Positions 1 through 64,000 of a stretch of 64,000 bases of DNA are shown here, piece after piece. The notes under the pieces are model-generated. The model did no database searches and was not told the DNA's origin. It saw only the letters and a list, made by a program, of their open reading frames with translations. The first letter of the stretch is position 1. Every line of letters begins with the position of its first letter. The translations under genes were made by a program, and so were the position numbers. Location of the stretch: contig JADZAE010000018.1 of NCBI GenBank assembly GCA_020852715.1, positions 1 through 64,000 of the forward strand, read 5' to 3'. This DNA comes from Deltaproteobacteria bacterium (GTDB lineage: Bacteria; Bdellovibrionota_C; UBA2361; SZUA-149; JADZAE01).

Positions 1-141
1 GCGAAGCAAAACTGTGGGGGGACAAGAGACTAAGCCTTCACAAGATTAGTCGTTTCCAATGAGGAAACGTCAATAAATTTAAAAATATTCATGTTTCTAA
101 TACCCCTGAAATTTTAATGAAAATTATCACGTGAAGGCTTA
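1..141 (+). repeat. Dispersed structured repeat, copy A (truncated by window edge)
   Basis: This is one of three copies of an intergenic repeat; the others are at 11584-11737 (inverted) and 17340-17502. The copy starts inside the loop of a GTTTTGC-GAA-GCAAAAC hairpin cut by the window edge. It then has an 11-bp terminal inverted repeat (31-41 and 131-141, TAAGCCTTCAC) enclosing a 7-bp hairpin (51-57 with 63-69) and an AT-rich interior. No open frame lies inside. It looks like a miniature mobile or structured element; no transposase is nearby. The stretch 142-303 shows nothing further. Confidence 0.8.
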
Positions 142-303
142 CAAAAAATTTTAGTGGATATCGTCGTGGGTTTTTATCCGATGGGACTTATGCAGACTTT
201 TGCAAATATCGTGAGCGTAGCAAATAAAATTAAAACCATAGCTTCATCTAAACTAGTCAGTCTTTTATGAATTATTTTAAAGTTGTAGTAAAAAAGAAAG
301 AAT

Positions 304-1113
304 TCATGGAATAACGACAGGAATCTCAGGAGATTTAAGTTGAAGCTTTTCGGTTTTTGGTTTTCCTAGCGTGATCTGATTCCTAGATATTTGCTCAGCG
401 TATTTATTCTTAATTTTCTCGCGAGCAATTACAGCCGAGGGAGTTTCAGGATAATCCTCCACAATCCTTAATAAGCGATGATAAGCACCGTCGAAAAGTT
501 CTTTCTTTTCGTAAAATTCTACAACTCTCAAATCATATTCAGCTAAAAGTTCACGGGAGCGGACAATAAAACGCCTGGCAGTTACGGCATAAGAACTCTG
601 CGAATAAAGCTTAACTATTTCGGAAAACTTTTCAATTGCTACATGTAGGGACGTCTGATCCTTTAATCCGTTGCGATATTGGCGCACATAACAAAGTCCC
701 ACCTGAAAACGGGAATAGGGAACAGCTTCGTGAGAAGGATGCTGATTAATAAAACGCTCATACTCTTGAATTGCAAGTTGGTAATCTCCGGACATGAAAT
801 GGCAATCAGCTAGCTTAAGTTGAGCCAATGTTGTCCAGTAACTGGCCGGATAGCCATTAATTAAGGTTGTAAAATCATCTTTGGCTACAGAGTATAGGCC
901 CTGAGAGTATGCTTCAAACGCATTATTAATTAGTTCTTCCTCGCTGTGTAGAGGAAGAGCAACAATGCTTTTTGATTTTTCTTCTTCTTGCCCGCCAAAT
1001 AACGAACAAGAACTAAGAGCCAACAACAAAGAACATAAGATTGTAAGTTTCTTTGCCAGAGAAGGGGAGTTTACTATAATTATACCAGCCAATTCTGTGC
1101 TCAAAGTTTTCAT
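304..1113 (-). CDS. bamD: Outer membrane assembly lipoprotein BamD-like (TPR)
   Basis: This is probably the BamD/YfiO lipoprotein of the beta-barrel assembly machine, an essential periplasmic-side component anchored to the outer membrane. The 269-residue product has an N-terminal signal with a lipobox (L-S-S-C near residue 36), followed by TPR-like helical repeats typical of the family, such as A-x-x-D-F-x-x-L-I-x-x-Y-P and G-D-Y-x-x-A-I-x-x-Y-x-x-F. The length is a little above the usual ~245. The start overlaps the lpxD stop by ATGA, indicating translational coupling. The signal region is longer than usual, so a downstream start is possible. Another TPR lipoprotein (YbgF/CpoB type) is less likely. 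Confidence 0.8.
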   Translation of the reverse strand: MKTLSTELAGIIIVNSPSLAKKLTILCSLLLALSSCSLFGGQEEEKSKSIVALPLHSEEELINNAFEAYSQGLYSVAKDDFTTLINGYPASYWTTLAQLKLADCHFMSGDYQLAIQEYERFINQHPSHEAVPYSRFQVGLCYVRQYRNGLKDQTSLHVAIEKFSEIVKLYSQSSYAVTARRFIVRSRELLAEYDLRVVEFYEKKELFDGAYHRLLRIVEDYPETPSAVIAREKIKNKYAEQISRNQITLGKPKTEKLQLKSPEIPVVIP

Positions 1114-2138
1114 TTCCCAAACTTATGTTCAAGTTTCCTAATGCGCGCAGTCAGCTCGGCCAGTTTGCTGATGGCCACAGTTTGTCTTTTCCATTGTTGC
1201 ACGGCGACACTTGGATGGCCGGCGATATCGCGGCTAGCGGGGACGTCAGCGATTATGCCGGTTCGCGCTTGAGCTCTAACTTTATCACCAATATGCACAT
1301 GGTCAGCAATGCCGACCTGGCCGGCCAAAACAACATTTTTGCCAATAGTTGTGCTGCCGGAAACGCCAACTTGCGAGCAGAGGATACTTGCTTCACCAAT
1401 CTGCACGTTATGTCCAACCATTACCAGATTATCGATTTTTGTTCCGCTTCTAATTCGGGTTTCTCCGAGTGTCGCACGATCAACGGTGGCATTAGCGCCC
1501 AAATCAACGCGATCTTCTAAAACAACATTGCCAATGTGCGGGATGCGCCGATGGCCAATTTGGGGGTCCGGGATATAACCAAAGCCATCGCCACCAACTA
1601 TTACCCCATTTTGAATTAAACAATCCTCGCCCAGGACAACATGCTCACGAATGCAGGCAAAAGAGTGAATACGGCATTGCTTTCCTATTTTTGCACCGTC
1701 ATAGATTACTACGTGTGGAAAAATTATTGTCTCCTCTCCGATTTCAACATTTTCCCCAATGACAGAATATGCTCCAATTGTAGCATTCTTAGCGATTTTC
1801 GCTGATGGCGCTATAATTGCGGTGATATCAATACCAGGACGTGGAATCGGTTTTTGGTAAAAAATTCCGGCTAAACCAATGATAGCCTCAAGTGGTTTTG
1901 CTGTAATAATTTGGGAATTTTTAAGCTCGGGCTGATGTTTTGGAACTAAAATCGCCCCGGCTTTGGATTTCATTACCTGGTCCAAAATCTCTTTTTGATT
2001 GCGCTTCGTTGTTGGGGCATAGAAAGACAAATCATTTTCATCGGCGAGAGAGAGCGGCTTAATGCCGGTCAAAATGATGCTGCCGTCACCAAAATAGGCA
2101 GCATTTAGTTTCTCAGCAAGTTCCTTTATTGTAATCAC
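1110..2138 (-). CDS. lpxD: UDP-3-O-acylglucosamine N-acyltransferase
   Basis: LpxD adds the second acyl chain to UDP-3-O-acyl-glucosamine in lipid A synthesis, in the cytoplasm. The 342-residue protein has the N-terminal uridine-binding domain (about 1-100), then a left-handed beta-helix of hexapeptide repeats (about 105-300), including the conserved H-S-F and G-G-D-G-F-G-Y segments. It ends in a short helical tail. Length is normal for the family. It is transcribed just before bamD with a 4-nt overlap. Other raetz-pathway genes (fabZ, lpxA) are not in the window, so this is a split arrangement. Confidence 0.96.
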   Translation of the reverse strand: MITIKELAEKLNAAYFGDGSIILTGIKPLSLADENDLSFYAPTTKRNQKEILDQVMKSKAGAILVPKHQPELKNSQIITAKPLEAIIGLAGIFYQKPIPRPGIDITAIIAPSAKIAKNATIGAYSVIGENVEIGEETIIFPHVVIYDGAKIGKQCRIHSFACIREHVVLGEDCLIQNGVIVGGDGFGYIPDPQIGHRRIPHIGNVVLEDRVDLGANATVDRATLGETRIRSGTKIDNLVMVGHNVQIGEASILCSQVGVSGSTTIGKNVVLAGQVGIADHVHIGDKVRAQARTGIIADVPASRDIAGHPSVAVQQWKRQTVAISKLAELTARIRKLEHKFGK

Positions 2139-2374
2139 TTGATATTTTCCAAAATTAAATTATGCGCAGTGCTACTAGTAACAATACGACCTGCAAAAAT
2201 ACCAACGACAAATATTAGCTGTAAACAAAGAAGTAAAGCCGAGAAAGCAGAGAACTGAAAGGAAAGCGTTATAATTTATAAGCTCGCAGGGTATCGCTAA
2301 AATTGTCATGTTTATGACAATATCTTGCGGCTTATTATTTACTCGTCGGGCTTTTGTTCTTGTCGCCAAATAAA

Positions 2375-2656
2375 TTAGTTAACAGCCTTAACCGCAGATT
2401 TAAATGCGGTGCCGGCACGAAATGTAGCGACATTTTGCTCAGCAATAGGCATAGTTTCCCCGGTTTTAGGATTACGGGCGAATGTTGCTTTACGACGACG
2501 CTTTTCGAAAGTTCCGAAGCCGGAAATTGTGATTTTTTCGCCAAGTGATACACAAGATGTAATCTTTTCCGTGAAGATACGTATTACACGCTCAACTTCT
2601 TTAGAGTTGATATTTGATTCCTGCGCTATCATTTCAATAAGCTCAGCTCTAGTCAT
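2375..2656 (-). CDS. HU/IHF-family DNA-binding protein
   Basis: A 93-residue histone-like protein that bends and compacts DNA as a dimer. The start M-T-R-A-E-L-I and the signature G-F-G-T-F-E-K-R-R-R-K-A followed by the R-N-P-K-T-G-E beta-arm motif are diagnostic. A strong Shine-Dalgarno (GGAG) lies upstream of the ATG. Sequence alone does not separate HU from an IHF subunit. It lies upstream of lpxD on the same strand, but a 236-nt gap without a credible gene separates them. Confidence 0.93.
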   Translation of the reverse strand: MTRAELIEMIAQESNINSKEVERVIRIFTEKITSCVSLGEKITISGFGTFEKRRRKATFARNPKTGETMPIAEQNVATFRAGTAFKSAVKAVN

Positions 2657-2855
2657 AAAAATACTCCTTAGTAATAAAAGGAATTACGCGTTTATGGCGA
2701 ATCTACTAGCGCGTGTTTTCTTCTTAAGCAAGAAAGAAAATTAAGCTTGGAATAATCTATATATGCGCAATAGCCAAATTATCTAGTTTTTAGATAGGGA
2801 GATGGCCACTGAAAGTGAGGCTGTGTTTAAAAGGTATATAGAATGCTAGGTTTAT

Positions 2856-3599
2856 TCAGCTTAGACCAATGTCCATAATTTCGATGCCATTAGCATAAGC
2901 CTTTGTCTTATAGTCAGAAACCTCTGTCAGCCGCTTAAGGATAGCGACCATGCGCTGACATTGCTCAATTACTGCTGACAATGTTTGTTGAAATTTTGGG
3001 TCAGCTGAATTTAATTGAAGCAGTAGCTGATAATTTAACATTATGGTTGTTAGCGGTTGGCCAAGTTCATGACATGCTGCTCCGGCAACCTGCATAGCGA
3101 TTATCTGCTTTTCCTTTACCTGTAGTAAATTTTGCGTTCTTCTAAGTTCATCCGTCAGGACTTTTATTCGTAGAATTGCATGAACTCGCGCTTCAAGTTC
3201 GGGCATGGCAAATGGCTTCGTTATATATTCATCGGCTCCGCAGTTTAGACCACTAACTCTATCACTTACTTCCGCCAGTGACGTAAGTAATATTACCGGA
3301 CAAAAGTTCTTGCCGGAGCGTGCTTTAATTTGAGCGCAGACCTCTATGCCGCTTAATAAAGGCATTTGCCAATCAAGTAATGTTAAATCCGGCAGAAAAT
3401 CGTTCCAACCAGCCAATGCCTCTTGGCCGTTTGAGAACAGTTTCAACTCATATCTTGGATTGGCCAAGGCAATTTCAAGAAGGGCGCGAGCATCTGGATC
3501 ATCGTCAGCTATCAATATCCGAAATGCCTTATGCGCGAGAATTTGCTCGATGTTAAAGTCTTCTGCGAATTGTTGCTCGTTGGATGTTTTATCTACCAT
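2856..3599 (-). CDS. Response-regulator receiver fused to a histidine-kinase dimerisation segment
   Basis: The first ~140 of 247 residues form a receiver domain with the acidic cluster I-A-D-D-D, the phospho-acceptor in L-L-D-W-Q-M-P, the L-L-T-S switch residue and the T-K-P-F lysine. A short coiled coil follows, then a DHp-like segment with H-E-L-G-Q-P-L-T. This resembles an H-box, so its histidine could be phosphorylated. The protein ends before any ATP-binding domain. It therefore looks like a phosphorelay intermediate or the front of a truncated hybrid kinase. No partner kinase is adjacent. The divergent neighbour at 3783 encodes a lipoprotein. Confidence 0.85.
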   Translation of the reverse strand: MVDKTSNEQQFAEDFNIEQILAHKAFRILIADDDPDARALLEIALANPRYELKLFSNGQEALAGWNDFLPDLTLLDWQMPLLSGIEVCAQIKARSGKNFCPVILLTSLAEVSDRVSGLNCGADEYITKPFAMPELEARVHAILRIKVLTDELRRTQNLLQVKEKQIIAMQVAGAACHELGQPLTTIMLNYQLLLQLNSADPKFQQTLSAVIEQCQRMVAILKRLTEVSDYKTKAYANGIEIMDIGLS

Positions 3600-3782
3600 A
3601 ACGCCCTTACTCTTTGCCTACGCCATTATATAGCCACATTTTGTAACTAACATTAGTGGGCAATTTGCGTGCCTCCAGATAACCCCTTGAAAACACGCCA
3701 GGCTTCGGCTATAGACAGTCAACCCTTAGAAAAGAAGTTACATATTTGAGTGCAAGCATTTCATAGGAAAAGGACTTTTTAA

Positions 3783-4478
3783 ATGAATAACATAAAGTCG
3801 GTTAAGACTCTGTTGCTAATTGCTGTGATTACTGTTGCCGTTTCTTGTAGTGGTGGCGGTGGCGGGGATGATGGCTCTACTACGGAACTTAAGCGGGAAA
3901 CAGATACAGCTGTGCGTTTAATTCATGCTGCGGTAGATGCTGCTCCTTTGGAGATTTATGGAGGACTAATTCAAGTTACTAAAGGTCGATATGCTCAAGA
4001 AACTTTTTTTGGTCGCGTAGAAGATGAGAACGTAACTGAGCTAGTAGTGGCCCGCGCCAATACAGCGGCTACTGATATCGTGAGGAGAATTCCGGTTAAT
4101 TTGGCAGAGGATACTGAATATACTCTTTTCGTCTACGGTAAAGTAGGGGATGATGCTTTTAGATATAATTTTATTATTGACAATATAGAACGCCCTGATA
4201 ACGGTGCTTGTATTGTGCGCCTATTTAATGGCTTACCTGATTCTGGTGATTTGACACTAGGATCGAAAGATTTTGCTCAACCCGGTGTTAGATATGGAGT
4301 GGTTTCATCTTTTAGGCATTCAGCATGTGGTCCCCAAATCTTTACAATAACTTCACCAACGGGAACTTTGGCTCGAGTTTCCATTGATCTGCCGGAGGAG
4401 AGTGAGGCGACGATTGTGCTCTCTGGTGACAAAGATTTAGGGTATGTAAAAGCCGTGACTTATTTAGATTTAGATTAG
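3783..4478 (+). CDS. DUF4397-domain lipoprotein
   Basis: A 231-residue exported protein of unknown function. The N-terminal signal ends in a lipobox (V-S-C) followed by a Gly/Asp-rich spacer, so it is probably a lipoprotein. The segment V-R-L-I-H-A-A-V-D-A-A-P-L-E-I-Y matches the start of the DUF4397 fold, and the later V-R-L-F-N-G-L-P-D repeats this opening, suggesting two related beta-sandwich halves. It stands alone between the divergent receiver gene and dnaG. Confidence 0.8.
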   Translation: MNNIKSVKTLLLIAVITVAVSCSGGGGGDDGSTTELKRETDTAVRLIHAAVDAAPLEIYGGLIQVTKGRYAQETFFGRVEDENVTELVVARANTAATDIVRRIPVNLAEDTEYTLFVYGKVGDDAFRYNFIIDNIERPDNGACIVRLFNGLPDSGDLTLGSKDFAQPGVRYGVVSSFRHSACGPQIFTITSPTGTLARVSIDLPEESEATIVLSGDKDLGYVKAVTYLDLD

Positions 4479-4495
4479 TTGGCTAAATAGGTCTT

Positions 4496-4525
4496 TTTAC
4501 ATTAGGTATTATTTCCTGCTAGTAT
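4496..4525 (+). promoter_or_regulatory. Putative sigma70-type promoter for dnaG
   Basis: A TTTACA (4496-4501) and a TAGTAT (4520-4525) are spaced by 18 nt, about 70 nt upstream of the dnaG start. A Shine-Dalgarno AAGGAG directly precedes the ATG at 4596. Assigned by eye from the consensus only. Confidence 0.4.
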
Positions 4526-4595
4526 CGCCTCAGGCATAGATTCCCTAGCTTCCACTCTAAATAGGGGCAGGTTTGTTTGACATTAAGGAGTAGTA

Positions 4596-6665
4596 ATGTC
4601 CATACCGAAAGATGTAATTGAGGCAGTTCGCCGCAAAGTAAGTTTGGCCGAACTGGCTTCAGATCTACCGAAAATTAAGCGCTCGGGTCGTGGTTATACT
4701 GCCTGTTGTCCATTTCACGAAGATAGCTCACCTTCATTTTCAATTAATGACGAAGAAGGCATTTTTCATTGTTTTGGATGCGGGAAGAAGGGCAGCGTTT
4801 TCGATTATGCCATGGAGCGGCGCAATTTAACTTTTGCCGAAGCAGTTCGTTATTTAGCTGGTAAAGTGGGAGTTATTATTCCCGAACAACGACACAGTTC
4901 CGGCGAAAGTCAATTAAAACAAAAAGAAAAAGAACGACGAGGATTACTTAGAGAAATTCTCACGCACGCTGTTAATCATTATCGCCAGTTATTGCTTTCA
5001 CCCGAGGGTAAAATGGCACAGGATTATTTTTTACGGCGTGGGGTGAGTGCCGAATCGATTAATATCTTTCAGCTTGGCTATGCTCCCGCTAGTTGGGATT
5101 ATATAGCTGATGTTTTGTGGAAAACTTTTCAATCACGTTTTGATAAACAAGAAGATTTTATAGCAGAGCTGATTGCTCTGGGCTTAATTAAAATGCGGGG
5201 GAAAAGTATTGGCGAGCAGGGAGAAGTTAAGTTGCCCTCTGAAAATATTGAAGGCACAGATCAACGCAAAAATTACTATGACGTGTTTCGTCAGCGGGTG
5301 ATTTTTCCCATACTGCGCAGTGATTTCGTTCCCATTGCTGTTGGAGGTCGTATTTTAACGAACGATAAGGAACAGCCCAAATACATAAACTCACCTGAAA
5401 GTTTAATCTATTCTAAACGCTCTACGTTGTATGGTTTGGCTCAATCTCTGCCTGCTATTCGTAAGGCTCGTCATACTTACTTAGTCGAAGGTTATTTGGA
5501 TGTAATCGGGCTTCATCAAAGAGGGTTGCAGTTGAGCATCGCCAGTTGTGGAACAGCTGTTACCGAAGAACACGCGCAGCTATTAAGGCGTTTTGTTAAC
5601 CGCGTCACTGCCTTTTTTGACGGTGATGTTGCCGGAAGAAAAGCTGCCGCCCATTGTTTTTCTGTATTTTTAAATTCCGGCATTGAAGTAGATGGAGTTT
5701 TATTACCGGAAGGAGAAGATCCGGATTCTTTTTGTCTTGTCAATGACCATGATAAGTTACAAAAATATATTGAGGAGCATAGGGTCCCAATTTTAACTGT
5801 CTATCTTGACGAGCTACTGACAAATGCCGGTCTTCAGGATGGAGCAGGCTCAGCGGTTATCGGCGGTAAAGCTGCACAGCAGTTTGTACGAGAGATTGTT
5901 GTAGTTAATAATGCTGTAGAGAAAGAATATCTACTAAAAGAAGCATCTATTAAATTTGGCGTTAGTGTAGAATCTATGCTTAGCTTGCTTAAAGAAGCTG
6001 AGGAGAAGAAGAGAGAAGCGCAAAGCTATACGCACCCAATTACGGCCCACGCAGTTGTGCGAAGTGCGGTTAGAGAACAGGTTACTGATCGCAGGCAGCC
6101 GGATTGGAATAGACGCTACCATGATGCCGAACATGCGCCAAAGCCGCAATTTATTGAGGCTGAAAATAATAAGGGCATCGCTGATGATTATTGGAAGCAA
6201 ATGTTGATTTTGCTTGTGCGACAACCATCTATCGCCAAATCAGTTTTAGATACGGGCCTCGATCGGCAAGCAATACTTAATGAGCAGGGCAAGGCTGGAT
6301 TATTGACTGACCTATGCAGGGATCTTGTTGCCGGTGCATATGTTGGGCTTGAATCCAGAGAGAATGATGAGCATTCAGTCGCTTATAAGCGAATTAAGCA
6401 ACTTATCGAAAAACAGGGCTTGTCGGCTGAACCCATTTTAATAGAAGTGCAGCGCCAGGTGCGTATCGGAGCCGTGGAACCAGAGAAATTACTGGAAGAT
6501 ATTGCCCGTCAGATAAAGCGTCGCAAGATAGAAGCAGATGTTGCACAGCTAAAAAAAGAAGAGGCCGGTATTTCCAATGATGAAGAGCTACTACGTTTGG
6601 CGCAAGAGAAGTTACTAAAGCGTCGCTCTCTCGAGACGCCAAGAAAGCCTTTAAGTAAAGATTAA
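4596..6665 (+). CDS. dnaG: DNA primase
   Basis: DnaG synthesises RNA primers for replication. The 689-residue protein has the N-terminal CHC2 zinc-binding motif (C38, H41, C59, C62). The catalytic core carries the TOPRIM elements V-E-G-Y-L-D-V and F-D-G-D-V-A-G (about residues 298-345), and a helical C-terminal region for helicase binding follows. An apparent insertion around residues 205-225 precedes Y-Y-D-V-F-R-Q-R-V-I-F-P. The usual macromolecular synthesis neighbours rpsU and rpoD are absent; rpoD would normally follow. The 241 nt after the gene are T/A-rich with no gene. Confidence 0.97.
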   Translation: MSIPKDVIEAVRRKVSLAELASDLPKIKRSGRGYTACCPFHEDSSPSFSINDEEGIFHCFGCGKKGSVFDYAMERRNLTFAEAVRYLAGKVGVIIPEQRHSSGESQLKQKEKERRGLLREILTHAVNHYRQLLLSPEGKMAQDYFLRRGVSAESINIFQLGYAPASWDYIADVLWKTFQSRFDKQEDFIAELIALGLIKMRGKSIGEQGEVKLPSENIEGTDQRKNYYDVFRQRVIFPILRSDFVPIAVGGRILTNDKEQPKYINSPESLIYSKRSTLYGLAQSLPAIRKARHTYLVEGYLDVIGLHQRGLQLSIASCGTAVTEEHAQLLRRFVNRVTAFFDGDVAGRKAAAHCFSVFLNSGIEVDGVLLPEGEDPDSFCLVNDHDKLQKYIEEHRVPILTVYLDELLTNAGLQDGAGSAVIGGKAAQQFVREIVVVNNAVEKEYLLKEASIKFGVSVESMLSLLKEAEEKKREAQSYTHPITAHAVVRSAVREQVTDRRQPDWNRRYHDAEHAPKPQFIEAENNKGIADDYWKQMLILLVRQPSIAKSVLDTGLDRQAILNEQGKAGLLTDLCRDLVAGAYVGLESRENDEHSVAYKRIKQLIEKQGLSAEPILIEVQRQVRIGAVEPEKLLEDIARQIKRRKIEADVAQLKKEEAGISNDEELLRLAQEKLLKRRSLETPRKPLSKD

Positions 6666-6906
6666 CCTAAAAAAATCAGTTGAGATGATAGAGAGCCTAA
6701 AAAAATTAAAAAATCGAGCCACTTACCATAGCATTTGGAAATCGCCAACGGGTGGGTGCGTGTTTTTTATTTTTTGAGGGTTTCCCAAAGAGAGTGGGTT
6801 TTTCTAAGTTTAATAAAATGGTTGCAGCCACTTTTAAGATTAATAGCTCAATACGCAACACGAAGGTATTTAGGCAATCAATTCTAGGCGAGTCGTTCGT
6901 TGGGGC

Positions 6907-7591
6907 TTAGGAAAATAGTCCTTTTAAACGTTTGGCCTCGATTAGGTCATTTATTTCTTGAGTGGAAATTAAATGCTCAAAATCACCACCAGGAAAAAGA
7001 CGCAACCAAGAGAACACTTGGTTTTGAAAGGCAACGGGCATAACCGATGGTTCAGTATTTACCTTTCTTAGAGCCCAAACTATTACCTCTCCCATTTGAT
7101 TGGCTACATCGGCTGCTGCTTTAATTGAATGTTCGATAATTGCTCCCATTGAGCTATTATCGCTGTTGGAAACTAAACTTTTTTGGTATATCTAAGGCAT
7201 TAAACGTTACAGTTTAGGTGCGCGGATAAGAACTAAGCATCAAGTTCCAAGGATCACTATCATGCTCACCGCTCTTGCGAAAATTGTTGCGAACGATAAC
7301 AGTAGGCATGTCAATAAATTTGGTAAACAGGTATTCCACTATGGTGCCTGAATCAATTTCTGTTCCATCAAAGTTAAATACAGCAAGATCTGAGCTAATT
7401 AGTGTAAGCAGATCCAGATTGCGAATTTCGACGGCCGGTGCATCACCATGTTCCAACACTGCGGGCAAGATACAAGAAAAACTACCGTCGCTGAGACGAT
7501 TAATCGCTTCCGTCAGTAATGCGTTGCCTGCTAAATGTTTAAGACTAAATAGTTCTCTGGCAAAATATACTTTGTAGGTATCAGAGCCCAT
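6907..7591 (-). pseudogene. Nucleoside 2-deoxyribosyltransferase-like gene, broken
   Basis: The first open segment (7591-7214) begins K-V-Y-F-A-R-E-L-F and carries F-D-G-T-E-I-D-S-G-T-I-V-E-Y, the D-x-x-D-S-G-T-x-x-E signature of nucleoside 2-deoxyribosyltransferases. It stops with TAA at 7216-7214, right after S-S-Y-P-R-T. Reading through that stop gives T-V-T-F-N-A-L-D-I-P, a plausible continuation, until further stops near 7158. The second open segment (7149-6907), in another frame, contains E-H-S-I-K-A-A-A-D-V-A and resembles the family's C-terminal helix. I infer one ancestral gene of ~220 codons with a nonsense mutation and a frameshift. Alternatively, the first part alone is a short functional protein. 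Confidence 0.65.
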
Positions 7592-7887
7592 ACGTTAACC
7601 TTTTTTAGTCAGTTTAGCGTTGTGGCAGTGAAACAATCACACGACTCTACTGTTGAATCTATCTTAGATAAACGGATTTCTGTTTTTTTAACAATACTTT
7701 TTGCCAAATTAAACTGAATCTCCCTTAAAAGGAAATACTGCGCTCTGAAATTTAAGAGTAAAGCAATCAAGCTAATGAAAATATTACACCATTCAAAATC
7801 CATTAGCGATGTGGTTATCTTGTTGTGAGCCAAGGCTAGCAAGAAGATACAGTTTATTGATAATCACAATAAGCTTCTTGAGGTTAC

Positions 7888-9597
7888 TTAAGAAAGGTGT
7901 TGCTTCAACCAGTCTTGAACAAAGGAAGTGGCGGCGTGAATGGCAATAACACCTTTATCCTGAGTTCCTCGAATCTTATACTCAATTTGATCGTTTTGTA
8001 GATTTTTGGTACTAACAATTAAGCGTAGCGGAATGCCCATCAGGTCGGCTTCAGCAAATTGCACACCGGCTGACAAGTTTCGATCATCATATAGAACTTC
8101 GATGCCGGCCTGAGTAAGTGCTTCATACAATTGCTCTGCGCAGGTATGAACTAACTCGTTATCTATTTGTATGGCATTTAGCTGCACCTGCCATGGCGTG
8201 ACGCTTATTGGCCAAATAGGACCGAATTGATCGTGTGATTCTTCGATGATACTTGCCAATAACCTTTCTATGCCTATGCCGTAAGAACAGAGAAGGGGAT
8301 GTTTATCTTGGCCGGTTTCATCGGTAAATGACATTTTCAATTTCTCTGTATAAATGACACCTAGCTTAAAAATATTACCTACTTCGATACCACGGCGAAT
8401 AGAAAGTTTGCCCCCGGCGCACATCGGACATAAATCCCCCTCTCTTGGTATTGCCAGGTCAATGATTTTAGCGTCAGGGGCATCACGGTGCAGGTTGAAA
8501 TTTAAATAATGATAATCCGGTTTATTAGCACCACAAACTAAGTTGGAACTTCGTTCAATGGAATAGTCGGCCAAGAGGATACAATTTCTTAACCCCATGC
8601 CTGAAGCAAAGCCGGTAACGGCTCCAATGGATAGAATGTCTTCCTCACTGGCCGCTACAATCGAAGTGTTCAAGAATCGAGAAAGCTTATGCTCGTTTAC
8701 TTCCAAATCTCCACGGATGAGAGCTGCGACAATCTTACCCTCTGTTGTTCTATAAAACACCATTTTTGCCAGCTTGCATTCAGGAAGTTGCAAAAAGCTG
8801 GCTAAATCGGCAATTGTTTTGAGATTAGGAGTGTAAACCTCTTTTAATTCCAGCTCCGGTTCGAGTTGATGCATAACATTAGCCGTGGCTACCTCCAGAT
8901 TGGCTTTGTAATCACAACTATCGCAAACGGCAATTTTATCCTCGCCGGACTCAGATAATAACATATATTCTTGTGATACATTACCGTCCATTAATCCGCT
9001 ACCGGCGCTGATGGCAGCAATATTATCTAAGCCTACACGCTTAAAAATTCGGACGTATCCGTCGGACACTCGGTTATAATAGGAGTCCATATCGGCCACC
9101 GAAGTATGAAAGGAGTAGGCATCTTTCATCGTAAATTCCCGTAAACGGATAAGCCCGCCGCGTGAGCGGGGCTCATCGCGAAATTTTGTTTGAAACTGGT
9201 AGATCATTAATGGAAAGTCTTTATAACTGGAGACCTCGGCTTTAGCGAGATCAACGGCAGCCTCTTCGTGAGTCATGGCAAGTAACATAGAGTGGCCGGA
9301 ACGATCAGGGAAACGAAGTAACTCCGGACCAATCTCATCATAACGTCCGGTTTTTGCCCAAGAATCTTTAGGCAAAACAACGGGCAACTTTACCTCTTGC
9401 CCACCAATTGCGTTAATTTCCTCTCGAATAATATTTTGGATTTTAGCCGTGATGCGCATTGCCGGCAGCATTAGCGAATAAATACCATTTGCCACGGGCC
9501 GAATATAGCCGCCGCGCAACAAATAAATATGACTTATCAGCTGCGCCTCGGAAGGCTTCTCTTTTGTCTTTCTACCGATTAATTTCGAAACCCGCAT
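7888..9597 (-). CDS. proS: Proline--tRNA ligase
   Basis: Class II synthetase charging tRNA-Pro. At 569 residues it is the bacterial type with the editing (INS) domain between motifs 2 and 3. Visible motifs are motif 2 (F-R-D-E-P-R-S-R-G-G-L), the T-H-E-E loop and motif 3 (G-I-G-I-E-R-L), followed by the anticodon-binding domain (about 470-565). A good Shine-Dalgarno (AGAGGA) precedes the ATG. It follows aspS by about 56 nt on the same strand, so the two are probably cotranscribed. Confidence 0.97.
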   Translation of the reverse strand: MRVSKLIGRKTKEKPSEAQLISHIYLLRGGYIRPVANGIYSLMLPAMRITAKIQNIIREEINAIGGQEVKLPVVLPKDSWAKTGRYDEIGPELLRFPDRSGHSMLLAMTHEEAAVDLAKAEVSSYKDFPLMIYQFQTKFRDEPRSRGGLIRLREFTMKDAYSFHTSVADMDSYYNRVSDGYVRIFKRVGLDNIAAISAGSGLMDGNVSQEYMLLSESGEDKIAVCDSCDYKANLEVATANVMHQLEPELELKEVYTPNLKTIADLASFLQLPECKLAKMVFYRTTEGKIVAALIRGDLEVNEHKLSRFLNTSIVAASEEDILSIGAVTGFASGMGLRNCILLADYSIERSSNLVCGANKPDYHYLNFNLHRDAPDAKIIDLAIPREGDLCPMCAGGKLSIRRGIEVGNIFKLGVIYTEKLKMSFTDETGQDKHPLLCSYGIGIERLLASIIEESHDQFGPIWPISVTPWQVQLNAIQIDNELVHTCAEQLYEALTQAGIEVLYDDRNLSAGVQFAEADLMGIPLRLIVSTKNLQNDQIEYKIRGTQDKGVIAIHAATSFVQDWLKQHLS

Positions 9598-9653
9598 ATC
9601 AATCCTCTAAGGAAAGAGCTAGCTAAGTTCTCGAGCGAGACCATAGTATTCCC

Positions 9654-11447
9654 CTAGGCTTGCTTTTCTTTCTCCTTTGGCAGCTTCAATGCGATATGTA
9701 GCTCACGCAGCTGCTTTTCCGCAACAGTAGACGGTGCTCCCATTAATAAATCCTCTGCTGATTGGGCCATCGGAAAGGCAATAACCTTGCGCAAGTTGTC
9801 TTCCTGCGCCAGCATTCTCACAATGCGGTCAATGCCCGGGGCAATACCGGCGTGAGGCGGCGCACCATAACGAAATGCTCTATTCATACCGCCAAACTTT
9901 TCGTCGACGACTTCCGGCGGATAACCGGCGATGGAGAAAGCTTTATACATGATATCAGGACGATGATTTCTTACTGCGCCCGAAGATAGCTCAACGCCGT
10001 TACAAACTAAATCATATTGGTAAGCAAAAATTTCCAACGGATGTTTAGTTTCTAACGCTTCCATACCGCCCTGTGGCATAGAGAAGGGATTATGACTAAA
10101 ACAAATTTGCTGAGTTTCCGGGTCTTCTTCGAACATCGGGAAATCAACAATCCAGCAAAAATGATAGGTATTAGGCTCAACAGCGTTAAATTGCTCGCCA
10201 AGTTTGACTCTTAACTGCCCCATGGCGGGTAAAATGGTTTTCTTAGCCCCGGCCCCCATGAAGACCACAGAAAGACCGGTTATATTTAACTGGGACTTTA
10301 TGGCGTCGATCTCTCCTTCATTCATGAATTTAGCAATTGAGCCGCGAGCCTCACCATTTTCAAAGATTAGGTATGCTAAGCCTTGGCCGGATGTGGTCTT
10401 AAACCACTCTATCGTATCATCAAAGAACTTGCGTGAGGGTAAGCTCTCAATGTCCCATTTCAGTGCCGAGATAATTCCTTTTTTCTCAATCTCACGTTTA
10501 AATACCTCAAAGCCAGTGTTGGAAAATATTTCTGTTATATTAGCCAGTTTTTGCTTGATACGCAGATCGGGTTTATCTGAGCCGTAAAACATCATGGCAT
10601 CGTTAAATGCTATGCGTTCGAAAGGAGCTGAACTAAGTTTCCAGTCACTATACTTAGGAAATACCTCTGTGAATAACTGCTCGCACACTTCAAACACTTG
10701 GTCCTGCTCAACAAACGACATTTCCAAATCAAGTTGATAGAACTCTCCGGGAGAACGATCGGCCCGGGAATCTTCGTCCCGAAAGCAAGCAGCAATCTGA
10801 AAATAACGATCAAACCCTGAAACCATCAGTAGCTGTTTAAACTGTTGCGGCGCCTGTGGCAGAGCGTAAAATTTACCTGGATGCATACGCGAAGGAACCA
10901 GAAAGTCACGGGCGCCTTCAGGTGAGGAGCTAGTGAGAATAGGTGTCTGAAACTCGGTAAACCCCATGTTATACATAGATTCACGAATAGACCGAATAAT
11001 GCGCGAGCGAAGCAAAATTGTTTCGTGCAAACGCTCTTTTCTTAGGTCAAGGAAGCGGTATTTTAGCCGAATTGGCTCGGGGGCGTTGTCATCGTCGGCA
11101 ACTTGGAATGGTAAAACGTCAGCACTGGAAAGAAGTTCCCAGGATGTGGTGTGTACCTCAATTTCCCCTGTAGGTAATTTAGTATTTATTGCCTCCGGTG
11201 CTCGCCATCTTACCTCGCCGGTAATCTGAATGACAGATTCGACTCGAACCTTTTGCAATTCGTCGCTAATATTACCTGAGGCTACGACCTGAGTGATGCC
11301 GTAATTATCTCGTAAATCAATAAACAAGACGCCACCATGATCACGCTTTCTATGAATCCAACCGGCAAGATTAACAGTTTGTCCGGCTTGTTCTTTTCTT
11401 AGCTCGGCACAGGTTTGAGTTCTGTATTTGCTTTTTAGCGTGACCAT
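9654..11447 (-). CDS. aspS: Aspartate--tRNA ligase
   Basis: Class II bacterial-type aspartyl-tRNA synthetase. The N-terminal OB-fold (G-W-I-H-R-K-R-D-H-G-G) precedes the catalytic core with F-R-D-E-D-S-R-A-D-R, a GAD-type insertion (about 280-410), and the C-terminal G-I-A-P-G-I-D-R motif 3. I prefer the ATG at 11447 (597 residues), which has AGGA upstream. A TTG 30 nt further upstream would add ten residues that do not resemble the family. Whether it is discriminating or also charges tRNA-Asn cannot be told here. It precedes proS. Confidence 0.96.
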   Translation of the reverse strand: MVTLKSKYRTQTCAELRKEQAGQTVNLAGWIHRKRDHGGVLFIDLRDNYGITQVVASGNISDELQKVRVESVIQITGEVRWRAPEAINTKLPTGEIEVHTTSWELLSSADVLPFQVADDDNAPEPIRLKYRFLDLRKERLHETILLRSRIIRSIRESMYNMGFTEFQTPILTSSSPEGARDFLVPSRMHPGKFYALPQAPQQFKQLLMVSGFDRYFQIAACFRDEDSRADRSPGEFYQLDLEMSFVEQDQVFEVCEQLFTEVFPKYSDWKLSSAPFERIAFNDAMMFYGSDKPDLRIKQKLANITEIFSNTGFEVFKREIEKKGIISALKWDIESLPSRKFFDDTIEWFKTTSGQGLAYLIFENGEARGSIAKFMNEGEIDAIKSQLNITGLSVVFMGAGAKKTILPAMGQLRVKLGEQFNAVEPNTYHFCWIVDFPMFEEDPETQQICFSHNPFSMPQGGMEALETKHPLEIFAYQYDLVCNGVELSSGAVRNHRPDIMYKAFSIAGYPPEVVDEKFGGMNRAFRYGAPPHAGIAPGIDRIVRMLAQEDNLRKVIAFPMAQSAEDLLMGAPSTVAEKQLRELHIALKLPKEKEKQA

Positions 11448-11583
11448 TTTTATTTTATTCCTATAATCTACATTCAAAATTCAAAGTTAAAGCTGCACGT
11501 CGAGTTATACCATTACCAAAACTAAATTAACTTTTGGACTGAAAAACATAAATGCTTTCCATCGTTACCCTAAGGTAATGGTA

Positions 11584-11737
11584 TAAGCCTTCACATGATT
11601 AAAAATTATAATTCAATAAAGCCATTATAAAAATACTAATGATTAATCAGACATTTCCTAATTGGAAACGACTAAATGTGTGAAGGTTTATTCTTTGCCC
11701 CCATGATTTTGCTTCGCAAAATCCGCCCCAATGGGGC
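11584..11737 (-). repeat. Dispersed structured repeat, copy B
   Basis: Reverse-orientation copy of the family at 1-141 and 17340-17502. Terminal inverted repeats are at 11584-11594 and 11680-11690 (one mismatch). The flanking hairpins are GATTTTGC/GCAAAATC (11705-11712 with 11716-11723) and GCCCC/GGGGC (11725-11729 with 11733-11737). Compared with copy C, two adjacent base pairs of the first stem are changed on both sides, so pairing is kept. The inner hairpin also keeps pairing through a G-T wobble. Confidence 0.85.
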
Positions 11738-11785
11738 TTAATTTTTTTGCCCATAAATCAGCCTTCCATGTCTTTATTAAGAGCA

Positions 11786-11820
11786 TTTTCGGGAGCGTAT
11801 CGGCGTTTCGCTCCCGAAAA
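11786..11820. other. Perfect 12-bp hairpin
   Basis: Arms 11786-11797 (TTTTCGGGAGCG) and 11809-11820 are exactly complementary around an 11-nt loop. The T-run is on the 5' side and the A-run on the 3' side on both strands, the opposite of a rho-independent terminator. It may be a DNA-level site or part of a small mobile element rather than a terminator. Confidence 0.6.
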
Positions 11821-11837
11821 ACCATCCTTGGTTTTCT

Positions 11838-11910
11838 TTATATACCGTACACAAAAAAAGCATCACCTAGCAAACTGCAATTCAACTTACTTTTTGTGTA
11901 CGGTATATAA
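11838..11910. repeat. 20-bp inverted repeat around a 33-nt spacer
   Basis: The arms 11838-11857 and 11891-11910 match exactly as reverse complements (core TATACCGTACACAAAAA). The spacer has no frame or structure I recognise. The layout could be a small mobile-element remnant, a recombination site or a protein-binding operator upstream of aspS. Nothing in the window repeats it. Confidence 0.65.
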
Positions 11911-12004
11911 TGAAAGCTCAAACCTAGGTCAATTGGTGTTTTTGTAGATAAATAGCCGGAAACCTCTTAACCCTACAAGTCGAACCTAGCCATCATTTGG
12001 CTGG

Positions 12005-12559
12005 TCAATAATCGTCATCGGCAAGATCAAGAAAAAAAATGCCGCCGACAAAATCGACTATCTCCCAAGGGTCAAAGCCGACATCGAAACCACAAAATAA
12101 CGGCTGTAAACTAATGCCCACTTCAGAAAAAGAATAGGCCGGATCCATACCAACACCTGTTGTGGCTTTAGCTAAACTAATCTCTACACCATTATAACTT
12201 TCTAAACCCAAAGGTAAACGTGGCAACTGACGCTGTCTAGGACCGGGTAAGCCTGCCCAAATCGACACATAGGAGCCAAGATAAAAATCGGCAACATCAG
12301 TTAGTCTAACACCGATTGCGACTCCTGGCCCTACTCGGACGCGCGCACGAACAATATCAAACGCATCTAATACGCGATTTGGCAAATACATCAAGAGAGT
12401 ATAGGCGATAGAATGATCATTGTCTTCCTCTGGCTCGACCTCTTGTTGAATATCTCGCGTGGGTTCTTCGGTTTCTTGAGCAATTGCGCATAACGGAAGT
12501 GAAACGAGCGCCAATGTAAGAAGTAACCAAGAGAGACTAAGCTTTTTTTGAAATCTCAT
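12005..12559 (-). CDS. Exported protein of a two-member paralogous family (D-D-Y C-terminus)
   Basis: A 184-residue protein with a clear signal peptide ending A-I-A-Q (about residue 28), then an acidic spacer. The motif L-M-Y-L-P-N-R-V-L-D-A-F-D-I-V-R and the C-terminal D-F-V-G-G-I-F-x-x-D-x-x-D-D-Y recur in the protein at 56328-56906, so the two are paralogues. The beta-rich, Gly-rich body and terminal aromatic residue would fit a small outer-membrane or periplasmic beta-protein; this is inference. It overlaps the end of argF by 23 nt with GAGG before its ATG, so it is probably read with the arg cluster. I know no named family for it. Confidence 0.8.
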   Translation of the reverse strand: MRFQKKLSLSWLLLTLALVSLPLCAIAQETEEPTRDIQQEVEPEEDNDHSIAYTLLMYLPNRVLDAFDIVRARVRVGPGVAIGVRLTDVADFYLGSYVSIWAGLPGPRQRQLPRLPLGLESYNGVEISLAKATTGVGMDPAYSFSEVGISLQPLFCGFDVGFDPWEIVDFVGGIFFLDLADDDY

Positions 12560-13490
12560 AACATGCCTCAGGGTTTAACAGGAATAAAAATAGCGCCATT
12601 GCTGTCGGTAGGCGATTATGGGCCTGCAACACAACTCTTGAACGCTCAGAATCTAATACTTCGGAAGTTATTTCCTCATCGCGATGCGCAGGTAAACAGT
12701 GCATCACATAGCAATTATTTTTTGCGATGCTCATTAACTTGGAATTAATCTGATAGGGCTTGAGCTGAGCATAGCGCTCAGCTCTTTCGTTTTCCGAGTC
12801 TCCCATAGAAAGCCAGACATCGGTGTAGACTGCATCGGCCTGAGAAACAGCGATTGCAGGATCCGAAATGAGCTCAACGGCTCCGCCGCTAAGCTTGGCC
12901 ATCTCGTTAGCCTTTTGCATGACAGCCGAGCGAGGTAAATAGCGCTCGGGACAACAAGCAATAACACGAACTCCCGCCATTGACCCGGCTAACAGTAAAG
13001 AAGAGCAAACATTGTTGCCATCGCCAAGGTAGGTTATTGTTCTGCCGGCTAAAGAGCCGCAGAGCTGTTTTAAAGTTAAAAAGTCAGCTAAAGCCTGGAG
13101 CGGGTGATAGCAATCAGAGAGTCCATTAACGATGGGAATTAAATTAGGACGACTTAGTTCCTCCAGTGCAGCTTGTTTATACACACGCCCCATAAATAAA
13201 TCGATGTAGCCCGCGAGAACTTTAATGCTATCAGCAGGAGTTTCGCCCCTTTGGAAATGTAGCTCATCGCTTTTTAAGTTAATTGGTTTAGCGCCTAAAA
13301 GATGACATGCTCGTTCGGTAGAGACGCGCGTGCGCAAAGAAGGTTTTTCAAAAAAAAGGCCGATGCAGTATTGAGCCAATACAGACGATGCTAAATGACG
13401 ATTAAGGGAAAATGCAGCGGCAGCATTGATAATGATTGATTGTTCTTCGCCACTTATATCATAATCAACCAAAAAATGACGAACGCTCAT
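12537..13490 (-). CDS. argF: Ornithine carbamoyltransferase
   Basis: Converts ornithine and carbamoyl phosphate to citrulline in arginine synthesis. The carbamoyl-phosphate loop reads S-L-R-T-R (usually S-T-R-T-R), followed by H-P-L-Q-A and the ornithine-binding H-C-L-P-A-H-R. With the ATG at 13490 the protein has 317 residues; that ATG follows the argD stop by one nucleotide and has GAGG upstream. A GTG at 13502 would add four residues. It is the last recognised arg gene of the cluster. The acetylornithine-type carbamoyltransferase is a less likely alternative. Confidence 0.94.
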   Translation of the reverse strand: MSVRHFLVDYDISGEEQSIIINAAAAFSLNRHLASSVLAQYCIGLFFEKPSLRTRVSTERACHLLGAKPINLKSDELHFQRGETPADSIKVLAGYIDLFMGRVYKQAALEELSRPNLIPIVNGLSDCYHPLQALADFLTLKQLCGSLAGRTITYLGDGNNVCSSLLLAGSMAGVRVIACCPERYLPRSAVMQKANEMAKLSGGAVELISDPAIAVSQADAVYTDVWLSMGDSENERAERYAQLKPYQINSKLMSIAKNNCYVMHCLPAHRDEEITSEVLDSERSRVVLQAHNRLPTAMALFLFLLNPEACYEISKKA

Positions 13491-13491
13491 C

Positions 13492-14634
13492 TTAGACCTC
13501 ACTTAGAATGTTATTTAAGGTGGCTACGGCTGAGTCCATCTGTTCATAACTAATAATTAGCGGAGGAACAAGGCGTAATACATCGTCACTGGTATTATTA
13601 ATAATTAAGCCGGAAGCTAAAGCCAATTCATTAATTTTCGCGGCCACAGGGTTAGCTAACACGCACCCGATCATCAATCCACGACCGCGCACTTCTTTGA
13701 CCTGCGGCAGCGTAACTAACTGACTGCGAAAATAATCTCCTTTATCGTCAGCCCCTGCTACGAGTTTATTAGTCTCTAAATAATCAAGATTAGCTAAAGC
13801 GGCTCGACAAATTACAGCGCCGCCACCAAAGGTGCTGCCATGACTACCGGGAGTAAGAGATGAGGCAAAGCTGTCTTTAGCTATGCAAGCTCCAATTGGT
13901 AAGCCGTTAGCTAATCCTTTAGCAGAAGTAAAAATATCCGGTTCTACGCCATAACCCTGAAATGCCCACCATGCGCCTGTGCGTCCGATGCCCGTTTGAA
14001 CTTCATCGAAAATTAAAGCCAGATTATGCCGATCACATAATTCTCGCAGTCCATGGAGAAATGAATCAGATGCCGGAATTACGCCAAATTCTCCTAGAAT
14101 AGGCTCGACCATGATGGCAGCAGTTTGATCGTCTATCTTGGAAGCGAAATCAGTTAAGTCGTTAAATGCTGCATGTACAAAACCGCCGAGCAGTGGCGCA
14201 AAGCCCTCCCACTTTGCTGGCTGTCCGGTAGCGGCTAGAGAAGCCATCGTTCGTCCGTGAAAGCTCCCCAATGCGCATATGATCTTATATTTTTTTGGAG
14301 AGAAATGCTTTCTCACCAATTTAATAGCACACTCATTGGCCTCAGCCCCGGAATTTGCAAAAAAAACTTTACCAAAGCCACATGTTTGAACCAGCTTTTC
14401 GGCCAATGCCAGCTGCGGCTCGTTAGAAAACAAGTTGGAAACGTGAGTTAATTTTTGTGATTGATCAGCAATAGCTTGAGCAATGAAAGCATTGCCGTGA
14501 CCGGATGCGACTACGGCAATTCCAGCAAGGCAGTCAAGGTAGGGCTTACCGTTCGTATCGTATAAATAACAACCATCCCCACGAACAAAAGTAATATCGT
14601 TTCGCTTGTAGGTGTTCATTAAAAAATTTGACAT
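13492..14634 (-). CDS. argD: Acetylornithine aminotransferase
   Basis: PLP-dependent class III aminotransferase converting N-acetylglutamate semialdehyde to N-acetylornithine. Family motifs include N-S-G-A-E-A-N-E, F-H-G-R-T-M, the cofactor-binding I-F-D-E-V-Q-T-G-I-G-R-T-G and the lysine in T-S-A-K-G-L-A-N-G-L-P-I-G-A. The ATG at 14634 (380 residues) is preferred because AGGAG lies 6 nt upstream. A longer reading from 14763 would run into argB and add unrelated residues. It sits between argB (7-nt gap) and argF (1-nt gap). Confidence 0.96.
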   Translation of the reverse strand: MSNFLMNTYKRNDITFVRGDGCYLYDTNGKPYLDCLAGIAVVASGHGNAFIAQAIADQSQKLTHVSNLFSNEPQLALAEKLVQTCGFGKVFFANSGAEANECAIKLVRKHFSPKKYKIICALGSFHGRTMASLAATGQPAKWEGFAPLLGGFVHAAFNDLTDFASKIDDQTAAIMVEPILGEFGVIPASDSFLHGLRELCDRHNLALIFDEVQTGIGRTGAWWAFQGYGVEPDIFTSAKGLANGLPIGACIAKDSFASSLTPGSHGSTFGGGAVICRAALANLDYLETNKLVAGADDKGDYFRSQLVTLPQVKEVRGRGLMIGCVLANPVAAKINELALASGLIINNTSDDVLRLVPPLIISYEQMDSAVATLNNILSEV

Positions 14635-14641
14635 GTTGCTC

Positions 14642-15538
14642 CTAATCGACAAGGGTTTGTGGCCCTCGGCGCACCATAGTGCCAATCCCTTCCGCAGTGA
14701 AAATTTCAAGTAAGACTGCATGCTCAATTCGGCCATCAAGAATATGCGCATGGGGCACGCCACCGGATAAAGCTGTTAATATGCTTTCTACTTTAGGAAT
14801 CATACCGGCAGCCAATGTCCCGCCTGCTAATAACTCCCGTAGTCCTTGCTCATCAAGTTCTGAGATAAGCGAACTTTTATCTTCAAAGTTTTCATAAATT
14901 CCCTCGACATTGGTAAGTAAAATAAGTTTTTGTGCGCCAATTGCTTTGGCTAGTTCTCCGGCAGCCGTGTCGGCATTTATATTATAGTTATTGCCTTCAT
15001 TATCCATACCCAGAGACGCCACCACCGGTAAATAATTGTTATTGAGAAGATTCATAATTGGCCTTGCCGAGACAGAGCATATTTCACCAACGAAGCCTAG
15101 CGCCGGGTCCTTTGCTCGGCAGACAAATAAGCGTGCATCGACTCCGGACATGCCAACAGCGCGCTTGCCAAAAGTGTTAAGCAAGGACACTAACGTCCTA
15201 TTGATGTTACCAAGTAGGACCATTGCGGTAAGATCCAAGGTCTCGGCGTCAGTAACCCTTTGTCCGCGAACAAAGACGGCTTCCTTGTTCATGCTCTTCA
15301 TAAGCTTAGTTATTTGCGGTCCTCCACCATGGCATAGAACGACCTGTAGTCCGAGTGCGCGCAGAAGTATGATATCCTGGCAAAAACTCTTAGCAGAATT
15401 CATATCTTCGAGAATTTCGCCACCAACTTTAATCAAAACGCGTTTCCCGGAAAATTCCGTTACATAGGGAAGCATCTCGATTAATGTCTCAGTTTTCTTT
15501 TGTAAGTCGAAAATTTTATTAGCAAGTTTCTTTGTCAT
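14642..15538 (-). CDS. argB: Acetylglutamate kinase
   Basis: Phosphorylates N-acetylglutamate, the second step of arginine synthesis and a common feedback point. The 298-residue protein shows the amino-acid-kinase motifs I-K-V-G-G-E and C-H-G-G-G-P-Q-I, the substrate loop around G-M-S-G-V-D, and N-A-D-T-A-A-G-E. An N-terminal helix of about 25 residues precedes the kinase core, as in hexameric arginine-inhibited enzymes, so feedback inhibition is possible. GGAG precedes the ATG. argC lies 100 nt upstream on the same strand. Confidence 0.96.
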   Translation of the reverse strand: MTKKLANKIFDLQKKTETLIEMLPYVTEFSGKRVLIKVGGEILEDMNSAKSFCQDIILLRALGLQVVLCHGGGPQITKLMKSMNKEAVFVRGQRVTDAETLDLTAMVLLGNINRTLVSLLNTFGKRAVGMSGVDARLFVCRAKDPALGFVGEICSVSARPIMNLLNNNYLPVVASLGMDNEGNNYNINADTAAGELAKAIGAQKLILLTNVEGIYENFEDKSSLISELDEQGLRELLAGGTLAAGMIPKVESILTALSGGVPHAHILDGRIEHAVLLEIFTAEGIGTMVRRGPQTLVD

Positions 15539-15638
15539 ATTAACTCCATGCTCAATATGAATAGGATGCCTAGAGTAATGGCTAGCAATGAGCTATGCAA
15601 GTATAAAACAAAAAATTTATATAGTCATTAATTCATAG

Positions 15639-16682
15639 TTAGGGGTAAAATCCAATACTGCTGAGGCCTAAATGCTCTCCCAGGCCCGTGGCGATATTGG
15701 CATTTTGAATTGCCTGCCCCGAGGCACCTTTAACCAGGTTATCTATAGCAGAGTTTATGATCAATGTATTGCTGCGTTTATCCAAGGTACAGCCAATTAA
15801 CACCTGGTTTGAGCCACGAACTTCTTTAGTACCAAACCCATAGTCGACTACTGAAACAAAAGTTGTTTGTGCGTAAAAATTTCTCAAGCAGTCAAGGCAA
15901 TCTGCTTGAGTCGCCGTCCCTGAGGTTTGCGCTGCAGCAGAGATAAAAATTCCCCGCGACATGGGAATAAGATGAGGGACGAAGGTTAGAACTATATCCT
16001 TGCCGGTAAAGTCCCTCAGCGCTTGCTCAATCTCCGGTGTATGTTGATGGCGTGTTACCTTATAGGCACGAAAATCTTCATACACGTGACTAAAGTGCAT
16101 GGACGGACTGGGTTCGCGGCCGGCCCCGGATGTTCCGGATGCCGCGTTTACAACTAATGGAGCGCAAATGAGCCCAGCTTTTAAGAGAGGTGCCACAGCT
16201 AAAATGGTAGCCGTGGCATAGCAGCCGGGATTAGCGATGCGCTTTGAAGAAGCAATTTGCGAGTGGAACAGCTCAGGTAGTCCGTAACACCATTTGCTTA
16301 ACTCAGCAGGAGCGACATGCTCGCGATCATACCATTGCGGATAAAGCGAAGAGTCTTTCAAACGAAAATCACTGCCAATATCAATTACCAATTGCTCAGG
16401 GCGAAGACCGGGTAACACTTCTCCGGATTGACCATGAGGCAATCCACAAAAAACAACATCAGCCGCCAAAATTTCATCTTTAACCTCATCATAGGAAGAA
16501 AAGACTAAATTCTTTTTTGTGCCAAGGTGTGGATATAGATCACAAAGTTTTTTACCGGCCTGGGAATGAGCAGTTATTGTTTGTAGATCAAAATGGGGAT
16601 GTGAGTCTAAGAGACGAATAAGCTCGGCTCCGGTATAACCCGAAGCCCCGATAATTGCTGTTTTGAGCCGTGGTGATTTCAT
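15639..16682 (-). CDS. argC: N-acetyl-gamma-glutamyl-phosphate reductase
   Basis: NADPH-dependent reductase for the third arginine step. The 347-residue protein has the dinucleotide motif I-I-G-A-S-G-Y-T-G-A-E-L, the catalytic cysteine in N-P-G-C-Y-A-T and the downstream S-G-T-S-G-A-G-R segment of the type 1 enzymes. AGAGGA sits just before the ATG. It heads the argC-argB-argD-argF series. The glutamate N-acetylation step and argG/argH are not in the window. Confidence 0.96.
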   Translation of the reverse strand: MKSPRLKTAIIGASGYTGAELIRLLDSHPHFDLQTITAHSQAGKKLCDLYPHLGTKKNLVFSSYDEVKDEILAADVVFCGLPHGQSGEVLPGLRPEQLVIDIGSDFRLKDSSLYPQWYDREHVAPAELSKWCYGLPELFHSQIASSKRIANPGCYATATILAVAPLLKAGLICAPLVVNAASGTSGAGREPSPSMHFSHVYEDFRAYKVTRHQHTPEIEQALRDFTGKDIVLTFVPHLIPMSRGIFISAAAQTSGTATQADCLDCLRNFYAQTTFVSVVDYGFGTKEVRGSNQVLIGCTLDKRSNTLIINSAIDNLVKGASGQAIQNANIATGLGEHLGLSSIGFYP

Positions 16683-17339
16683 AATTCCTCTTAACGAAAT
16701 TTAAATTGTTTAGCTAATATGGATCTTTCCTTAACAGGTAGCGTACAAAAATACTTTAACTAAATCACTGGTGGCGGAAATTTGTCAAAATTAAGTTAAT
16801 AATCAAGTTTTCAGCGACTTTGTTAACTTAATGTTTGCGCTGTTATTTGCAAGTTGTCTTCAAAGTAAGGTGAAGATTATAATTAATATTTCGGCTGCAG
16901 TGCTTTAGACATTTATTGCGGGCAATACTAATAGTATTAGCGTACTAAATTTATTAGTCGTCTAGTATTATAACCTATATAAGTAATGTGTGATTCAAAT
17001 TTTATGTTTGACAGTTCCTATTAGCTGCCAATGTTGTAACGCCTCAGGGCAAAGATAGAAGGCATTTTTGCTTTTAAGCCTGAAAATTAATTAATTTCAT
17101 AGGAATGGTATAATTGGGCTCATCTAAGCTAATTATCTTTGTAAGTGAGATGAGGTAATACTCTCTTAAGAAATATTTAATTTATCAACAAATAGTTAAA
17201 TTTTGTAATTTATAGAGACTTTCCTAATTATTTAGTGAGGGCGAGCTAAATACCATATAGGGTTGTAAAAATTTTTAATTGTTAGTCTTGCAAGAGGTTA
17301 GCTAACCGTTCACGACTTTTACTAAGTGTCTATTCAAAA
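16683..17339. other. Gene-free AT-rich interval upstream of argC
   Basis: About 660 nt dense in stop codons on both strands, with no gene I can support. It should hold the argC promoter. A 10-bp inverted repeat ATTAAGTTAA / TTAACTTAAT (16790-16799 and 16823-16832) lies 110-150 nt upstream of argC and could be a regulator site. No arginine-repressor box is certain by eye. Repeat copy C follows at 17340. Confidence 0.5.
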
Positions 17340-17502
17340 GCCCCCAGAGGGGGCAAGTTTTGCGAAGCAAAACTATGGGGGGACGAAGACTAAGCCTTCA
17401 CAAGATTAGTCGTTTCCGATTAGGAAACGTCAATAAATAATTGTAAATGTACATATTTGTAATACCTCCGGAACGCAATTAGTAATAATCCCTGAAGGCT
17501 TA
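17340..17502 (+). repeat. Dispersed structured repeat, copy C (most complete)
   Basis: The complete copy shows, in order: a GCCCCC-AGA-GGGGGC hairpin (17340-17354), an 8-bp AGTTTTGC-GAA-GCAAAACT hairpin (17356-17374), a G-rich linker, the left 11-bp terminal repeat (17391-17401), a 7-bp hairpin (17411-17417 with 17423-17429), an AT-rich stretch, and the right terminal repeat (17492-17502, one mismatch). It lies between divergent genes and contains no frame. The order of elements matches copies A and B. Confidence 0.85.
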
Positions 17503-17653
17503 TGAAGTTAGCTGATTAGGCACAGATATAACATATTGAAAACACTAAAGGCTGTTTTGGTAAAAATCAGAAGATTCGTTCAATCTCATTAAGTTTCGGA
17601 TTGTTTCGGCCGATACACTGACTGAATTGCTGCAGAAATCATAGTAGAAACTA

Positions 17654-18409
17654 ATGCTTACAACCGAATCACACATACTGATTATAACTGGTCATCCGGT
17701 ACTTCAACTTTGCATTAAAGAGATTCTTACGCAAATGGGATTCTCCCATATAACAATGTGTCCGAGCTATGCAGTTGCCATACATCGTTTGGTCGAACAG
17801 AACTATCAACTTGTAATTTTCGATACGATAAAATCTGACATGAATGCCCGTGATTTTGTCCGACACCTAAGTTCCTTTGATGAACGGTGTATCCGTGTCG
17901 CTATGTCCAATAAGCCGGAACTAAAATTGGTTCTGGATTTGCTAGAAGCAGGTATTCAAGGTTTTCTTATCTATCCGTTTACGATTGATACAGTGAGAGA
18001 AGTTTTTGATATAGCAAAAGATGCCCCGCAGCTAAATAAGGCGATATTTGATTCAGTTAATAGAATTGCAACTTTTAAAGCGCTAATGCTTAGCAATCTA
18101 AATCGATTAGCGCAGGCAAAAAAAGATCTATTACTAAAAGGATCTACTCAAGAGGATATTGCAGAGTTAGAAAGGGATTTTATCAAATCAGTTGCTATGG
18201 CTAAAGAAGTTGCAGCTGGCAACGATGACGAGCTTCTCAATCAAATCATTGAGGGATGCTTGCGAGCTGCCAAAATGCCGCCAACTAGGCTGCGAAATAT
18301 ACGGCGTCATTTGCGCGACTCTGGTGTTCTCAAGAATGCTACTAAGCTAGAAGAGGATGAGCCGACAAATAAGGAAGGTAGCGGGGAAGATATTAAACAA
18401 AGCCATTAG
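17654..18409 (+). CDS. Degenerate receiver-domain protein
   Basis: A 251-residue protein whose first ~120 residues fold like a response-regulator receiver. The phospho-acceptor position is kept (V-I-F-D), but the N-terminal acidic pair is replaced by I-T-G-H-P and the conserved lysine by tyrosine (F-L-I-Y-P-F). It is therefore probably a phosphorylation-independent pseudo-receiver. The C-terminal half is helical and charged, ending in an acidic tail, with no recognised DNA-binding domain. Its target is unknown. It faces away from the arg cluster and precedes the decayed beta-helix gene. Confidence 0.75.
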   Translation: MLTTESHILIITGHPVLQLCIKEILTQMGFSHITMCPSYAVAIHRLVEQNYQLVIFDTIKSDMNARDFVRHLSSFDERCIRVAMSNKPELKLVLDLLEAGIQGFLIYPFTIDTVREVFDIAKDAPQLNKAIFDSVNRIATFKALMLSNLNRLAQAKKDLLLKGSTQEDIAELERDFIKSVAMAKEVAAGNDDELLNQIIEGCLRAAKMPPTRLRNIRRHLRDSGVLKNATKLEEDEPTNKEGSGEDIKQSH

Positions 18410-20431
18410 CTTTGATCTTAGCATAAGTTTCGGCGCAATCGCGTGGATTATAAAAAGTCTTAAGGCATAAGTTTTGTAAAAAGGTAAATAAAAGGAGCGT
18501 AATTTTAGAGAAAGGTTGAGAATAGAAGTTGCCCTGATACGGGTGTCAGCGCAGACAAAATTTCTTATGACTATTCTCTAGCTGGGTCGCAGAGTTAGGT
18601 TTTTTTTGATATAAGGTTAATATGTATGAAAACCAAACTAGTTCTAGTTGCCGCCCTTTTTTCCTTCATTCAATCAGTTTCAGCACAAAGCGTTTATAAT
18701 GATGATTTTTAAGACCTAAACTATAACGCTTTCAGCGCAACTGCTAAATTGAATTGGAATGTTAATCAGGGATATTGGGCAAATGTTAGACTCTCCTCTA
18801 CCGCAAGCCCCACTGTGCGTTCATGAAATGGCAGTGGCTATTATGGGACTTCCGTAATTCTTGCCAACTCACCTAAATCTGCTTATTTCAGTGCGGAGTT
18901 AGATTTAACGGCTAATTATTTTCCGGGAGCGCGTAGTGGTGTCCTACTTCTTCATAGTGATAATAATAACTATTATGTATTTGTGCCTTATGTTGCCGGA
19001 ACTAATGGCGCTGAGTCGCAGTTGATTAAGGTTGAGAATGGAGTAGAGACAGTCATAGGTAGTTCATCCTTGCAGAGCATTGGGTATCAAGGATGGGCAG
19101 CCGGGTGGAAGCGATACCGTTTTGATGTTGCTCTATCCGGTGGGAAGGCGACTTTTAAGATAACAAAAAATACAACTAACTCGGCATATTTTGTTGATTG
19201 CAATGCAAAAGTTGTAAATGGCAGTTTTGGGCTGCAACACAGCGGAGCCACGAGTCAGGATTATCTTATAAATATGGATAATGTGATCCTATCCATTAAC
19301 GACACAAATTCAAGCTCTTTAACAAATATTCTTCCTACTGCTAATTGTCCAAGCGCAGGTTTTACTTATTACGTGAGTAAGGCAAGTAGTTGCGCTGATA
19401 CCAATCCAGGAACCTTAAGCAGACCTTGGTGTAGCTTAACAATGGCCGGACAAGTGGCACACGCGGGCGATACTGTGTATGTTGGGCCAGGGGTCTATCG
19501 TGAAATTTTGCGCCAGCTAACTCGGGGACTGCATCAGCTCCGATTAAATTTATTGGGCAGGCTGATGCCATTATTGATAGATCTGATTTATTACCCTGAT
19601 TAAATCCTATCGGTAATGGATTATTCGCACTAGATAATGCACCGATAGATTGGTATCCAAAGGAGCTTAATCAAGAAGGCAATAAGTGGATAATATACGG
19701 TCGTAGCCCAGATTCCGGGTATAATCAAGACGACAGGACACTTGCTGATCCCGTATTGAAAAATGTTCCACAGACGGCAACAACATTGAACGACATGTAT
19801 GTAACTCCTGAGGATGATGCGCCGAATCTTATTGGTGCCCATGTTGTGTACACTGTTTTGGCAATGATCCAACGTTAAATATTATCGGTCCCAATGAACT
19901 TCACGGAGTCTTCATTACTGCCCAATCTGGGAATTTTATAACAGTCAATATGCCAAATGGGGGAGGAATATGTCCCTATCCGCTGCGTGCTTATGATGGC
20001 AAAAAGGGAGAAAGATATTTTCTGGAAAACGCAGAAATTTTTGTTAATCAGCCCGAGGAATTTAGCCTGCGCAATAATAGACTTGTAGTTATGCCTTTGG
20101 GTGGTGCAGATCTATCAATTCCTGGATTGCTCGCAGCTCCAAAGCGGCCTCAAATTGTAAAGATTTCTAAACTAAACCATATCCTGATAAAAAACTTTAC
20201 CTTACGCAATAACAACACTTATGCAACGAACTATGCCGCACCGCTCGGGCAGGCTGGTTATGTCTGCGTTTTAATAAACGACTCTAACCCCATATCTGTG
20301 GAAGGTAATATTATTCAAAACTGCTCAGGCGGTATTATTGCGCATGGAACGGATATGCGTATAGTAATAATCAGGTAAAACATTCTGCCGACGACGGTAT
20401 AAACACCATTGGTAGAATTGTTTACGATAGT

Positions 20432-22342
20432 GTGGCTAGCACAACATCACTACCGGTCGTTCCTGATAATCATTATATTGCCGGCAATAAAATTACCGAT
20501 AGTAGTGGTTTTAATGTTGCCCGCATAAGCGACTCGATATTAGAAAATAATCATGTCGATATAATCTCTCATTTACGCAATCACCGAGATGGGTTGCAAA
20601 TATATCAGACATATAATCTGCTGGTTCAAAACAACTATATTGCCAATGATAGTGGAGCTAATATTCAGACTAACTATCAAAACAAAATATTTCGTTTTAT
20701 TGGCAATACTTTTGCCAAAGGGCCGTTAGGTTTTGGTGTACGTGCTTGGTCGTCACAAAATGGCGCACGCGAGAAAAGTGATTATGAGTTTATAAACAAT
20801 ACATTTATTGAACGCTCTTCCTTCGTATATGATCTAGGTGAAAATACTTTTCCGCATAATAATGCCAATTATCTTACGAATCAGTATTATATTAATGGAT
20901 TTCTTGATGAGAGCGTATCCTGTGGATATGGTAGTGGCGATTATGACAATGATGGATCAGCCGACACTGTAGAGGTCAGCTTAGACACTCAGCGTTCAAA
21001 TCCTGACACCGACGGCGATGGCTTGAACGATGGTCTAGAAGTGAATGTTGCGAAGACTAACCCTCGCAACCCTGACACTGATGGCGATGTTATAATTGAT
21101 GACAAAGATAATTGCCCACTGCTTACAAATGAATCACAATCCGATTCTGATAAAGATGGCCTTGGAGACGCTTGTGATAATATCGCCAATAGTATTTCCT
21201 CTGTGTCCAGTAACGCAGCTTCAGTAAATAATAGCGTAGCCAACTCTTCAGTGCAGCAAGGGACAAGTAGTGTTTCTGTAATTAGCTCAACAGCCTCGAT
21301 TAGCTCAGCTGCGACTAGTAGCGCCAGGAGTAGTGTTGCCGGGCCAAGTTCTAGTAATCAAGTGTCATCTGCGGTGAGCTTACCAAATGTTTCAAGTATC
21401 AGTTCGGTCGCTTCCTCTTTGGGTTTAAGCAGCGCTGCTAGAGTAAGTTCTAGTAGTTCAACTACCGCTGTCAGTAGCGATGCAGCAGGAAGTTCTAGTT
21501 CAGCTAATACTAAGTCCAGAAAGCCTTGTAAGTGTCGATTAAATACTGCCTCATTCGAATTTACAGTTGCCACTGCAAAAGAAGCTGTGGAAGTAGAATC
21601 AGATGGTGATTATGATGACGATGGATTAACCGACAAGGAGGAGGAGGAGCCGGGCTTAGATCCATGTTCATCCGACACTGATAAAGACGGAGTTAAAGAC
21701 AATGTTGAGGTCGATGATGGTAGTAATCCGCTTGATTCGGGATCAGCGTTTCATTCTAGCAATAATAATTTGTGCGCGGAGTGGAATTTTAGTAGCCAAG
21801 AAGTGCATAATGTTTTGGAGTTAAGCAATCAGTCTGCTAGTAAAAAAGAACTGATGACTCGTATTTTCTCTGCCGATGGAAATCGCCTGGCCCAACTCAC
21901 GCAGGCGATAAATCCTTTCACTCATGCGACTTGGAACCTACGCAAAAAATTCGATAAGCTAAACGGGCTAAACGGACTGTTGTGCATTAGCCAGTTCGGT
22001 GGCGTTAATAACGTTTCGGGGCGTATTATTCGTTTCTATAAAGAGAATGCCAATGGTCAATTGGTGAATAAATATGTTTTAGCTTTACCTCTGACACGTG
22101 GGCGCTCAGCAACGCAATATATTTATAATCAGCTAAACACAGTAATTGGAATTATTAATCAAGCGGCTAAAGCGAATAATAGTGTTACGTTAAGTAATCC
22201 TTCAGCAAAGCCGTTGAGCGGGTTGTTTAGCCTGGTTAATTCCAATGGTGAGGTATTGCGAACGATCGAGCTTACGTTGAAACCATTTAGCAGTAGATTG
22301 TTAAAAGAAAATGGGCTCGATGAAAAAAACATTTATCCTTAG
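20432..22342 (+). CDS. Surviving open frame of the decayed beta-helix/TSP3 gene
   Basis: The longest intact piece (636 residues) of the locus that starts at 18626. It holds the end of the beta-helix (about 1-150, with repeated N-N-x-I/V turns) and TSP3 repeats with D-T-D-G-D-G-L-N-D-G-type calcium loops (about 165-250). A serine/alanine-rich linker of ~100 residues follows, then a second acidic D-D-D-G-L-T-D-K repeat and a C-terminal beta domain. No signal peptide or credible ribosome-binding site precedes the GTG-type start, so translation on its own is doubtful. It ends in a run of seven A residues where the next open frame takes over. Confidence 0.6.
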   Translation: MASTTSLPVVPDNHYIAGNKITDSSGFNVARISDSILENNHVDIISHLRNHRDGLQIYQTYNLLVQNNYIANDSGANIQTNYQNKIFRFIGNTFAKGPLGFGVRAWSSQNGAREKSDYEFINNTFIERSSFVYDLGENTFPHNNANYLTNQYYINGFLDESVSCGYGSGDYDNDGSADTVEVSLDTQRSNPDTDGDGLNDGLEVNVAKTNPRNPDTDGDVIIDDKDNCPLLTNESQSDSDKDGLGDACDNIANSISSVSSNAASVNNSVANSSVQQGTSSVSVISSTASISSAATSSARSSVAGPSSSNQVSSAVSLPNVSSISSVASSLGLSSAARVSSSSSTTAVSSDAAGSSSSANTKSRKPCKCRLNTASFEFTVATAKEAVEVESDGDYDDDGLTDKEEEEPGLDPCSSDTDKDGVKDNVEVDDGSNPLDSGSAFHSSNNNLCAEWNFSSQEVHNVLELSNQSASKKELMTRIFSADGNRLAQLTQAINPFTHATWNLRKKFDKLNGLNGLLCISQFGGVNNVSGRIIRFYKENANGQLVNKYVLALPLTRGRSATQYIYNQLNTVIGIINQAAKANNSVTLSNPSAKPLSGLFSLVNSNGEVLRTIELTLKPFSSRLLKENGLDEKNIYP

Positions 22343-23093
22343 GTTTAAACCGAACACCGTAGATAGCTTCGCTATATTGCGAAATATCGCATACATATAT
22401 AAATCGTTAGGTGAGGCAAAACGCGAATATCTTTCGGCTGTACAAATTGAAGGAGCCGTAGGTAGCGGGGATAGAATGATAGCCGAAATAACTGCGGATA
22501 ACCTGCAAGACTTCCTGGAATTGATTAATGCTCTTCCGGCGATTAATCGAACTAATGTTAGGGCATACGATGTGCGAGGGTTACTTTTAAAAACTTATGC
22601 CTTTAGTTTGCCTCCAAATGGTTTTAAAGGAGTAGCCTTAAGAAAGTTACTACCGAAACTTGTAAAGGGCGTTATTGTTGTTGATAGCGCATTAACCGGA
22701 GACACAGTCTCTAGTCTAAAAAATTACGCTAAGAACAAGCAAATGGCCCAAAGTTTACTGCCATTGTCGCCAGTGAGTAGAAAAGTTAATGCTATTGCCT
22801 TTAATACAGCATCAGCTCAGACAAATGTGCTGACATTAGTAAATGGTAGTGACAAAGAAGCTAGGGTTCGTCTAAGCTTATATCCGAAAATTGCAAATGT
22901 AGATATGGGTCAATATTTCAACGCCCCTTTTATTATGAAGCCATTCACGATCGTAAAGATAAACCTGAATGCCTTAGTGGGTGGTAATGCAAAAGGTCAG
23001 GCATTTATTGGAGCCGATCAGCCGAACGTTGTATATGCTCAAGTAGTTCGGACTAGCTTAGAGGATCTAACAGTTAAGTATGCAGCTCGCTAA
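22311..23093 (+). CDS. Uncharacterised open frame continuing the beta-helix locus
   Basis: A 260-residue frame overlapping the previous one by 32 nt in another phase. It has two ATG candidates (22311, 22320), no clear Shine-Dalgarno and no signal peptide. Its C-terminal half (V-L-T-L-V-N-G-S-D-K-E-A) resembles in style the C-terminal beta domain of the upstream frame (S-G-L-F-S-L-V-N-S-N-G). This suggests it was the end of the same protein. Loss of one A in the run at 22323-22329 would fuse the two. It could instead be a separate, translationally coupled gene. Confidence 0.5.
   Translation: MGSMKKTFILRFKPNTVDSFAILRNIAYIYKSLGEAKREYLSAVQIEGAVGSGDRMIAEITADNLQDFLELINALPAINRTNVRAYDVRGLLLKTYAFSLPPNGFKGVALRKLLPKLVKGVIVVDSALTGDTVSSLKNYAKNKQMAQSLLPLSPVSRKVNAIAFNTASAQTNVLTLVNGSDKEARVRLSLYPKIANVDMGQYFNAPFIMKPFTIVKINLNALVGGNAKGQAFIGADQPNVVYAQVVRTSLEDLTVKYAAR
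22323..22329 (+). other. A7 homopolymer at the junction of two frames
   Basis: Seven consecutive A residues lie where the frame ending at 22342 and the one starting at 22311 overlap. Removing one A, or adding two, joins them into a single frame without an intervening stop. This could be a frameshift mutation, a slippage site or a sequencing error. Confidence 0.5.
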
Positions 23094-23384
23094 ATAAATA
23101 GCGGCTGGCTTTACCAGCATACAGTTAAACAAATAGTGTTGATTTGCTCAAGTGTGGAGAGATTATTAAGCAATCAGCTTAAGATACCACGACCATATTG
23201 CCATAAGGCCAAGGGGTGGCATAATTTCGCGTGGTTAAGATCAGCTAGCGCCATATCAAGATTAACCCTTAAGATCAAGCAGGTAACGGACTTTTAAGAA
23301 AAGCCGAAATTTTACCTTTACCGAATTACTTGGGCAAGGTATCATAAACGCCATTATAGTGAAAATTTTGCATGGAGAGTTAGT

Positions 23385-24005
23385 GTGAAAATATTTATTT
23401 TTGCTGTTTTGCTTAGTTTCCCGTTTGTATTGAGTGTATTGGCTGATGATAATTTTAATGACAGTGTCGAACAACTCAAAACCTTATATAATCAAGGTAA
23501 ATATATCCAGATTTTAGAGCAGATGGCGCGCACTAGGTCTGCTGTTGAAAAGCAGCATGTTGATAAATTGAAAAGTTTATTTCCAAAAACGATAGAAGGA
23601 TTTTCAATGGTCGATCAAGTTGATGCTCAAAGTATAATGGGTATGTACAGTGTTGAACAGGTTTTAAAAGCCGGGGAGCTGGAGCTTCTTGTCTCGCTGA
23701 CCGGTGGGTCAGGGGAGATGGGAGTAAATGGTATTGAGGATAGTAGCGCAGATGTTATGAATAATTTTAGTCAGATGACTTCAATGTTGAAACAGATCCC
23801 CGGCGCTGAAAATATGACAATTAAGGGGCGCTCGGCTAGTATTCTAATTGATGAAGAGTCAGGGATGTTAACGATGAATATAAAAGGTAATTTAATTTTT
23901 CATATTGAACAGCAAAATGGTAAAGTGACGAAGGACCAGTTGGTGAAAATCGCTGATAGTTTTGACTGGGATGAGATCGAAGCCTATACTACAGGAATAA
24001 AATGA
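23385..24005 (+). CDS. Exported protein of unknown function
   Basis: A 206-residue product with a signal peptide ending S-V-L-A-D-D (about residue 21) and no lipobox or later membrane segment, so probably periplasmic. The mature part is mixed alpha/beta with a helical N-terminal region and the core M-T-I-K-G-R-S-A-S-I-L-I-D. No family is recognised. The GTG start has GGAG upstream. Two genes follow within 10 nt each (a small zinc-ribbon-like protein and a VWA protein), suggesting a three-gene operon. Confidence 0.8.
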   Translation: MKIFIFAVLLSFPFVLSVLADDNFNDSVEQLKTLYNQGKYIQILEQMARTRSAVEKQHVDKLKSLFPKTIEGFSMVDQVDAQSIMGMYSVEQVLKAGELELLVSLTGGSGEMGVNGIEDSSADVMNNFSQMTSMLKQIPGAENMTIKGRSASILIDEESGMLTMNIKGNLIFHIEQQNGKVTKDQLVKIADSFDWDEIEAYTTGIK

Positions 24006-24015
24006 AGGATTTATC

Positions 24016-24306
24016 ATGGCTAATGACGAGAATGATTTAAGTTCAGTTGAAGAGAAGTATTTCAAGAGAAAGAACAAAGAACTAATGGAGAAGCTTGCCG
24101 CTAAGAAAAAAGAAAAGCCAAGGCCTAGTCCTGTTACCGGAGAGGCCATGATTCCGGAGATTATGTTTGGCGTTGTTATAGATCGTTGTCCGACTAGCCG
24201 TGGCATTTGGCTTGATGCTGGTGAGTTAGAAATGCTCATGGCTGCCGGTATAAAAGAGCATGATGAGCGTAGTAATTGGGTAAAGAGATTGTTTAAGAGA
24301 AAATAA
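24016..24306 (+). CDS. Small zf-TFIIB-like protein with lost cysteines
   Basis: A 96-residue basic protein. Residues ~35-75 follow the zf-TFIIB (COG3809-like) pattern: a P-V-T-G-E-x-M loop, V-V-I-D-R-C-P-T-S-R-G-I-W-L-D-A-G-E-L-E and a C-terminal basic tail. Family members normally carry C-P-x-C pairs. Here only one cysteine remains (others read S-P-V-T and C-P-T-S), so zinc binding is probably lost. AAGGA precedes the ATG. It lies 10 nt after the exported protein and 7 nt before the VWA gene. Confidence 0.7.
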   Translation: MANDENDLSSVEEKYFKRKNKELMEKLAAKKKEKPRPSPVTGEAMIPEIMFGVVIDRCPTSRGIWLDAGELEMLMAAGIKEHDERSNWVKRLFKRK

Positions 24307-24313
24307 GGTAGGC

Positions 24314-25678
24314 GTGATTAAGTGGAAAATGACACGTGCTTTTTTCATGCTTGCCGTGTTTGTTTTATCTGCTGCTGGTATTAGTGCTCAAACAACGGAA
24401 AGTTTTTTGCTTATTTTTGATGCCTCCGGATCAATGAATGAGAAGATTTCCGGCCAACCAAAGCTTAGCGCTGCTAAAGATGTGACCTTCAAGTTGCTTG
24501 AGCGGTTTCCTTCCACTTCTGATTTCGGATTAATTATTTATGGCCACCGCCGGGCTAAAGATTGTAACGATATTGAGGTAGTTCGTGAAATTAATCCAAT
24601 CAAGGCAGAGCAATTAGGCCAACTATCTATGATGTTAATGAATACGGTTGCTAAGGGGGAGACGCCAATAGCTCAAAGTTTGCTTAAGAGTATTGCGGTT
24701 TTCAAGGGAAAGAAAGGTAAAATTTTATTAGTTACCGACGGTCGAGAAGAGTGTGGCGGTGATATTTGTGCGGCAGCTAGAAAAGTTAAGGAGTCCGGAA
24801 TTGATTTGAGAATTGATGTAGTAGGGTTCGGTTTAGGCGCTGTCGCCGAAAAGCAGCTTAACTGTGTTACTCAGCTGACCGGTGGGCGCTATTATCCTGC
24901 GCGAGATGCAGCTTCATTAGAGCAGTCAATGTTTAGTTCCGCCCAAGATATAATTGGTGGCAGACTCAATATTTCAGTCATTGAGGGGGGCAAAGGACCA
25001 GCCAGTATGCCCTTAGTTAAATTGGTGAGATTGTTGGAGGGTGGCGCTGAAGACACTCAATTTACAGTTCTTCATCCTAATCCTGGCACGATTAATTTGG
25101 CCGTTGGTAGTTATATGGTTTCTGCCAGTGTGGGCACAGGCGATTCGTCGAAAGCAAAAATAGTGGAGATTATAAAAGGAAAGGCGACAGAGGTTACTAT
25201 TGGTGTTGGCAGCGGCACATTGGTAGTTATTCTCAAAATGGGTAGTGATAATTTATTTACCCAGGAGCCCGTAGTTACACTTTTGCAGGATAATACCGTA
25301 ATCAATGGGGTATCATCTTTCCCGGCATCCTTTCAGGCTCAAGCGGGGAGATATTCGTTATTGGTGAATTTAGGTGGAGTCCAAGCTTATAAACAAGAAG
25401 ATGTTCTAATTTCTGCCGGCGAGAAAACAGAGGTTACCCTGCAAGTTCCTGCAGGGGAAGTAGAAGTTAAGATTGAAAACGATAAGTATTCTCCACGAAA
25501 AGCTCCCTACCCCTATACTCAAGTATTCAAAGACGGAAGGCAAATTACGGCTCTTTCTGATAATCCTGCGCGCTTTGTGCTAATGCAAGGTGAATATGAA
25601 GTTGGTTACGCTGATAGTGCTGCTCGCTCTACTGTGTCTGTCGGGAGTGGCAGTAAACAGAGTGTTGTTTTGCCCTAA
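24314..25678 (+). CDS. Exported von Willebrand factor A-domain protein
   Basis: A 454-residue protein with a signal peptide ending G-I-S-A-Q. The VWA domain (about 28-220) has an intact MIDAS motif D-A-S-G-S-M, a T-P-I-A-Q-S threonine and L-V-T-D-G-R-E-E. Two or three beta-sandwich segments follow (about 225-450) with periodic E-V-T-L/E-V-T-I strands, like carboxypeptidase-regulatory repeats. It probably binds a metal-dependent ligand in the periplasm or on the surface. The GTG at 24314 has AAGG upstream; an ATG at 24329 is an alternative. Last gene of its apparent operon. Confidence 0.85.
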   Translation: MIKWKMTRAFFMLAVFVLSAAGISAQTTESFLLIFDASGSMNEKISGQPKLSAAKDVTFKLLERFPSTSDFGLIIYGHRRAKDCNDIEVVREINPIKAEQLGQLSMMLMNTVAKGETPIAQSLLKSIAVFKGKKGKILLVTDGREECGGDICAAARKVKESGIDLRIDVVGFGLGAVAEKQLNCVTQLTGGRYYPARDAASLEQSMFSSAQDIIGGRLNISVIEGGKGPASMPLVKLVRLLEGGAEDTQFTVLHPNPGTINLAVGSYMVSASVGTGDSSKAKIVEIIKGKATEVTIGVGSGTLVVILKMGSDNLFTQEPVVTLLQDNTVINGVSSFPASFQAQAGRYSLLVNLGGVQAYKQEDVLISAGEKTEVTLQVPAGEVEVKIENDKYSPRKAPYPYTQVFKDGRQITALSDNPARFVLMQGEYEVGYADSAARSTVSVGSGSKQSVVLP

Positions 25679-25763
25679 TAAATTCGTTACGTAATGTATA
25701 TTTGGAAATTTTATAGAATAGACACAATTATTTATTGGAATAAGGGAATTCCTAGATAATTAG

Positions 25764-26981
25764 CTAAGACTTAGGTTTCTGCGACTCAGGTGCCACAATA
25801 AGATCATAGTTATCGTACCAGCCTTGAAGAATATCCATATTGCGTTTAACCCGTTGTGCGTATTCAACGCCTTTGTCTGGATCGTTTTTTATGCCATTAA
25901 GTCCGGCCGTGTAAGCCCTAGCTGTCTGCTGCAGTCGCTGTGGTGAGTTAGCTTCATGTTCTGTTATATTATCGTGTGTATATTTTAAATAAGCTATACC
26001 GATCTTTACATTATCGCGAAAATCAGTAGAAATATCTTTTTTTAGGTCTTGCCAGCTTATATTCTCGCCGTTTTTTTGTTTATGTTTAGCAATGTCTTTT
26101 ATTGCCGGATCAAGAAGTTGATAAATCCCTTTGGCCGAAGAAGTGGATTTGGTTTTTATACCAAAGTCTGTTTCTGTAAATGCTACCGCCGCGCAGAAAA
26201 GTGGGTCCAGACTTTGTTCAGTGGCGCATTCATATATTTGCTCCATTAATGCTTGAGAATCGGGTAGTCGAGAATGGGTGCATACTCCGGTTTTAACTGA
26301 GTAATCATATAATTTGGCAATTGATTCGGACAAGCGACTTATAAAAAGATGTCTGGGATGCTGTTTCTGAGGTGAAGATGATTGACCTTTTGTCTCTGAG
26401 TGCGATTCTGTGCTTGGTAAATATTCCTCTCTCGACATGGGAGATGATGAATCTTCAGTTGACTGAGTTTTCCCGATAGAAACAGTTGAGCTAGGTTCGC
26501 TAATAAATATATTTTTAATAAATGAATATCCGCTAGAAAATATGCTGGTTACTGTGCCCGTGACGGCAGTCATGACTTGTTCGAAAAAACTTGGTTCACT
26601 AATTTTGGGGTCTGGCTCAAGACTTTTTGCCGGCCTAATGGTTAGCATGGCATATGCGACTACATCCGTATTGGCGGAGGAAGCCTTATTCTGAGGGTTC
26701 TCATTTTGCGAAGTGTCTGTGTCTACGCTCGTTTTTTGTTTTGTAGGAAACCCCGTTGATTCTGTTTTTCTTGGTGGCAACACTGCTTCTCGTGCCGGTT
26801 TTTCTGGCGCATTCGTAGGCTTATGTTCAATTTGTTTTGGTTTTGGGCGCTCGGAAACCGGTCCTTCTCCAAATCCCCTTTTAAAAACGCCAGCACGAGG
26901 CTTGAATGGTGGCGGAATCGCGAGCTTATCATTCTCGTTTTCCTGGCTTTTATTTTTTGTATGCTGCTTTTGTTCCTGCAT
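25764..26981 (-). CDS. Transglycosylase-like (SLT-type) protein with long disordered N-terminus
   Basis: The last ~160 of 405 residues resemble an SLT lysozyme-like domain: A-V-A-F-T-E-T-D-F-G with the catalytic glutamate, S-S-A-K-G-I-Y-Q-L-L-D and A-R-A-Y-T-A-G-L-N-G. The N-terminal ~230 residues are Pro/Lys/Ser-rich and look disordered, with a moderately hydrophobic stretch around 130-165. No ordinary signal peptide is present, which is odd for a peptidoglycan-acting enzyme. A specialised secretion route or a structural role is possible. It is convergent with the VWA gene. Confidence 0.75.
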   Translation of the reverse strand: MQEQKQHTKNKSQENENDKLAIPPPFKPRAGVFKRGFGEGPVSERPKPKQIEHKPTNAPEKPAREAVLPPRKTESTGFPTKQKTSVDTDTSQNENPQNKASSANTDVVAYAMLTIRPAKSLEPDPKISEPSFFEQVMTAVTGTVTSIFSSGYSFIKNIFISEPSSTVSIGKTQSTEDSSSPMSREEYLPSTESHSETKGQSSSPQKQHPRHLFISRLSESIAKLYDYSVKTGVCTHSRLPDSQALMEQIYECATEQSLDPLFCAAVAFTETDFGIKTKSTSSAKGIYQLLDPAIKDIAKHKQKNGENISWQDLKKDISTDFRDNVKIGIAYLKYTHDNITEHEANSPQRLQQTARAYTAGLNGIKNDPDKGVEYAQRVKRNMDILQGWYDNYDLIVAPESQKPKS

Positions 26982-27196
26982 GAATAAACCATTTTAACAG
27001 TCCATTTCTATCGTGTTATGGGTATTCTTGGTCTTAGTGGCTCACTTAGAATTAGAACCTTTTTTTGGGGCCTAAGCATGCGAGTATATTATTAATAGTT
27101 ATCAGCTATTTAATTTTATTATTTATCTCTATCTAATCCTACGAATTAGAAATATGGGAGTTTACCTTTGAGTTTGCTACGCCTAACGGCTCCCCA

Positions 27197-27259
27197 GTTC
27201 AAATCCCCTTGTTATATGCTGTTAATTGAATGGAATGGCGTCCCCAAGGGGATTTGAAC
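27197..27259. repeat. Inverted copy of the tRNA-Glu T arm
   Basis: GTTCAAATCCCCTTG at 27197-27211 is the exact reverse complement of 27245-27259, which lies in the T arm and 3' acceptor strand of tRNA-Glu. The two are separated by 33 nt. In the tRNA primary transcript (minus strand) the trailer could pair with the T arm. It may be an integration scar at the tRNA 3' end or a processing or termination hairpin. Confidence 0.7.
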
Positions 27260-27311
27260 CCCTGTTACCGCCGTGAAAGGGCGATGTCCTAGGCCTCTAG
27301 ACGATGGGGAC
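27236..27311 (-). tRNA. tRNA-Glu (UUC)
   Basis: The minus strand folds as a cloverleaf of 76 nt with acceptor stem GTCCCCA/TGGGGAC, anticodon loop CTTTCAC (anticodon TTC) and T loop GGTTCAAATCC. The 3' CCA is encoded (GCCA). An inverted copy of part of the T arm lies about 33 nt beyond the 3' end. Confidence 0.95.
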
Positions 27312-27712
27312 CTGGTATATGTCAGAAATACGATATCGATAACCTTTTGAGCACTCCTAGCTTAGCCATTCTAACAATGCAAAAAACAGAAGTGAGGCAT
27401 TATGTGCCAGTGCTCGATATCTACTAATTAAGATGCTTGGCTTTCTTATCCCCTTAAATAAGGGAAATACGAAACTGAATCCAATAAAGCCTGGTCTTCC
27501 TATACTATTTTAGTAACTTACGAAAGTGTTTAAGAAAAATTTTTATTAATTCTAATTAAATAGAAAATTTAGCGAAATACCAGATGGTTATCTAGGAGTA
27601 AGGCTAAAAGCCACAGCCGCTTGTAAATAGCTTATTAAGTGAATTGATCATAATGCCGAATAATGAACTGAATGTATGAGCTATATCACTTGATGTTGAA
27701 GTAGGTAGTTTA
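27312..27712. other. Gene-free interval between tRNA-Glu and the GspE/PilB-type gene
   Basis: About 400 nt, AT-rich with many stops in all frames. It contains a small perfect hairpin CCCTTA-AA-TAAGGG (27451-27464). I see no convincing promoter, RNA gene or coding remnant. Confidence 0.5.
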
Positions 27713-29905
27713 ATGGCAAGTTCATTTGATAAAACCGTATCCTTATTGAAGCGTGCTGGTATCCTCAACGATTCAGTGCAATTTGAAAGCTCCGCAGTGG
27801 AGAGTTTTTCCCCAGTCCGCTATCTTGCTCGCAATAATTTAGTAAACGAAGTTATCGCTCTTGAGTACTTGGCATTAGCACAGGGCACAGAGCTGGTAGA
27901 TCTCGTCGATGGAAAAATCGCTAAGAGGCTAGCAACCGCTGAATATTTGCCACGTATTAGCGAGAACTTAATATGGGCACAGAAGCTTATTCCACTCTTT
28001 GAAGAAGACGGGAAGATATTGGTCGCTTTTGCGGATATCTTAGATTACGAAGTACAAAAAACCGTCGAATTTAATTTAAATGCACCCATTAAACCTGTTG
28101 CTGCTGAGGAAGTTAAGATAGTGAAACTGCTTCAGCACTATTGTCCACGCAATAAGGTTGGATTTGATAAAATCGATGACGAGCCCCAAGAAGCATTGGA
28201 GATTATCGGTGCTCAACGTGAGGAAGAGAATATTGATCAGATTCGGTCCGATACACCGCCTATTGTTAAACTGGTGAATAAGATTATCGCTGATGCCATA
28301 AAAAAAGAGGCCAGTGATGTTCATATCGAGCCAACTAATGAGGGCTTAAACATAAGATTTCGTATTGATGGAGTACTGCAGGATATATTTGATGTACCCC
28401 GAAGACTGCAGCCGCTTGTCGTATCGCGTATTAAGATCTTAGCCGGCATGGATATAGCCGAGCGTAGAAAACCTCAGGATGGGCGCTTACGAGTAAGCAC
28501 AGCTGGTGCTAAAATTGATTTACGTGCATCCTGTGTCCCAACGGCCCACGGCGAAAAAATTGTTTTGCGTTTACTTGCTTCCGAAGGAGCAGACATCACT
28601 TTTCGTAGCCTTAATTTTCCACAGAGAGTTCAGAACTCGTTAGAGGAGGCGTTAACTCAGCGGGGAAAGATGATTCTCGTGTCGGGGCCAACGGGTTCTG
28701 GAAAAACGACAACTCTTTATGGAGCTCTTACTTATCTACGTGATGGATTAACTTCTATACAGACCGTGGAAGATCCTATAGAATTTCGTGTTCCGGGCAT
28801 AACTCAAATTCAAGTAAATCCGCTTGCAGGGGTGACTTTTTCATCGGCATTAAGGTCGATATTGCGCCAAGATCCAGATGTAATCATGGTTGGTGAAATA
28901 CGTGATGAGGAGACGGCAGACATTGCCATGCAGGCTGCTCAGACAGGTCATCTAGTGCTTTCCACGTTACACACGAATGATGCTCCATCGGCAATCACTC
29001 GTTTGCTAAATCTTGGTTGTAAGCCCTATATCATCGCTAACTCAGTTGCTGCGATAATGGCCCAGCGGCTAGTAAGAAAGATATGTTCTGACTGTAAGGT
29101 CCCTGTAAATGAAGAGTATTTAACAAAGAACAGTGAAATTATTCGCGGCTTTGAGATTAACCCTAGCCATCTTTTTCATGGTGTGGGCTGCGCAAAGTGC
29201 AATGGAACCGGATATCGAGGTCGAATTGGATTATACAGTTATTTAAATGTGGATGACATAGTAGCTGAGGGGATAGCACAAGATTTAAGTTTAGCTGAGG
29301 TCACACGTAGAGCGGCGTCCAATGGATTTGTAACCATCGGCACAGCTGCACTGGAAGTTTTAAATAATGAAATAAGCACACTTGAGGAATTGAGACCTTA
29401 TCTCGTTAGTGCGCTAAACTCAGATCAACACAAAGAATACGGGGGCGCAAATGCAGCGACGGTGAAAGTTACTGTTCCAAATGCCTTTGAATCTAATGCT
29501 TCAGCGCCGGCCGCTGTTGGGATTCCAAGTAAAGTTTCCAAGCCTAAAGTCTTGCTGGTCGATGATGACGATAATGTGCGGGCTGTTTTAGCACTCCTTT
29601 TAAAACGCGAAATGTTTGATGTTGTAGAGGCCAGAAATGGTATGGAGGCATTAGAGCGAATCTATGAAGGTGTACCTCAAATTGTCCTGTTGGATTTGAT
29701 GATGCCGGAGATGGATGGTCGTGAATTTCTAACCCGTGCCCGTGCCATAGAGGGTGTTTCTCGGGTGCCCATCGTAGTCTTAACAGCCGTCGATAGTGAA
29801 AAAAATGAAGTAGAATTGTTAAATCTTGGAGCTACAGATTTTATAAGAAAAACAAGTTCTTCCGGTATAATTGCCACCCGTATCAGGACCGCCTTAAGGC
29901 GCTAG
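27713..29905 (+). CDS. GspE/PilB-type secretion ATPase fused to a C-terminal receiver domain
   Basis: A 730-residue protein. An N-terminal MshEN-like region (about 1-150) precedes the type II/IV secretion ATPase: Walker A G-P-T-G-S-G-K-T-T-T-L (near residue 325), V-G-E-I-R-D-E-E-T Walker B/Asp-box region and the C-S-D-C / C-A-K-C zinc-binding tetracysteine motif. After a linker, residues ~612-728 form a complete receiver (L-V-D-D-D-D, L-L-D-L-M-M-P, V-L-T-A; the lysine reads I-R-K-T). This suggests pilus or secretion assembly regulated directly by phosphorylation. No pilin, PilC or secretin gene is nearby. Confidence 0.92.
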   Translation: MASSFDKTVSLLKRAGILNDSVQFESSAVESFSPVRYLARNNLVNEVIALEYLALAQGTELVDLVDGKIAKRLATAEYLPRISENLIWAQKLIPLFEEDGKILVAFADILDYEVQKTVEFNLNAPIKPVAAEEVKIVKLLQHYCPRNKVGFDKIDDEPQEALEIIGAQREEENIDQIRSDTPPIVKLVNKIIADAIKKEASDVHIEPTNEGLNIRFRIDGVLQDIFDVPRRLQPLVVSRIKILAGMDIAERRKPQDGRLRVSTAGAKIDLRASCVPTAHGEKIVLRLLASEGADITFRSLNFPQRVQNSLEEALTQRGKMILVSGPTGSGKTTTLYGALTYLRDGLTSIQTVEDPIEFRVPGITQIQVNPLAGVTFSSALRSILRQDPDVIMVGEIRDEETADIAMQAAQTGHLVLSTLHTNDAPSAITRLLNLGCKPYIIANSVAAIMAQRLVRKICSDCKVPVNEEYLTKNSEIIRGFEINPSHLFHGVGCAKCNGTGYRGRIGLYSYLNVDDIVAEGIAQDLSLAEVTRRAASNGFVTIGTAALEVLNNEISTLEELRPYLVSALNSDQHKEYGGANAATVKVTVPNAFESNASAPAAVGIPSKVSKPKVLLVDDDDNVRAVLALLLKREMFDVVEARNGMEALERIYEGVPQIVLLDLMMPEMDGREFLTRARAIEGVSRVPIVVLTAVDSEKNEVELLNLGATDFIRKTSSSGIIATRIRTALRR

Positions 29906-30029
29906 ACGAGCATTTCTTGTTACTATCTTTAATGAGTGCATACCTATCGAGTTGACTTTCTATTAGTAGCTTGCCAAATTCCTGCCCGGCCAGTGTGGCT
30001 AATCGATCCTTAGTTGTGGAGGTTGCTCC

Positions 30030-31358
30030 ATGAGCTTAATGAAGGTGATTGCCCTAACATCTAGCAAATGTAGGATGTCAGAGTATCTGCCCGAGGTTGG
30101 GCAGAAGTTTGTAAAAAGAGGGTCGGATCCAAGACCCGTTATCAATAGTGGTGATGGCAGAAAGAGTATTTCGCCTGACTGGATATTTCGGTTGGCTGAA
30201 AGGATTAACGGTTACGAACGGCCAATTGCGCTCAATTGTGAGCCTGCCGATTTAGCTCTTATTTTAGATACGCCTGGCGGTATGACGGTAGCTAAGATTT
30301 GCTTGCTGTCCTCCTATAGGAATAGCAATCATTATCTTAAACTAGAAAAGTCGGTAAGCCAGAGAATTTGGCATGAGAAAGCTAACGGTGCGAATTTAGC
30401 AAAAACCCATACCATCGCACAGATAGCTGAAATTGTTGAACAGTATCCGGATCTGATTCAGCGCGACGATGCGGCAATAGTTCCGATAGGCGATCTGCTT
30501 TACTTTGCTTTGACTGGCGTGCGTTGCCATTGCTCAGATTTATTGCAACGTGCCGGGCTTTTAAAGCAAAGCGATCCAGCTTTTATGGATCGCCTGCTGA
30601 ATATCGACGAGTTGCACAAGAAGGTGGCTCCCTGGAAACATAGCCGCATGACTGATGCATATTGCGATTCAGAGAACGAATGGATTGTGCCCCCGATCTA
30701 TGGACCTTCGGCAGCACGAGATGTGGGGTTCGATTCTGCTCCCTGTGTCGTGTATACGGGTAGGGGATGCGGAGTAGCTCATCAGCTGTGTTGCTCCGTT
30801 ATTCGCCCTTCTGAAACGACCTATTCTGCGGGCTTTACCTTTGAGGGTAATGCCCTGCAGAAACTCTCGGTAGCTTGTGGGGAAGTCTACAAGAGGCTCC
30901 TGGCTATTTGGGAAATTAGCTACGAAGAGGCTGGGAGGATTGGCGGTAAGGTTAATAAAGCCTGCTTGCCTGTGCTCGACGTTCAGGGGCTTAATCGGCA
31001 TCAAGGAACAGACTCCTTGCCCTTGATCAATAAGGCGCTGCAAGAGAGTCATTGTTCCGAGGATCCGCTTCATGTGATTGCCGCGGTGGTAAATACTGCG
31101 GTGGAGGCGGTTTGGGCAGATCTGCAAGTCGTGACGCGCTTGATTGGTAAGCCGTTACGCAAAGTTGCTGTGGTCGGTCCATGGGCGGAAAACGAATTGT
31201 TTTTGCGTTGGCTCGAAGATAAAGGGATCGAGATAGCGATTCCTCGTCTCGCTGTCGATGCAAAGTTGGCTGGGGTAGTGGCTCACGCCAAGCAAGCGAT
31301 TCTTGCCCAACAAACTGAATGTCCGCCGACATTTGGTGAGGTATTGACTACAATTTAA
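30030..31358 (+). CDS. Divergent FGGY-like carbohydrate kinase
   Basis: A 442-residue protein tentatively placed in the FGGY kinase family. Supporting segments are I-G-D-L-L-Y-F-A-L-T-G (the D-x-x-x-x-x-L-T-G region) with the following substrate-lobe pattern, and V-V-G-P-W-A-E-N-E-L-F-L-R-W-L, which resembles the second-domain nucleotide loop. The canonical N-terminal D-x-G-T/S phosphate loop is not visible, so activity is uncertain. Sequence looks richer in G and C than its neighbours, which could mean transfer. Start ATG at 30030; an ATG nine nt downstream is equally possible. A terminator-like hairpin follows. Confidence 0.5.
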   Translation: MSLMKVIALTSSKCRMSEYLPEVGQKFVKRGSDPRPVINSGDGRKSISPDWIFRLAERINGYERPIALNCEPADLALILDTPGGMTVAKICLLSSYRNSNHYLKLEKSVSQRIWHEKANGANLAKTHTIAQIAEIVEQYPDLIQRDDAAIVPIGDLLYFALTGVRCHCSDLLQRAGLLKQSDPAFMDRLLNIDELHKKVAPWKHSRMTDAYCDSENEWIVPPIYGPSAARDVGFDSAPCVVYTGRGCGVAHQLCCSVIRPSETTYSAGFTFEGNALQKLSVACGEVYKRLLAIWEISYEEAGRIGGKVNKACLPVLDVQGLNRHQGTDSLPLINKALQESHCSEDPLHVIAAVVNTAVEAVWADLQVVTRLIGKPLRKVAVVGPWAENELFLRWLEDKGIEIAIPRLAVDAKLAGVVAHAKQAILAQQTECPPTFGEVLTTI

Positions 31359-31376
31359 AAAGGTTTATGGGTTTGG

Positions 31377-31405
31377 CTACTTTTCCCTAAAAAAGTAGTA
31401 TTTTT
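31377..31405 (+). terminator. Putative rho-independent terminator
   Basis: Stem CTACTTTT/AAAAGTAG (31377-31384 with 31391-31398) with a 6-nt loop and a T5 run at 31401-31405, just after the FGGY-like gene. The stem is A/T-rich, so strength is uncertain. Confidence 0.5.
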
Positions 31406-31568
31406 ATATATTTCCCTTAAACAAGGCATTTTATATTAATTCTAGAAAAAGCTAACATTAGCCATACCAGGAATGATTTTTCTTTTGCAAAATTCCAATT
31501 TTGCCGACATCCTAACAGAAATTTTGGATAGAGTGTTCTTTTATAAATAATTATCAAATGGGTTAATC

Positions 31569-32051
31569 ATGGAGGCTAGCTTAATCAATCCTTTTATCAA
31601 TGCAGCATTAAATGTAATTCAGACAATGGCGTTTACTCAGGTTACCCCGGGGAAACCGTGTTTAAAGTCAAATAAGGTTACATTTGGCGATGTTACCGGC
31701 ATTATTGGTCTAGCCTCTGAGACAATTACTGGAAGCATGGTTCTTAGTTTTGAAGAGAAGGCTATTCTTACCATTGTTGGTAGGATGCTATACTCTGAAT
31801 ATAAAGAAATAAATCAAGAGGTGGTTGATGCTGTCGGTGAATTAACGAACATGATAAGCGGTGGAGCAAAAGGCGAATTATCCGAGAAGGGGTATATATT
31901 TAGTATGGCGACACCGACAATGGTTCTGGGTAAAGATGTTAGCATCACGCAATTAACTCAAGAGCCTATAATATCGATTCCGTTTTCTATGGAAGAAGGT
32001 GCATTCGTGATTGAAGCGAATATCATGAAAAAAACCAACAAAAAATTATGA
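31569..32051 (+). CDS. cheX: CheX-type chemotaxis phosphatase
   Basis: A 160-residue CheX-family protein, which removes phosphate from CheY-P. The motif V-G-E-L-T-N-M-I-S-G-G-A-K (about residues 90-105) supplies the E-x-x-N catalytic pair. The protein starts N-P-F-I-N-A-A, typical of CheX. It lies about 11 kb from the che operon and is read with a small cysteine-rich lipoprotein that overlaps it by 4 nt. The Shine-Dalgarno is weak. A second CheX-like protein is encoded at 47766. Confidence 0.88.
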   Translation: MEASLINPFINAALNVIQTMAFTQVTPGKPCLKSNKVTFGDVTGIIGLASETITGSMVLSFEEKAILTIVGRMLYSEYKEINQEVVDAVGELTNMISGGAKGELSEKGYIFSMATPTMVLGKDVSITQLTQEPIISIPFSMEEGAFVIEANIMKKTNKKL

Positions 32052-32422
32052 GTTGTATGACAAATAAAAAATTTATTCTGATTGTTGTGGCGCTTTTATT
32101 ATCTTCATGTGCTCCGATGTATGAAACTCAATATAGCTATCTTCCACCGCGTGGGACGCAGGGACAGCTGTGTTTATCTAATTGCGAAATGGCTAAAATG
32201 AATTGCGAGCACAGGGAGGATATGGATAAACAGGATTGCGAACGTCGCGCAGATCGAGATTATGATTATTGTCGCTATCGAAGTGGTGAGAAATATTGTT
32301 ACCGCGACACATGCTCGGCTGATTACAGCTATTGTGTGAGCTCGTACAACGCCTGCTATCGTGGTTGCGGTGGTCGAGTCGACGAACATCAAGTTTGCGT
32401 GGCATTTTGCGATCAGCGCTAA
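32048..32422 (+). CDS. Small cysteine-rich lipoprotein
   Basis: A 124-residue protein with a lipoprotein signal (L-L-S-S-C near residue 21). The mature part is rich in cysteine (over a dozen), tyrosine, aspartate and arginine, in spaced patterns such as C-x-x-x-C and C-Y-R-G-C. These suggest multiple disulfides in the periplasm or outer membrane. No family is recognised. The start overlaps the cheX stop by ATGA; an ATG at 32057 is an alternative. tRNA-Lys follows on the opposite strand. Confidence 0.75.
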   Translation: MSCMTNKKFILIVVALLLSSCAPMYETQYSYLPPRGTQGQLCLSNCEMAKMNCEHREDMDKQDCERRADRDYDYCRYRSGEKYCYRDTCSADYSYCVSSYNACYRGCGGRVDEHQVCVAFCDQR

Positions 32423-32445
32423 ATTTTATTGAAAATCATAAAAGA

Positions 32446-32520
32446 TGGTGAGGCGTGGTGGATTTGAACCACCGACCCATTGCTTAAAAGGCAATTGCTC
32501 TACCCCTGAGCTAACACCCC
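32446..32520 (-). tRNA. tRNA-Lys (UUU)
   Basis: Minus-strand cloverleaf of 75 nt: acceptor GGGGTGT/ACGCCTC (with wobble pairs), anticodon stem ATTGC/GCAAT around loop CTTTTAA (anticodon TTT), and T loop GGTTCAAATCC. The 3' CCA is encoded. Confidence 0.95.
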
Positions 32521-32597
32521 ACTTGGTTGAGTTCGCGGCGCGGGCCTTTATGCACGTTTCTATGATAAATTGTCAAGGGTAGATAATAGACAGAACA

Positions 32598-32900
32598 TTA
32601 CTCATAATAAATTGAGAAGTTTGGCTTGTTATCATCGTGCAAGGCAAGGCGCGCGTTTTCGATTTCATTTTCAAAATAACGGTCGAGTTCCTGTAAACGT
32701 AATTCGTTCTCTGCAATCTCTGTATCTTCGGCTCGAGAAATAGCTTTTGCTTGTCTTGCCAGCAATAGACCATAAGTATGAAGATTAGCCTTAAGATCAC
32801 TCCCGTCAGCTATATTATTGGCTAAATTAGCCAGGGTAAAAAATTTCAGCCAATAAGAGAGTCTTTTCTGCCTACGTGCTAGATTTCCTAATATCTGCAT
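32598..32900 (-). CDS. Hypothetical small helical protein
   Basis: A 100-residue, mostly helical, charged protein without signal or membrane segment. The middle reads like a coiled coil (E-N-E-L-R-L-Q-E-L-D). No family is recognised. It begins 83 nt from the divergent rsmD start and ends 77 nt before tRNA-Lys on the same strand, so it could be cotranscribed with the tRNA. It has an ATG start and normal-looking codon use; existence is likely but not certain. Confidence 0.5.
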   Translation of the reverse strand: MQILGNLARRQKRLSYWLKFFTLANLANNIADGSDLKANLHTYGLLLARQAKAISRAEDTEIAENELRLQELDRYFENEIENARLALHDDNKPNFSIYYE

Positions 32901-32983
32901 GGTTATATAAGTGTTATCGTGATAGTAATCATTTTCTGACTGTTAGCAAAATTATCTTATCTTTTCAACTACAAGCGGGCACT

Positions 32984-33574
32984 ATGCGCATTATTTCAGG
33001 AAAATATAAAGGTCGAAGTATTAGTGTTCCGCGTGAGGTTAGATTTCGACCGACTACCGGAAAAGCTAAAGAGGCGCTGTTTTCAACCCTTGAGTCGCTA
33101 GTTGCGATTGAGGGATTAAGGGTAGCAGATTTTTATGCCGGTTCCGGAGCCTTTGGTTTTGAGGCCTTGTCGAGAGGGGCGTTATTTACATTATTCGTCG
33201 AGAATAATGGAAATTTAGCAGATAGCATAAAGAAAAATGCCCGGCAGTTGCAATTAGTAAGCGATGAGTATCTGGTGATAAAGTCTTCCTTTGAACGAGG
33301 AAGTGAGATTATTAAGCAAAAGCCTATTTCTGTTACTTTTGATGTTATTTTCTGCGATCCACCGTATGAAATGCATCCTGGTGATGAGTTAATTAAGCGT
33401 ATATTATCAGCCGGTTTAGTGCATAGCGGATCAATTATTATTATCGAAAGCTCTACCGATTTAGTTATGGGCGCAAAATTTAGTATCTCTAAAGTAGAGG
33501 CACGCCTAATCAAGAAAAAGTCTTATGGCCAGACGATTTTACGTTATTATGAGTGTCTTTTGTCGCCGGATTAA
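32984..33574 (+). CDS. rsmD: 16S rRNA (guanine(966)-N(2))-methyltransferase RsmD
   Basis: SAM-dependent methyltransferase modifying G966 of 16S rRNA. The start at 32984 gives M-R-I-I-S-G-K-Y-K-G-R, the family's conserved N-terminus; a longer upstream reading lacks similarity. Motif I (D-F-Y-A-G-S-G-A-F-G-F-E-A-L-S-R-G) and the catalytic D-P-P-Y are present. At 196 residues it is normal length. coaD, a frequent partner, is not adjacent. Confidence 0.95.
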   Translation: MRIISGKYKGRSISVPREVRFRPTTGKAKEALFSTLESLVAIEGLRVADFYAGSGAFGFEALSRGALFTLFVENNGNLADSIKKNARQLQLVSDEYLVIKSSFERGSEIIKQKPISVTFDVIFCDPPYEMHPGDELIKRILSAGLVHSGSIIIIESSTDLVMGAKFSISKVEARLIKKKSYGQTILRYYECLLSPD

Positions 33575-33711
33575 TTTAATCTAACGTTAATGAAATTTTC
33601 ACTTCGTTACATATTTAATATAATTACTTAAGCGTTGTTATTTATGTAATTTGTCTGTCGTTAATATTTCTCTGTGCTAGGGGTGATGCGTAATATTTCG
33701 GAGGGTAATTT

Positions 33712-34923
33712 ATGATTAAACTTGGTCAGATCATTCAAAGTATAAAACCATCGGCAACCTTATCAGCATCGGCACGGGCTCAAGAGCTAAAGGCCCAGGG
33801 TAGAGATATAATTTCATTAACCGTTGGCGAGCCGGATTTTGATACCCCCGATCACATTAAGAGTGCGGCTATTGATGCCATGAATAAGGGATTAACAAAA
33901 TATACTGCTGCTGGTGGTATCTTGCCATTAAAAAAAGTCTTAGTGGAAAAGTTTCGGCGCGATCAAGATACTGATTATGCTCCAGCTCAAATTGTTGTCA
34001 CTAACGGCGGCAAACAAGCGATAGCCGCCGTCATGTCTGTATTATTAAATAGCGGGGATGAGGTTATTATACCGGCCCCGTATTGGACGAGTTATCCCGA
34101 TATGGTGATGTTGGCCGGCGGGAATCCTGTAATTGTTCGGACAAGGGCTGATGAGGGGTATTTAATGACAGCGCAGGTGCTAGAGAGCGCGATTTCTCCG
34201 CGTACCAAAATGATTATTATTAATAGCCCTTCTAATCCTACAGGCTATTGTTATAGCAAGGCAGAACTAAATGCTCTGGCCGAAGTTATTCGTCGGCATC
34301 CCCAAGGAGAAAACATTGTTATTTTGTCTGATGAAGTTTACGAATATCTGACCTATGACAATATTCGACCCTTGTCTATTGCACAGGTAGCGCCCGATCT
34401 TAAGGAGCAAATAGTTATTGTTAATGCTTTTAGTAAGGCCTATTCCATGACAGGCTGGCGAGTCGGTTATTTAGCTGCGCCATTATCTATTGCCAGGGCT
34501 GTTGATATGTATCAAAGTCAGTTTACGTCTAATGTTTGTTCCATTGCGCAGTATGCTGCGTTACACGCTTATGATGACAATTATGCTTTTCCAAAAATGA
34601 TGCTTATTGAGTTCGAGAAAAGACGGCAAATTGTCATCGATAAAGTTGCTAATATTTCTGGTTTATCTCTGCCAGTAAATCCTCGCGGTGCATTTTATGC
34701 TTTCATTCGCACTGAAGGGTTAATTGGAAAAAGAAATGGAGATATTGTGATTAAAAGCGGCACTGAGTTTTCATCCTATTTGTTGGAAAAATTTGACATT
34801 GCTGTTGTTGCCGGCGAAGCCTTCGGTGATGAACATGCCTTTCGAATGAGCTTTGCATTAGGAACGGAAAGCCTGATAAAAGCTCTGCATCGTATTTCCC
34901 AAGCTGTTACTTCAGTGAATTAG
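33712..34923 (+). CDS. Class I aspartate-type aminotransferase
   Basis: PLP-dependent aminotransferase of about 403 residues, of the aspartate aminotransferase I-beta/gamma type. It shows T-V-G-E-P-D-F-D-T-P, the N-S-P-S-N-P-T-G segment, the cofactor lysine in S-K-A-Y-S-M-T-G-W-R and the C-terminal R-M-S-F-A. Substrate could be aspartate or a related amino or keto acid. A strong GGAGG precedes the ATG. A 9-bp hairpin directly after the stop may end transcription before tRNA-Gly. Confidence 0.93.
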   Translation: MIKLGQIIQSIKPSATLSASARAQELKAQGRDIISLTVGEPDFDTPDHIKSAAIDAMNKGLTKYTAAGGILPLKKVLVEKFRRDQDTDYAPAQIVVTNGGKQAIAAVMSVLLNSGDEVIIPAPYWTSYPDMVMLAGGNPVIVRTRADEGYLMTAQVLESAISPRTKMIIINSPSNPTGYCYSKAELNALAEVIRRHPQGENIVILSDEVYEYLTYDNIRPLSIAQVAPDLKEQIVIVNAFSKAYSMTGWRVGYLAAPLSIARAVDMYQSQFTSNVCSIAQYAALHAYDDNYAFPKMMLIEFEKRRQIVIDKVANISGLSLPVNPRGAFYAFIRTEGLIGKRNGDIVIKSGTEFSSYLLEKFDIAVVAGEAFGDEHAFRMSFALGTESLIKALHRISQAVTSVN

Positions 34924-34924
34924 A

Positions 34925-34945
34925 TTCCTACTTAGAAAGTAGGAA
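34925..34945 (+). other. 9-bp hairpin after the aminotransferase gene
   Basis: TTCCTACTT/AAGTAGGAA around a 3-nt loop begins one nucleotide after the stop codon. It lacks a T-tract, so it may be an mRNA 3'-end stabiliser or a weak terminator. Confidence 0.5.
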
Positions 34946-34955
34946 AATAAGATTA

Positions 34956-34984
34956 TTGACAGCATGAGGATACTCATCTATCTA
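34956..34984 (+). promoter_or_regulatory. Putative sigma70-type promoter for tRNA-Gly
   Basis: TTGACA (34956-34961), a 17-nt spacer and TATCTA (34979-34984) lie 24 nt before the tRNA-Gly 5' end. This is a near-consensus arrangement well placed for a stable RNA. Confidence 0.65.
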
Positions 34985-35007
34985 GGCAAATCTTTTCGGG
35001 CCGCTAC

Positions 35008-35083
35008 GCGGGTGTAGTTCAGTGGCTAGAACGCCTGCTTGCCAAGCAGGAGGTCGTGGGTTCAAATCCCATCGCCCGCTCCA
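35008..35083 (+). tRNA. tRNA-Gly (GCC)
   Basis: Cloverleaf of 76 nt: acceptor GCGGGTG/CGCCCGC, anticodon stem CCTGC/GCAGG around TTGCCAA (anticodon GCC), and T loop GGTTCAAATCC. The 3' CCA is encoded. Confidence 0.95.
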
Positions 35084-35243
35084 TTAAATTCTGCTTAGAA
35101 ATATTGTGTCCTTTGTTGATGTTTTCCCCGATGATTTAAAATTTAGGAAAACGCCTGTTAAGGTGTCTATTATCTATCTACCCCGAGGCGGACTTGTCTG
35201 CTAATACTTCTGGCAAATAGAACACAGACAGAAGGAATTTTAG

Positions 35244-36320
35244 ATGAACAAACAATCCAGAAAATTTTTATACGACTTATTATTGACGCCATCACCATCG
35301 GGTTTTGAAGCTCCAATTCAAAGGGTAGTAAAAAGCTACATTAATAAATATGCCGATAATGTAAGGCTTGATGTCCATGGCAATTTTATAGCTTGCGCTA
35401 ATCCCAAAGGGACAGTGCGTGTTATGCTAGCCGGTCATTGTGATCAAATCGGAATGATGATTACTCACATTGACGATCGAGGGTTTATTTATTTTAATCA
35501 GATTGGGGGAATTGATCCGTCTGTCGTTCCAGGTTCGTATGTTCAGATTCATACAGCCCGCGGGGTGGTTGAGGGAGTGATTGGCTACAAGCCAGTTCAT
35601 CTTATGACGGCAGAGGAGAGAGGAAAAAAAACCGAATTAAAAAAACTGTGGATTGATATTGGCGTAGCTGATGGAAAAGAAGCAAATAAGTATGTTTCGA
35701 TTGGTGACCCAGTAACCTATAAGCTTGGCGTTCAAGAGTTAGGGGAGAATCGTATTGGTGCTCCGGCGTGCGATGATAAAGTCGGGGTTTTTGTCGTCAT
35801 GGAATCTTTGCGCATGTTTAGTGAAATGATAAGCAAACGTCGTCGGCATGATGTCGCACTATACGCCGTAAGTACTGTTCAGGAAGAGATTGGACAACGT
35901 GGAGCCCGGACGTCTTGTTTTGGATTAGATCCCCATATTGGTATTGCCGTTGATGTTTCTCATGCCTCAGATAATCCCGGAGCTGAAGCGAGAGAAATTG
36001 GTTCAGTTAAATTAGGCTCCGGCCCAACTGTTCCGCGTGGGGCTAATTTTAATCATTTACTAGTGAAGCATATTACGGAGACAGCAAAAAACAAAAGAAT
36101 TAAATATCAACCACATTTTGCTCCCAATGGAACGGGAACGGATGCCAATGCTATCCAGATTTCGCGTTCGGGCGTAGCCACAGCATTATTAGGAATTCCT
36201 AATCGTTACATGCACACTCAGGTGGAATTAGTCGATTTGCGAGATTTGGAATATGCTGCCAGATTGATCGCTTTTAGCGTATTTGATCTTAGTGCACATA
36301 AACGATTTATTCCCTCCTAA
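35244..36320 (+). CDS. M42-family metallo-aminopeptidase
   Basis: Dinuclear-metal aminopeptidase of 358 residues, of the glutamyl/deblocking type. Metal and catalytic motifs in order are L-A-G-H-C-D-Q-I-G, A-C-D-D-K-V-G, V-Q-E-E-I-G-Q-R-G-A and V-D-V-S-H-A-S-D. The C-terminal histidine follows in M-H-T-Q-V-E. It is probably cytoplasmic and multimeric, finishing peptide breakdown. GGAAGG-like Shine-Dalgarno precedes the ATG. The phosphoribosyltransferase gene starts 10 nt after its stop. Confidence 0.92.
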   Translation: MNKQSRKFLYDLLLTPSPSGFEAPIQRVVKSYINKYADNVRLDVHGNFIACANPKGTVRVMLAGHCDQIGMMITHIDDRGFIYFNQIGGIDPSVVPGSYVQIHTARGVVEGVIGYKPVHLMTAEERGKKTELKKLWIDIGVADGKEANKYVSIGDPVTYKLGVQELGENRIGAPACDDKVGVFVVMESLRMFSEMISKRRRHDVALYAVSTVQEEIGQRGARTSCFGLDPHIGIAVDVSHASDNPGAEAREIGSVKLGSGPTVPRGANFNHLLVKHITETAKNKRIKYQPHFAPNGTGTDANAIQISRSGVATALLGIPNRYMHTQVELVDLRDLEYAARLIAFSVFDLSAHKRFIPS

Positions 36321-36330
36321 TCGTCAAAAA

Positions 36331-36894
36331 ATGAGTCCACACCAAAACGATAAATATGTGCTTTTATACTCCGCGAATGAGATTGCTATAGCTGTAAGAC
36401 GGCTTGGTGAATTAATGACTCCTTGGGCTAAAGATGTTGCTGGGAAAACACAACAACCGCTACTGGCAGTTTGTTTGTTGAGGGGGGCAATGATATTTTT
36501 TTCTGATTTAGTTAGAGAAATTGATTGTCCGGTTGAGTTCGAGGTATGTCGCTTGAGTTTTTATTGCGATAAAACCGATAGTAAAATAAACAACACTATA
36601 CCCTCTGACTATGTTCCTTTTGATGTTTCCGGCCGAGCCATACTGTTGGTTGATGATTTTTGTGATACCGGCGATACTTTAAAAGCTCTTCACGATTCTT
36701 TACTGAGTCGTCAGGCTGCTGATATTAGGTCGGTTACGTTACTGCTTCGTAACTCTCAGTACGCTGTTTATAAGCCATATTGGTCTGCCCTTGAGGTTGC
36801 GCGCAAAGAATGGGTGGTAGGATACGGATTAGATAACAAAAACAAGAATCGTAATTTAAAAGATATCTATTATATTGAGGGTACTGGACAATAG
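36331..36894 (+). CDS. Hypoxanthine-type phosphoribosyltransferase
   Basis: A 187-residue purine salvage phosphoribosyltransferase. The PRPP-binding loop reads V-D-D-F-C-D-T-G-D-T-L, where the family usually has V-E-D-I-I-D-T-G, and the upstream L-L-R-G-A-M-I-F-F matches the L-K-G-a region. The ATG at 36331 is preferred; an in-frame start at 36283 would overlap the upstream gene by 38 nt. Substrate may be hypoxanthine or guanine. Xanthine-type enzymes cannot be excluded. Confidence 0.8.
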   Translation: MSPHQNDKYVLLYSANEIAIAVRRLGELMTPWAKDVAGKTQQPLLAVCLLRGAMIFFSDLVREIDCPVEFEVCRLSFYCDKTDSKINNTIPSDYVPFDVSGRAILLVDDFCDTGDTLKALHDSLLSRQAADIRSVTLLLRNSQYAVYKPYWSALEVARKEWVVGYGLDNKNKNRNLKDIYYIEGTGQ

Positions 36895-36895
36895 C

Positions 36896-37750
36896 TTACC
36901 GTGGGATAGCTTTTATCCAAAGTTTATTTTGAGCTAAGTATGGAGTAAGGATAACGTTTCCCCTTGTATAAAGAGTGATTATTATATTTTCTCCTGCCTC
37001 TTCCAGTAATACTGTATCAAAACCATCCACTTTTTGTGGAGCATAATGTGGCAATAAGAGGTTATCTGAGCCCAGTGAAGCTTTATCTAGGGTGAGAATA
37101 TATTTATTTTCCTCGGCCATGGTTAGGCTGTATTGGGGGATCGAATTCACGTCAATAAGCACAGCACCGCGTGGCGGAAGACCAATAGCTTTAAATAAAA
37201 TAGCCGAGACTTTACTGCCTTTATTGCGGCCTTTATGGTTGTTATTTGTGGCAAGTACATCACCGGAGGATGAATTTGGTTCCAAGCGCGTCGTTATTTG
37301 GTCGATTTGATTGGATAGTGAAAAACGTATGAGTATCTCGCGATTACTAATGCGCGTGATACTATATTTGGGCTCAACATCTGTTTTAAATACAATAGAA
37401 ATGCGTAAACTATCGGCAAATGCTCCTATTTTTAAATGATCAAGGGCCGCGTGAGTTGCCGGCAAAACTGTTTTATCTCTACAAGTTAATCCGGGAAGAT
37501 CGATAATTAAACGTACCGGATTAACTAAAGTAAAGGCTGAATATGAACTTTCAATTGATTTATTACCTAAAGAAAATATTCGCAACTCAAACGCCGTATT
37601 ATCCTGAACGGCGGCGGGAAACAAGTTGAGGCGAAGATGAAAATCATCTGAAGAATGCGCCATAATTTCTTGAGCATAGACGCGAGGAGTCATCAGAATT
37701 AAGAAGAGTAGACCTGCTATAAAACTAATAAGCGACTTATTTCTTAACAT
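36896..37750 (-). CDS. Exported AMIN-domain protein
   Basis: A 284-residue protein with a signal peptide ending R-V-Y-A-Q. Residues ~35-155 match an AMIN domain (N-P-V-R-L-I-I-D-L-P-G-L then I-x-I-G-x-F-A-D-S-L-R-I-S-I-V-F), which in amidases and PilQ-type secretins binds peptidoglycan. A second similar beta unit may occupy the C-terminal half. No amidase or secretin domain follows. Convergent with the phosphoribosyltransferase gene with one nucleotide between the stops. Confidence 0.8.
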   Translation of the reverse strand: MLRNKSLISFIAGLLFLILMTPRVYAQEIMAHSSDDFHLRLNLFPAAVQDNTAFELRIFSLGNKSIESSYSAFTLVNPVRLIIDLPGLTCRDKTVLPATHAALDHLKIGAFADSLRISIVFKTDVEPKYSITRISNREILIRFSLSNQIDQITTRLEPNSSSGDVLATNNNHKGRNKGSKVSAILFKAIGLPPRGAVLIDVNSIPQYSLTMAEENKYILTLDKASLGSDNLLLPHYAPQKVDGFDTVLLEEAGENIIITLYTRGNVILTPYLAQNKLWIKAIPR

Positions 37751-37886
37751 AGGGCAGCTTTATCATTATTGATATATTGCGAGTGACACCAGAATCACCT
37801 GACTTTTGATACAGGCCCAAAGGATTAATATCAAGTGGTGAAATTGGTTATTTTATACGAATGGGAAATGATGGGGCAAAGCAAGA

Positions 37887-38621
37887 CTAGATACTAGCGT
37901 TTTTTGCTAACTCGGCCAGCTTATTGGCCAATAATGTTGCCTCAACGATTAGTCTTGCCAACTGACGATGGAAGACGTAGAGCGCGCCCGGATAATTGCT
38001 GGTAAATACTACCTGTCTGCCTTTGGCTTTACCTGATCCTTTAACTGTCACTATGGTTGTATCATTAATATCCTTGGCTTCGTGAACTTCGCATTGAGTA
38101 TCTTTGTCTAGCATGGTGGTGTACTCGAGCTTTGCTCCTCCCATGCGTTCAGATATCGCGACTATTCCACCACGCAGTAAGCAAATCCATACATCTCTTT
38201 TATCCTGATAACCGGTCTCAAAATCGAAGGTTTCATCTTTTCGAGCAAATGCCTTGTCCTCTTCTGACGTGTATTGTTCTTCCATCGTGCCACGAAAGAT
38301 CAGAATTATATCTAAATCACGGATACCATAGCCGTAGGCATAGCGCCGGGCTACTGACCTTGCGGCAAGATAACTGAGAATGACAACGGGTTTGCGTTTT
38401 CGCCAGCTGCGACTCGTGAATAATGGAAGGACCAAAAAAGAGGCAATCACTCCGCCCCAAAGAAGCCAGATCTGGTCCCAGCCATAACCCAAAGAGCCTG
38501 CCACTAGAATGAAACAAATCGCTGCTAGAACTCCGTTTGCTTGCGCTCTAGAGATAAGTTCAATTCGCTCTTCCAGCGCTACTGAATTCCAAGCCTCATC
38601 AACACTTAAAGCCATAGCCAC
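37887..38621 (-). CDS. Membrane protein of unknown function
   Basis: A 244-residue protein with two closely spaced hydrophobic segments (about 30-70), then a basic turn and a soluble beta-rich domain (about 85-225) ending in a helix. The latter contains D-I-I-L-I-F-R-G and V-W-I-C-L-L-R-G-G-I-V-A-I. No family is recognised; by topology the soluble part probably faces the cytoplasm. Start ATG at 38621, with another ATG two codons later. It stands alone, divergent from comM. Confidence 0.7.
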   Translation of the reverse strand: MAMALSVDEAWNSVALEERIELISRAQANGVLAAICFILVAGSLGYGWDQIWLLWGGVIASFLVLPLFTSRSWRKRKPVVILSYLAARSVARRYAYGYGIRDLDIILIFRGTMEEQYTSEEDKAFARKDETFDFETGYQDKRDVWICLLRGGIVAISERMGGAKLEYTTMLDKDTQCEVHEAKDINDTTIVTVKGSGKAKGRQVVFTSNYPGALYVFHRQLARLIVEATLLANKLAELAKNASI

Positions 38622-38924
38622 CCCAGACTCGAGGAAAGAACTGCGCGAAGCTAGGCAATTCTTACCAATTTCAATTTATGTATGTGTTTGTAATTACACA
38701 ATGCTTTATACTTCTCAGCTACTCTGAGCAGGATTTAAGCCAACCCAAAGTTAGTAACATGTTGTCGCTCTAACCTAGTCATAAATATTAACGGACATTA
38801 AGACCGTAGCATATTCTTCGAGACCTAAAAATCTAGAGATGAATCGAAACCTCCCTTATTTTTTGCAAAACAATTTTAAAACCTTTCGATAATATAAAGT
38901 CGGAAATAACAGGAGTTTTTTGTT

Positions 38925-40454
38925 ATGATTGCTAAAGTTTTAAGTGCAAGTCTCTATGGAATTGATGCTTTACCTGTTGAGGTGCAGGCACAACCCATGC
39001 CCGAGTTAAAGCAAATATCCATTGTCGGCTTAGGCGATGGGGTGATCAAAGAGTCAAGGGATAGGTTAAAATGCGCAATAAATAATTCCGGTTTGGGATA
39101 TTTAGAGGAAAAGTTGTTAGTTTGTCTTTCGCCGGTTTCCCTTCCTAAATATGGCTCCGGATTTGATTTGGCAATGGCTCTAAGTATTCTCGCTTCAGTC
39201 GGGAAGATTAGTGAAGAGTGCTTGGCCGGGCGGCTATTTTTAGGTGAGCTGAGTTTGAGCGGAGAGATTAGACCTATACATGGAATAGTCGCTGCGGCAG
39301 CTTTAGCAAAAAAACTAGGTTCATTAGAATTAGTTGTTCCCGTCGAATGCGTGGAAGAGGCCCGGCTGGTCGCCGATTGTAAAGTATCAGGAGTTAGCTG
39401 CCTTAACGAGTGTGTGCTCTATTTGAGAGGGGAGTATAATCCACCGCTGCCGAAAACTTCAGATTGCACTGCTAAAGTTCATAGTAAACAACAGCCAACA
39501 TTTGCCGATGTTGTGGGTCAGCACGGAGCCCGTCGAGCATTATCTATTGCGGCCGCAGGAAACCATAATATGCTAATGGTTGGCCCGCCGGGAGCCGGAA
39601 AGAGTATGCTAGCTCAAAGGCTTCCTTCTATATTGCCTGATCTTACAACTGACGAATTAATTGAGGTAATCAAAGTGTATCATGCGCTAAAGGCAATGGC
39701 GCCGTGTGCTGTCGGAGCCGGACACGATTTAACACTTGATTGCCACAATCGTCCATTTCGTTCCCCCCATCATACAACCAGCTACGCCGGCTTAATTGGT
39801 GGTGGCTCTTTGCCGGTTCCCGGCGAAATTTCATTGGCTCATAAGGGCGTTTTGTTTTTAGATGAAATCCCGGAATTTCGCCGGGACGTAATTGAAACGC
39901 TGCGTACTCCTATGGAAACGCGCCAGGTAGTTATCAGCCGGGCTCGAATGAGATTAGCGTATCCCGCTGATTTTTTACTTATTGCGGCAATGAATCCTTG
40001 CCCTTGTGGACATAATGGAAATGCTAATAAAAGTTGCAGCTGTTCACCGCAAGCTATTAGTCGCTATCAACAGCGCCTATCCGGCCCCTTCCTTGATAGA
40101 ATAGATCTTCGCATTTGGGTGCCTCCACTAAGCATAACTGAGTTTGCTAAAAATAAAAGTGAGGATACGACTGAACAGATGAAAATAGCCGTCAGTAACG
40201 CCCGGTTACGTCAAAGGGAGCGGTTCTGCTCGTCACTTGAACATAATGCTAATATGGGAACATCGGAAATAAAGCGCTTCTGTCGACTGACTGATAGCTC
40301 AAGAAAATTATTAGAGCAGTATGCGCATAAGCAAGGATTTAGTGCGCGGAGTTATACTCGGATATTGCGTGTTGCTAGAACAATTGCGGACTTAGGGGGT
40401 GGTGAGGAGATACTCGATCAACATGTTGCTGAGGCACTAAGTTATCGCGCTTGA
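38925..40454 (+). CDS. comM: YifB/ComM family Mg-chelatase-like AAA+ helicase
   Basis: ComM is a hexameric branch-migration helicase aiding DNA integration in natural transformation. The 509-residue protein has an N-terminal Lon-protease-like domain (about 1-170) and the chelatase-type AAA+ core. The core carries Walker A G-P-P-G-A-G-K-S, R-P-F-R-S-P-H-H-T-T-S-Y, Walker B V-L-F-L-D-E-I-P-E-F and a C-P-C-G zinc-like cysteine cluster. Presence suggests uptake or recombination of DNA, but no competence genes are nearby. Confidence 0.95.
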   Translation: MIAKVLSASLYGIDALPVEVQAQPMPELKQISIVGLGDGVIKESRDRLKCAINNSGLGYLEEKLLVCLSPVSLPKYGSGFDLAMALSILASVGKISEECLAGRLFLGELSLSGEIRPIHGIVAAAALAKKLGSLELVVPVECVEEARLVADCKVSGVSCLNECVLYLRGEYNPPLPKTSDCTAKVHSKQQPTFADVVGQHGARRALSIAAAGNHNMLMVGPPGAGKSMLAQRLPSILPDLTTDELIEVIKVYHALKAMAPCAVGAGHDLTLDCHNRPFRSPHHTTSYAGLIGGGSLPVPGEISLAHKGVLFLDEIPEFRRDVIETLRTPMETRQVVISRARMRLAYPADFLLIAAMNPCPCGHNGNANKSCSCSPQAISRYQQRLSGPFLDRIDLRIWVPPLSITEFAKNKSEDTTEQMKIAVSNARLRQRERFCSSLEHNANMGTSEIKRFCRLTDSSRKLLEQYAHKQGFSARSYTRILRVARTIADLGGGEEILDQHVAEALSYRA

Positions 40455-40672
40455 ATTCACAGCATAAATAATTCTTTAAATTAATATTTAAACCGAATAA
40501 ACCAGTCGCAAAATTGTTTCAAAGGATGTAAAAAATTCCTTAGCAGCGGGGTTTTTATATAATGATATTCAGTTAAGCAGAAAAGCAGTAGCGTAATCCG
40601 TTGCTTTTTATGGGTATTAGTGTTAGGTGCACTGTTTATGAGATTGTTGGGCTTTTGTTGCAGGGAGGAATA

Positions 40673-41185
40673 ATGACAAAGCAAAATATAATGATTGCTT
40701 ACTTTTTAATTTTTAGCGCAGCTTTGATGCGCCTGATGCCCCATTGGCCAAATTTTGTTCCCACTGTTGGCTTAGCTATTTTTGCGGGAAATGTTTTGGG
40801 CACAAGGAAGGTAGCTTACATTATTGTCTTCGGCAGTATGTTGATTAGTGATTTCTTAATCGGTTTTTATGATATTTTCTGGGTAACCTATTTGAGCTTA
40901 GGCTTCATTGTTTATCTGGGAACAAAAATAGAGCAAACAGTAAAGAGCATAGTGTTTGGATCACTAATCTGTTCGCTAATATTTTTTGTTGTTACTAATG
41001 CTGCGGTTTGGGCATCAGGATGGCTTTATCCAACAACGCTCGCGGGTCTCATAAGTTGTTTTACTATGGCCTTACCATTTTTCGGTTTTAGTATAGCCGG
41101 GGATTTGTTTTATACTGGGTGTTTTTTTGGATTATATAGTTTTTTGACACGCCCGGCAGAAGTGCGTATCGGAGTAAATAAGTAA
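40673..41185 (+). CDS. DUF6580-like integral membrane protein
   Basis: A 170-residue protein with five predicted membrane helices and the N-terminal pattern R-L-M-P-H-W-P-N-F-V-P-T-V-G-L-A, which I associate with the DUF6580 family (function unknown, ECF-S-like size). The ATG at 40673 has a very strong AGGGAGGA. An upstream in-frame start would add 24 residues. It precedes the dehydrogenase gene by 22 nt, so the two are probably cotranscribed. Confidence 0.75.
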   Translation: MTKQNIMIAYFLIFSAALMRLMPHWPNFVPTVGLAIFAGNVLGTRKVAYIIVFGSMLISDFLIGFYDIFWVTYLSLGFIVYLGTKIEQTVKSIVFGSLICSLIFFVVTNAAVWASGWLYPTTLAGLISCFTMALPFFGFSIAGDLFYTGCFFGLYSFLTRPAEVRIGVNK

Positions 41186-41207
41186 AGTCAGTTATGGAGG
41201 TAACAGA

Positions 41208-42401
41208 ATGGGTAACGTTTTAATTATTGGTGCCGGCGGAGTAGGTAATGTTGTCGCGCATAAGGTTTGTCAATCGGCTAATTATTTTGATCGCGTGATG
41301 CTGGCCAGTCGTACACTTGATAAATGCAATAAGATTGCTGCCAAGCTGCCGCGGCCCATCGAAACAGCACAGGTAGACGCTGATAATGTTCAGGAGCTAG
41401 TAGCATTAATTAATAGGTTTAAACCCGATTTAGTAATGAATATCGCGCTTCCCTATCAAGATCTTAGCATCATGGAAGCTTGTCTAGCAACCCGTGTTCA
41501 CTACCTTGATACCGCTAACTACGAACCTAAAGATGTAGCAAAGTTCGAGTATAGCTGGCAATGGGCATATCGTGAAAAATTTAAGCAGGCTGGTATTATG
41601 GCTTTACTGGGATGCGGATTCGACCCGGGAGTAAGCGGAGTTTTTACTGCCTATGCCAATAAACATCACTTCGACGAGATGCATTATCTTGATATTGTCG
41701 ATTGTAATGCCGGAAGTCATGGTAAGCATTTTGCGACAAATTTTAATCCGGAAATTAATATCCGGGAAATTACACAAAAGGGTAGATTCTGGGAAAACAG
41801 CAAGTGGAACGAGACTGAGCCTCTAAGTGTTCACCAGCTGGTTGATTATCCTGAGATTGGCCCTAAAGAATCATATCTGATGTATCATGAAGAGTTGGAA
41901 TCCCTGGTAATTAATTTCCCTTCTATTAAACGAGCCCGCTTTTGGATGACCTTCTCTGAAAACTATTTAACTCACTTGCGTGTTTTAGAGCATGTGGGAA
42001 TGACGAGTATTAAACCGGTTAGGTATCAGGGGATGGAAATTATACCCTTGCAGTTTTTAAAAGCGGTGCTTCCGGAACCCTCAACACTCGGTGAAAATTA
42101 CAGCGGAATTACATCAATTGGTTGCCAAATTCGTGGTAAAAAAGATGGAAAGGACAAGACCTATTTCATTTATAATAACTGCGATCATGCTCAGTGCTAT
42201 GCTGAAGTTGGCGCGCAGGCTGTTTCATACACAACTGGTGTTCCAGCTATGATTGGGGCAATGATGATGTTAACTGGGCAGTGGATGAAACCAGGAGTTT
42301 ATAATGTGGAGGAGTTTGACCCCGATCCTTTCATGGAGCAGCTTGGAGCATATGGTCTTCCCTGGCATGAAAAAATAAATTGCGAGTTAGCCTTCAAGTA
42401 A
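41208..42401 (+). CDS. Saccharopine dehydrogenase family; probable carboxynorspermidine dehydrogenase
   Basis: A 397-residue NAD(P)-dependent enzyme. The Rossmann motif I-G-A-G-G-V-G-N-V is N-terminal. The segments Y-L-D-T-A-N-Y-E-P, G-C-G-F-D-P-G-V-S-G-V and D-C-N-A-G-S-H-G fit carboxynorspermidine/carboxyspermidine synthase, which condenses aspartate semialdehyde with a diamine in the alternative polyamine pathway. The partner decarboxylase NspC is not in the window. A lysine-pathway role is possible but less likely. GGAGG precedes the ATG. Confidence 0.85.
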   Translation: MGNVLIIGAGGVGNVVAHKVCQSANYFDRVMLASRTLDKCNKIAAKLPRPIETAQVDADNVQELVALINRFKPDLVMNIALPYQDLSIMEACLATRVHYLDTANYEPKDVAKFEYSWQWAYREKFKQAGIMALLGCGFDPGVSGVFTAYANKHHFDEMHYLDIVDCNAGSHGKHFATNFNPEINIREITQKGRFWENSKWNETEPLSVHQLVDYPEIGPKESYLMYHEELESLVINFPSIKRARFWMTFSENYLTHLRVLEHVGMTSIKPVRYQGMEIIPLQFLKAVLPEPSTLGENYSGITSIGCQIRGKKDGKDKTYFIYNNCDHAQCYAEVGAQAVSYTTGVPAMIGAMMMLTGQWMKPGVYNVEEFDPDPFMEQLGAYGLPWHEKINCELAFK

Positions 42402-42714
42402 TAGCGTTAAACCTTACTAGCTGAAGCAATTTTCACTTCGTTTAATATTCATCAGCGATAGATTGGGTGACTAGGACACCTTCTTTTAATTTAAGCTAGG
42501 TAGAAACCTAGAAAATAGGCGCGGTAAGGGTTTGTACGTAGTCCCGCCAAATTTTTCCATTCTTTTTGGAATTTCCTTAGATTACAGCACATCTAATTTC
42601 AGGTTAATCCCATAAGCTATGAATTGTTCTAAAGTAAATCAGGATTTTGGGCGTTAACCAGCTAGTAGTAACTATTTACATTCTGAAGGTTAATTTCTTT
42701 TTTGAGGTTCGATT
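42402..42714 (+). other. Gene-free interval upstream of cheA
   Basis: Holds a short sequence near 42424-42453 resembling repeats at 33588 and 61948. A 6-bp hairpin CTAGGT-AGAA-ACCTAG (42496-42511) is also present. The che operon promoter should lie here; no convincing consensus is visible. Confidence 0.45.
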
Positions 42715-45012
42715 ATGATTGAGCTTGATGAAATTGTAAAAGAATTTTTAGCAGAGAGTTTAGAAAATTTAGATAAATTGGATCAAGACTTTGTTGAGCT
42801 TGAAAGTAATCCCAAAGATGCCGAGCGCCTGGCTTCAATCTTTCGCGTTATACATACAGTGAAAGGAACATGCGGATTTCTCGGCTTCTCAAAACTTGAA
42901 TCTTTGGCTCATGCCGGTGAAAATCTATTAAGCAAGCTCCGCGACGGTGTCCTAGGGTTAAATGTCGATATTACCAATGCATTACTGGCACTAGTAGATG
43001 CAGTGCGGGCAATGCTTTCTAGCATTGAGAGTACCGGAACTGATGGGGAAATCGAATATAAAGAGCTGATTGAGACACTAAACTTACTGCAAAGAAGCGA
43101 GCGTCCGGCAGCCGCCACGAATAATGTAAAGGTGAGCAAGAAAGAAGAAAAAAATACTATTGACGATATTAAGCCTGAAGTCCTTACAGAGAATCATGAA
43201 TCAATGGTGGCTCCGAGCAGCAGCGAACAGATTCCAATCGTTGAAGTCGAAACAAGAACAGAGCATGAAGTAGAAGAAGATAGCAAGGTAATCGTAAATG
43301 ATCCGGCCGGTGACCAGAAAGGGCATGGCGTTACTGATACATCTATTCGAGTGGATGTTAATTTGCTGGATAATTTGATGAATTTAGTTGGCGAACTCGT
43401 GCTCACTCGCAATCAAGTTGTGCAATTAGGAGTTAAAATGGAGGATTCCACTTTTAATGGTGCACTGCAAAGACTTAACCTTATTACTTCCGAGCTGCAA
43501 GAAGGCGTCATGAAAACTCGTATGCAGCCTATAGGAAATGCCTGGAGTAAATTTCCCAGAGTTGTTCGTGATCTAGCAAAAGCCTGCAATAAACAAGTTC
43601 GTCTAGTGATGGAGGGCAAGGACACAGAACTTGATAAAAGTCTAATTGAATCTATACGTGATCCATTAACCCACATGGTGAGAAATGCAGTTGATCACGG
43701 AATCGAGTCTCCTGAAGATAGGATTAAGTTCGGAAAACCGGAAGAGGGAACGCTAATTCTTCGTTCGTATCATCAGGGTGGACAGGTTATTATTGATATT
43801 ATTGACGACGGAAAAGGGATCGACTGTAATCGGGTGATTAAAAAGGCGCTCGAAAAGGGGCTTATATCTGCGGATAGAGCAAAATCGATGACCATGCGAG
43901 ATATCACCGATCTGCTATTTATGGCGGGATTTTCAACGGCGGAAAAGGTCACGAACGTATCTGGGCGCGGTGTCGGCATGGACGTCGTGAAGACAAACAT
44001 TGAAAAAATAGGTGGAACCATAGAGACAATAAGTGAACTTGGAAAGGGTACTACTTTTAGAGTAACAATTCCTTTGACACTAGCTATCGTCCCCGCTTTG
44101 ATAGTGAGCTGCAGTGGGCAAAAATTCGCAATTCCCCAGGTAAGCTTATTGGAAGTTCTACGACTAGAGCGTGAGGAGATCAGCAAGAATATAGAACATA
44201 TTAGCGGTGCTCCGATCTATCGACTACGCGGAAAACTTCTTCCTCTAGTTTACCTAGAAAAGGTTCTTGAACGATATGATAGTGCAGCTAGTGACTTTAA
44301 ATCAGCGATTAATATTGTTGTATTACAAGCGAATGAGCGTCATTTTGGACTTGTTGTGGATCAGATTGAAGATAGCCAGGAAATTGTTGTAAAACCACTG
44401 GCTAGCATTCTATCAGCTCTTACCTTATTTGCCGGAGTTACGATTCTCGGCGATGGTAAGGCAGCTCTAATTCTTGATGTTGTGGACTTAGGTCGTCGCG
44501 TGGGATTAGAGAATAAATCGCAGAGCGTAGCCGCTAGTGAAGCAGTCGCCACTAAGGATAGTGACGCAGAAGACATACATCAAATGCTTATTTGCCAAAT
44601 GCCTTCCGGTGGACACGTAGTCATTCCACTGTCGCAAGTAGCGAGACTCGAAAAGATAAAAAACGCTTCGCTCGAAAAAAGCGGGAATCGACTTGTTGTG
44701 CAATACCGTGGCGAAATTATGCAGGTGCTTGATGTTGAGAATATTCTCAATGGCGGTTCCGGAACATTTAGTGTCGAGCGTTCTGAGAATGATAAAAACT
44801 CAATTGTGGACGTTGTTGTCTATACCGTGAATCAACATAGTGTAGGATTAGTTGTTCATAAAATTGAGGACATTATTGAAAGCGCACTCGAGATACAAAG
44901 AGATATTTCGCGCGATGGAGTTATTACCACCGCTGTTATTCAAGACCAAGTAATGGAGGTCTTGGATGTGAATAAAATTATTAGGATGTCTGGTCAACGT
45001 TTTTTAAATTAA
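42715..45012 (+). CDS. cheA: Chemotaxis histidine kinase CheA with two CheW-like domains
   Basis: A 765-residue CheA. The HPt domain carries the phosphorylated histidine H47 in V-I-H-T-V-K-G-T. A variable linker, the dimerisation domain (N-L-V-G-E-L-V-L-T-R) and the HATPase (R-N-A-V-D-H-G-I-E, D-D-G-K-G-I-D, G-R-G-V-G-M-D-V-V) follow. The usual P5 CheW-like domain (about 460-610) is followed by a second CheW-like domain (about 620-760). Double-CheW CheA proteins can join receptor arrays differently. It heads an operon cheA-cheW-cheY-cheB-cheR-cheX-like with gaps of 1-23 nt. No receptor gene is present. Confidence 0.95.
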   Translation: MIELDEIVKEFLAESLENLDKLDQDFVELESNPKDAERLASIFRVIHTVKGTCGFLGFSKLESLAHAGENLLSKLRDGVLGLNVDITNALLALVDAVRAMLSSIESTGTDGEIEYKELIETLNLLQRSERPAAATNNVKVSKKEEKNTIDDIKPEVLTENHESMVAPSSSEQIPIVEVETRTEHEVEEDSKVIVNDPAGDQKGHGVTDTSIRVDVNLLDNLMNLVGELVLTRNQVVQLGVKMEDSTFNGALQRLNLITSELQEGVMKTRMQPIGNAWSKFPRVVRDLAKACNKQVRLVMEGKDTELDKSLIESIRDPLTHMVRNAVDHGIESPEDRIKFGKPEEGTLILRSYHQGGQVIIDIIDDGKGIDCNRVIKKALEKGLISADRAKSMTMRDITDLLFMAGFSTAEKVTNVSGRGVGMDVVKTNIEKIGGTIETISELGKGTTFRVTIPLTLAIVPALIVSCSGQKFAIPQVSLLEVLRLEREEISKNIEHISGAPIYRLRGKLLPLVYLEKVLERYDSAASDFKSAINIVVLQANERHFGLVVDQIEDSQEIVVKPLASILSALTLFAGVTILGDGKAALILDVVDLGRRVGLENKSQSVAASEAVATKDSDAEDIHQMLICQMPSGGHVVIPLSQVARLEKIKNASLEKSGNRLVVQYRGEIMQVLDVENILNGGSGTFSVERSENDKNSIVDVVVYTVNQHSVGLVVHKIEDIIESALEIQRDISRDGVITTAVIQDQVMEVLDVNKIIRMSGQRFLN

Positions 45013-45025
45013 TGGTTTAAATACT

Positions 45026-45454
45026 ATGGCTGCAACAAAACAATTTTGTACTTTTTATTTAGATAATCTTTATTTTGGCATTGACGTTGATAGTGTGCAG
45101 GAGGTTCTTCGCTATGAAGAGATGACCCCTGTGCCATTAGCTTGCCGAGAAATTAGCGGGTTAATTAATCTTAGGGGATTGATAGTCCCGGCGATAGATT
45201 TGCGAAAAAGGCTTGGTTATAGCGATTTGCCGGAAGGCGAGCATCCTATGAACGTCGTTTGTAAAATTAATAATGAGCCGGTTAGTTTATTGGTCGATAG
45301 AATTGGGGACGTAATTGATGTTGAAGAAGATCTATTTGAAGATGCTCCAGAAACAGTTGTCGGCAGAGCACGTGAGGTAATAGTCGGGATTTATAAACTT
45401 CCTGAAACATTACTGTTGTATTTGGATCAAGAAAAAGTTTTGGAAGATTTATAA
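45026..45454 (+). CDS. cheW: Chemotaxis coupling protein CheW
   Basis: A single-domain CheW of 142 residues linking receptors to CheA. The family beta-barrel pattern includes F-Y-L-D-N-L-Y-F-G-I-D-V, the receptor/kinase contact segment G-L-I-N-L-R-G-L-I-V-P-A-I-D-L-R and L-L-V-D-R-I-G-D-V-I. It follows cheA by 13 nt and precedes cheY by 23 nt. Confidence 0.95.
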   Translation: MAATKQFCTFYLDNLYFGIDVDSVQEVLRYEEMTPVPLACREISGLINLRGLIVPAIDLRKRLGYSDLPEGEHPMNVVCKINNEPVSLLVDRIGDVIDVEEDLFEDAPETVVGRAREVIVGIYKLPETLLLYLDQEKVLEDL

Positions 45455-45477
45455 TAAATTCGTAGGAGGGCATAAAA

Positions 45478-45846
45478 GTGCGAGCATTAGTTATTGATGA
45501 TTCGCGGGCAGCCAGAATGGCCGTGTCGAGAATTTTAAAGAGTATCGGCTTTGATGTGGTAGAGGCGGAAAATGGCGAGCAGGCGTTAGATATATTAAAT
45601 AAGGATGAAACTATTACCGTGGCCATGGTCGATTGGAATATGCCGATTATGAATGGCTATGAATTTGTGAAGCTCGTGAGGCGTAGTGACAAATTTCGTG
45701 AGGTTATGCTAGTCATGGTTACTACCGAAAATGAAATGAGCCAAGTAGTAAAGGCGTTATCGGCTGGTGCAAATGAGTATGTTATGAAGCCCTTTACCGA
45801 TGAGGTTATTTTAGAAAAGTTGGAGATGTTGGGACTTAGGCTTTAG
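45478..45846 (+). CDS. cheY: CheY-type response regulator
   Basis: Stand-alone receiver of 122 residues with all key residues: I-D-D-S (acidic pair), M-V-D-W-N-M-P (phospho-acceptor), M-V-T-T (switch threonine) and M-K-P-F (lysine). The GTG start has AGGAGG. The stop is one nucleotide before cheB. Its output could be a flagellar motor or a pilus ATPase; no flagellar gene is in the window. Confidence 0.95.
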   Translation: MRALVIDDSRAARMAVSRILKSIGFDVVEAENGEQALDILNKDETITVAMVDWNMPIMNGYEFVKLVRRSDKFREVMLVMVTTENEMSQVVKALSAGANEYVMKPFTDEVILEKLEMLGLRL

Positions 45847-45847
45847 T

Positions 45848-46924
45848 ATGGTAAAAAAGCGCGTATTAATTGTTGATGATTCTGTGGTGATGAGAGCGTT
45901 GCTCTCTGAAATTATTGCGGCTGATCCACGCTTAGAGGTTGTGGGTGTTGCAGCAAACGGGAAAATTGCTATTGAAAAGTTGACTCAATTAAACCCTGAT
46001 ATTGTGACCTTAGATGTTGAGATGCCTGTGTTAGATGGGATATCGACATTAAAAGAATTAAAAAAGATTAAGCCAAAGCTTCCCGTTATTATTGTCAGTG
46101 CATTAACTGAGAAAGGCGCACAAATATCATTAGAGGCATTAGCGAACGGAGCGGCCGATTGTGTTGCGAAACCAACGCAAATGGGAAATGCAGATGCCGC
46201 AAAAAAGATGTTTCGAGAACAGATAATTCCTAAAATTTATACCCTCTGCTCCATTCAAGAGCAGGCTCTTTCTACCTCTCCTTCTGTCTTGAGTAGTGTA
46301 GCTAAGGGAGAATGCCGATTAAGACCCAGTGTATCTAATCGTGTCGATCTAGTAGTTATTGGCGTATCAACGGGTGGACCAAACGCTTTAGAAAAAGTGA
46401 TCACAAAGTTGCCGGATGATATGCCAGTGCCAGTGGCTTTAGTGCAACATATGCCCCCGGTCTTTACAAAGTCACTCGCCGAGAGGTTAGACAGTAAGTC
46501 AAAGGTGCGTGTATATGAGGCAGAAGATGGAGTAAGTCTGCTACCGGGGATTGTTTATATAGCACCTGGGGGCAGACATATCACTATAAACAAAGAAGGG
46601 CTTACTTTGAAATTAAAAACAAACATGGACCCGCCCGAAAATTCCTGTCGTCCTGCGGTTGATGTTTTATTTCGATCAGCTGTTGATATCGCTGGTCCTA
46701 ATCTATTAGCCGTAATTATGACTGGTATGGGACAAGATGGGTTCAGGGGGTGCGAGTTGGTTGCTGAAAAGGGAGGCCAGGTTATAGTTCAAGATGAAGC
46801 GTCTTCTGTTGTTTGGGGAATGCCAGGATTTGTTGCTCGTGCTGGTTTGGCCGAGAAAATATTACCAGTGGGTGATATTGCTGATGAAATAGTGAAAAGG
46901 GCAAAAGCGAAGAGATTGCGTTAG
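45848..46924 (+). CDS. cheB: Chemotaxis protein-glutamate methylesterase CheB
   Basis: A 358-residue adaptation enzyme. The N-terminal receiver (V-D-D-S, L-D-V-E-M-P, lysine in A-K-P-T) controls the C-terminal methylesterase. The latter has the catalytic serine in G-V-S-T-G-G-P, histidine in Q-H-M-P-P and aspartate in M-T-G-M-G-Q-D-G. It pairs with CheR next door, implying methyl-accepting receptors elsewhere in the genome. Confidence 0.97.
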   Translation: MVKKRVLIVDDSVVMRALLSEIIAADPRLEVVGVAANGKIAIEKLTQLNPDIVTLDVEMPVLDGISTLKELKKIKPKLPVIIVSALTEKGAQISLEALANGAADCVAKPTQMGNADAAKKMFREQIIPKIYTLCSIQEQALSTSPSVLSSVAKGECRLRPSVSNRVDLVVIGVSTGGPNALEKVITKLPDDMPVPVALVQHMPPVFTKSLAERLDSKSKVRVYEAEDGVSLLPGIVYIAPGGRHITINKEGLTLKLKTNMDPPENSCRPAVDVLFRSAVDIAGPNLLAVIMTGMGQDGFRGCELVAEKGGQVIVQDEASSVVWGMPGFVARAGLAEKILPVGDIADEIVKRAKAKRLR

Positions 46925-46935
46925 TTAAAGGCAGT

Positions 46936-47754
46936 ATGGCGATCACACATAGAGAGTTTGATTATATCAAAGGTTTGATTAAGCAAGAGGCGGCAATCGT
47001 AATAGATACCGGTAAGGAATATCTTGTCGAATCGAGACTAATGCCATTAGCCCAGAAACACGGTTTAGCATCAGTTAAGGATTTAGTTGATAACCTATCA
47101 AAGCGGGACAATCAACAGCTTGTTACGCAGGTCGTTGAAGCAATGACCACAAACGAGACATCCTTTTTTAGAGATTTTTATCCTTTTGAAGCTTTAAAAA
47201 AGAAAGTAATTCCAGATTTAATCGCCAATCGTTCCGCAGCAAAAGAACTTGTGATTTGGTGCGCTGCTACTTCTAGTGGGCAGGAACCATACTCTTTAGC
47301 TATGTTAATTAAGGAAAATTTTCCACAACTAGCTACTTGGCGTTTACGTATTATCTGTAGCGATATAAGCGAAGAGATGCTCGAGCGCACTAGAAGTGGC
47401 GTTTATAATCAGCTAGAGGTGAACAGAGGGTTGCCTGTTTCGTTACTAATGAAATATTTTAAACAAGATGGAACTCGGTGGATTGTCAAGGATGATTTAA
47501 GAAGAATGTTAGAGGTCCGTTTAGTGAATTTAGCAGCCCCTTGGCCTCATTTACCACAAGTTGATTTAATTATGATGCGTAATGTGTTAATTTACTTTGA
47601 TCAGGTAACTAAGGTTAGTATTTTAAAACATGCTTACGATCAGCTTAAGGTTAACGGAGTATTACTTCTTGGCTCGACGGAAACGACCATTAATATGAAT
47701 TTAAGTTATCAAGTGCAGCAATATGAGAAGTTGTCATATTACTCGAAACTATAG
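46936..47754 (+). CDS. cheR: Chemotaxis protein methyltransferase CheR
   Basis: SAM-dependent receptor methyltransferase of 272 residues. The N-terminal helical domain precedes T-N-E-T-S-F-F-R-D and the SAM-binding pocket (I-W-C-A-A-T-S-S-G-Q-E-P-Y-S). D-L-I-M-M-R-N-V-L-I-Y-F-D follows near the C-terminus. It lacks the TPR extensions of CheR3-type proteins. It lies 11 nt after cheB. Confidence 0.97.
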   Translation: MAITHREFDYIKGLIKQEAAIVIDTGKEYLVESRLMPLAQKHGLASVKDLVDNLSKRDNQQLVTQVVEAMTTNETSFFRDFYPFEALKKKVIPDLIANRSAAKELVIWCAATSSGQEPYSLAMLIKENFPQLATWRLRIICSDISEEMLERTRSGVYNQLEVNRGLPVSLLMKYFKQDGTRWIVKDDLRRMLEVRLVNLAAPWPHLPQVDLIMMRNVLIYFDQVTKVSILKHAYDQLKVNGVLLLGSTETTINMNLSYQVQQYEKLSYYSKL

Positions 47755-47765
47755 GCGATAAATCT

Positions 47766-48242
47766 ATGAATTTACTTCATATTGAAACTGAACTTGAAGC
47801 CATAACTAAGATGATTTGGCAACCACATCTATTAGATGAATTGGTGCGAATATATGATTTAGATGAAGCGACTAAAACTTCTGCAACCCTTTGTGCTTGT
47901 GTTCATATTCTGGGTGGATGGAATGGTTCTGTTTCAATAGAATGTTCAAAGCAGATGGCCGAGTGGGTATCCAGGCGTATGCTTTATATTGATGATGATA
48001 TCGAGGACTATGATTGGCAATCGGTAATGAAGGAGCTATGTAATGTTACCGGTGGAAATCTAAAAGGATTGCTAGGTGAAAACTGTATTTTATCAACTCC
48101 TCGCGCCCTAGAATGCAACAATTTCAGTTTTGTCATACCTGAAACAGATGAGATCCTTTCGCTTATATTTAGCTGTTCCGACGAGTATATGATTGTGCGC
48201 TTACACGAGGGTACCATAGACTACTCACTGGTTGATCAATAA
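47766..48242 (+). CDS. CheX-like domain protein
   Basis: A 158-residue protein at the end of the che operon. The core W-Q-S-V-M-K-E-L-C-N-V-T-G-G-N-L-K (about 92-108) matches the CheX-family helix with the E-x-x-N catalytic pair (E98 and N101 by rough count). It may therefore act as a CheY phosphatase or regulate the kinase. It is only distantly similar to the CheX at 31569. Operon position supports a chemosensory role. Confidence 0.75.
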   Translation: MNLLHIETELEAITKMIWQPHLLDELVRIYDLDEATKTSATLCACVHILGGWNGSVSIECSKQMAEWVSRRMLYIDDDIEDYDWQSVMKELCNVTGGNLKGLLGENCILSTPRALECNNFSFVIPETDEILSLIFSCSDEYMIVRLHEGTIDYSLVDQ

Positions 48243-48337
48243 ACATAAGGGCAACACACGAAAATACTGATATTAGCGTAGACGCCTACGTACGCGAATT
48301 GCTTTTCAAACCATTGCTTTAGTGTGTGATAGGTTAT

Positions 48338-48718
48338 CTATAATGGCGTGATATCTCGTTCTAAATCAATTATGCGCACAGGCTTTGTCTTAACCTAAAA
48401 AACAGCCTTGTATGATAGCAGGCGCTGTAAGTATTCATAATTGGCGACAGCTGTCTGGACGATAATGTTATTATTGCACATAATATTGCCATTATTTATT
48501 AGGCTCTCAAGAACCTGCAAAACTGTAGCGCTATCCACTTCTGGCATCATTAAATCAAGTAATACTACCGCGTAATCCCCCTCTGTAATGTAACGATAAA
48601 TTCCGGTGCCCCCATTACCTGCAACGACGACATTAAATCCTAATTCATTCAGTATCGAAGTCAAGAGTTTCTGACTAGTAGTATCGTCTTCAATTATAAG
48701 CGCTTTGTTTTTAGCGAT
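48338..48718 (-). pseudogene. CheY-like receiver gene, start lost and one internal stop
   Basis: Reading the minus strand from the ATC codon at 48718 gives A-K-N-K-A-L-I-I-E-D-D, then V-V-L-L-D-L-M-M-P (phospho-acceptor). A TAG stop follows at 48397-48395, and then, still in frame, V-K-T-K-P-V-R-I-I-D-L-E to a TAG at 48340-48338. That is 127 codons including the final stop, exactly CheY size, with the K-P lysine preserved beyond the stop. No ATG, GTG or TTG is available before the acidic cluster, so the start appears mutated. It is a decayed response regulator just downstream of the intact che operon. Confidence 0.75.
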
Positions 48719-48892
48719 ATTTCTATCATATAAATTATTTTAGCAAAAATATAAGATTCCATTAACACTAGAATCCGTATTTTCGCATAAAAAAATTCCT
48801 CGAGAGAGTTGCCAAATGAGGTTTTCATACCTATGTTATTTTCAGTGAGAGATAAGTGGTTAAAAAATACCCAAATTTTAAAAGGAGGATTT

Positions 48893-49333
48893 ATGAATAT
48901 AACACCGTATAGAGATTATGGAACATTTGCTAATATCGATCGTTTATTTGGCCGTCTGCTTAATGATATGAGCTGGAGAAGCAGCGACGAGACGGAAACT
49001 GCCCTTGCTCAGTGGAGACCGGCGGTTGATATTCGAGAAGATAGTGACAAATACGTCGTTGTTGCCGATTTGCCGGGAATTAGTCCAAAAGAGGTGGAAA
49101 TTACCTTCGAAAACGGTTTGTTGAGTATTAGCGGCGAGCGAAATTCCGAACAGCGCACTGAAGCTGATGGATACAGCAGAATTGAACGCGTTAGCGGAAA
49201 ATTTTCTCGTCAATTTAGACTGCCGGATAGTGTCGATCAAGACGCAATAAGTGCAAGTGGTAAAAATGGCGTTATCGAAATTAGTATTCCTAAAAAAGAT
49301 AAAGCAAAGCCAAAACGTATAGAGATATCCTAA
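48893..49333 (+). CDS. Hsp20/alpha-crystallin small heat-shock protein
   Basis: A 146-residue ATP-independent chaperone. The alpha-crystallin domain (about 45-140) shows A-D-L-P-G-I, G-L-L-S-I-S-G-E-R and the G-V-I-E-I-S-I-P-K strand. The ATG at 48893 has a near-perfect AAAGGAGG; an upstream start would add 28 residues unlike the family. No CIRCE element is visible upstream. It is isolated among decayed chemosensory genes. Confidence 0.95.
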   Translation: MNITPYRDYGTFANIDRLFGRLLNDMSWRSSDETETALAQWRPAVDIREDSDKYVVVADLPGISPKEVEITFENGLLSISGERNSEQRTEADGYSRIERVSGKFSRQFRLPDSVDQDAISASGKNGVIEISIPKKDKAKPKRIEIS

Positions 49334-49396
49334 AATACGGAGGTACTTATTAAAAACCTTATATGCTCTAAATACAAAAACCACTAAATTAACGGA

Positions 49397-49443
49397 GCCG
49401 CAAGACACTGAGGAACGCAAGAGAGATGACAGTGTCCTGCGGC
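49397..49443. terminator. Long hairpin between convergent genes
   Basis: Arms 49397-49410 and 49430-49443 pair over 14 positions with one mismatch (GCCGCA-x-GACACTG). The loop is 19 nt. It lies between hsp20 and the convergent gene at 49477, where a bidirectional terminator would be expected, but no T-tract follows. Confidence 0.45.
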
Positions 49444-49476
49444 AACGATTTACGCAGGAGTTGCCTAACTCCCAAA

Positions 49477-50538
49477 CTAGGCCAGATTAATCACGATTTC
49501 GAGAACAATTAGCAGAATAATCGTGATTTCGAGAATATGGGCAATGACCACATGGTTTTGGTCGTGTACTCTTTCGTAGACATCTCGAAGGGCTGCCATT
49601 TTACGCTGGATATCGTCGTCAAGCGTAGGCAAGCGAAAACGTTTGGCCGCCAAACGATAAATTTCCAATAATAAAGGGTTACCTGCGAGGTCTAAAGAAT
49701 CCGCAATCCGATCATAAGCCCAGGTGGCTTCAATGCTTAAGCTAGATAGCTGCTTTAAGCCTAAAGTATAGATGGGCCATCCCGATTTAAACCTTTCCAG
49801 AAAATTGTCTAGATTTCGATCTAAGTGAGTAATTAAAGACCTCATTTCCAATGATTGCATCAAAGCATACTCCACGACCTGTAGAATCTGCGCCGAGCGA
49901 TTGCTAGCTAAAAATCCACAATCCCAGTCGATGAGCAGAAAATCATTGACGCTTCGTGCAAATGAACCAGAACGGATCTCGTTGGTTATGTCTTCAGATG
50001 CGGCTTCTTCGTCAATCCAAAGCAACTTGGATATATCAGCCGAATATGATGTAAAGAGCGAATCAACGGTTAATTCCTCCGACTTTTGAGCGTAGAAGAT
50101 AGTCCATTCCTCCGTGATATTATTATTAATTGGGCGTTGTATGAGGTCAGCAAACGAGTCTCTGAATCTGTCAAAAAGACCAAGTGCATTGTTGAGAGCA
50201 AGCGATTGAATAAGAGGAATTATACGAATAGTTTCCAACGCATTCAATGTGTGATCGAAGGAGCAATTAAAATAGAGAGAAATTGCTCCGAACTCCCAAA
50301 CACGCATGCGACAGGAGATTAGCCTCCCGTCAGGAAATTGAATATTATGCAAATTCTTCAATTGAAGCTGCAGCGGGGTAGGTTTACAGGCTATATAATC
50401 ACTGTTTTGCTCAACATGACAATCCATGTCAGAAAATAAGCCTGGTAACCGAACAGCGAGCTTATCTAAATCGACCCCCAATCCGATCTTTTCAACTACA
50501 AAAAGGCCGACACCATCAACCAACGGCTGTGCGCTCAT
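49477..50538 (-). CDS. C-terminally membrane-anchored protein, RMD1/DUF155-like layout
   Basis: A 353-residue protein. The mostly soluble body is followed by a single C-terminal hydrophobic segment (about 330-352, L-E-I-T-I-I-L-L-I-V-L-E-I-V). The order of elements is a beta-rich N-terminal part, then W-E-F-G-A-I-S-L-Y-F, a long helical region and a tail anchor next to L-E. This resembles the RMD1/DUF155 (YagE) family, but I recognise it by layout rather than by firm motifs. It lies downstream of the decayed kinase gene on the same strand. AAGGAAGG precedes the ATG. Confidence 0.6.
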   Translation of the reverse strand: MSAQPLVDGVGLFVVEKIGLGVDLDKLAVRLPGLFSDMDCHVEQNSDYIACKPTPLQLQLKNLHNIQFPDGRLISCRMRVWEFGAISLYFNCSFDHTLNALETIRIIPLIQSLALNNALGLFDRFRDSFADLIQRPINNNITEEWTIFYAQKSEELTVDSLFTSYSADISKLLWIDEEAASEDITNEIRSGSFARSVNDFLLIDWDCGFLASNRSAQILQVVEYALMQSLEMRSLITHLDRNLDNFLERFKSGWPIYTLGLKQLSSLSIEATWAYDRIADSLDLAGNPLLLEIYRLAAKRFRLPTLDDDIQRKMAALRDVYERVHDQNHVVIAHILEITIILLIVLEIVINLA

Positions 50539-50665
50539 ATCAATAACCTTCCTTTCCTTTTTTGAACCTTTTAAATACCTCCATATTGATGGAGTTACGC
50601 CTTACCCAAGAATAATATTAAAGAACCGCTGGCGTTTCACTAGCGAAAGTTAGTGATAAACGCAA

Positions 50666-52363
50666 CTATTGTGTAAAATCCCTACACAAGCGATCGAGAC
50701 CGAGAACTAATGCCAGGCGACCATCTCCCAATAGTGCGCTTCCGATGAAAAGCTCTTGTTTAAAATCGAGCAAATCAATCTTTTTTAAAACTTTTTGCTG
50801 CACTCCTATTACATCATCAACCTGTAATGTATAATAGTGATGGGCTGAGGTTACCGATACAAATAATTGTGTCTGATTAAACAATACGTCTTGCGCAAGA
50901 GCAAAAGCGTTAGCGATAGGAATGATCGGCATAATCAGGCATTGGCGTTCCAGAAAAAAGGCCTTTCCGGCGACTGACTGGATATGTTCTTTTGTGTAAT
51001 TAAGAGTTTCTCGCACTTGAAATAGTGTCAGCACAAAACAATGATTATTTACTTAAACAACAAAACCATCCACAATTTGCGTAGAAACACTTTTGCTTAA
51101 CGTCAGGGTGACACATGATTCCTGGCCTGAAATACTACCTATGGCAGTAGTCCCTCCGGCTTTCTCAATTGAGCGTTTAACGACATCCATTCCTACGCCT
51201 CGACCGGATACGTCTGTCACTTCTTTCGCCGTTGAAAGCTCCGGTAAAAAGATAAGCTGAGTAAGCTCCTCGTTTGTAAAGTTAAAATCGGGACGTAAAA
51301 CACCTTGCTCGACTCCTTTAGCTTTAAGGGCTTGCTAATCTAAGCCACGCTCATCATCTTCGATGGTAATAATAAGATGTGTACCATTCTCAATAGCGGT
51401 GATTTTTATCAGGCCAAAGGCATATTTATTTGCATGCATCCTGACCGTCTTATCCTCGATTCCATGGTCCACAGAGCTTCTTACGATGCGTGTTAATGGA
51501 GCATCTAATAGCTCAATGATGCTTTTACCAACCTCGATTGATTCTCCTAATAATATAAGCTTAACCTCTTTATCTTTTGTCGAGGCAATATCGGTTTTAG
51601 CGGTAATAGGCTTTTCTTGATGAGCATAATCTTTAAGGCCTCAAACAATGGAAGAAATGTGCGTGACGCCGTAGCGAATCCAGTCGATAGCCTTAGGCAT
51701 TACCTCTATAATGAAATTTAATTTCTCTTGCTCATCTTTGTTTTCAGCAAATTTAAAATAATCAGTAAGATCAGCTCAGAATTGTGAAATTGTCTGGATG
51801 TTCTCCGAAATAAAACTTGCGTGATTATTTATCTCGTGGGCAATTCCTGCGAACATAACCCCCAATGTAGAAAGGCGATCAGAAGGAACTAATTGACGAG
51901 CTCGCTCTTCGGCGAGAGACTCCATCTATGTTGCATACTCCTTAATAGGCATGTTTACTTCATCAATTACCAAATTTTCGTATATTAAGCGGATGGCTAC
52001 ATTAATGCGGCTTTTTAATGCATTTTTGTCATATGGTTTCGAAAGAAAGTCGTGTGCACCATTATCCAATGCGGAAACGATGTCCTCTTTTTCTGATTTA
52101 GCGGTAATAATAACTGTGTAAACAAATCTTATACTTTCGCGTTTAGATAATTCGCGGCAAACATCGACACCGCTAAGCTGTGGCATGTTCCAATCAACTA
52201 ATGCTAATCGAGGGCCAGTTTATTTTGAAAGAATATCCAGAGCCGCTTGACCATCGGTACATAAAACTGTTTGCTAGCCCTAGCCTTCAAGGTAATTAGA
52301 TAGAACGTGACGGGACGTTGCCTCATCGTCGGCAATTAGAATTTGGAAATTTGCATCTGACAT
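50666..52363 (-). pseudogene. Receiver-histidine kinase-CheW gene with eight in-frame stops
   Basis: From ATG 52363 one frame of 566 codons runs to 50666 with no net frameshift. Its domains are a receiver (I-A-D-D-E, L-V-D-W-N-M-P, L-S-K-P-Y), a DHp with A-G-I-A-H-E-I-N-N, a CheA-type HATPase (S-S-V-D-H-G-I-E, G-R-G-V-G-M-D-V-V) and a CheW-like tail. Internal stops lie at codons 28 (TAG), 30 (TAG), 48 (TAA), 146 (TAG), 196 (TGA), 241 (TGA), 343 (TAG) and 437 (TAA). All could arise from C-to-T or G-to-A changes or simple substitutions. Short translated pieces may persist (52186-51926; 51034-50666). Very probably non-functional. Confidence 0.85.
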
Positions 52364-52442
52364 ATCCTAATAGCCTAAATTGATATTGACTTTATATGCG
52401 TAAGTTCGTTTAACATAACTAGATATCCAGTAAAAGTTGAAT

Positions 52443-53075
52443 CTATTTCACAAGAAGACTTTCTAAATATCTAAAACTGATTTTCATAATGTTATTAAAA
52501 AGACCAAGATATAAAGCAGCAAAAAGAATCAGAAGGCCATATTTCTCAAGATACGCAAAATAGCGAGCAAGCTTATTAGGCAAAAGTCCAAAAAGTATTC
52601 GGCCCCCATCGAGTGGTAGTATGGGAAAGAGATTAAAAATACAAAGTCCCACGTTAATACACAAAGTTAGCCAAAGTAGCTGCTGGAAAAATTGAGAATA
52701 AATGCCATCTGCATTTGATCGCAATGAATATAATATGAGAAAACAGATAGCTGCAAATACAAAATTAAAAAATGGCCCGGCGACCGCAACTAACATCATG
52801 TCGCGCTTAGGATAATGAAAGTTAAAAGGGTTTATTGGAACAGGCTTGGCGCCACCAAATACGATAGGCGAGCCAGCGAAAACCAAGAAAGCAGGCAATA
52901 ATATTGTCATAAATAAATCAATATGTCGGATTGGGTTCAGACTAAGACGCTTTGCTAATTTAGCCGTACTGTCACCTAGGAGATAGGCCGCGTAACCGTG
53001 AGCAAGCTCATGTCCAATAACGGCAATTAAAAGTGGCAATCCGTAAAAAAGAATTGTAACGAGCAAAGGAATCAT
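52443..53075 (-). CDS. Site-2 protease family (M50) membrane metalloprotease
   Basis: A 210-residue polytopic protein with about five membrane helices. The zinc motif H-E-L-A-H (G-H-E-L-A-H-G, about residue 21) and the second metal ligand in N-L-F-P-I-L-P-L-D-G-G-R are both intact. It belongs to the compact M50 group without PDZ or CBS domains, whose substrates are mostly unknown. It is divergent from amgK, with 81 nt between starts. Confidence 0.9.
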   Translation of the reverse strand: MIPLLVTILFYGLPLLIAVIGHELAHGYAAYLLGDSTAKLAKRLSLNPIRHIDLFMTILLPAFLVFAGSPIVFGGAKPVPINPFNFHYPKRDMMLVAVAGPFFNFVFAAICFLILYSLRSNADGIYSQFFQQLLWLTLCINVGLCIFNLFPILPLDGGRILFGLLPNKLARYFAYLEKYGLLILFAALYLGLFNNIMKISFRYLESLLVK

Positions 53076-53156
53076 GGTTAAAGCTTATAAGTGTTAAACA
53101 AGTTTTTACGAGCTATAGGTTAATACGAACCATTATGTTTTGCATAGAGATAAAAT

Positions 53157-54251
53157 ATGATTACGACTGATGATATAATTCATCGCTTTTTTGAGTGGCA
53201 GCCGCAAGCGAAAATAGCTAGCATTTTACCCTTGACCCCTGATTCTTCAATGAGGCGATATTTTCGTATAAGTTTAAGTGTGCAAATTAAAGCAATTAAA
53301 TCAAACACCGTTGTGGCCATGGTTTTTGACTCGCTTACTCAGCCGGAGAGTGGGGGGCCTACAGTTGAGCCCAATGTTTCATGTGTCCAACTTGGTCGCT
53401 TATTTACTAAAATGGGGTATCCAGTCGCGGAAATTTATTTTGGCGAAGAAAAAGATTTGATATTCTTTATTGAAGATATTGGCACTAGACATCTGATCGA
53501 TTTGTTAATTGATCAGCAGAGGCGCCTTGTTAAGGGGGATAAACGTGCTATTTTGAAATATTATAAAGAGGGGATTGAGTGTATCTCGCGATTACATGCT
53601 ATACCTGAACAAAAAGAATTTTTCCCTTTCCAAAGATGTTTCACACAAAGCTCTTATGATGGGGAGCTAAATGAAGTTGTTGAGTTTTATTTGCGCCCCT
53701 TTAATAACGATGGTGGCCTTGAAAGTGCCTTGAGAGAAGGATTTTCTTTAATCGTTAGTGAGTTAATGACTTTTACTCTTGCCCTAGCACATCGCGATTA
53801 TCATAGCTGGAATCTAATGATTGATAATAATGACCGTGTGCGAATTATAGATTATCAGGATGCCCTACTTGCACCGCGAACGTACGATCTGGTGCCCCTA
53901 TTGAACGATAGGGATACGAATTTATATTTGGGCGATGAGATATATTATGAGCTTTTTGATTATGCCTTTGGGCTACATAACAAGAGCTACGAGTTTGTTA
54001 ATGAATACACGCATGTATTACTGCAGCGCGATTTAAAAATCGTTGGGCGCTTTAATAAGCTTGCTAAGGTGCGCGGACTTAATAATTACCTAAAATGGGT
54101 GCCTGGCGCTCTTTTCACAATTGGGCGCTTATTGTCCTTCATGATCGATGAACAGGGGCGAAAGGAGTATAAAGATTTGCTCTCTATTCTTAGGAGGCTT
54201 TCTTCGGAAACAGATGAGGGGTCAAAAAAAATGTTGAGGTTATTGAGATGA
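53157..54251 (+). CDS. amgK: N-acetylmuramate/N-acetylglucosamine kinase AmgK
   Basis: Phosphotransferase of the aminoglycoside-kinase fold, 364 residues. The catalytic segment A-H-R-D-Y-H-S-W-N-L-M and metal-binding R-I-I-D-Y-Q-D-A fit AmgK, which makes MurNAc-1-phosphate in the fosfomycin-bypass cell-wall recycling pathway. The following gene is MurU-like and overlaps by ATGA; this pairing is the main support for the assignment. Confidence 0.88.
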   Translation: MITTDDIIHRFFEWQPQAKIASILPLTPDSSMRRYFRISLSVQIKAIKSNTVVAMVFDSLTQPESGGPTVEPNVSCVQLGRLFTKMGYPVAEIYFGEEKDLIFFIEDIGTRHLIDLLIDQQRRLVKGDKRAILKYYKEGIECISRLHAIPEQKEFFPFQRCFTQSSYDGELNEVVEFYLRPFNNDGGLESALREGFSLIVSELMTFTLALAHRDYHSWNLMIDNNDRVRIIDYQDALLAPRTYDLVPLLNDRDTNLYLGDEIYYELFDYAFGLHNKSYEFVNEYTHVLLQRDLKIVGRFNKLAKVRGLNNYLKWVPGALFTIGRLLSFMIDEQGRKEYKDLLSILRRLSSETDEGSKKMLRLLR

Positions 54252-54985
54252 ATTGTGATGTTTTATTGTTTGCCGCCGGAGAGGGAAAAAGACTTCGCCC
54301 ATTAACTGAGAATACTCCCAAGCCATTATTGACCGTTGGGAACAAGGCTTTGATTCAGTGGAACCTGGAGCTAATCGAGCGTGGTGGTTTTAGTCGTGTT
54401 ATTGTTAACGCTCATTATTTAGCTGCTCAGCTTGAGGCTTTTCTAAAAAAATTAAAAACTAGCCTCGATATAATTATTATTAGGGAAGCAAATCTTTTAA
54501 ATACGGGAGGAACGATAAAAAACGTTGAGCCTATACTGAAAGAGAAGTATTTATTAACGATTAATAGCGATACTTTGTATTCTCCACAATTCAATCTGCG
54601 TGATGTACTAGCCGCCCATATAAACGATAAGAGAAATCCTTTAGCGACGATGGTGCTTGGTGGCTCCGAGGATGTTAGGTATTTCGGAGCTATTGGCGTA
54701 TCAGAAGATGGACGCGTTGTTCAGTTTCGTGGAGAGCAGTTAATTAAGGAAAAAACTAGTAAATCTTTTATCTATTCAGGCATATCCGTAATGGACATAA
54801 AAACACTAGCTTATATGCCGAGTAGGGGATCTTCGTTTTGTTTATGTAATGATACCTATAAGGAATTGCTCAGAGAACAAAGAGTTATCTCTTCTTATAT
54901 TTATCGTGGGTATTGGAGCAATGTTGGAACAGTAGATGCGCTTGCCGGGGCTAATGATGATTTTAATGCTGGTCTGATTATATAA
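54248..54985 (+). CDS. murU: N-acetylmuramate-1-phosphate uridylyltransferase MurU
   Basis: Nucleotidyltransferase of 245 residues. The N-terminal L-F-A-A-G-E-G-K-R-L-R-P-L-T and T-P-K-P-L-L signatures are intact, followed by I-N-S-D-T-L (metal-binding aspartate). It converts MurNAc-1-P to UDP-MurNAc, returning recycled sugar to peptidoglycan synthesis. Coupled to amgK by a 4-nt overlap. The PBP gene begins about 130 nt downstream. Confidence 0.9.
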   Translation: MNCDVLLFAAGEGKRLRPLTENTPKPLLTVGNKALIQWNLELIERGGFSRVIVNAHYLAAQLEAFLKKLKTSLDIIIIREANLLNTGGTIKNVEPILKEKYLLTINSDTLYSPQFNLRDVLAAHINDKRNPLATMVLGGSEDVRYFGAIGVSEDGRVVQFRGEQLIKEKTSKSFIYSGISVMDIKTLAYMPSRGSSFCLCNDTYKELLREQRVISSYIYRGYWSNVGTVDALAGANDDFNAGLII

Positions 54986-55113
54986 ATAAAAGATATAAAG
55001 CTCGGAGGTGTTTCTTGACTTGTAGAATAAGCAAAATTTGTTAATTAATTAGCTCGCTAGACTATCATCTATATTAAGGTGTCCTAAATAATTTCATTAA
55101 ATTGCGTGTGTTT

Positions 55114-56331
55114 ATGGAACTGCTAAATTTATTTAAGGTATTACCTATTTTAATTTTAACATGTCTATGGCCGCAAAGAATTTTGGCTAACGATAGTTTT
55201 TTGGGCGCAAATGAGCACGCGCAGTTAAATTATTCAATAGAGGGCCATCCTTTTATTTTCGCGGAAAGTTTTAACAGAAAATATATCGCAGACTCCCGGT
55301 ATATTGTAAATATTGGCGAAAAAAAAGTTGTGCTGACACTTGATGTTGAAATGCAGCAAAACGCTGAACAGTTATTAAGAGTGCATGATGTTCCTTGGGG
55401 AGCGTTAGTTGCCTTAGATCCTAAGACGGGTAAGGTTTTAGCTTTAGCAGGGTATTCGGCTAATGAGGGAGGGGTAAGCGATATAGCTGTAAGATCTGGA
55501 TTTCCTGCGGCATCACTGTTCAAGCTTATTACGGCATCCGCTGCAATTGAGATGGCTGGTTTAAATTCCGACGATGAAATCAAATTTCGTGGCGGTAATT
55601 ATACGCTGAGTCGGGGAAATTACTTACCTTCAGATAAGGGCGACAGACGGAGCATGACATTAGCTACTGCTTTGGGGAAGTCTATTAATCCAGTTTTTGG
55701 GCGTATTGCCTTAGTTGAATTAGAGCGTGGAACGTTAGAGGCATATGCGCAAAGTTATGGTTTTAATAATGAAATATCCTTTGATGTCCCCACCGAGATC
55801 AGCCGGTTTGAGTTGGCAGATGACGATTTTGAAAGAGCTAGAACCGGGGCCGGTTTTGGAAACGTTACAATAAGTCCGCTGCATGCGGCATTGATAACCG
55901 GCGCCATAGCTAACCAAGGTCATATGATGAAGCCGTATTTGATCGATAAAGTGTATGATGTCCAAGGAAATAATGAGTATGAAGCCGCGGAAAGTATAAT
56001 GAAAAATTCTGTTTTGCCCAGTACGGCCAGTGAGTTATTAGAAGCAATGAAGAGTACGGTGACAGATGGCACTGCCAAGCGGCAGTTTATTGCGCTACGT
56101 AATACTCGATGGGGCGATATTGAAGTTGCTGCAAAAACGGGAACGCTAAGTGGAACCAATCCTAAGGGGTTGTATCTGTGGTTTGTTGCTGCTGCGCCCG
56201 TAGATGATCCCAAGATCGCTATTGCAGCTTTAGTTATCGATCCTGGTACAGCACGAATTAAGGGTAGTGCCCTAGGAAGAAAGTTTTTAGAGAATTTCTT
56301 TAAAAGCGCCATGTGGGAGATGGAGGAATGA
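55114..56331 (+). CDS. Periplasmic penicillin-binding transpeptidase
   Basis: A 405-residue transpeptidase-domain protein. The three active-site motifs are in order: S-L-F-K (SxxK), S-I-N (SxN) and K-T-G-T. The N-terminus is a signal-like hydrophobic segment ending I-L-A-N-D, and the dimerisation domain of class B PBPs is missing, so it is a short form. It may crosslink or trim peptidoglycan. A TTG at 55102 would add four residues; neither start has a clear Shine-Dalgarno. Its stop overlaps the next gene by ATGA, opening a five-gene overlapping operon. Confidence 0.88.
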   Translation: MELLNLFKVLPILILTCLWPQRILANDSFLGANEHAQLNYSIEGHPFIFAESFNRKYIADSRYIVNIGEKKVVLTLDVEMQQNAEQLLRVHDVPWGALVALDPKTGKVLALAGYSANEGGVSDIAVRSGFPAASLFKLITASAAIEMAGLNSDDEIKFRGGNYTLSRGNYLPSDKGDRRSMTLATALGKSINPVFGRIALVELERGTLEAYAQSYGFNNEISFDVPTEISRFELADDDFERARTGAGFGNVTISPLHAALITGAIANQGHMMKPYLIDKVYDVQGNNEYEAAESIMKNSVLPSTASELLEAMKSTVTDGTAKRQFIALRNTRWGDIEVAAKTGTLSGTNPKGLYLWFVAAAPVDDPKIAIAALVIDPGTARIKGSALGRKFLENFFKSAMWEMEE

Positions 56332-56906
56332 TTATAAGAATTATATTAATATTATTTCTGCTTTTTAATTTTACATGCGCCAATACTGCTGTCGGACAGG
56401 AACCAAACTCAAGCAATATCGATTTAGGTGAAGAATATTCAGATTACAATAAAGGTCGCTTACCTTCAGCCAGAGGTAAAGCCAGTGGTGGGAGATGCCT
56501 AAAATGTAAAGAGCAGGCCAAGCAGATAAGCAGCGTGTTAATGTATGTACCTAATAGGATATTAGATTTTTTTGATATTTTTCGAGTTGATGTTGGTCTA
56601 GGTGGTTCGTATGGAGGGGTTCTTCGTCTTAGTGAGCCTCTGCAAATGGGAATTCGAAAGTTTCCGATTGGGTCAATGCGCATTGGTTTACATGGCCGCC
56701 AATGGCCGGTGTTCTTTGAAGATAAAGGTGAATATGGCTTTGGTCCAGATTTTCATAATACACCGCAGCGTAAAGTTACTCCAGTGGAGATTGGAGTTGG
56801 TGTTGATTTAATAGTTCCTGCTGCATATGTTGGTATTAGCTTCGATGAGTTAGCTGATTTTGTGCTTGGAATTTTTACGTATGATATGAGCGGCGATGAC
56901 TACTAG
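56328..56906 (+). CDS. Exported protein, paralogue of 12005-12559 (D-D-Y C-terminus)
   Basis: A 192-residue protein with a signal peptide (hydrophobic 3-18, ending V-G-Q). A charged spacer with a C-L-K-C pair leads to L-M-Y-V-P-N-R-I-L-D-F-F-D-I-F-R, and the C-terminus reads D-F-V-L-G-I-F-x-x-D-x-x-G-D-D-Y. Both motifs are shared with the gene at the end of the arg cluster. The ATG at 56328 overlaps the PBP stop by 4 nt, and the C-terminus overlaps the cysteine-rich gene by 11 nt. Context suggests a cell-envelope role. Confidence 0.8.
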   Translation: MIIRIILILFLLFNFTCANTAVGQEPNSSNIDLGEEYSDYNKGRLPSARGKASGGRCLKCKEQAKQISSVLMYVPNRILDFFDIFRVDVGLGGSYGGVLRLSEPLQMGIRKFPIGSMRIGLHGRQWPVFFEDKGEYGFGPDFHNTPQRKVTPVEIGVGVDLIVPAAYVGISFDELADFVLGIFTYDMSGDDY

Positions 56907-58593
56907 GCTTTGCAAATTAACTAATACCCCTTTTCATATTACAAATGATGAAGAGCAAGCCAGCACGTATCTTAGGTTGGGCCTACCGTCAATTTGTCCA
57001 GACGAGCGTTTGCGAATTTTTTTAGCTTTTAGGCCTTCCTACCGTATGTTCTGGCGAGAGTGCGATGCGACTCAGGAGAGAATTTACAGCTCTTTTCCAC
57101 CCGGGGCTATGTTCCCGATTTATGCCTACGACTATTGGTGGAGTAATCAATGGAATCCGTTAAGCTTCGGTCGCAATTTTAGTTTACGCCGACCTTTTTT
57201 TGAGCAATTTTTGCAGTTGTGGCAATCAGTTCCGCGTCCAGCTGTAAATATGCTGCAATGCAGTAAGGTAGGCGCGGTTAATAATCTGTTCGAAGCGAAT
57301 GAGTGCTATTATGTTTTTGATAGTAATCGTGCGCAGCGAGTGCTCTATTCGGTAGCTGCGCGAGAGTGTATTATATGTGTTGATTGCCTACATCTTTATC
57401 AAAGTGAATTGTGCTATGAATGCGTTAATTGTAACAATTGCGTTGAGTTGTTGTGGGCAGAGAATTGCTCGCATTGCACATCTTCTTTTTTTATGGCCAA
57501 TTGTCGTAACTGCCGTGATTGTATGTTTTGTGTTAATCTTGAGGATGCTCAATATTGCATATTTAATAAGCAAGTAAGTCCCGAGGAGTTTCAACGCAAA
57601 GTAGAGGAGTATAATTTCTCTGATCGAAGGAAAATTGAGGCGGCAAAAGAAAAGTTTTCTGAATTCTGCCAGGATCAGCCTCTTCCTCATATTATCTGCG
57701 ATAAATTTAGTCTGCTAAGTGGCAATTATTTACATCAATGTCGTGAAATAATTGATAGCTTTCATTGTATAGAAAGTTCTAAGCTTATTCATTGTCACGA
57801 TTTAAATAAAGCAGAAAGCTGCTTAGATGTGTGCGCCTTTGGCGATGGAGTAAAGCGTTGCGCTCGTTCGGTTAATATCGGTTTGAACGCAAAGCAGTTG
57901 ATCAATTGTCTTGATTGTTGGTCGGACGTAGAGGACCTTACCTATTGCAGCAATTGTCATAATTGCTCACATTTATTTGGTTGTATCGGATTGCGCGATG
58001 CTAAATTTTGTATTCTTAATAAGCAATATAATAAAAACGCCTATTTTGAGCTGCGAGGTTATATCGACCAATATTTAGAGCAAAGCGGAGAGGCTCAAGA
58101 ATTCTTCCCTAATTATTTTAGTCCTTATCCTTATAACGGATCATTGGCTAATGCTTTTATGCCTTTAAGTAGGGTGCAAGCAAAATTATTTAATTATAAT
58201 TGGAATGAAGACTTAGAGGGAGCTTTTAAGCCATCAGACTTGGACGAGTATAGAAGTATCTTAGGAGACATCCCTGACTTATTAGACGATTTTGATTCAA
58301 ATGAACTTGCAGGTAAAATTTTCGTTTGTGAGGTTTTGGGTCAGCCATTCCAGATAGTGCCAGAAGAGTTGGAGTTTTATCGTCGTTTAAAAATAGCACC
58401 GCCGGCGCGATGTTTTGATCAAAGGCAACGCGAGCGTTTGCTGAAGTTGGCTCCGCGCCAACTAGATTTTCGTCGTAGTAGTGATGAAAATTCCAAGCTA
58501 AAAACGTCATTTCATGACGAGTGGGCAAGGCCAGTTCTTGACTATGAAAGTTGGGCTGAGTTTGTTAGCAAAAACTCTGAGACACTTAAATGA
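56896..58593 (+). CDS. Cysteine-rich repeat protein of a CPR-like family
   Basis: A 565-residue cytoplasmic-looking protein without signal peptide. Residues ~125-390 carry dense C-x-x-C repeats (C-E-x-C-V-N-C-N-N-C and C-R-N-C-R-D-C-M-F-C-V-N) ending in A-Q-Y-C-I-F-N-K-Q, which recurs as A-K-F-C-I-L-N-K-Q. Related end modules flank this core: C-K-L-T-N-T-P-F-H-I near residue 6 and C-E-V-L-G-Q-P-F-Q-I near 477, each followed by a basic C/P/R helix. From memory, this architecture, including the F-F-P-N-Y-F-S-P-Y-P-Y-N segment, resembles an uncharacterised family frequent in candidate-phyla-radiation genomes. It may be a metal-binding solenoid. It overlaps psd by 4 nt. Confidence 0.75.
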   Translation: MTTRLCKLTNTPFHITNDEEQASTYLRLGLPSICPDERLRIFLAFRPSYRMFWRECDATQERIYSSFPPGAMFPIYAYDYWWSNQWNPLSFGRNFSLRRPFFEQFLQLWQSVPRPAVNMLQCSKVGAVNNLFEANECYYVFDSNRAQRVLYSVAARECIICVDCLHLYQSELCYECVNCNNCVELLWAENCSHCTSSFFMANCRNCRDCMFCVNLEDAQYCIFNKQVSPEEFQRKVEEYNFSDRRKIEAAKEKFSEFCQDQPLPHIICDKFSLLSGNYLHQCREIIDSFHCIESSKLIHCHDLNKAESCLDVCAFGDGVKRCARSVNIGLNAKQLINCLDCWSDVEDLTYCSNCHNCSHLFGCIGLRDAKFCILNKQYNKNAYFELRGYIDQYLEQSGEAQEFFPNYFSPYPYNGSLANAFMPLSRVQAKLFNYNWNEDLEGAFKPSDLDEYRSILGDIPDLLDDFDSNELAGKIFVCEVLGQPFQIVPEELEFYRRLKIAPPARCFDQRQRERLLKLAPRQLDFRRSSDENSKLKTSFHDEWARPVLDYESWAEFVSKNSETLK

Positions 58594-59420
58594 GATTAGC
58601 TTTAAAATTGATCGGCGTACTGCCGTTAAGAAAAATGTCCTATATACTCGGCCTATTCGCTGGAATTCGTTTACCTAAGCCGATATTGTCCTTTATTATT
58701 AGGCGCTATTGCCGGTTCTATCATGTAAATATGGGGGAGTCATTATTTCCTATTGAGGCTTTTGCAACAATGCAGGATTTTTTTACCCGTGAGTTGAAGG
58801 GTGGGTGTCGTCCGATTAGGGATGGGTTAATTAGCCCCGTCGATGGAAGAATAGAACAAATGGGTTATATTAAAGACGGGACTTTATTGCAGGTTAAAGG
58901 AAAGGCATATCAGCTTTGTGATTTAATTCCAGATAATTATATCGCTTCATCTTTTGCAAATTCTTGGTATTGCAGCATATATTTAGCGCCCGGAGATTAC
59001 CATCATATACATAGTCCTGTCTCCGGCCGGATTAAGACAACTTATTTAATTCCTGGAACATTATGGCCGGTGAACTCGTGGTCCGTACGTCATGTGGACA
59101 GAGTGTTTTGCCGGAATGAGAGAATTGTGACGATTATAAAGAATCAAAGTTCTGAAGTATGCTTAGTTTGTGTCGGAGCAACAAATGTTGGTAGCATTTT
59201 GCTACACTATGATGATATCGTCGCCAATCGATCATTTTTTTTACCGACAAAGGAAACTAAAAAGGATTATGAAAAGGAAATTTCCGTTGATAAGGGGAGT
59301 AAGGTTGCTAGCTTTCGCTTAGGCTCTACAGTAATAATGTTAATTAAAGATGATAAGTTTTCGCCCATTTCTAGTCTTAAAGGCACGGTTAAGATGGGGG
59401 AAACGTTGGGTTATGGCTGA
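58590..59420 (+). CDS. psd: Phosphatidylserine decarboxylase proenzyme
   Basis: Makes phosphatidylethanolamine at the inner membrane. The 276-residue protein shows S-P-V-D-G-R-I, the Y-H-H-I-H-S-P substrate histidines, G-A-T-N-V-G-S-I and the self-cleavage site L-G-S-T near the C-terminus, where the serine becomes the pyruvoyl group. It is the bacterial type I form. The ATG overlaps the cysteine-rich gene by 4 nt, and hemC-like starts 2 nt after its stop. Confidence 0.95.
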   Translation: MRLALKLIGVLPLRKMSYILGLFAGIRLPKPILSFIIRRYCRFYHVNMGESLFPIEAFATMQDFFTRELKGGCRPIRDGLISPVDGRIEQMGYIKDGTLLQVKGKAYQLCDLIPDNYIASSFANSWYCSIYLAPGDYHHIHSPVSGRIKTTYLIPGTLWPVNSWSVRHVDRVFCRNERIVTIIKNQSSEVCLVCVGATNVGSILLHYDDIVANRSFFLPTKETKKDYEKEISVDKGSKVASFRLGSTVIMLIKDDKFSPISSLKGTVKMGETLGYG

Positions 59421-59422
59421 AG

Positions 59423-60394
59423 ATGTTTAGTGGTAAAACAATAAAAATTGGTTCGCGTAGTAGTCAGCTCGCCACTGTGCAGGCGCAAATTGTGGCAGAG
59501 AATATTACACGGATATGGCCAGAAATATCCACTGAAATAGTATTTTATACGACGGTTGGTGATAAAAAGAGAGAAGATACAAATCCATCTATTAGAGAGA
59601 GTCGTGACTGGATATTAGAAATTGAGCATGGGCTATTGCATGGGGAAATCGATTTGGCCGTATATCCCGGAAGGGATGTTCCCTGCGATATAGACGACCA
59701 CACTGAAATTCAGCCTATATTGAGTCGCGCTGAGCCGAACGATGCCTTAATCATAAGCCACACAAAGGTACCGAATATTCAAGGTCTGAGTGATTTACCT
59801 TTAGGAGCAACGGTTGCCGTTCCATGTTTGATGTCAAAGATTCAGTTATTGCGTTATCGTAATGATTTAAATGTAGTTCCTTTTAATGGCAGCATTCCTA
59901 CTGGGATTAAAAAAATTAAAGCTTCGGATAATAAAGTGTGCGCCATGATAACCGGGAAAGCTGATATGGAGCGTCTCGGGCTTGAGGATTTTATTTCTGA
60001 TGTTTTGCCTATTGAGCAATTCCCACCAATGGTAAATCAGGGGGCTTTGGTTAGTCAAATGAGGAAGGGCGATAGCCGAGTCTCTAAGATCCTTAGGCCC
60101 TTATGCTCTGCCGCTGAGAAGTTCTGCTTTAACGCTGAACGGGAGGCTGTTTTATGCATGGGAGCAAGTCATAGTTCTCCAATTAGCGTTCTTTGTACCA
60201 ACTGCGGCGGCGATAGATATACTATATATGGCGCTGTTTTTTTTATGAATGCTTTGAGTAAGATTGATCAAAGCATATCGGGAAATTATACTAGTCCGGA
60301 GGTGCTTGGTCAGCAACTAGCCGATAAGCTACTGTCGAAAGGCGTTGCCGATATTTTGTGCCCAGGAAAAGAATTATTAGTAGGTTTCTCGTAA
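59423..60394 (+). CDS. hemC: Divergent HemC-like (porphobilinogen deaminase family) protein
   Basis: A 323-residue member of the hydroxymethylbilane synthase family by the N-terminal I-G-S-R-S-S-Q-L-A-T-V-Q, the Y-P-G-R-D-V-P loop (usually H-S-x-K-D-x-P; D85 kept, lysine replaced by R84) and overall length. The cofactor-anchoring cysteine of G-G-C-x-x-P is replaced: M-G-A-S-H-S-S-P, with H250 at that position. The K-G-x-F loop is also altered (R-E-S-R-D-W). It may be inactive as a deaminase or use another residue. No other heme gene is present; its place after psd in an envelope operon is unusual. Confidence 0.75.
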   Translation: MFSGKTIKIGSRSSQLATVQAQIVAENITRIWPEISTEIVFYTTVGDKKREDTNPSIRESRDWILEIEHGLLHGEIDLAVYPGRDVPCDIDDHTEIQPILSRAEPNDALIISHTKVPNIQGLSDLPLGATVAVPCLMSKIQLLRYRNDLNVVPFNGSIPTGIKKIKASDNKVCAMITGKADMERLGLEDFISDVLPIEQFPPMVNQGALVSQMRKGDSRVSKILRPLCSAAEKFCFNAEREAVLCMGASHSSPISVLCTNCGGDRYTIYGAVFFMNALSKIDQSISGNYTSPEVLGQQLADKLLSKGVADILCPGKELLVGFS

Positions 60395-60593
60395 ACTTTT
60401 TGATTTTATTGCTATATCTCGTTTAAACTAAACTCCTGAAATATGCCTAAAATAAGGTTTGTTTTTGATAGGCAATTGCTGGTCGATTCATTTTGAAGCA
60501 CAAAGCTAATGTTTTTGCATCTAATGGTAGCCATTTAATTTTGGTCAGCCATAGATGCGCGCAGCGTAGAATTAACGCTGCTGGAGGAAAGAA

Positions 60594-61256
60594 ATGAGGA
60601 CAAACCTTTTTAAATTAGTTGCAATCGCCATTTTATTTGTCGGTCTTGTACCGTTATCTGATCAGCTTATGACTAAGATTCTGTTTGATCAAAGCTTGCC
60701 AATTCTAAAACCTGTCAGAGTTGAGGCCCAGATGCTAGCGAATAAAAGGTCCGAGCCATCCCGCTTGGATGCAACTAGTCGTGCTTACCTGGATAGAGTC
60801 TTGGCGTTAACAAATGTTTGCCCGCGAATGAAGCATGATTTTGATGGCTTTATGATTGGCTATAATATTGTTCGTGCGGTTGAGGAGGCCAGTGAGATCA
60901 ACGGCGTGTCACAGGATTTATTGCTAGCAGTTATTGCAGCTGAATCCCGTTGCAATGCCAATGCCGTTTCAAGGGCTGGCGCTATGGGTTTAATGCAGAT
61001 TACACCAAGGACAGCTCGATCTTTGGGCATTGAACAGTTGTTCTCTATTCAGCAAAATATATTTGGTGGAGCTAAATATTTAGCTCGCTTGTTGGATAAG
61101 TATAACGGAGATGTTCGATTAGCACTAGCCGCCTATAACTCGGGGCCCGGCATTGTTAAGCGTTATCAAGGGTTACCTCCCTATAGTGAGACATCGAAGT
61201 ACGTTGGCAAAGTGATGGCTTTTCGTACTCGCTTTGGGCAAATTAAGCGTTCATAA
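60594..61256 (+). CDS. Lytic transglycosylase (SLT domain)
   Basis: A 220-residue protein with an N-terminal membrane anchor or signal (about 8-25). The SLT domain (about 100-215) shows A-A-E-S-R with the catalytic glutamate, G-A-M-G-L-M-Q-I-T-P, N-I-F-G-G-A-K-Y-L and A-Y-N-S-G-P-G. It cuts peptidoglycan between MurNAc and GlcNAc with anhydro product, feeding the AmgK-MurU recycling route in principle. A 7-bp hairpin GCAGCGT/ACGCTGC (60561-60581) sits immediately before the Shine-Dalgarno and could affect initiation. Confidence 0.92.
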   Translation: MRTNLFKLVAIAILFVGLVPLSDQLMTKILFDQSLPILKPVRVEAQMLANKRSEPSRLDATSRAYLDRVLALTNVCPRMKHDFDGFMIGYNIVRAVEEASEINGVSQDLLLAVIAAESRCNANAVSRAGAMGLMQITPRTARSLGIEQLFSIQQNIFGGAKYLARLLDKYNGDVRLALAAYNSGPGIVKRYQGLPPYSETSKYVGKVMAFRTRFGQIKRS

Positions 61257-61345
61257 AGACGATTCTATAACCATCGAAGCGGCTACCATTAACCAAGAGA
61301 CTTTCACTCAGAACTCGATATTCCTACTTATTCTTTAGCGGAGCT

Positions 61346-61516
61346 TTAGATCCCGTTTCCTATTATGCGTTTCCATGCCGAGGGAACCTCCGTAGCTCCA
61401 CGAGAATTTATATAATTATTAATTTCTTTCTCATTAGCTTGCTGATGTCTGAATTGAAATAAAAATAAGATTCCAATTAAAATCATTATTCCAAGTCCAA
61501 TAAAAAAGTATTTCAT
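61346..61516 (-). CDS. Small membrane protein, 56 residues
   Basis: An ATG-to-TAA frame of 57 codons on the minus strand. The product starts M-K-Y-F-F-I-G-L-G-I and has one membrane helix (residues 3-20), then a short charged cytoplasmic or periplasmic tail (H-Q-Q-A-N-E-K-E-I-N). The layout is typical of real single-pass small proteins, but the ribosome-binding site is weak. It lies between the SLT gene and tRNA-Leu. No family is recognised. Confidence 0.5.
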   Translation of the reverse strand: MKYFFIGLGIMILIGILFLFQFRHQQANEKEINNYINSRGATEVPSAWKRIIGNGI

Positions 61517-61692
61517 GTTTATGCCTAATATTAACGCATATAAAAATCTACTTATATTACGCTTAAGCTATAAGTCTTTGTGACTGCTGAGGCAACCCAT
61601 GATTTATTAGATTATCATAGTTACTAATCGACTAATATTATTATTAAAAGCGACTTGAATTTCGCATCAAGCTGTGGTTTTATGTCGCCGAC

Positions 61693-61776
61693 GCCCTGAT
61701 GCTGGAATTGGCAGACAGGCATGATTCAGGTTCATGTGTGGGTAACCACGTGGGAGTTCGACCCTCCCTCAGGGCA
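61693..61776 (+). tRNA. tRNA-Leu (CAG)
   Basis: Class II tRNA with a long variable arm: acceptor GCCCTGA/TCAGGGC, anticodon stem CATGA/TCATG around TTCAGGT (anticodon CAG), and T loop AGTTCGACC. The discriminator is A and the following bases are CTA, so the 3' CCA is not encoded, unlike the other three tRNAs here. Confidence 0.93.
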
Positions 61777-61947
61777 CTAATTATAGCCGATCATGAGCCA
61801 ATCTTTTCTTAACTAGTTCAGTTATGAACCCAAATATTTTCTAAGATTATTATTTTTATTTAACATATTTATTGCTTAACACATTCCTTTCTAGAAATAA
61901 GTCTAAGTAACTCATACATAAGAAAACTAGCAAAAGGCCCAACGCCC

Positions 61948-61980
61948 TAATGAAATTTTAACTTCGTTCATAATTCATTA
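61948..61980. repeat. Short imperfect intergenic repeat
   Basis: A 33-bp sequence bounded by TAATGAA and TTCATTA (inverted) encloses ATTTTAACTTCGTT. Similar cores occur at 33588-33609 and near 42424-42453, always between genes. The rest of 61777-62077 holds no gene I can support. Confidence 0.4.
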
Positions 61981-62077
61981 GAGATGGGTTTAATACACTA
62001 TGGTAAATTGCCCCGTGTAAGTGCATGATAGTCTTATACGCGTGTGAATTATGACTAATTAATGAGTTATTTTATCT

Positions 62078-62836
62078 ATGGCTAAGGTGAGGTTTTCGCA
62101 AAATAAAATCAAAAACGGATTAAGTTTAATTGAGCTTCTTCATGGTGGCTTCCTAGAAGAAACATTGGCTAACGTCTATTTAGTGGAAAATAAGCTAATG
62201 AAAGAGTGCCATCCACGGGAAGCTGTGGGCTCCATAGGACAAGTTAATCTATTGGAACTTAGCGAGATTAAGTTATTAACGGAGATTGATCGACTTATTA
62301 TTCTGAATAAAAATTGGATTAATTATTTGGGAGCTTCAATTATCGCGGAACGATCAATGCCTTTCGCCTACGACTATCAGCAGCTAATAACAAATCGGGG
62401 AGGGTACTTTTGGACGCAGGCCGTAAGTTCTGTGATGTGTTATATGGAGCTTCTAAGCGATGCTGAGAGAATATGTGAGCTACTTTTTTGTTACAAGTTA
62501 CGGTTAGGGGTAGAAGAACTTAAATTACTCAATTCTAACCCTAAATTTTACATCGCTACCCTGTCTATTTTAGCTCAGCTCAATGACGAGCTAAATAGTG
62601 TAGTTCTAAGCGGTGATTCTAACCTATTTCATTATGATGATTTGCGAAAAATAATTAACCGAATCGCTAAGCATTCAGATTATTCAAAATCTGATATTGA
62701 AAATGTAGTTACCCTCGGTCTATTTGCCTATTTTGAATTTGGCTTAATGAAGGCTTTACTACCAATGGTAGAACGTGAATATCTTATTGGTAGAGCCGCA
62801 GAATTAATATTAGAATTAACTGAACAACATGCCTAA
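62078..62836 (+). CDS. Hypothetical helical protein upstream of uvrB
   Basis: A 252-residue, leucine-rich, mostly helical protein without signal or membrane segments. No conserved motif or family is recognised. Its stop codon lies inside the uvrB start region (8-nt overlap), so the two are translationally coupled and probably expressed together. A role linked to DNA repair is only suggested by position. Confidence 0.7.
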
Positions 62837-64000
62837 TAAAGATAAACTAAGAGCTCAATTCTCTCAAAGCCAGTTTCGTATTTGTTCAAATTATGGTCCG
62901 TCCGGTGACCAACCCCAGGCAATTAAGGAGTTAGTTTCGGGAGTCAAAAATGGCTTTAGCAGGCAGGTGTTGCTTGGAGCTACGGGTACAGGTAAAACTT
63001 TTACAGTTGCCAATGTCATAGCTGAGTTAAATAGACCGGCTTTGGTAATTGCGCATAATAAAACATTGGCTGCCCAGCTTTATAGCGAATTTTGTGAGCT
63101 GTTTCCTGAAAATGCCGTTCGTTATTTTGTAAGTTATTACGATTACTTTCAGCCAGAGGCGTATCTTCCTGCCACGGATACGTATATTGAAAAAGACGCG
63201 TCTATTAATGATGAGATCGATAAACTTAGACATGCTGCGACCAAAGCGCTATTAGAGCGCCGCGATGTGATAGTAGTATCTTCGGTTAGTTGTATTTATG
63301 GATTGGGGGCTCCGGAAAATTATTTTGACGAAATGCTCTATTTTGAGCAGGGCGATAATATTGAGCGTAACAATGTTCTGCGCAAACTTGTGGCTCTCAG
63401 ATTTACGCGCAATGAGACTGATTTACGGAGCGGCAATTTTCGCGTTCGTGGCGATATCGTGGAGATTTGCCCGCCGGACGAGGCTGACAAGTGTATTCGG
63501 CTGGAATTATTTGGAGATGAGCTTGAGCAGATTGCCGAAATAGATCGATTGACTGGAAAAAAGTTAAGGCAACTTAAATCCGTATGTATTTATCCTGCTA
63601 GTCATTTTGTAACTTCTAAGGCTGCTCTAAAGCGAGCGATTACCTCTATAAAAGCAGAGTTAAAAGACCGCCTAGCAGAATTAAATCGTGAAAATAAATT
63701 ATTAGAAGCTCAACGTTTGGAACAGCGAACACTGTATGATATCGAGTTATTAGAAGAAATTGGTTTTTGCCCTGGAATTGAGAATTATTCACGGTGTATA
63801 ACCGGAAGAAAGGCCGGGGAGCCGCCACCGTCTCTTGTGGATTATTTCGATAAAGACTTTATTGTAATAATAGACGAGAGCCATGTTACGGTTCCACAAT
63901 TAACTGGTATGTATCGTGGAGACTATTCGAGAAAGTCTACTTTAGTGGAGCATGGATTTAGGCTGCCATCGGCCGTCGATAATCGACCGTTAAGGTTTGA
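62829..64000 (+). CDS. uvrB: Excinuclease ABC subunit B (partial, runs off the window)
   Basis: The first ~390 residues of UvrB, the damage-verification helicase of nucleotide excision repair. Visible are F[16 protein letters not shown], Walker [11 protein letters not shown], the beta-hairpin [12 protein letters not shown] and the D-E-S-H-V-T box. The remainder, including helicase domain 3 and the UVR tail, lies past position 64000. The ATG at 62829 overlaps the upstream gene by 8 nt. Confidence 0.97.

Follow-up and report, generated by a model that had tools for sequence, protein, structure and literature searches.

The locus

The window (the whole 64,000-nucleotide stretch of DNA that was analysed) carries on its minus strand a long frame broken by stop codons and on its plus strand an intact set of chemotaxis genes. 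The features that concern us are these:

50666..52363, minus strand: whole pseudogene, an in-frame fusion remnant of 565 codons with 8 internal stops (translation and frameshift-aware alignment)
51608..52363, minus strand: residues 1–252, the receiver and DHp half of a receiver-histidine kinase (HK), with stops at codons 28, 30, 48, 146, 196 and 241; 43% identity to the N-terminal part of relatives' 391–427 aa HKs
51593..51607, minus strand: fusion junction, residues 253–257, where HK-like sequence ends and CheA-like sequence starts; ~1.8–2.1 kb missing (alignment to relatives)
50666..51592, minus strand: residues 258–565, the P4 (ATPase) and P5 (CheW-like) half of a CheA, with stops at codons 343 and 437 and with substitutions at the N-box Asn and G1-box Gly; 43% identity to the CheA of L004/L025
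42715..48242, plus strand: intact chemotaxis set comprising CheA (765 aa), CheW, CheY, CheB, CheR and a CheX-like protein

Translation of the minus-strand frame from 52363 to 50666 gives 565 codons and a terminal TAG, with eight in-frame stops: TAG at codons 28, 30, 146 and 343, TAA at 48 and 437 and TGA at 196 and 241. This reproduces, in every codon position and stop type, the eight-stop frame described in an earlier sequence-only reading of the window. The best partial protein match has an E value of 3e-66, placing the frame far beyond chance. Receiver (residues 8–120), HATPase_c (289–423) and CheW (433–561) domains are called by Pfam in the remnant itself, as that reading had proposed; its DHp domain finds backing in the HisKA call, which is absent from the remnant but is made in the aligned relatives. 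When the DNA was aligned to several HK and several CheA references using a protein-to-DNA aligner that allows frameshifts, all eight stops were recovered and no frameshift was found in the remnant, with the same outcome under a cheaper frameshift penalty. The absence of frameshifts reported earlier therefore stands.

The genes encoding release factors RF1 and RF2 are intact in this genome, and no stop anticodon was found in the tRNAs read by ARAGORN (all but two of the 33 Rfam tRNA matches, individually read). Stops in 46 neighbouring genes comprise 20 TAA, 15 TAG and 11 TGA, confirming that the neighbours use the same stops normally. With three stop types in the frame, both release factors intact and no suppressor tRNA found, codon reassignment is rejected, as it had been from the stop types.

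The intact 765 aa CheA encoded nearby in the window shares only ~32% identity with the remnant. The intact chemotaxis set is the functional counterpart of the remnant and not its source.

Two genes joined in frame

The frame had been taken for one sensor kinase gene. It consists instead of halves of two adjacent signalling genes, fused in frame: in a search of 58 genomes, the first ~250 and the last ~308 residues match two different proteins. Residues 8–249 match the N-terminal part of receiver-HisKA-HATPase_c proteins of 391–427 aa, and residues 258–565 the P4–P5 region of CheA proteins, in both cases at no more than 43% identity. Like the receiver-HisKA-HATPase kinases (e.g. those of L025 and L028), the first half has a receiver and a DHp domain with an HEINN motif, with 36–43% identity over residues ~8–250 to the five nearest; it differs from them in its six stops and in that the HK's own ATPase domain is gone, with that of CheA in its place. 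The second half resembles CheA-type kinases in P4–P5 (HATPase_c PF02518, CheW PF01584), aligning without frameshift to the six nearest relatives at 36–43% identity, but it is preceded by neither an Hpt (P1) nor a dimerisation (P3) domain, the N-box Asn and G1-box Gly have been replaced and there are two stops. Whereas a functional CheA has P1 (Hpt), P3, P4 and P5 with intact N and G boxes, the remnant lacks P1 and P3 and carries N296S and G338E.

The gene order in two relatives, L025 and L028, accounts for what lies between the halves. In both, HK, a single-receiver protein of 136–144 aa and CheA are encoded in that order on one strand by separate adjacent genes. By position comparison, the window is shorter than L025 by ~1.79 kb and than L028 by ~2.14 kb, what is absent being the ATPase domain of the HK, the receiver gene, and CheA's Hpt, P2 linker and P3 dimerisation parts. 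The claim that the frame is interrupted only by substitutions thus fails, since the relatives reveal a deletion of ~1.8–2.1 kb inside it; "no indel" is true for small indels only, and a seemingly unbroken frame can conceal a large deletion. The missing N-terminal part of CheA is absent elsewhere in this genome, where the only matches to it are the intact CheA and a broken CheA on contig C82 (28%). One scan of genome contigs for close relatives of the locus returned only distant CheA or receiver matches, and no paper directly relevant to a fused or decayed cheA was found among the titles and abstracts listed.

Loss of constraint and the number of stops

Thirty-five alignment columns are invariant across 28 CheAs, and six of these are altered in the remnant (D279G, H292R, N296S, G338E, G375E and P446T). 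When intact CheAs were left out in turn, most showed 0–1 changes of 35 (~0.5 typical, maximum 5). N296 and G338 lie in the ATP-binding N and G1 boxes. Against a set of close CheAs, 16 of 73 columns are altered in the remnant versus 2–4 in the four nearest controls, and in the HK half 8 of 52 invariant columns are altered, two of them by stops. By this comparison the frame is dead, with protein-level constraint lost.

Neutral substitution was then simulated on the frame. Missense change of 15–20% corresponds to ~0.08–0.12 substitutions per site, which gives ~5–8 stops, the probability of eight or more being 0.10–0.57 across settings. The stop count matches the missense level, so that a single neutral process fits both, and the substitution-driven decay suggested by the sequence-only reading is borne out by conserved residues altered at the rate predicted from the stop count. 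The locus also combines the disabling changes and intact homologues by which bacterial pseudogenes are recognised: eight stops and ~2 kb missing, with relatives intact. What looked like a puzzling eight-stop kinase resolves to a two-gene fusion remnant whose stop count agrees with its loss of conserved residues.

The codon-usage signal of the remnant is still high, at 0.172; intact genes score 0.136, and at 10% divergence a value of 0.105 would be expected. The measure is too noisy to serve as a clock, with intact and broken genes overlapping.

The shortage of frameshifts

In its disabling changes (eight nonsense, no small frameshifts, one large deletion) the remnant departs from the mix of nonsense and frameshift usual in pseudogenes, a mix that is typical and not strictly defining. 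To put this in context we compared other broken genes of the same genome, sampled by family searches and stretches, counting changes consistent across references; the counts are small and hand-assembled. One is a decaying second che operon (CheA, CheR, CheD, CheY, CheX, CheB) at L033 (G000:C82:66000-76028), positions 5267–9905. Its CheA has ~5 frameshifts and 1–3 stops, CheX and CheB have one frameshift each, CheD has one stop and CheR a 132-bp in-frame loss. Like the remnant, the C82 CheA is non-functional, and with 6 of 30 invariant residues lost it has a similar rate of invariant loss, making the two loci similar in age by that measure; unlike it, the remnant has nonsense changes without frameshifts.

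Elsewhere in the genome, L065 (G000:C64:14000-33000) has a response regulator interrupted by one stop and one frameshift, along with a sensor-kinase region that is divided between frames (3654–4308 and 14155–16121), and L066 (G000:C47:1-6000) has a receiver gene with two TAA stops and no frameshift (1539–1919). A methionyl-tRNA synthetase copy at L067 (G000:C55:1-5000), 2525–4174, has two TAG stops, both at Trp positions, and no frameshift or gap over 548 residues. It adjoins a broken ABC transporter and is 58% identical to an intact copy on C23, where the same synthetase family has two matches, both full-length and intact.

Pooled, the other pseudogenes have ~7 stops and 8 frameshifts, the remnant 8 and 0 (Fisher p ~0.02), and the comparison with the C82 operon alone gives p ~0.002; both values are post hoc, the remnant having been selected because its frame reads through. 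Bacterial mutation-accumulation lines show 0.10–0.36 indels per substitution in the table of one study (PMC4978911), and at these ratios ~170 substitutions would be accompanied by ~17 or more indels in the remnant. The ratio implied by C82 is much lower, at ~0.02, giving ~3 indels expected in the 1.7 kb remnant and a probability of none of ~0.03. The sequence-only reading had noted that pseudogenes of this age usually gain indels as well. The remnant has no frameshifts against eight in the others, but in a locus so preselected their absence is mildly improbable, not extraordinary.

Origin of the remnant

The stops are very probably explained by the loss of a redundant operon, leaving a two-gene deletion fusion that has since decayed. 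A second chemotaxis-type operon, encoding a receiver-histidine kinase, a receiver protein and CheA, would have become dispensable and disappeared from this lineage; a ~2-kb deletion, running from the ATPase domain of the HK through the receiver gene to the middle of cheA, would have joined the remaining halves in frame; and the remnant, free of protein-level selection, would then have accumulated ~0.1 substitutions per site, which brought it eight stops and cost it catalytic residues. That other signalling genes of this genome are also broken supports the loss of the operon. The absence of frameshifts in 1.7 kb and the high codon-usage signal count against this explanation. Both the loss by deletion in this lineage and the present silence of the remnant, from which probably nothing is now expressed, are inferred. 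All told, the locus is a pseudogene in ordinary decay, if slightly unusual in how it arose and in its pattern.

A variant of the same history, possible if on balance doubtful, is that the deletion first gave a working receiver-DHp-P4-P5 kinase that was kept for a while before substitutions killed it. The junction lies within a few codons of a domain boundary on both sides (DHp/ATPase in the HK, P3/P4 in CheA), so that the fused product would have had its domains in a coherent order and a once-expressed fusion kinase can be envisaged. A random in-frame deletion would rarely be so placed (0.0002–0.002 by a rough, post hoc estimate), and the frame is still unbroken, its codon usage still strong. 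Chance or structure-guided breakpoints are alternatives, however, and the ATPase has lost its catalytic Asn and Gly. Furthermore, when a junction-spanning fragment was compared with 46 genomes of the phylum, the window's own included and none of the others from the same family, the fused form was found in none of the other 45; in that search the CheA matches begin near residues 252–258, which is also where most of the HK matches stop. That a new kinase architecture worked for a time and then died accumulating substitutions and not indels, whether through continued translation of the frame for some time or through an unusual rarity of indels at the locus, we consider unlikely.

Errors of assembly or consensus, as the source of the stops or the junction, are highly improbable. 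The genome is a fragmented draft of 84 contigs and spurious pseudogenes arising from assembly errors are common (PMC11017572), both of which count for such a reading, but errors do not produce a 1.7-kb tract with ~0.1 substitutions per site and intact genes to either side of it, and the missing part of cheA is nowhere else in the genome.

More improbable still is local C-to-T or G-to-A hypermutation, or retention of the sequence as a recombination donor. It had been claimed that seven or eight of the stops were explainable by such changes. Column alignment shows Trp in the relatives at codons 28 and 196 and Gln at codon 146, and these three clearly fit; the column at codon 30 is Phe or Tyr in nearly all relatives, and those at codons 48, 241, 343 and 437 are variable, leaving the claim standing for three stops. 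The argument carries little weight in any case, since for every stop there is some codon that a change of this kind would turn into it. At the CheA-invariant columns the changes are mixed in type, with Asp-Gly, His-Arg and Asn-Ser of the A-to-G type, two Gly-Glu of the G-to-A type and a Pro-Thr transversion; without a C-to-T bias, hypermutation is not indicated. As for a donor role, a donor cassette would need a recipient in its own genome, an intact gene closely similar to it, and the best other match to the remnant there has ~29–40% protein identity, too little for recombination. Least credible of all is readthrough of the stops, by recoding or suppression, in a gene that still functions: the unbroken frame and strong codon signal would suit it, but it would have to accommodate all three stop types with intact RF1 and RF2, no stop-reading tRNA found and neighbours that terminate normally, and the loss of catalytic residues runs at the rate expected from the stops, so that neither a decoding route nor constraint on the sense codons is seen.

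Two further minus-strand features of the window deserve mention. A receiver-domain remnant with one TAG (48362–48700) adjoins the intact che cluster, and just downstream of the pseudogene a gene at 49477–50538 encodes a protein of 353 aa that has a hydrophobic C-terminus and matches no Pfam family.
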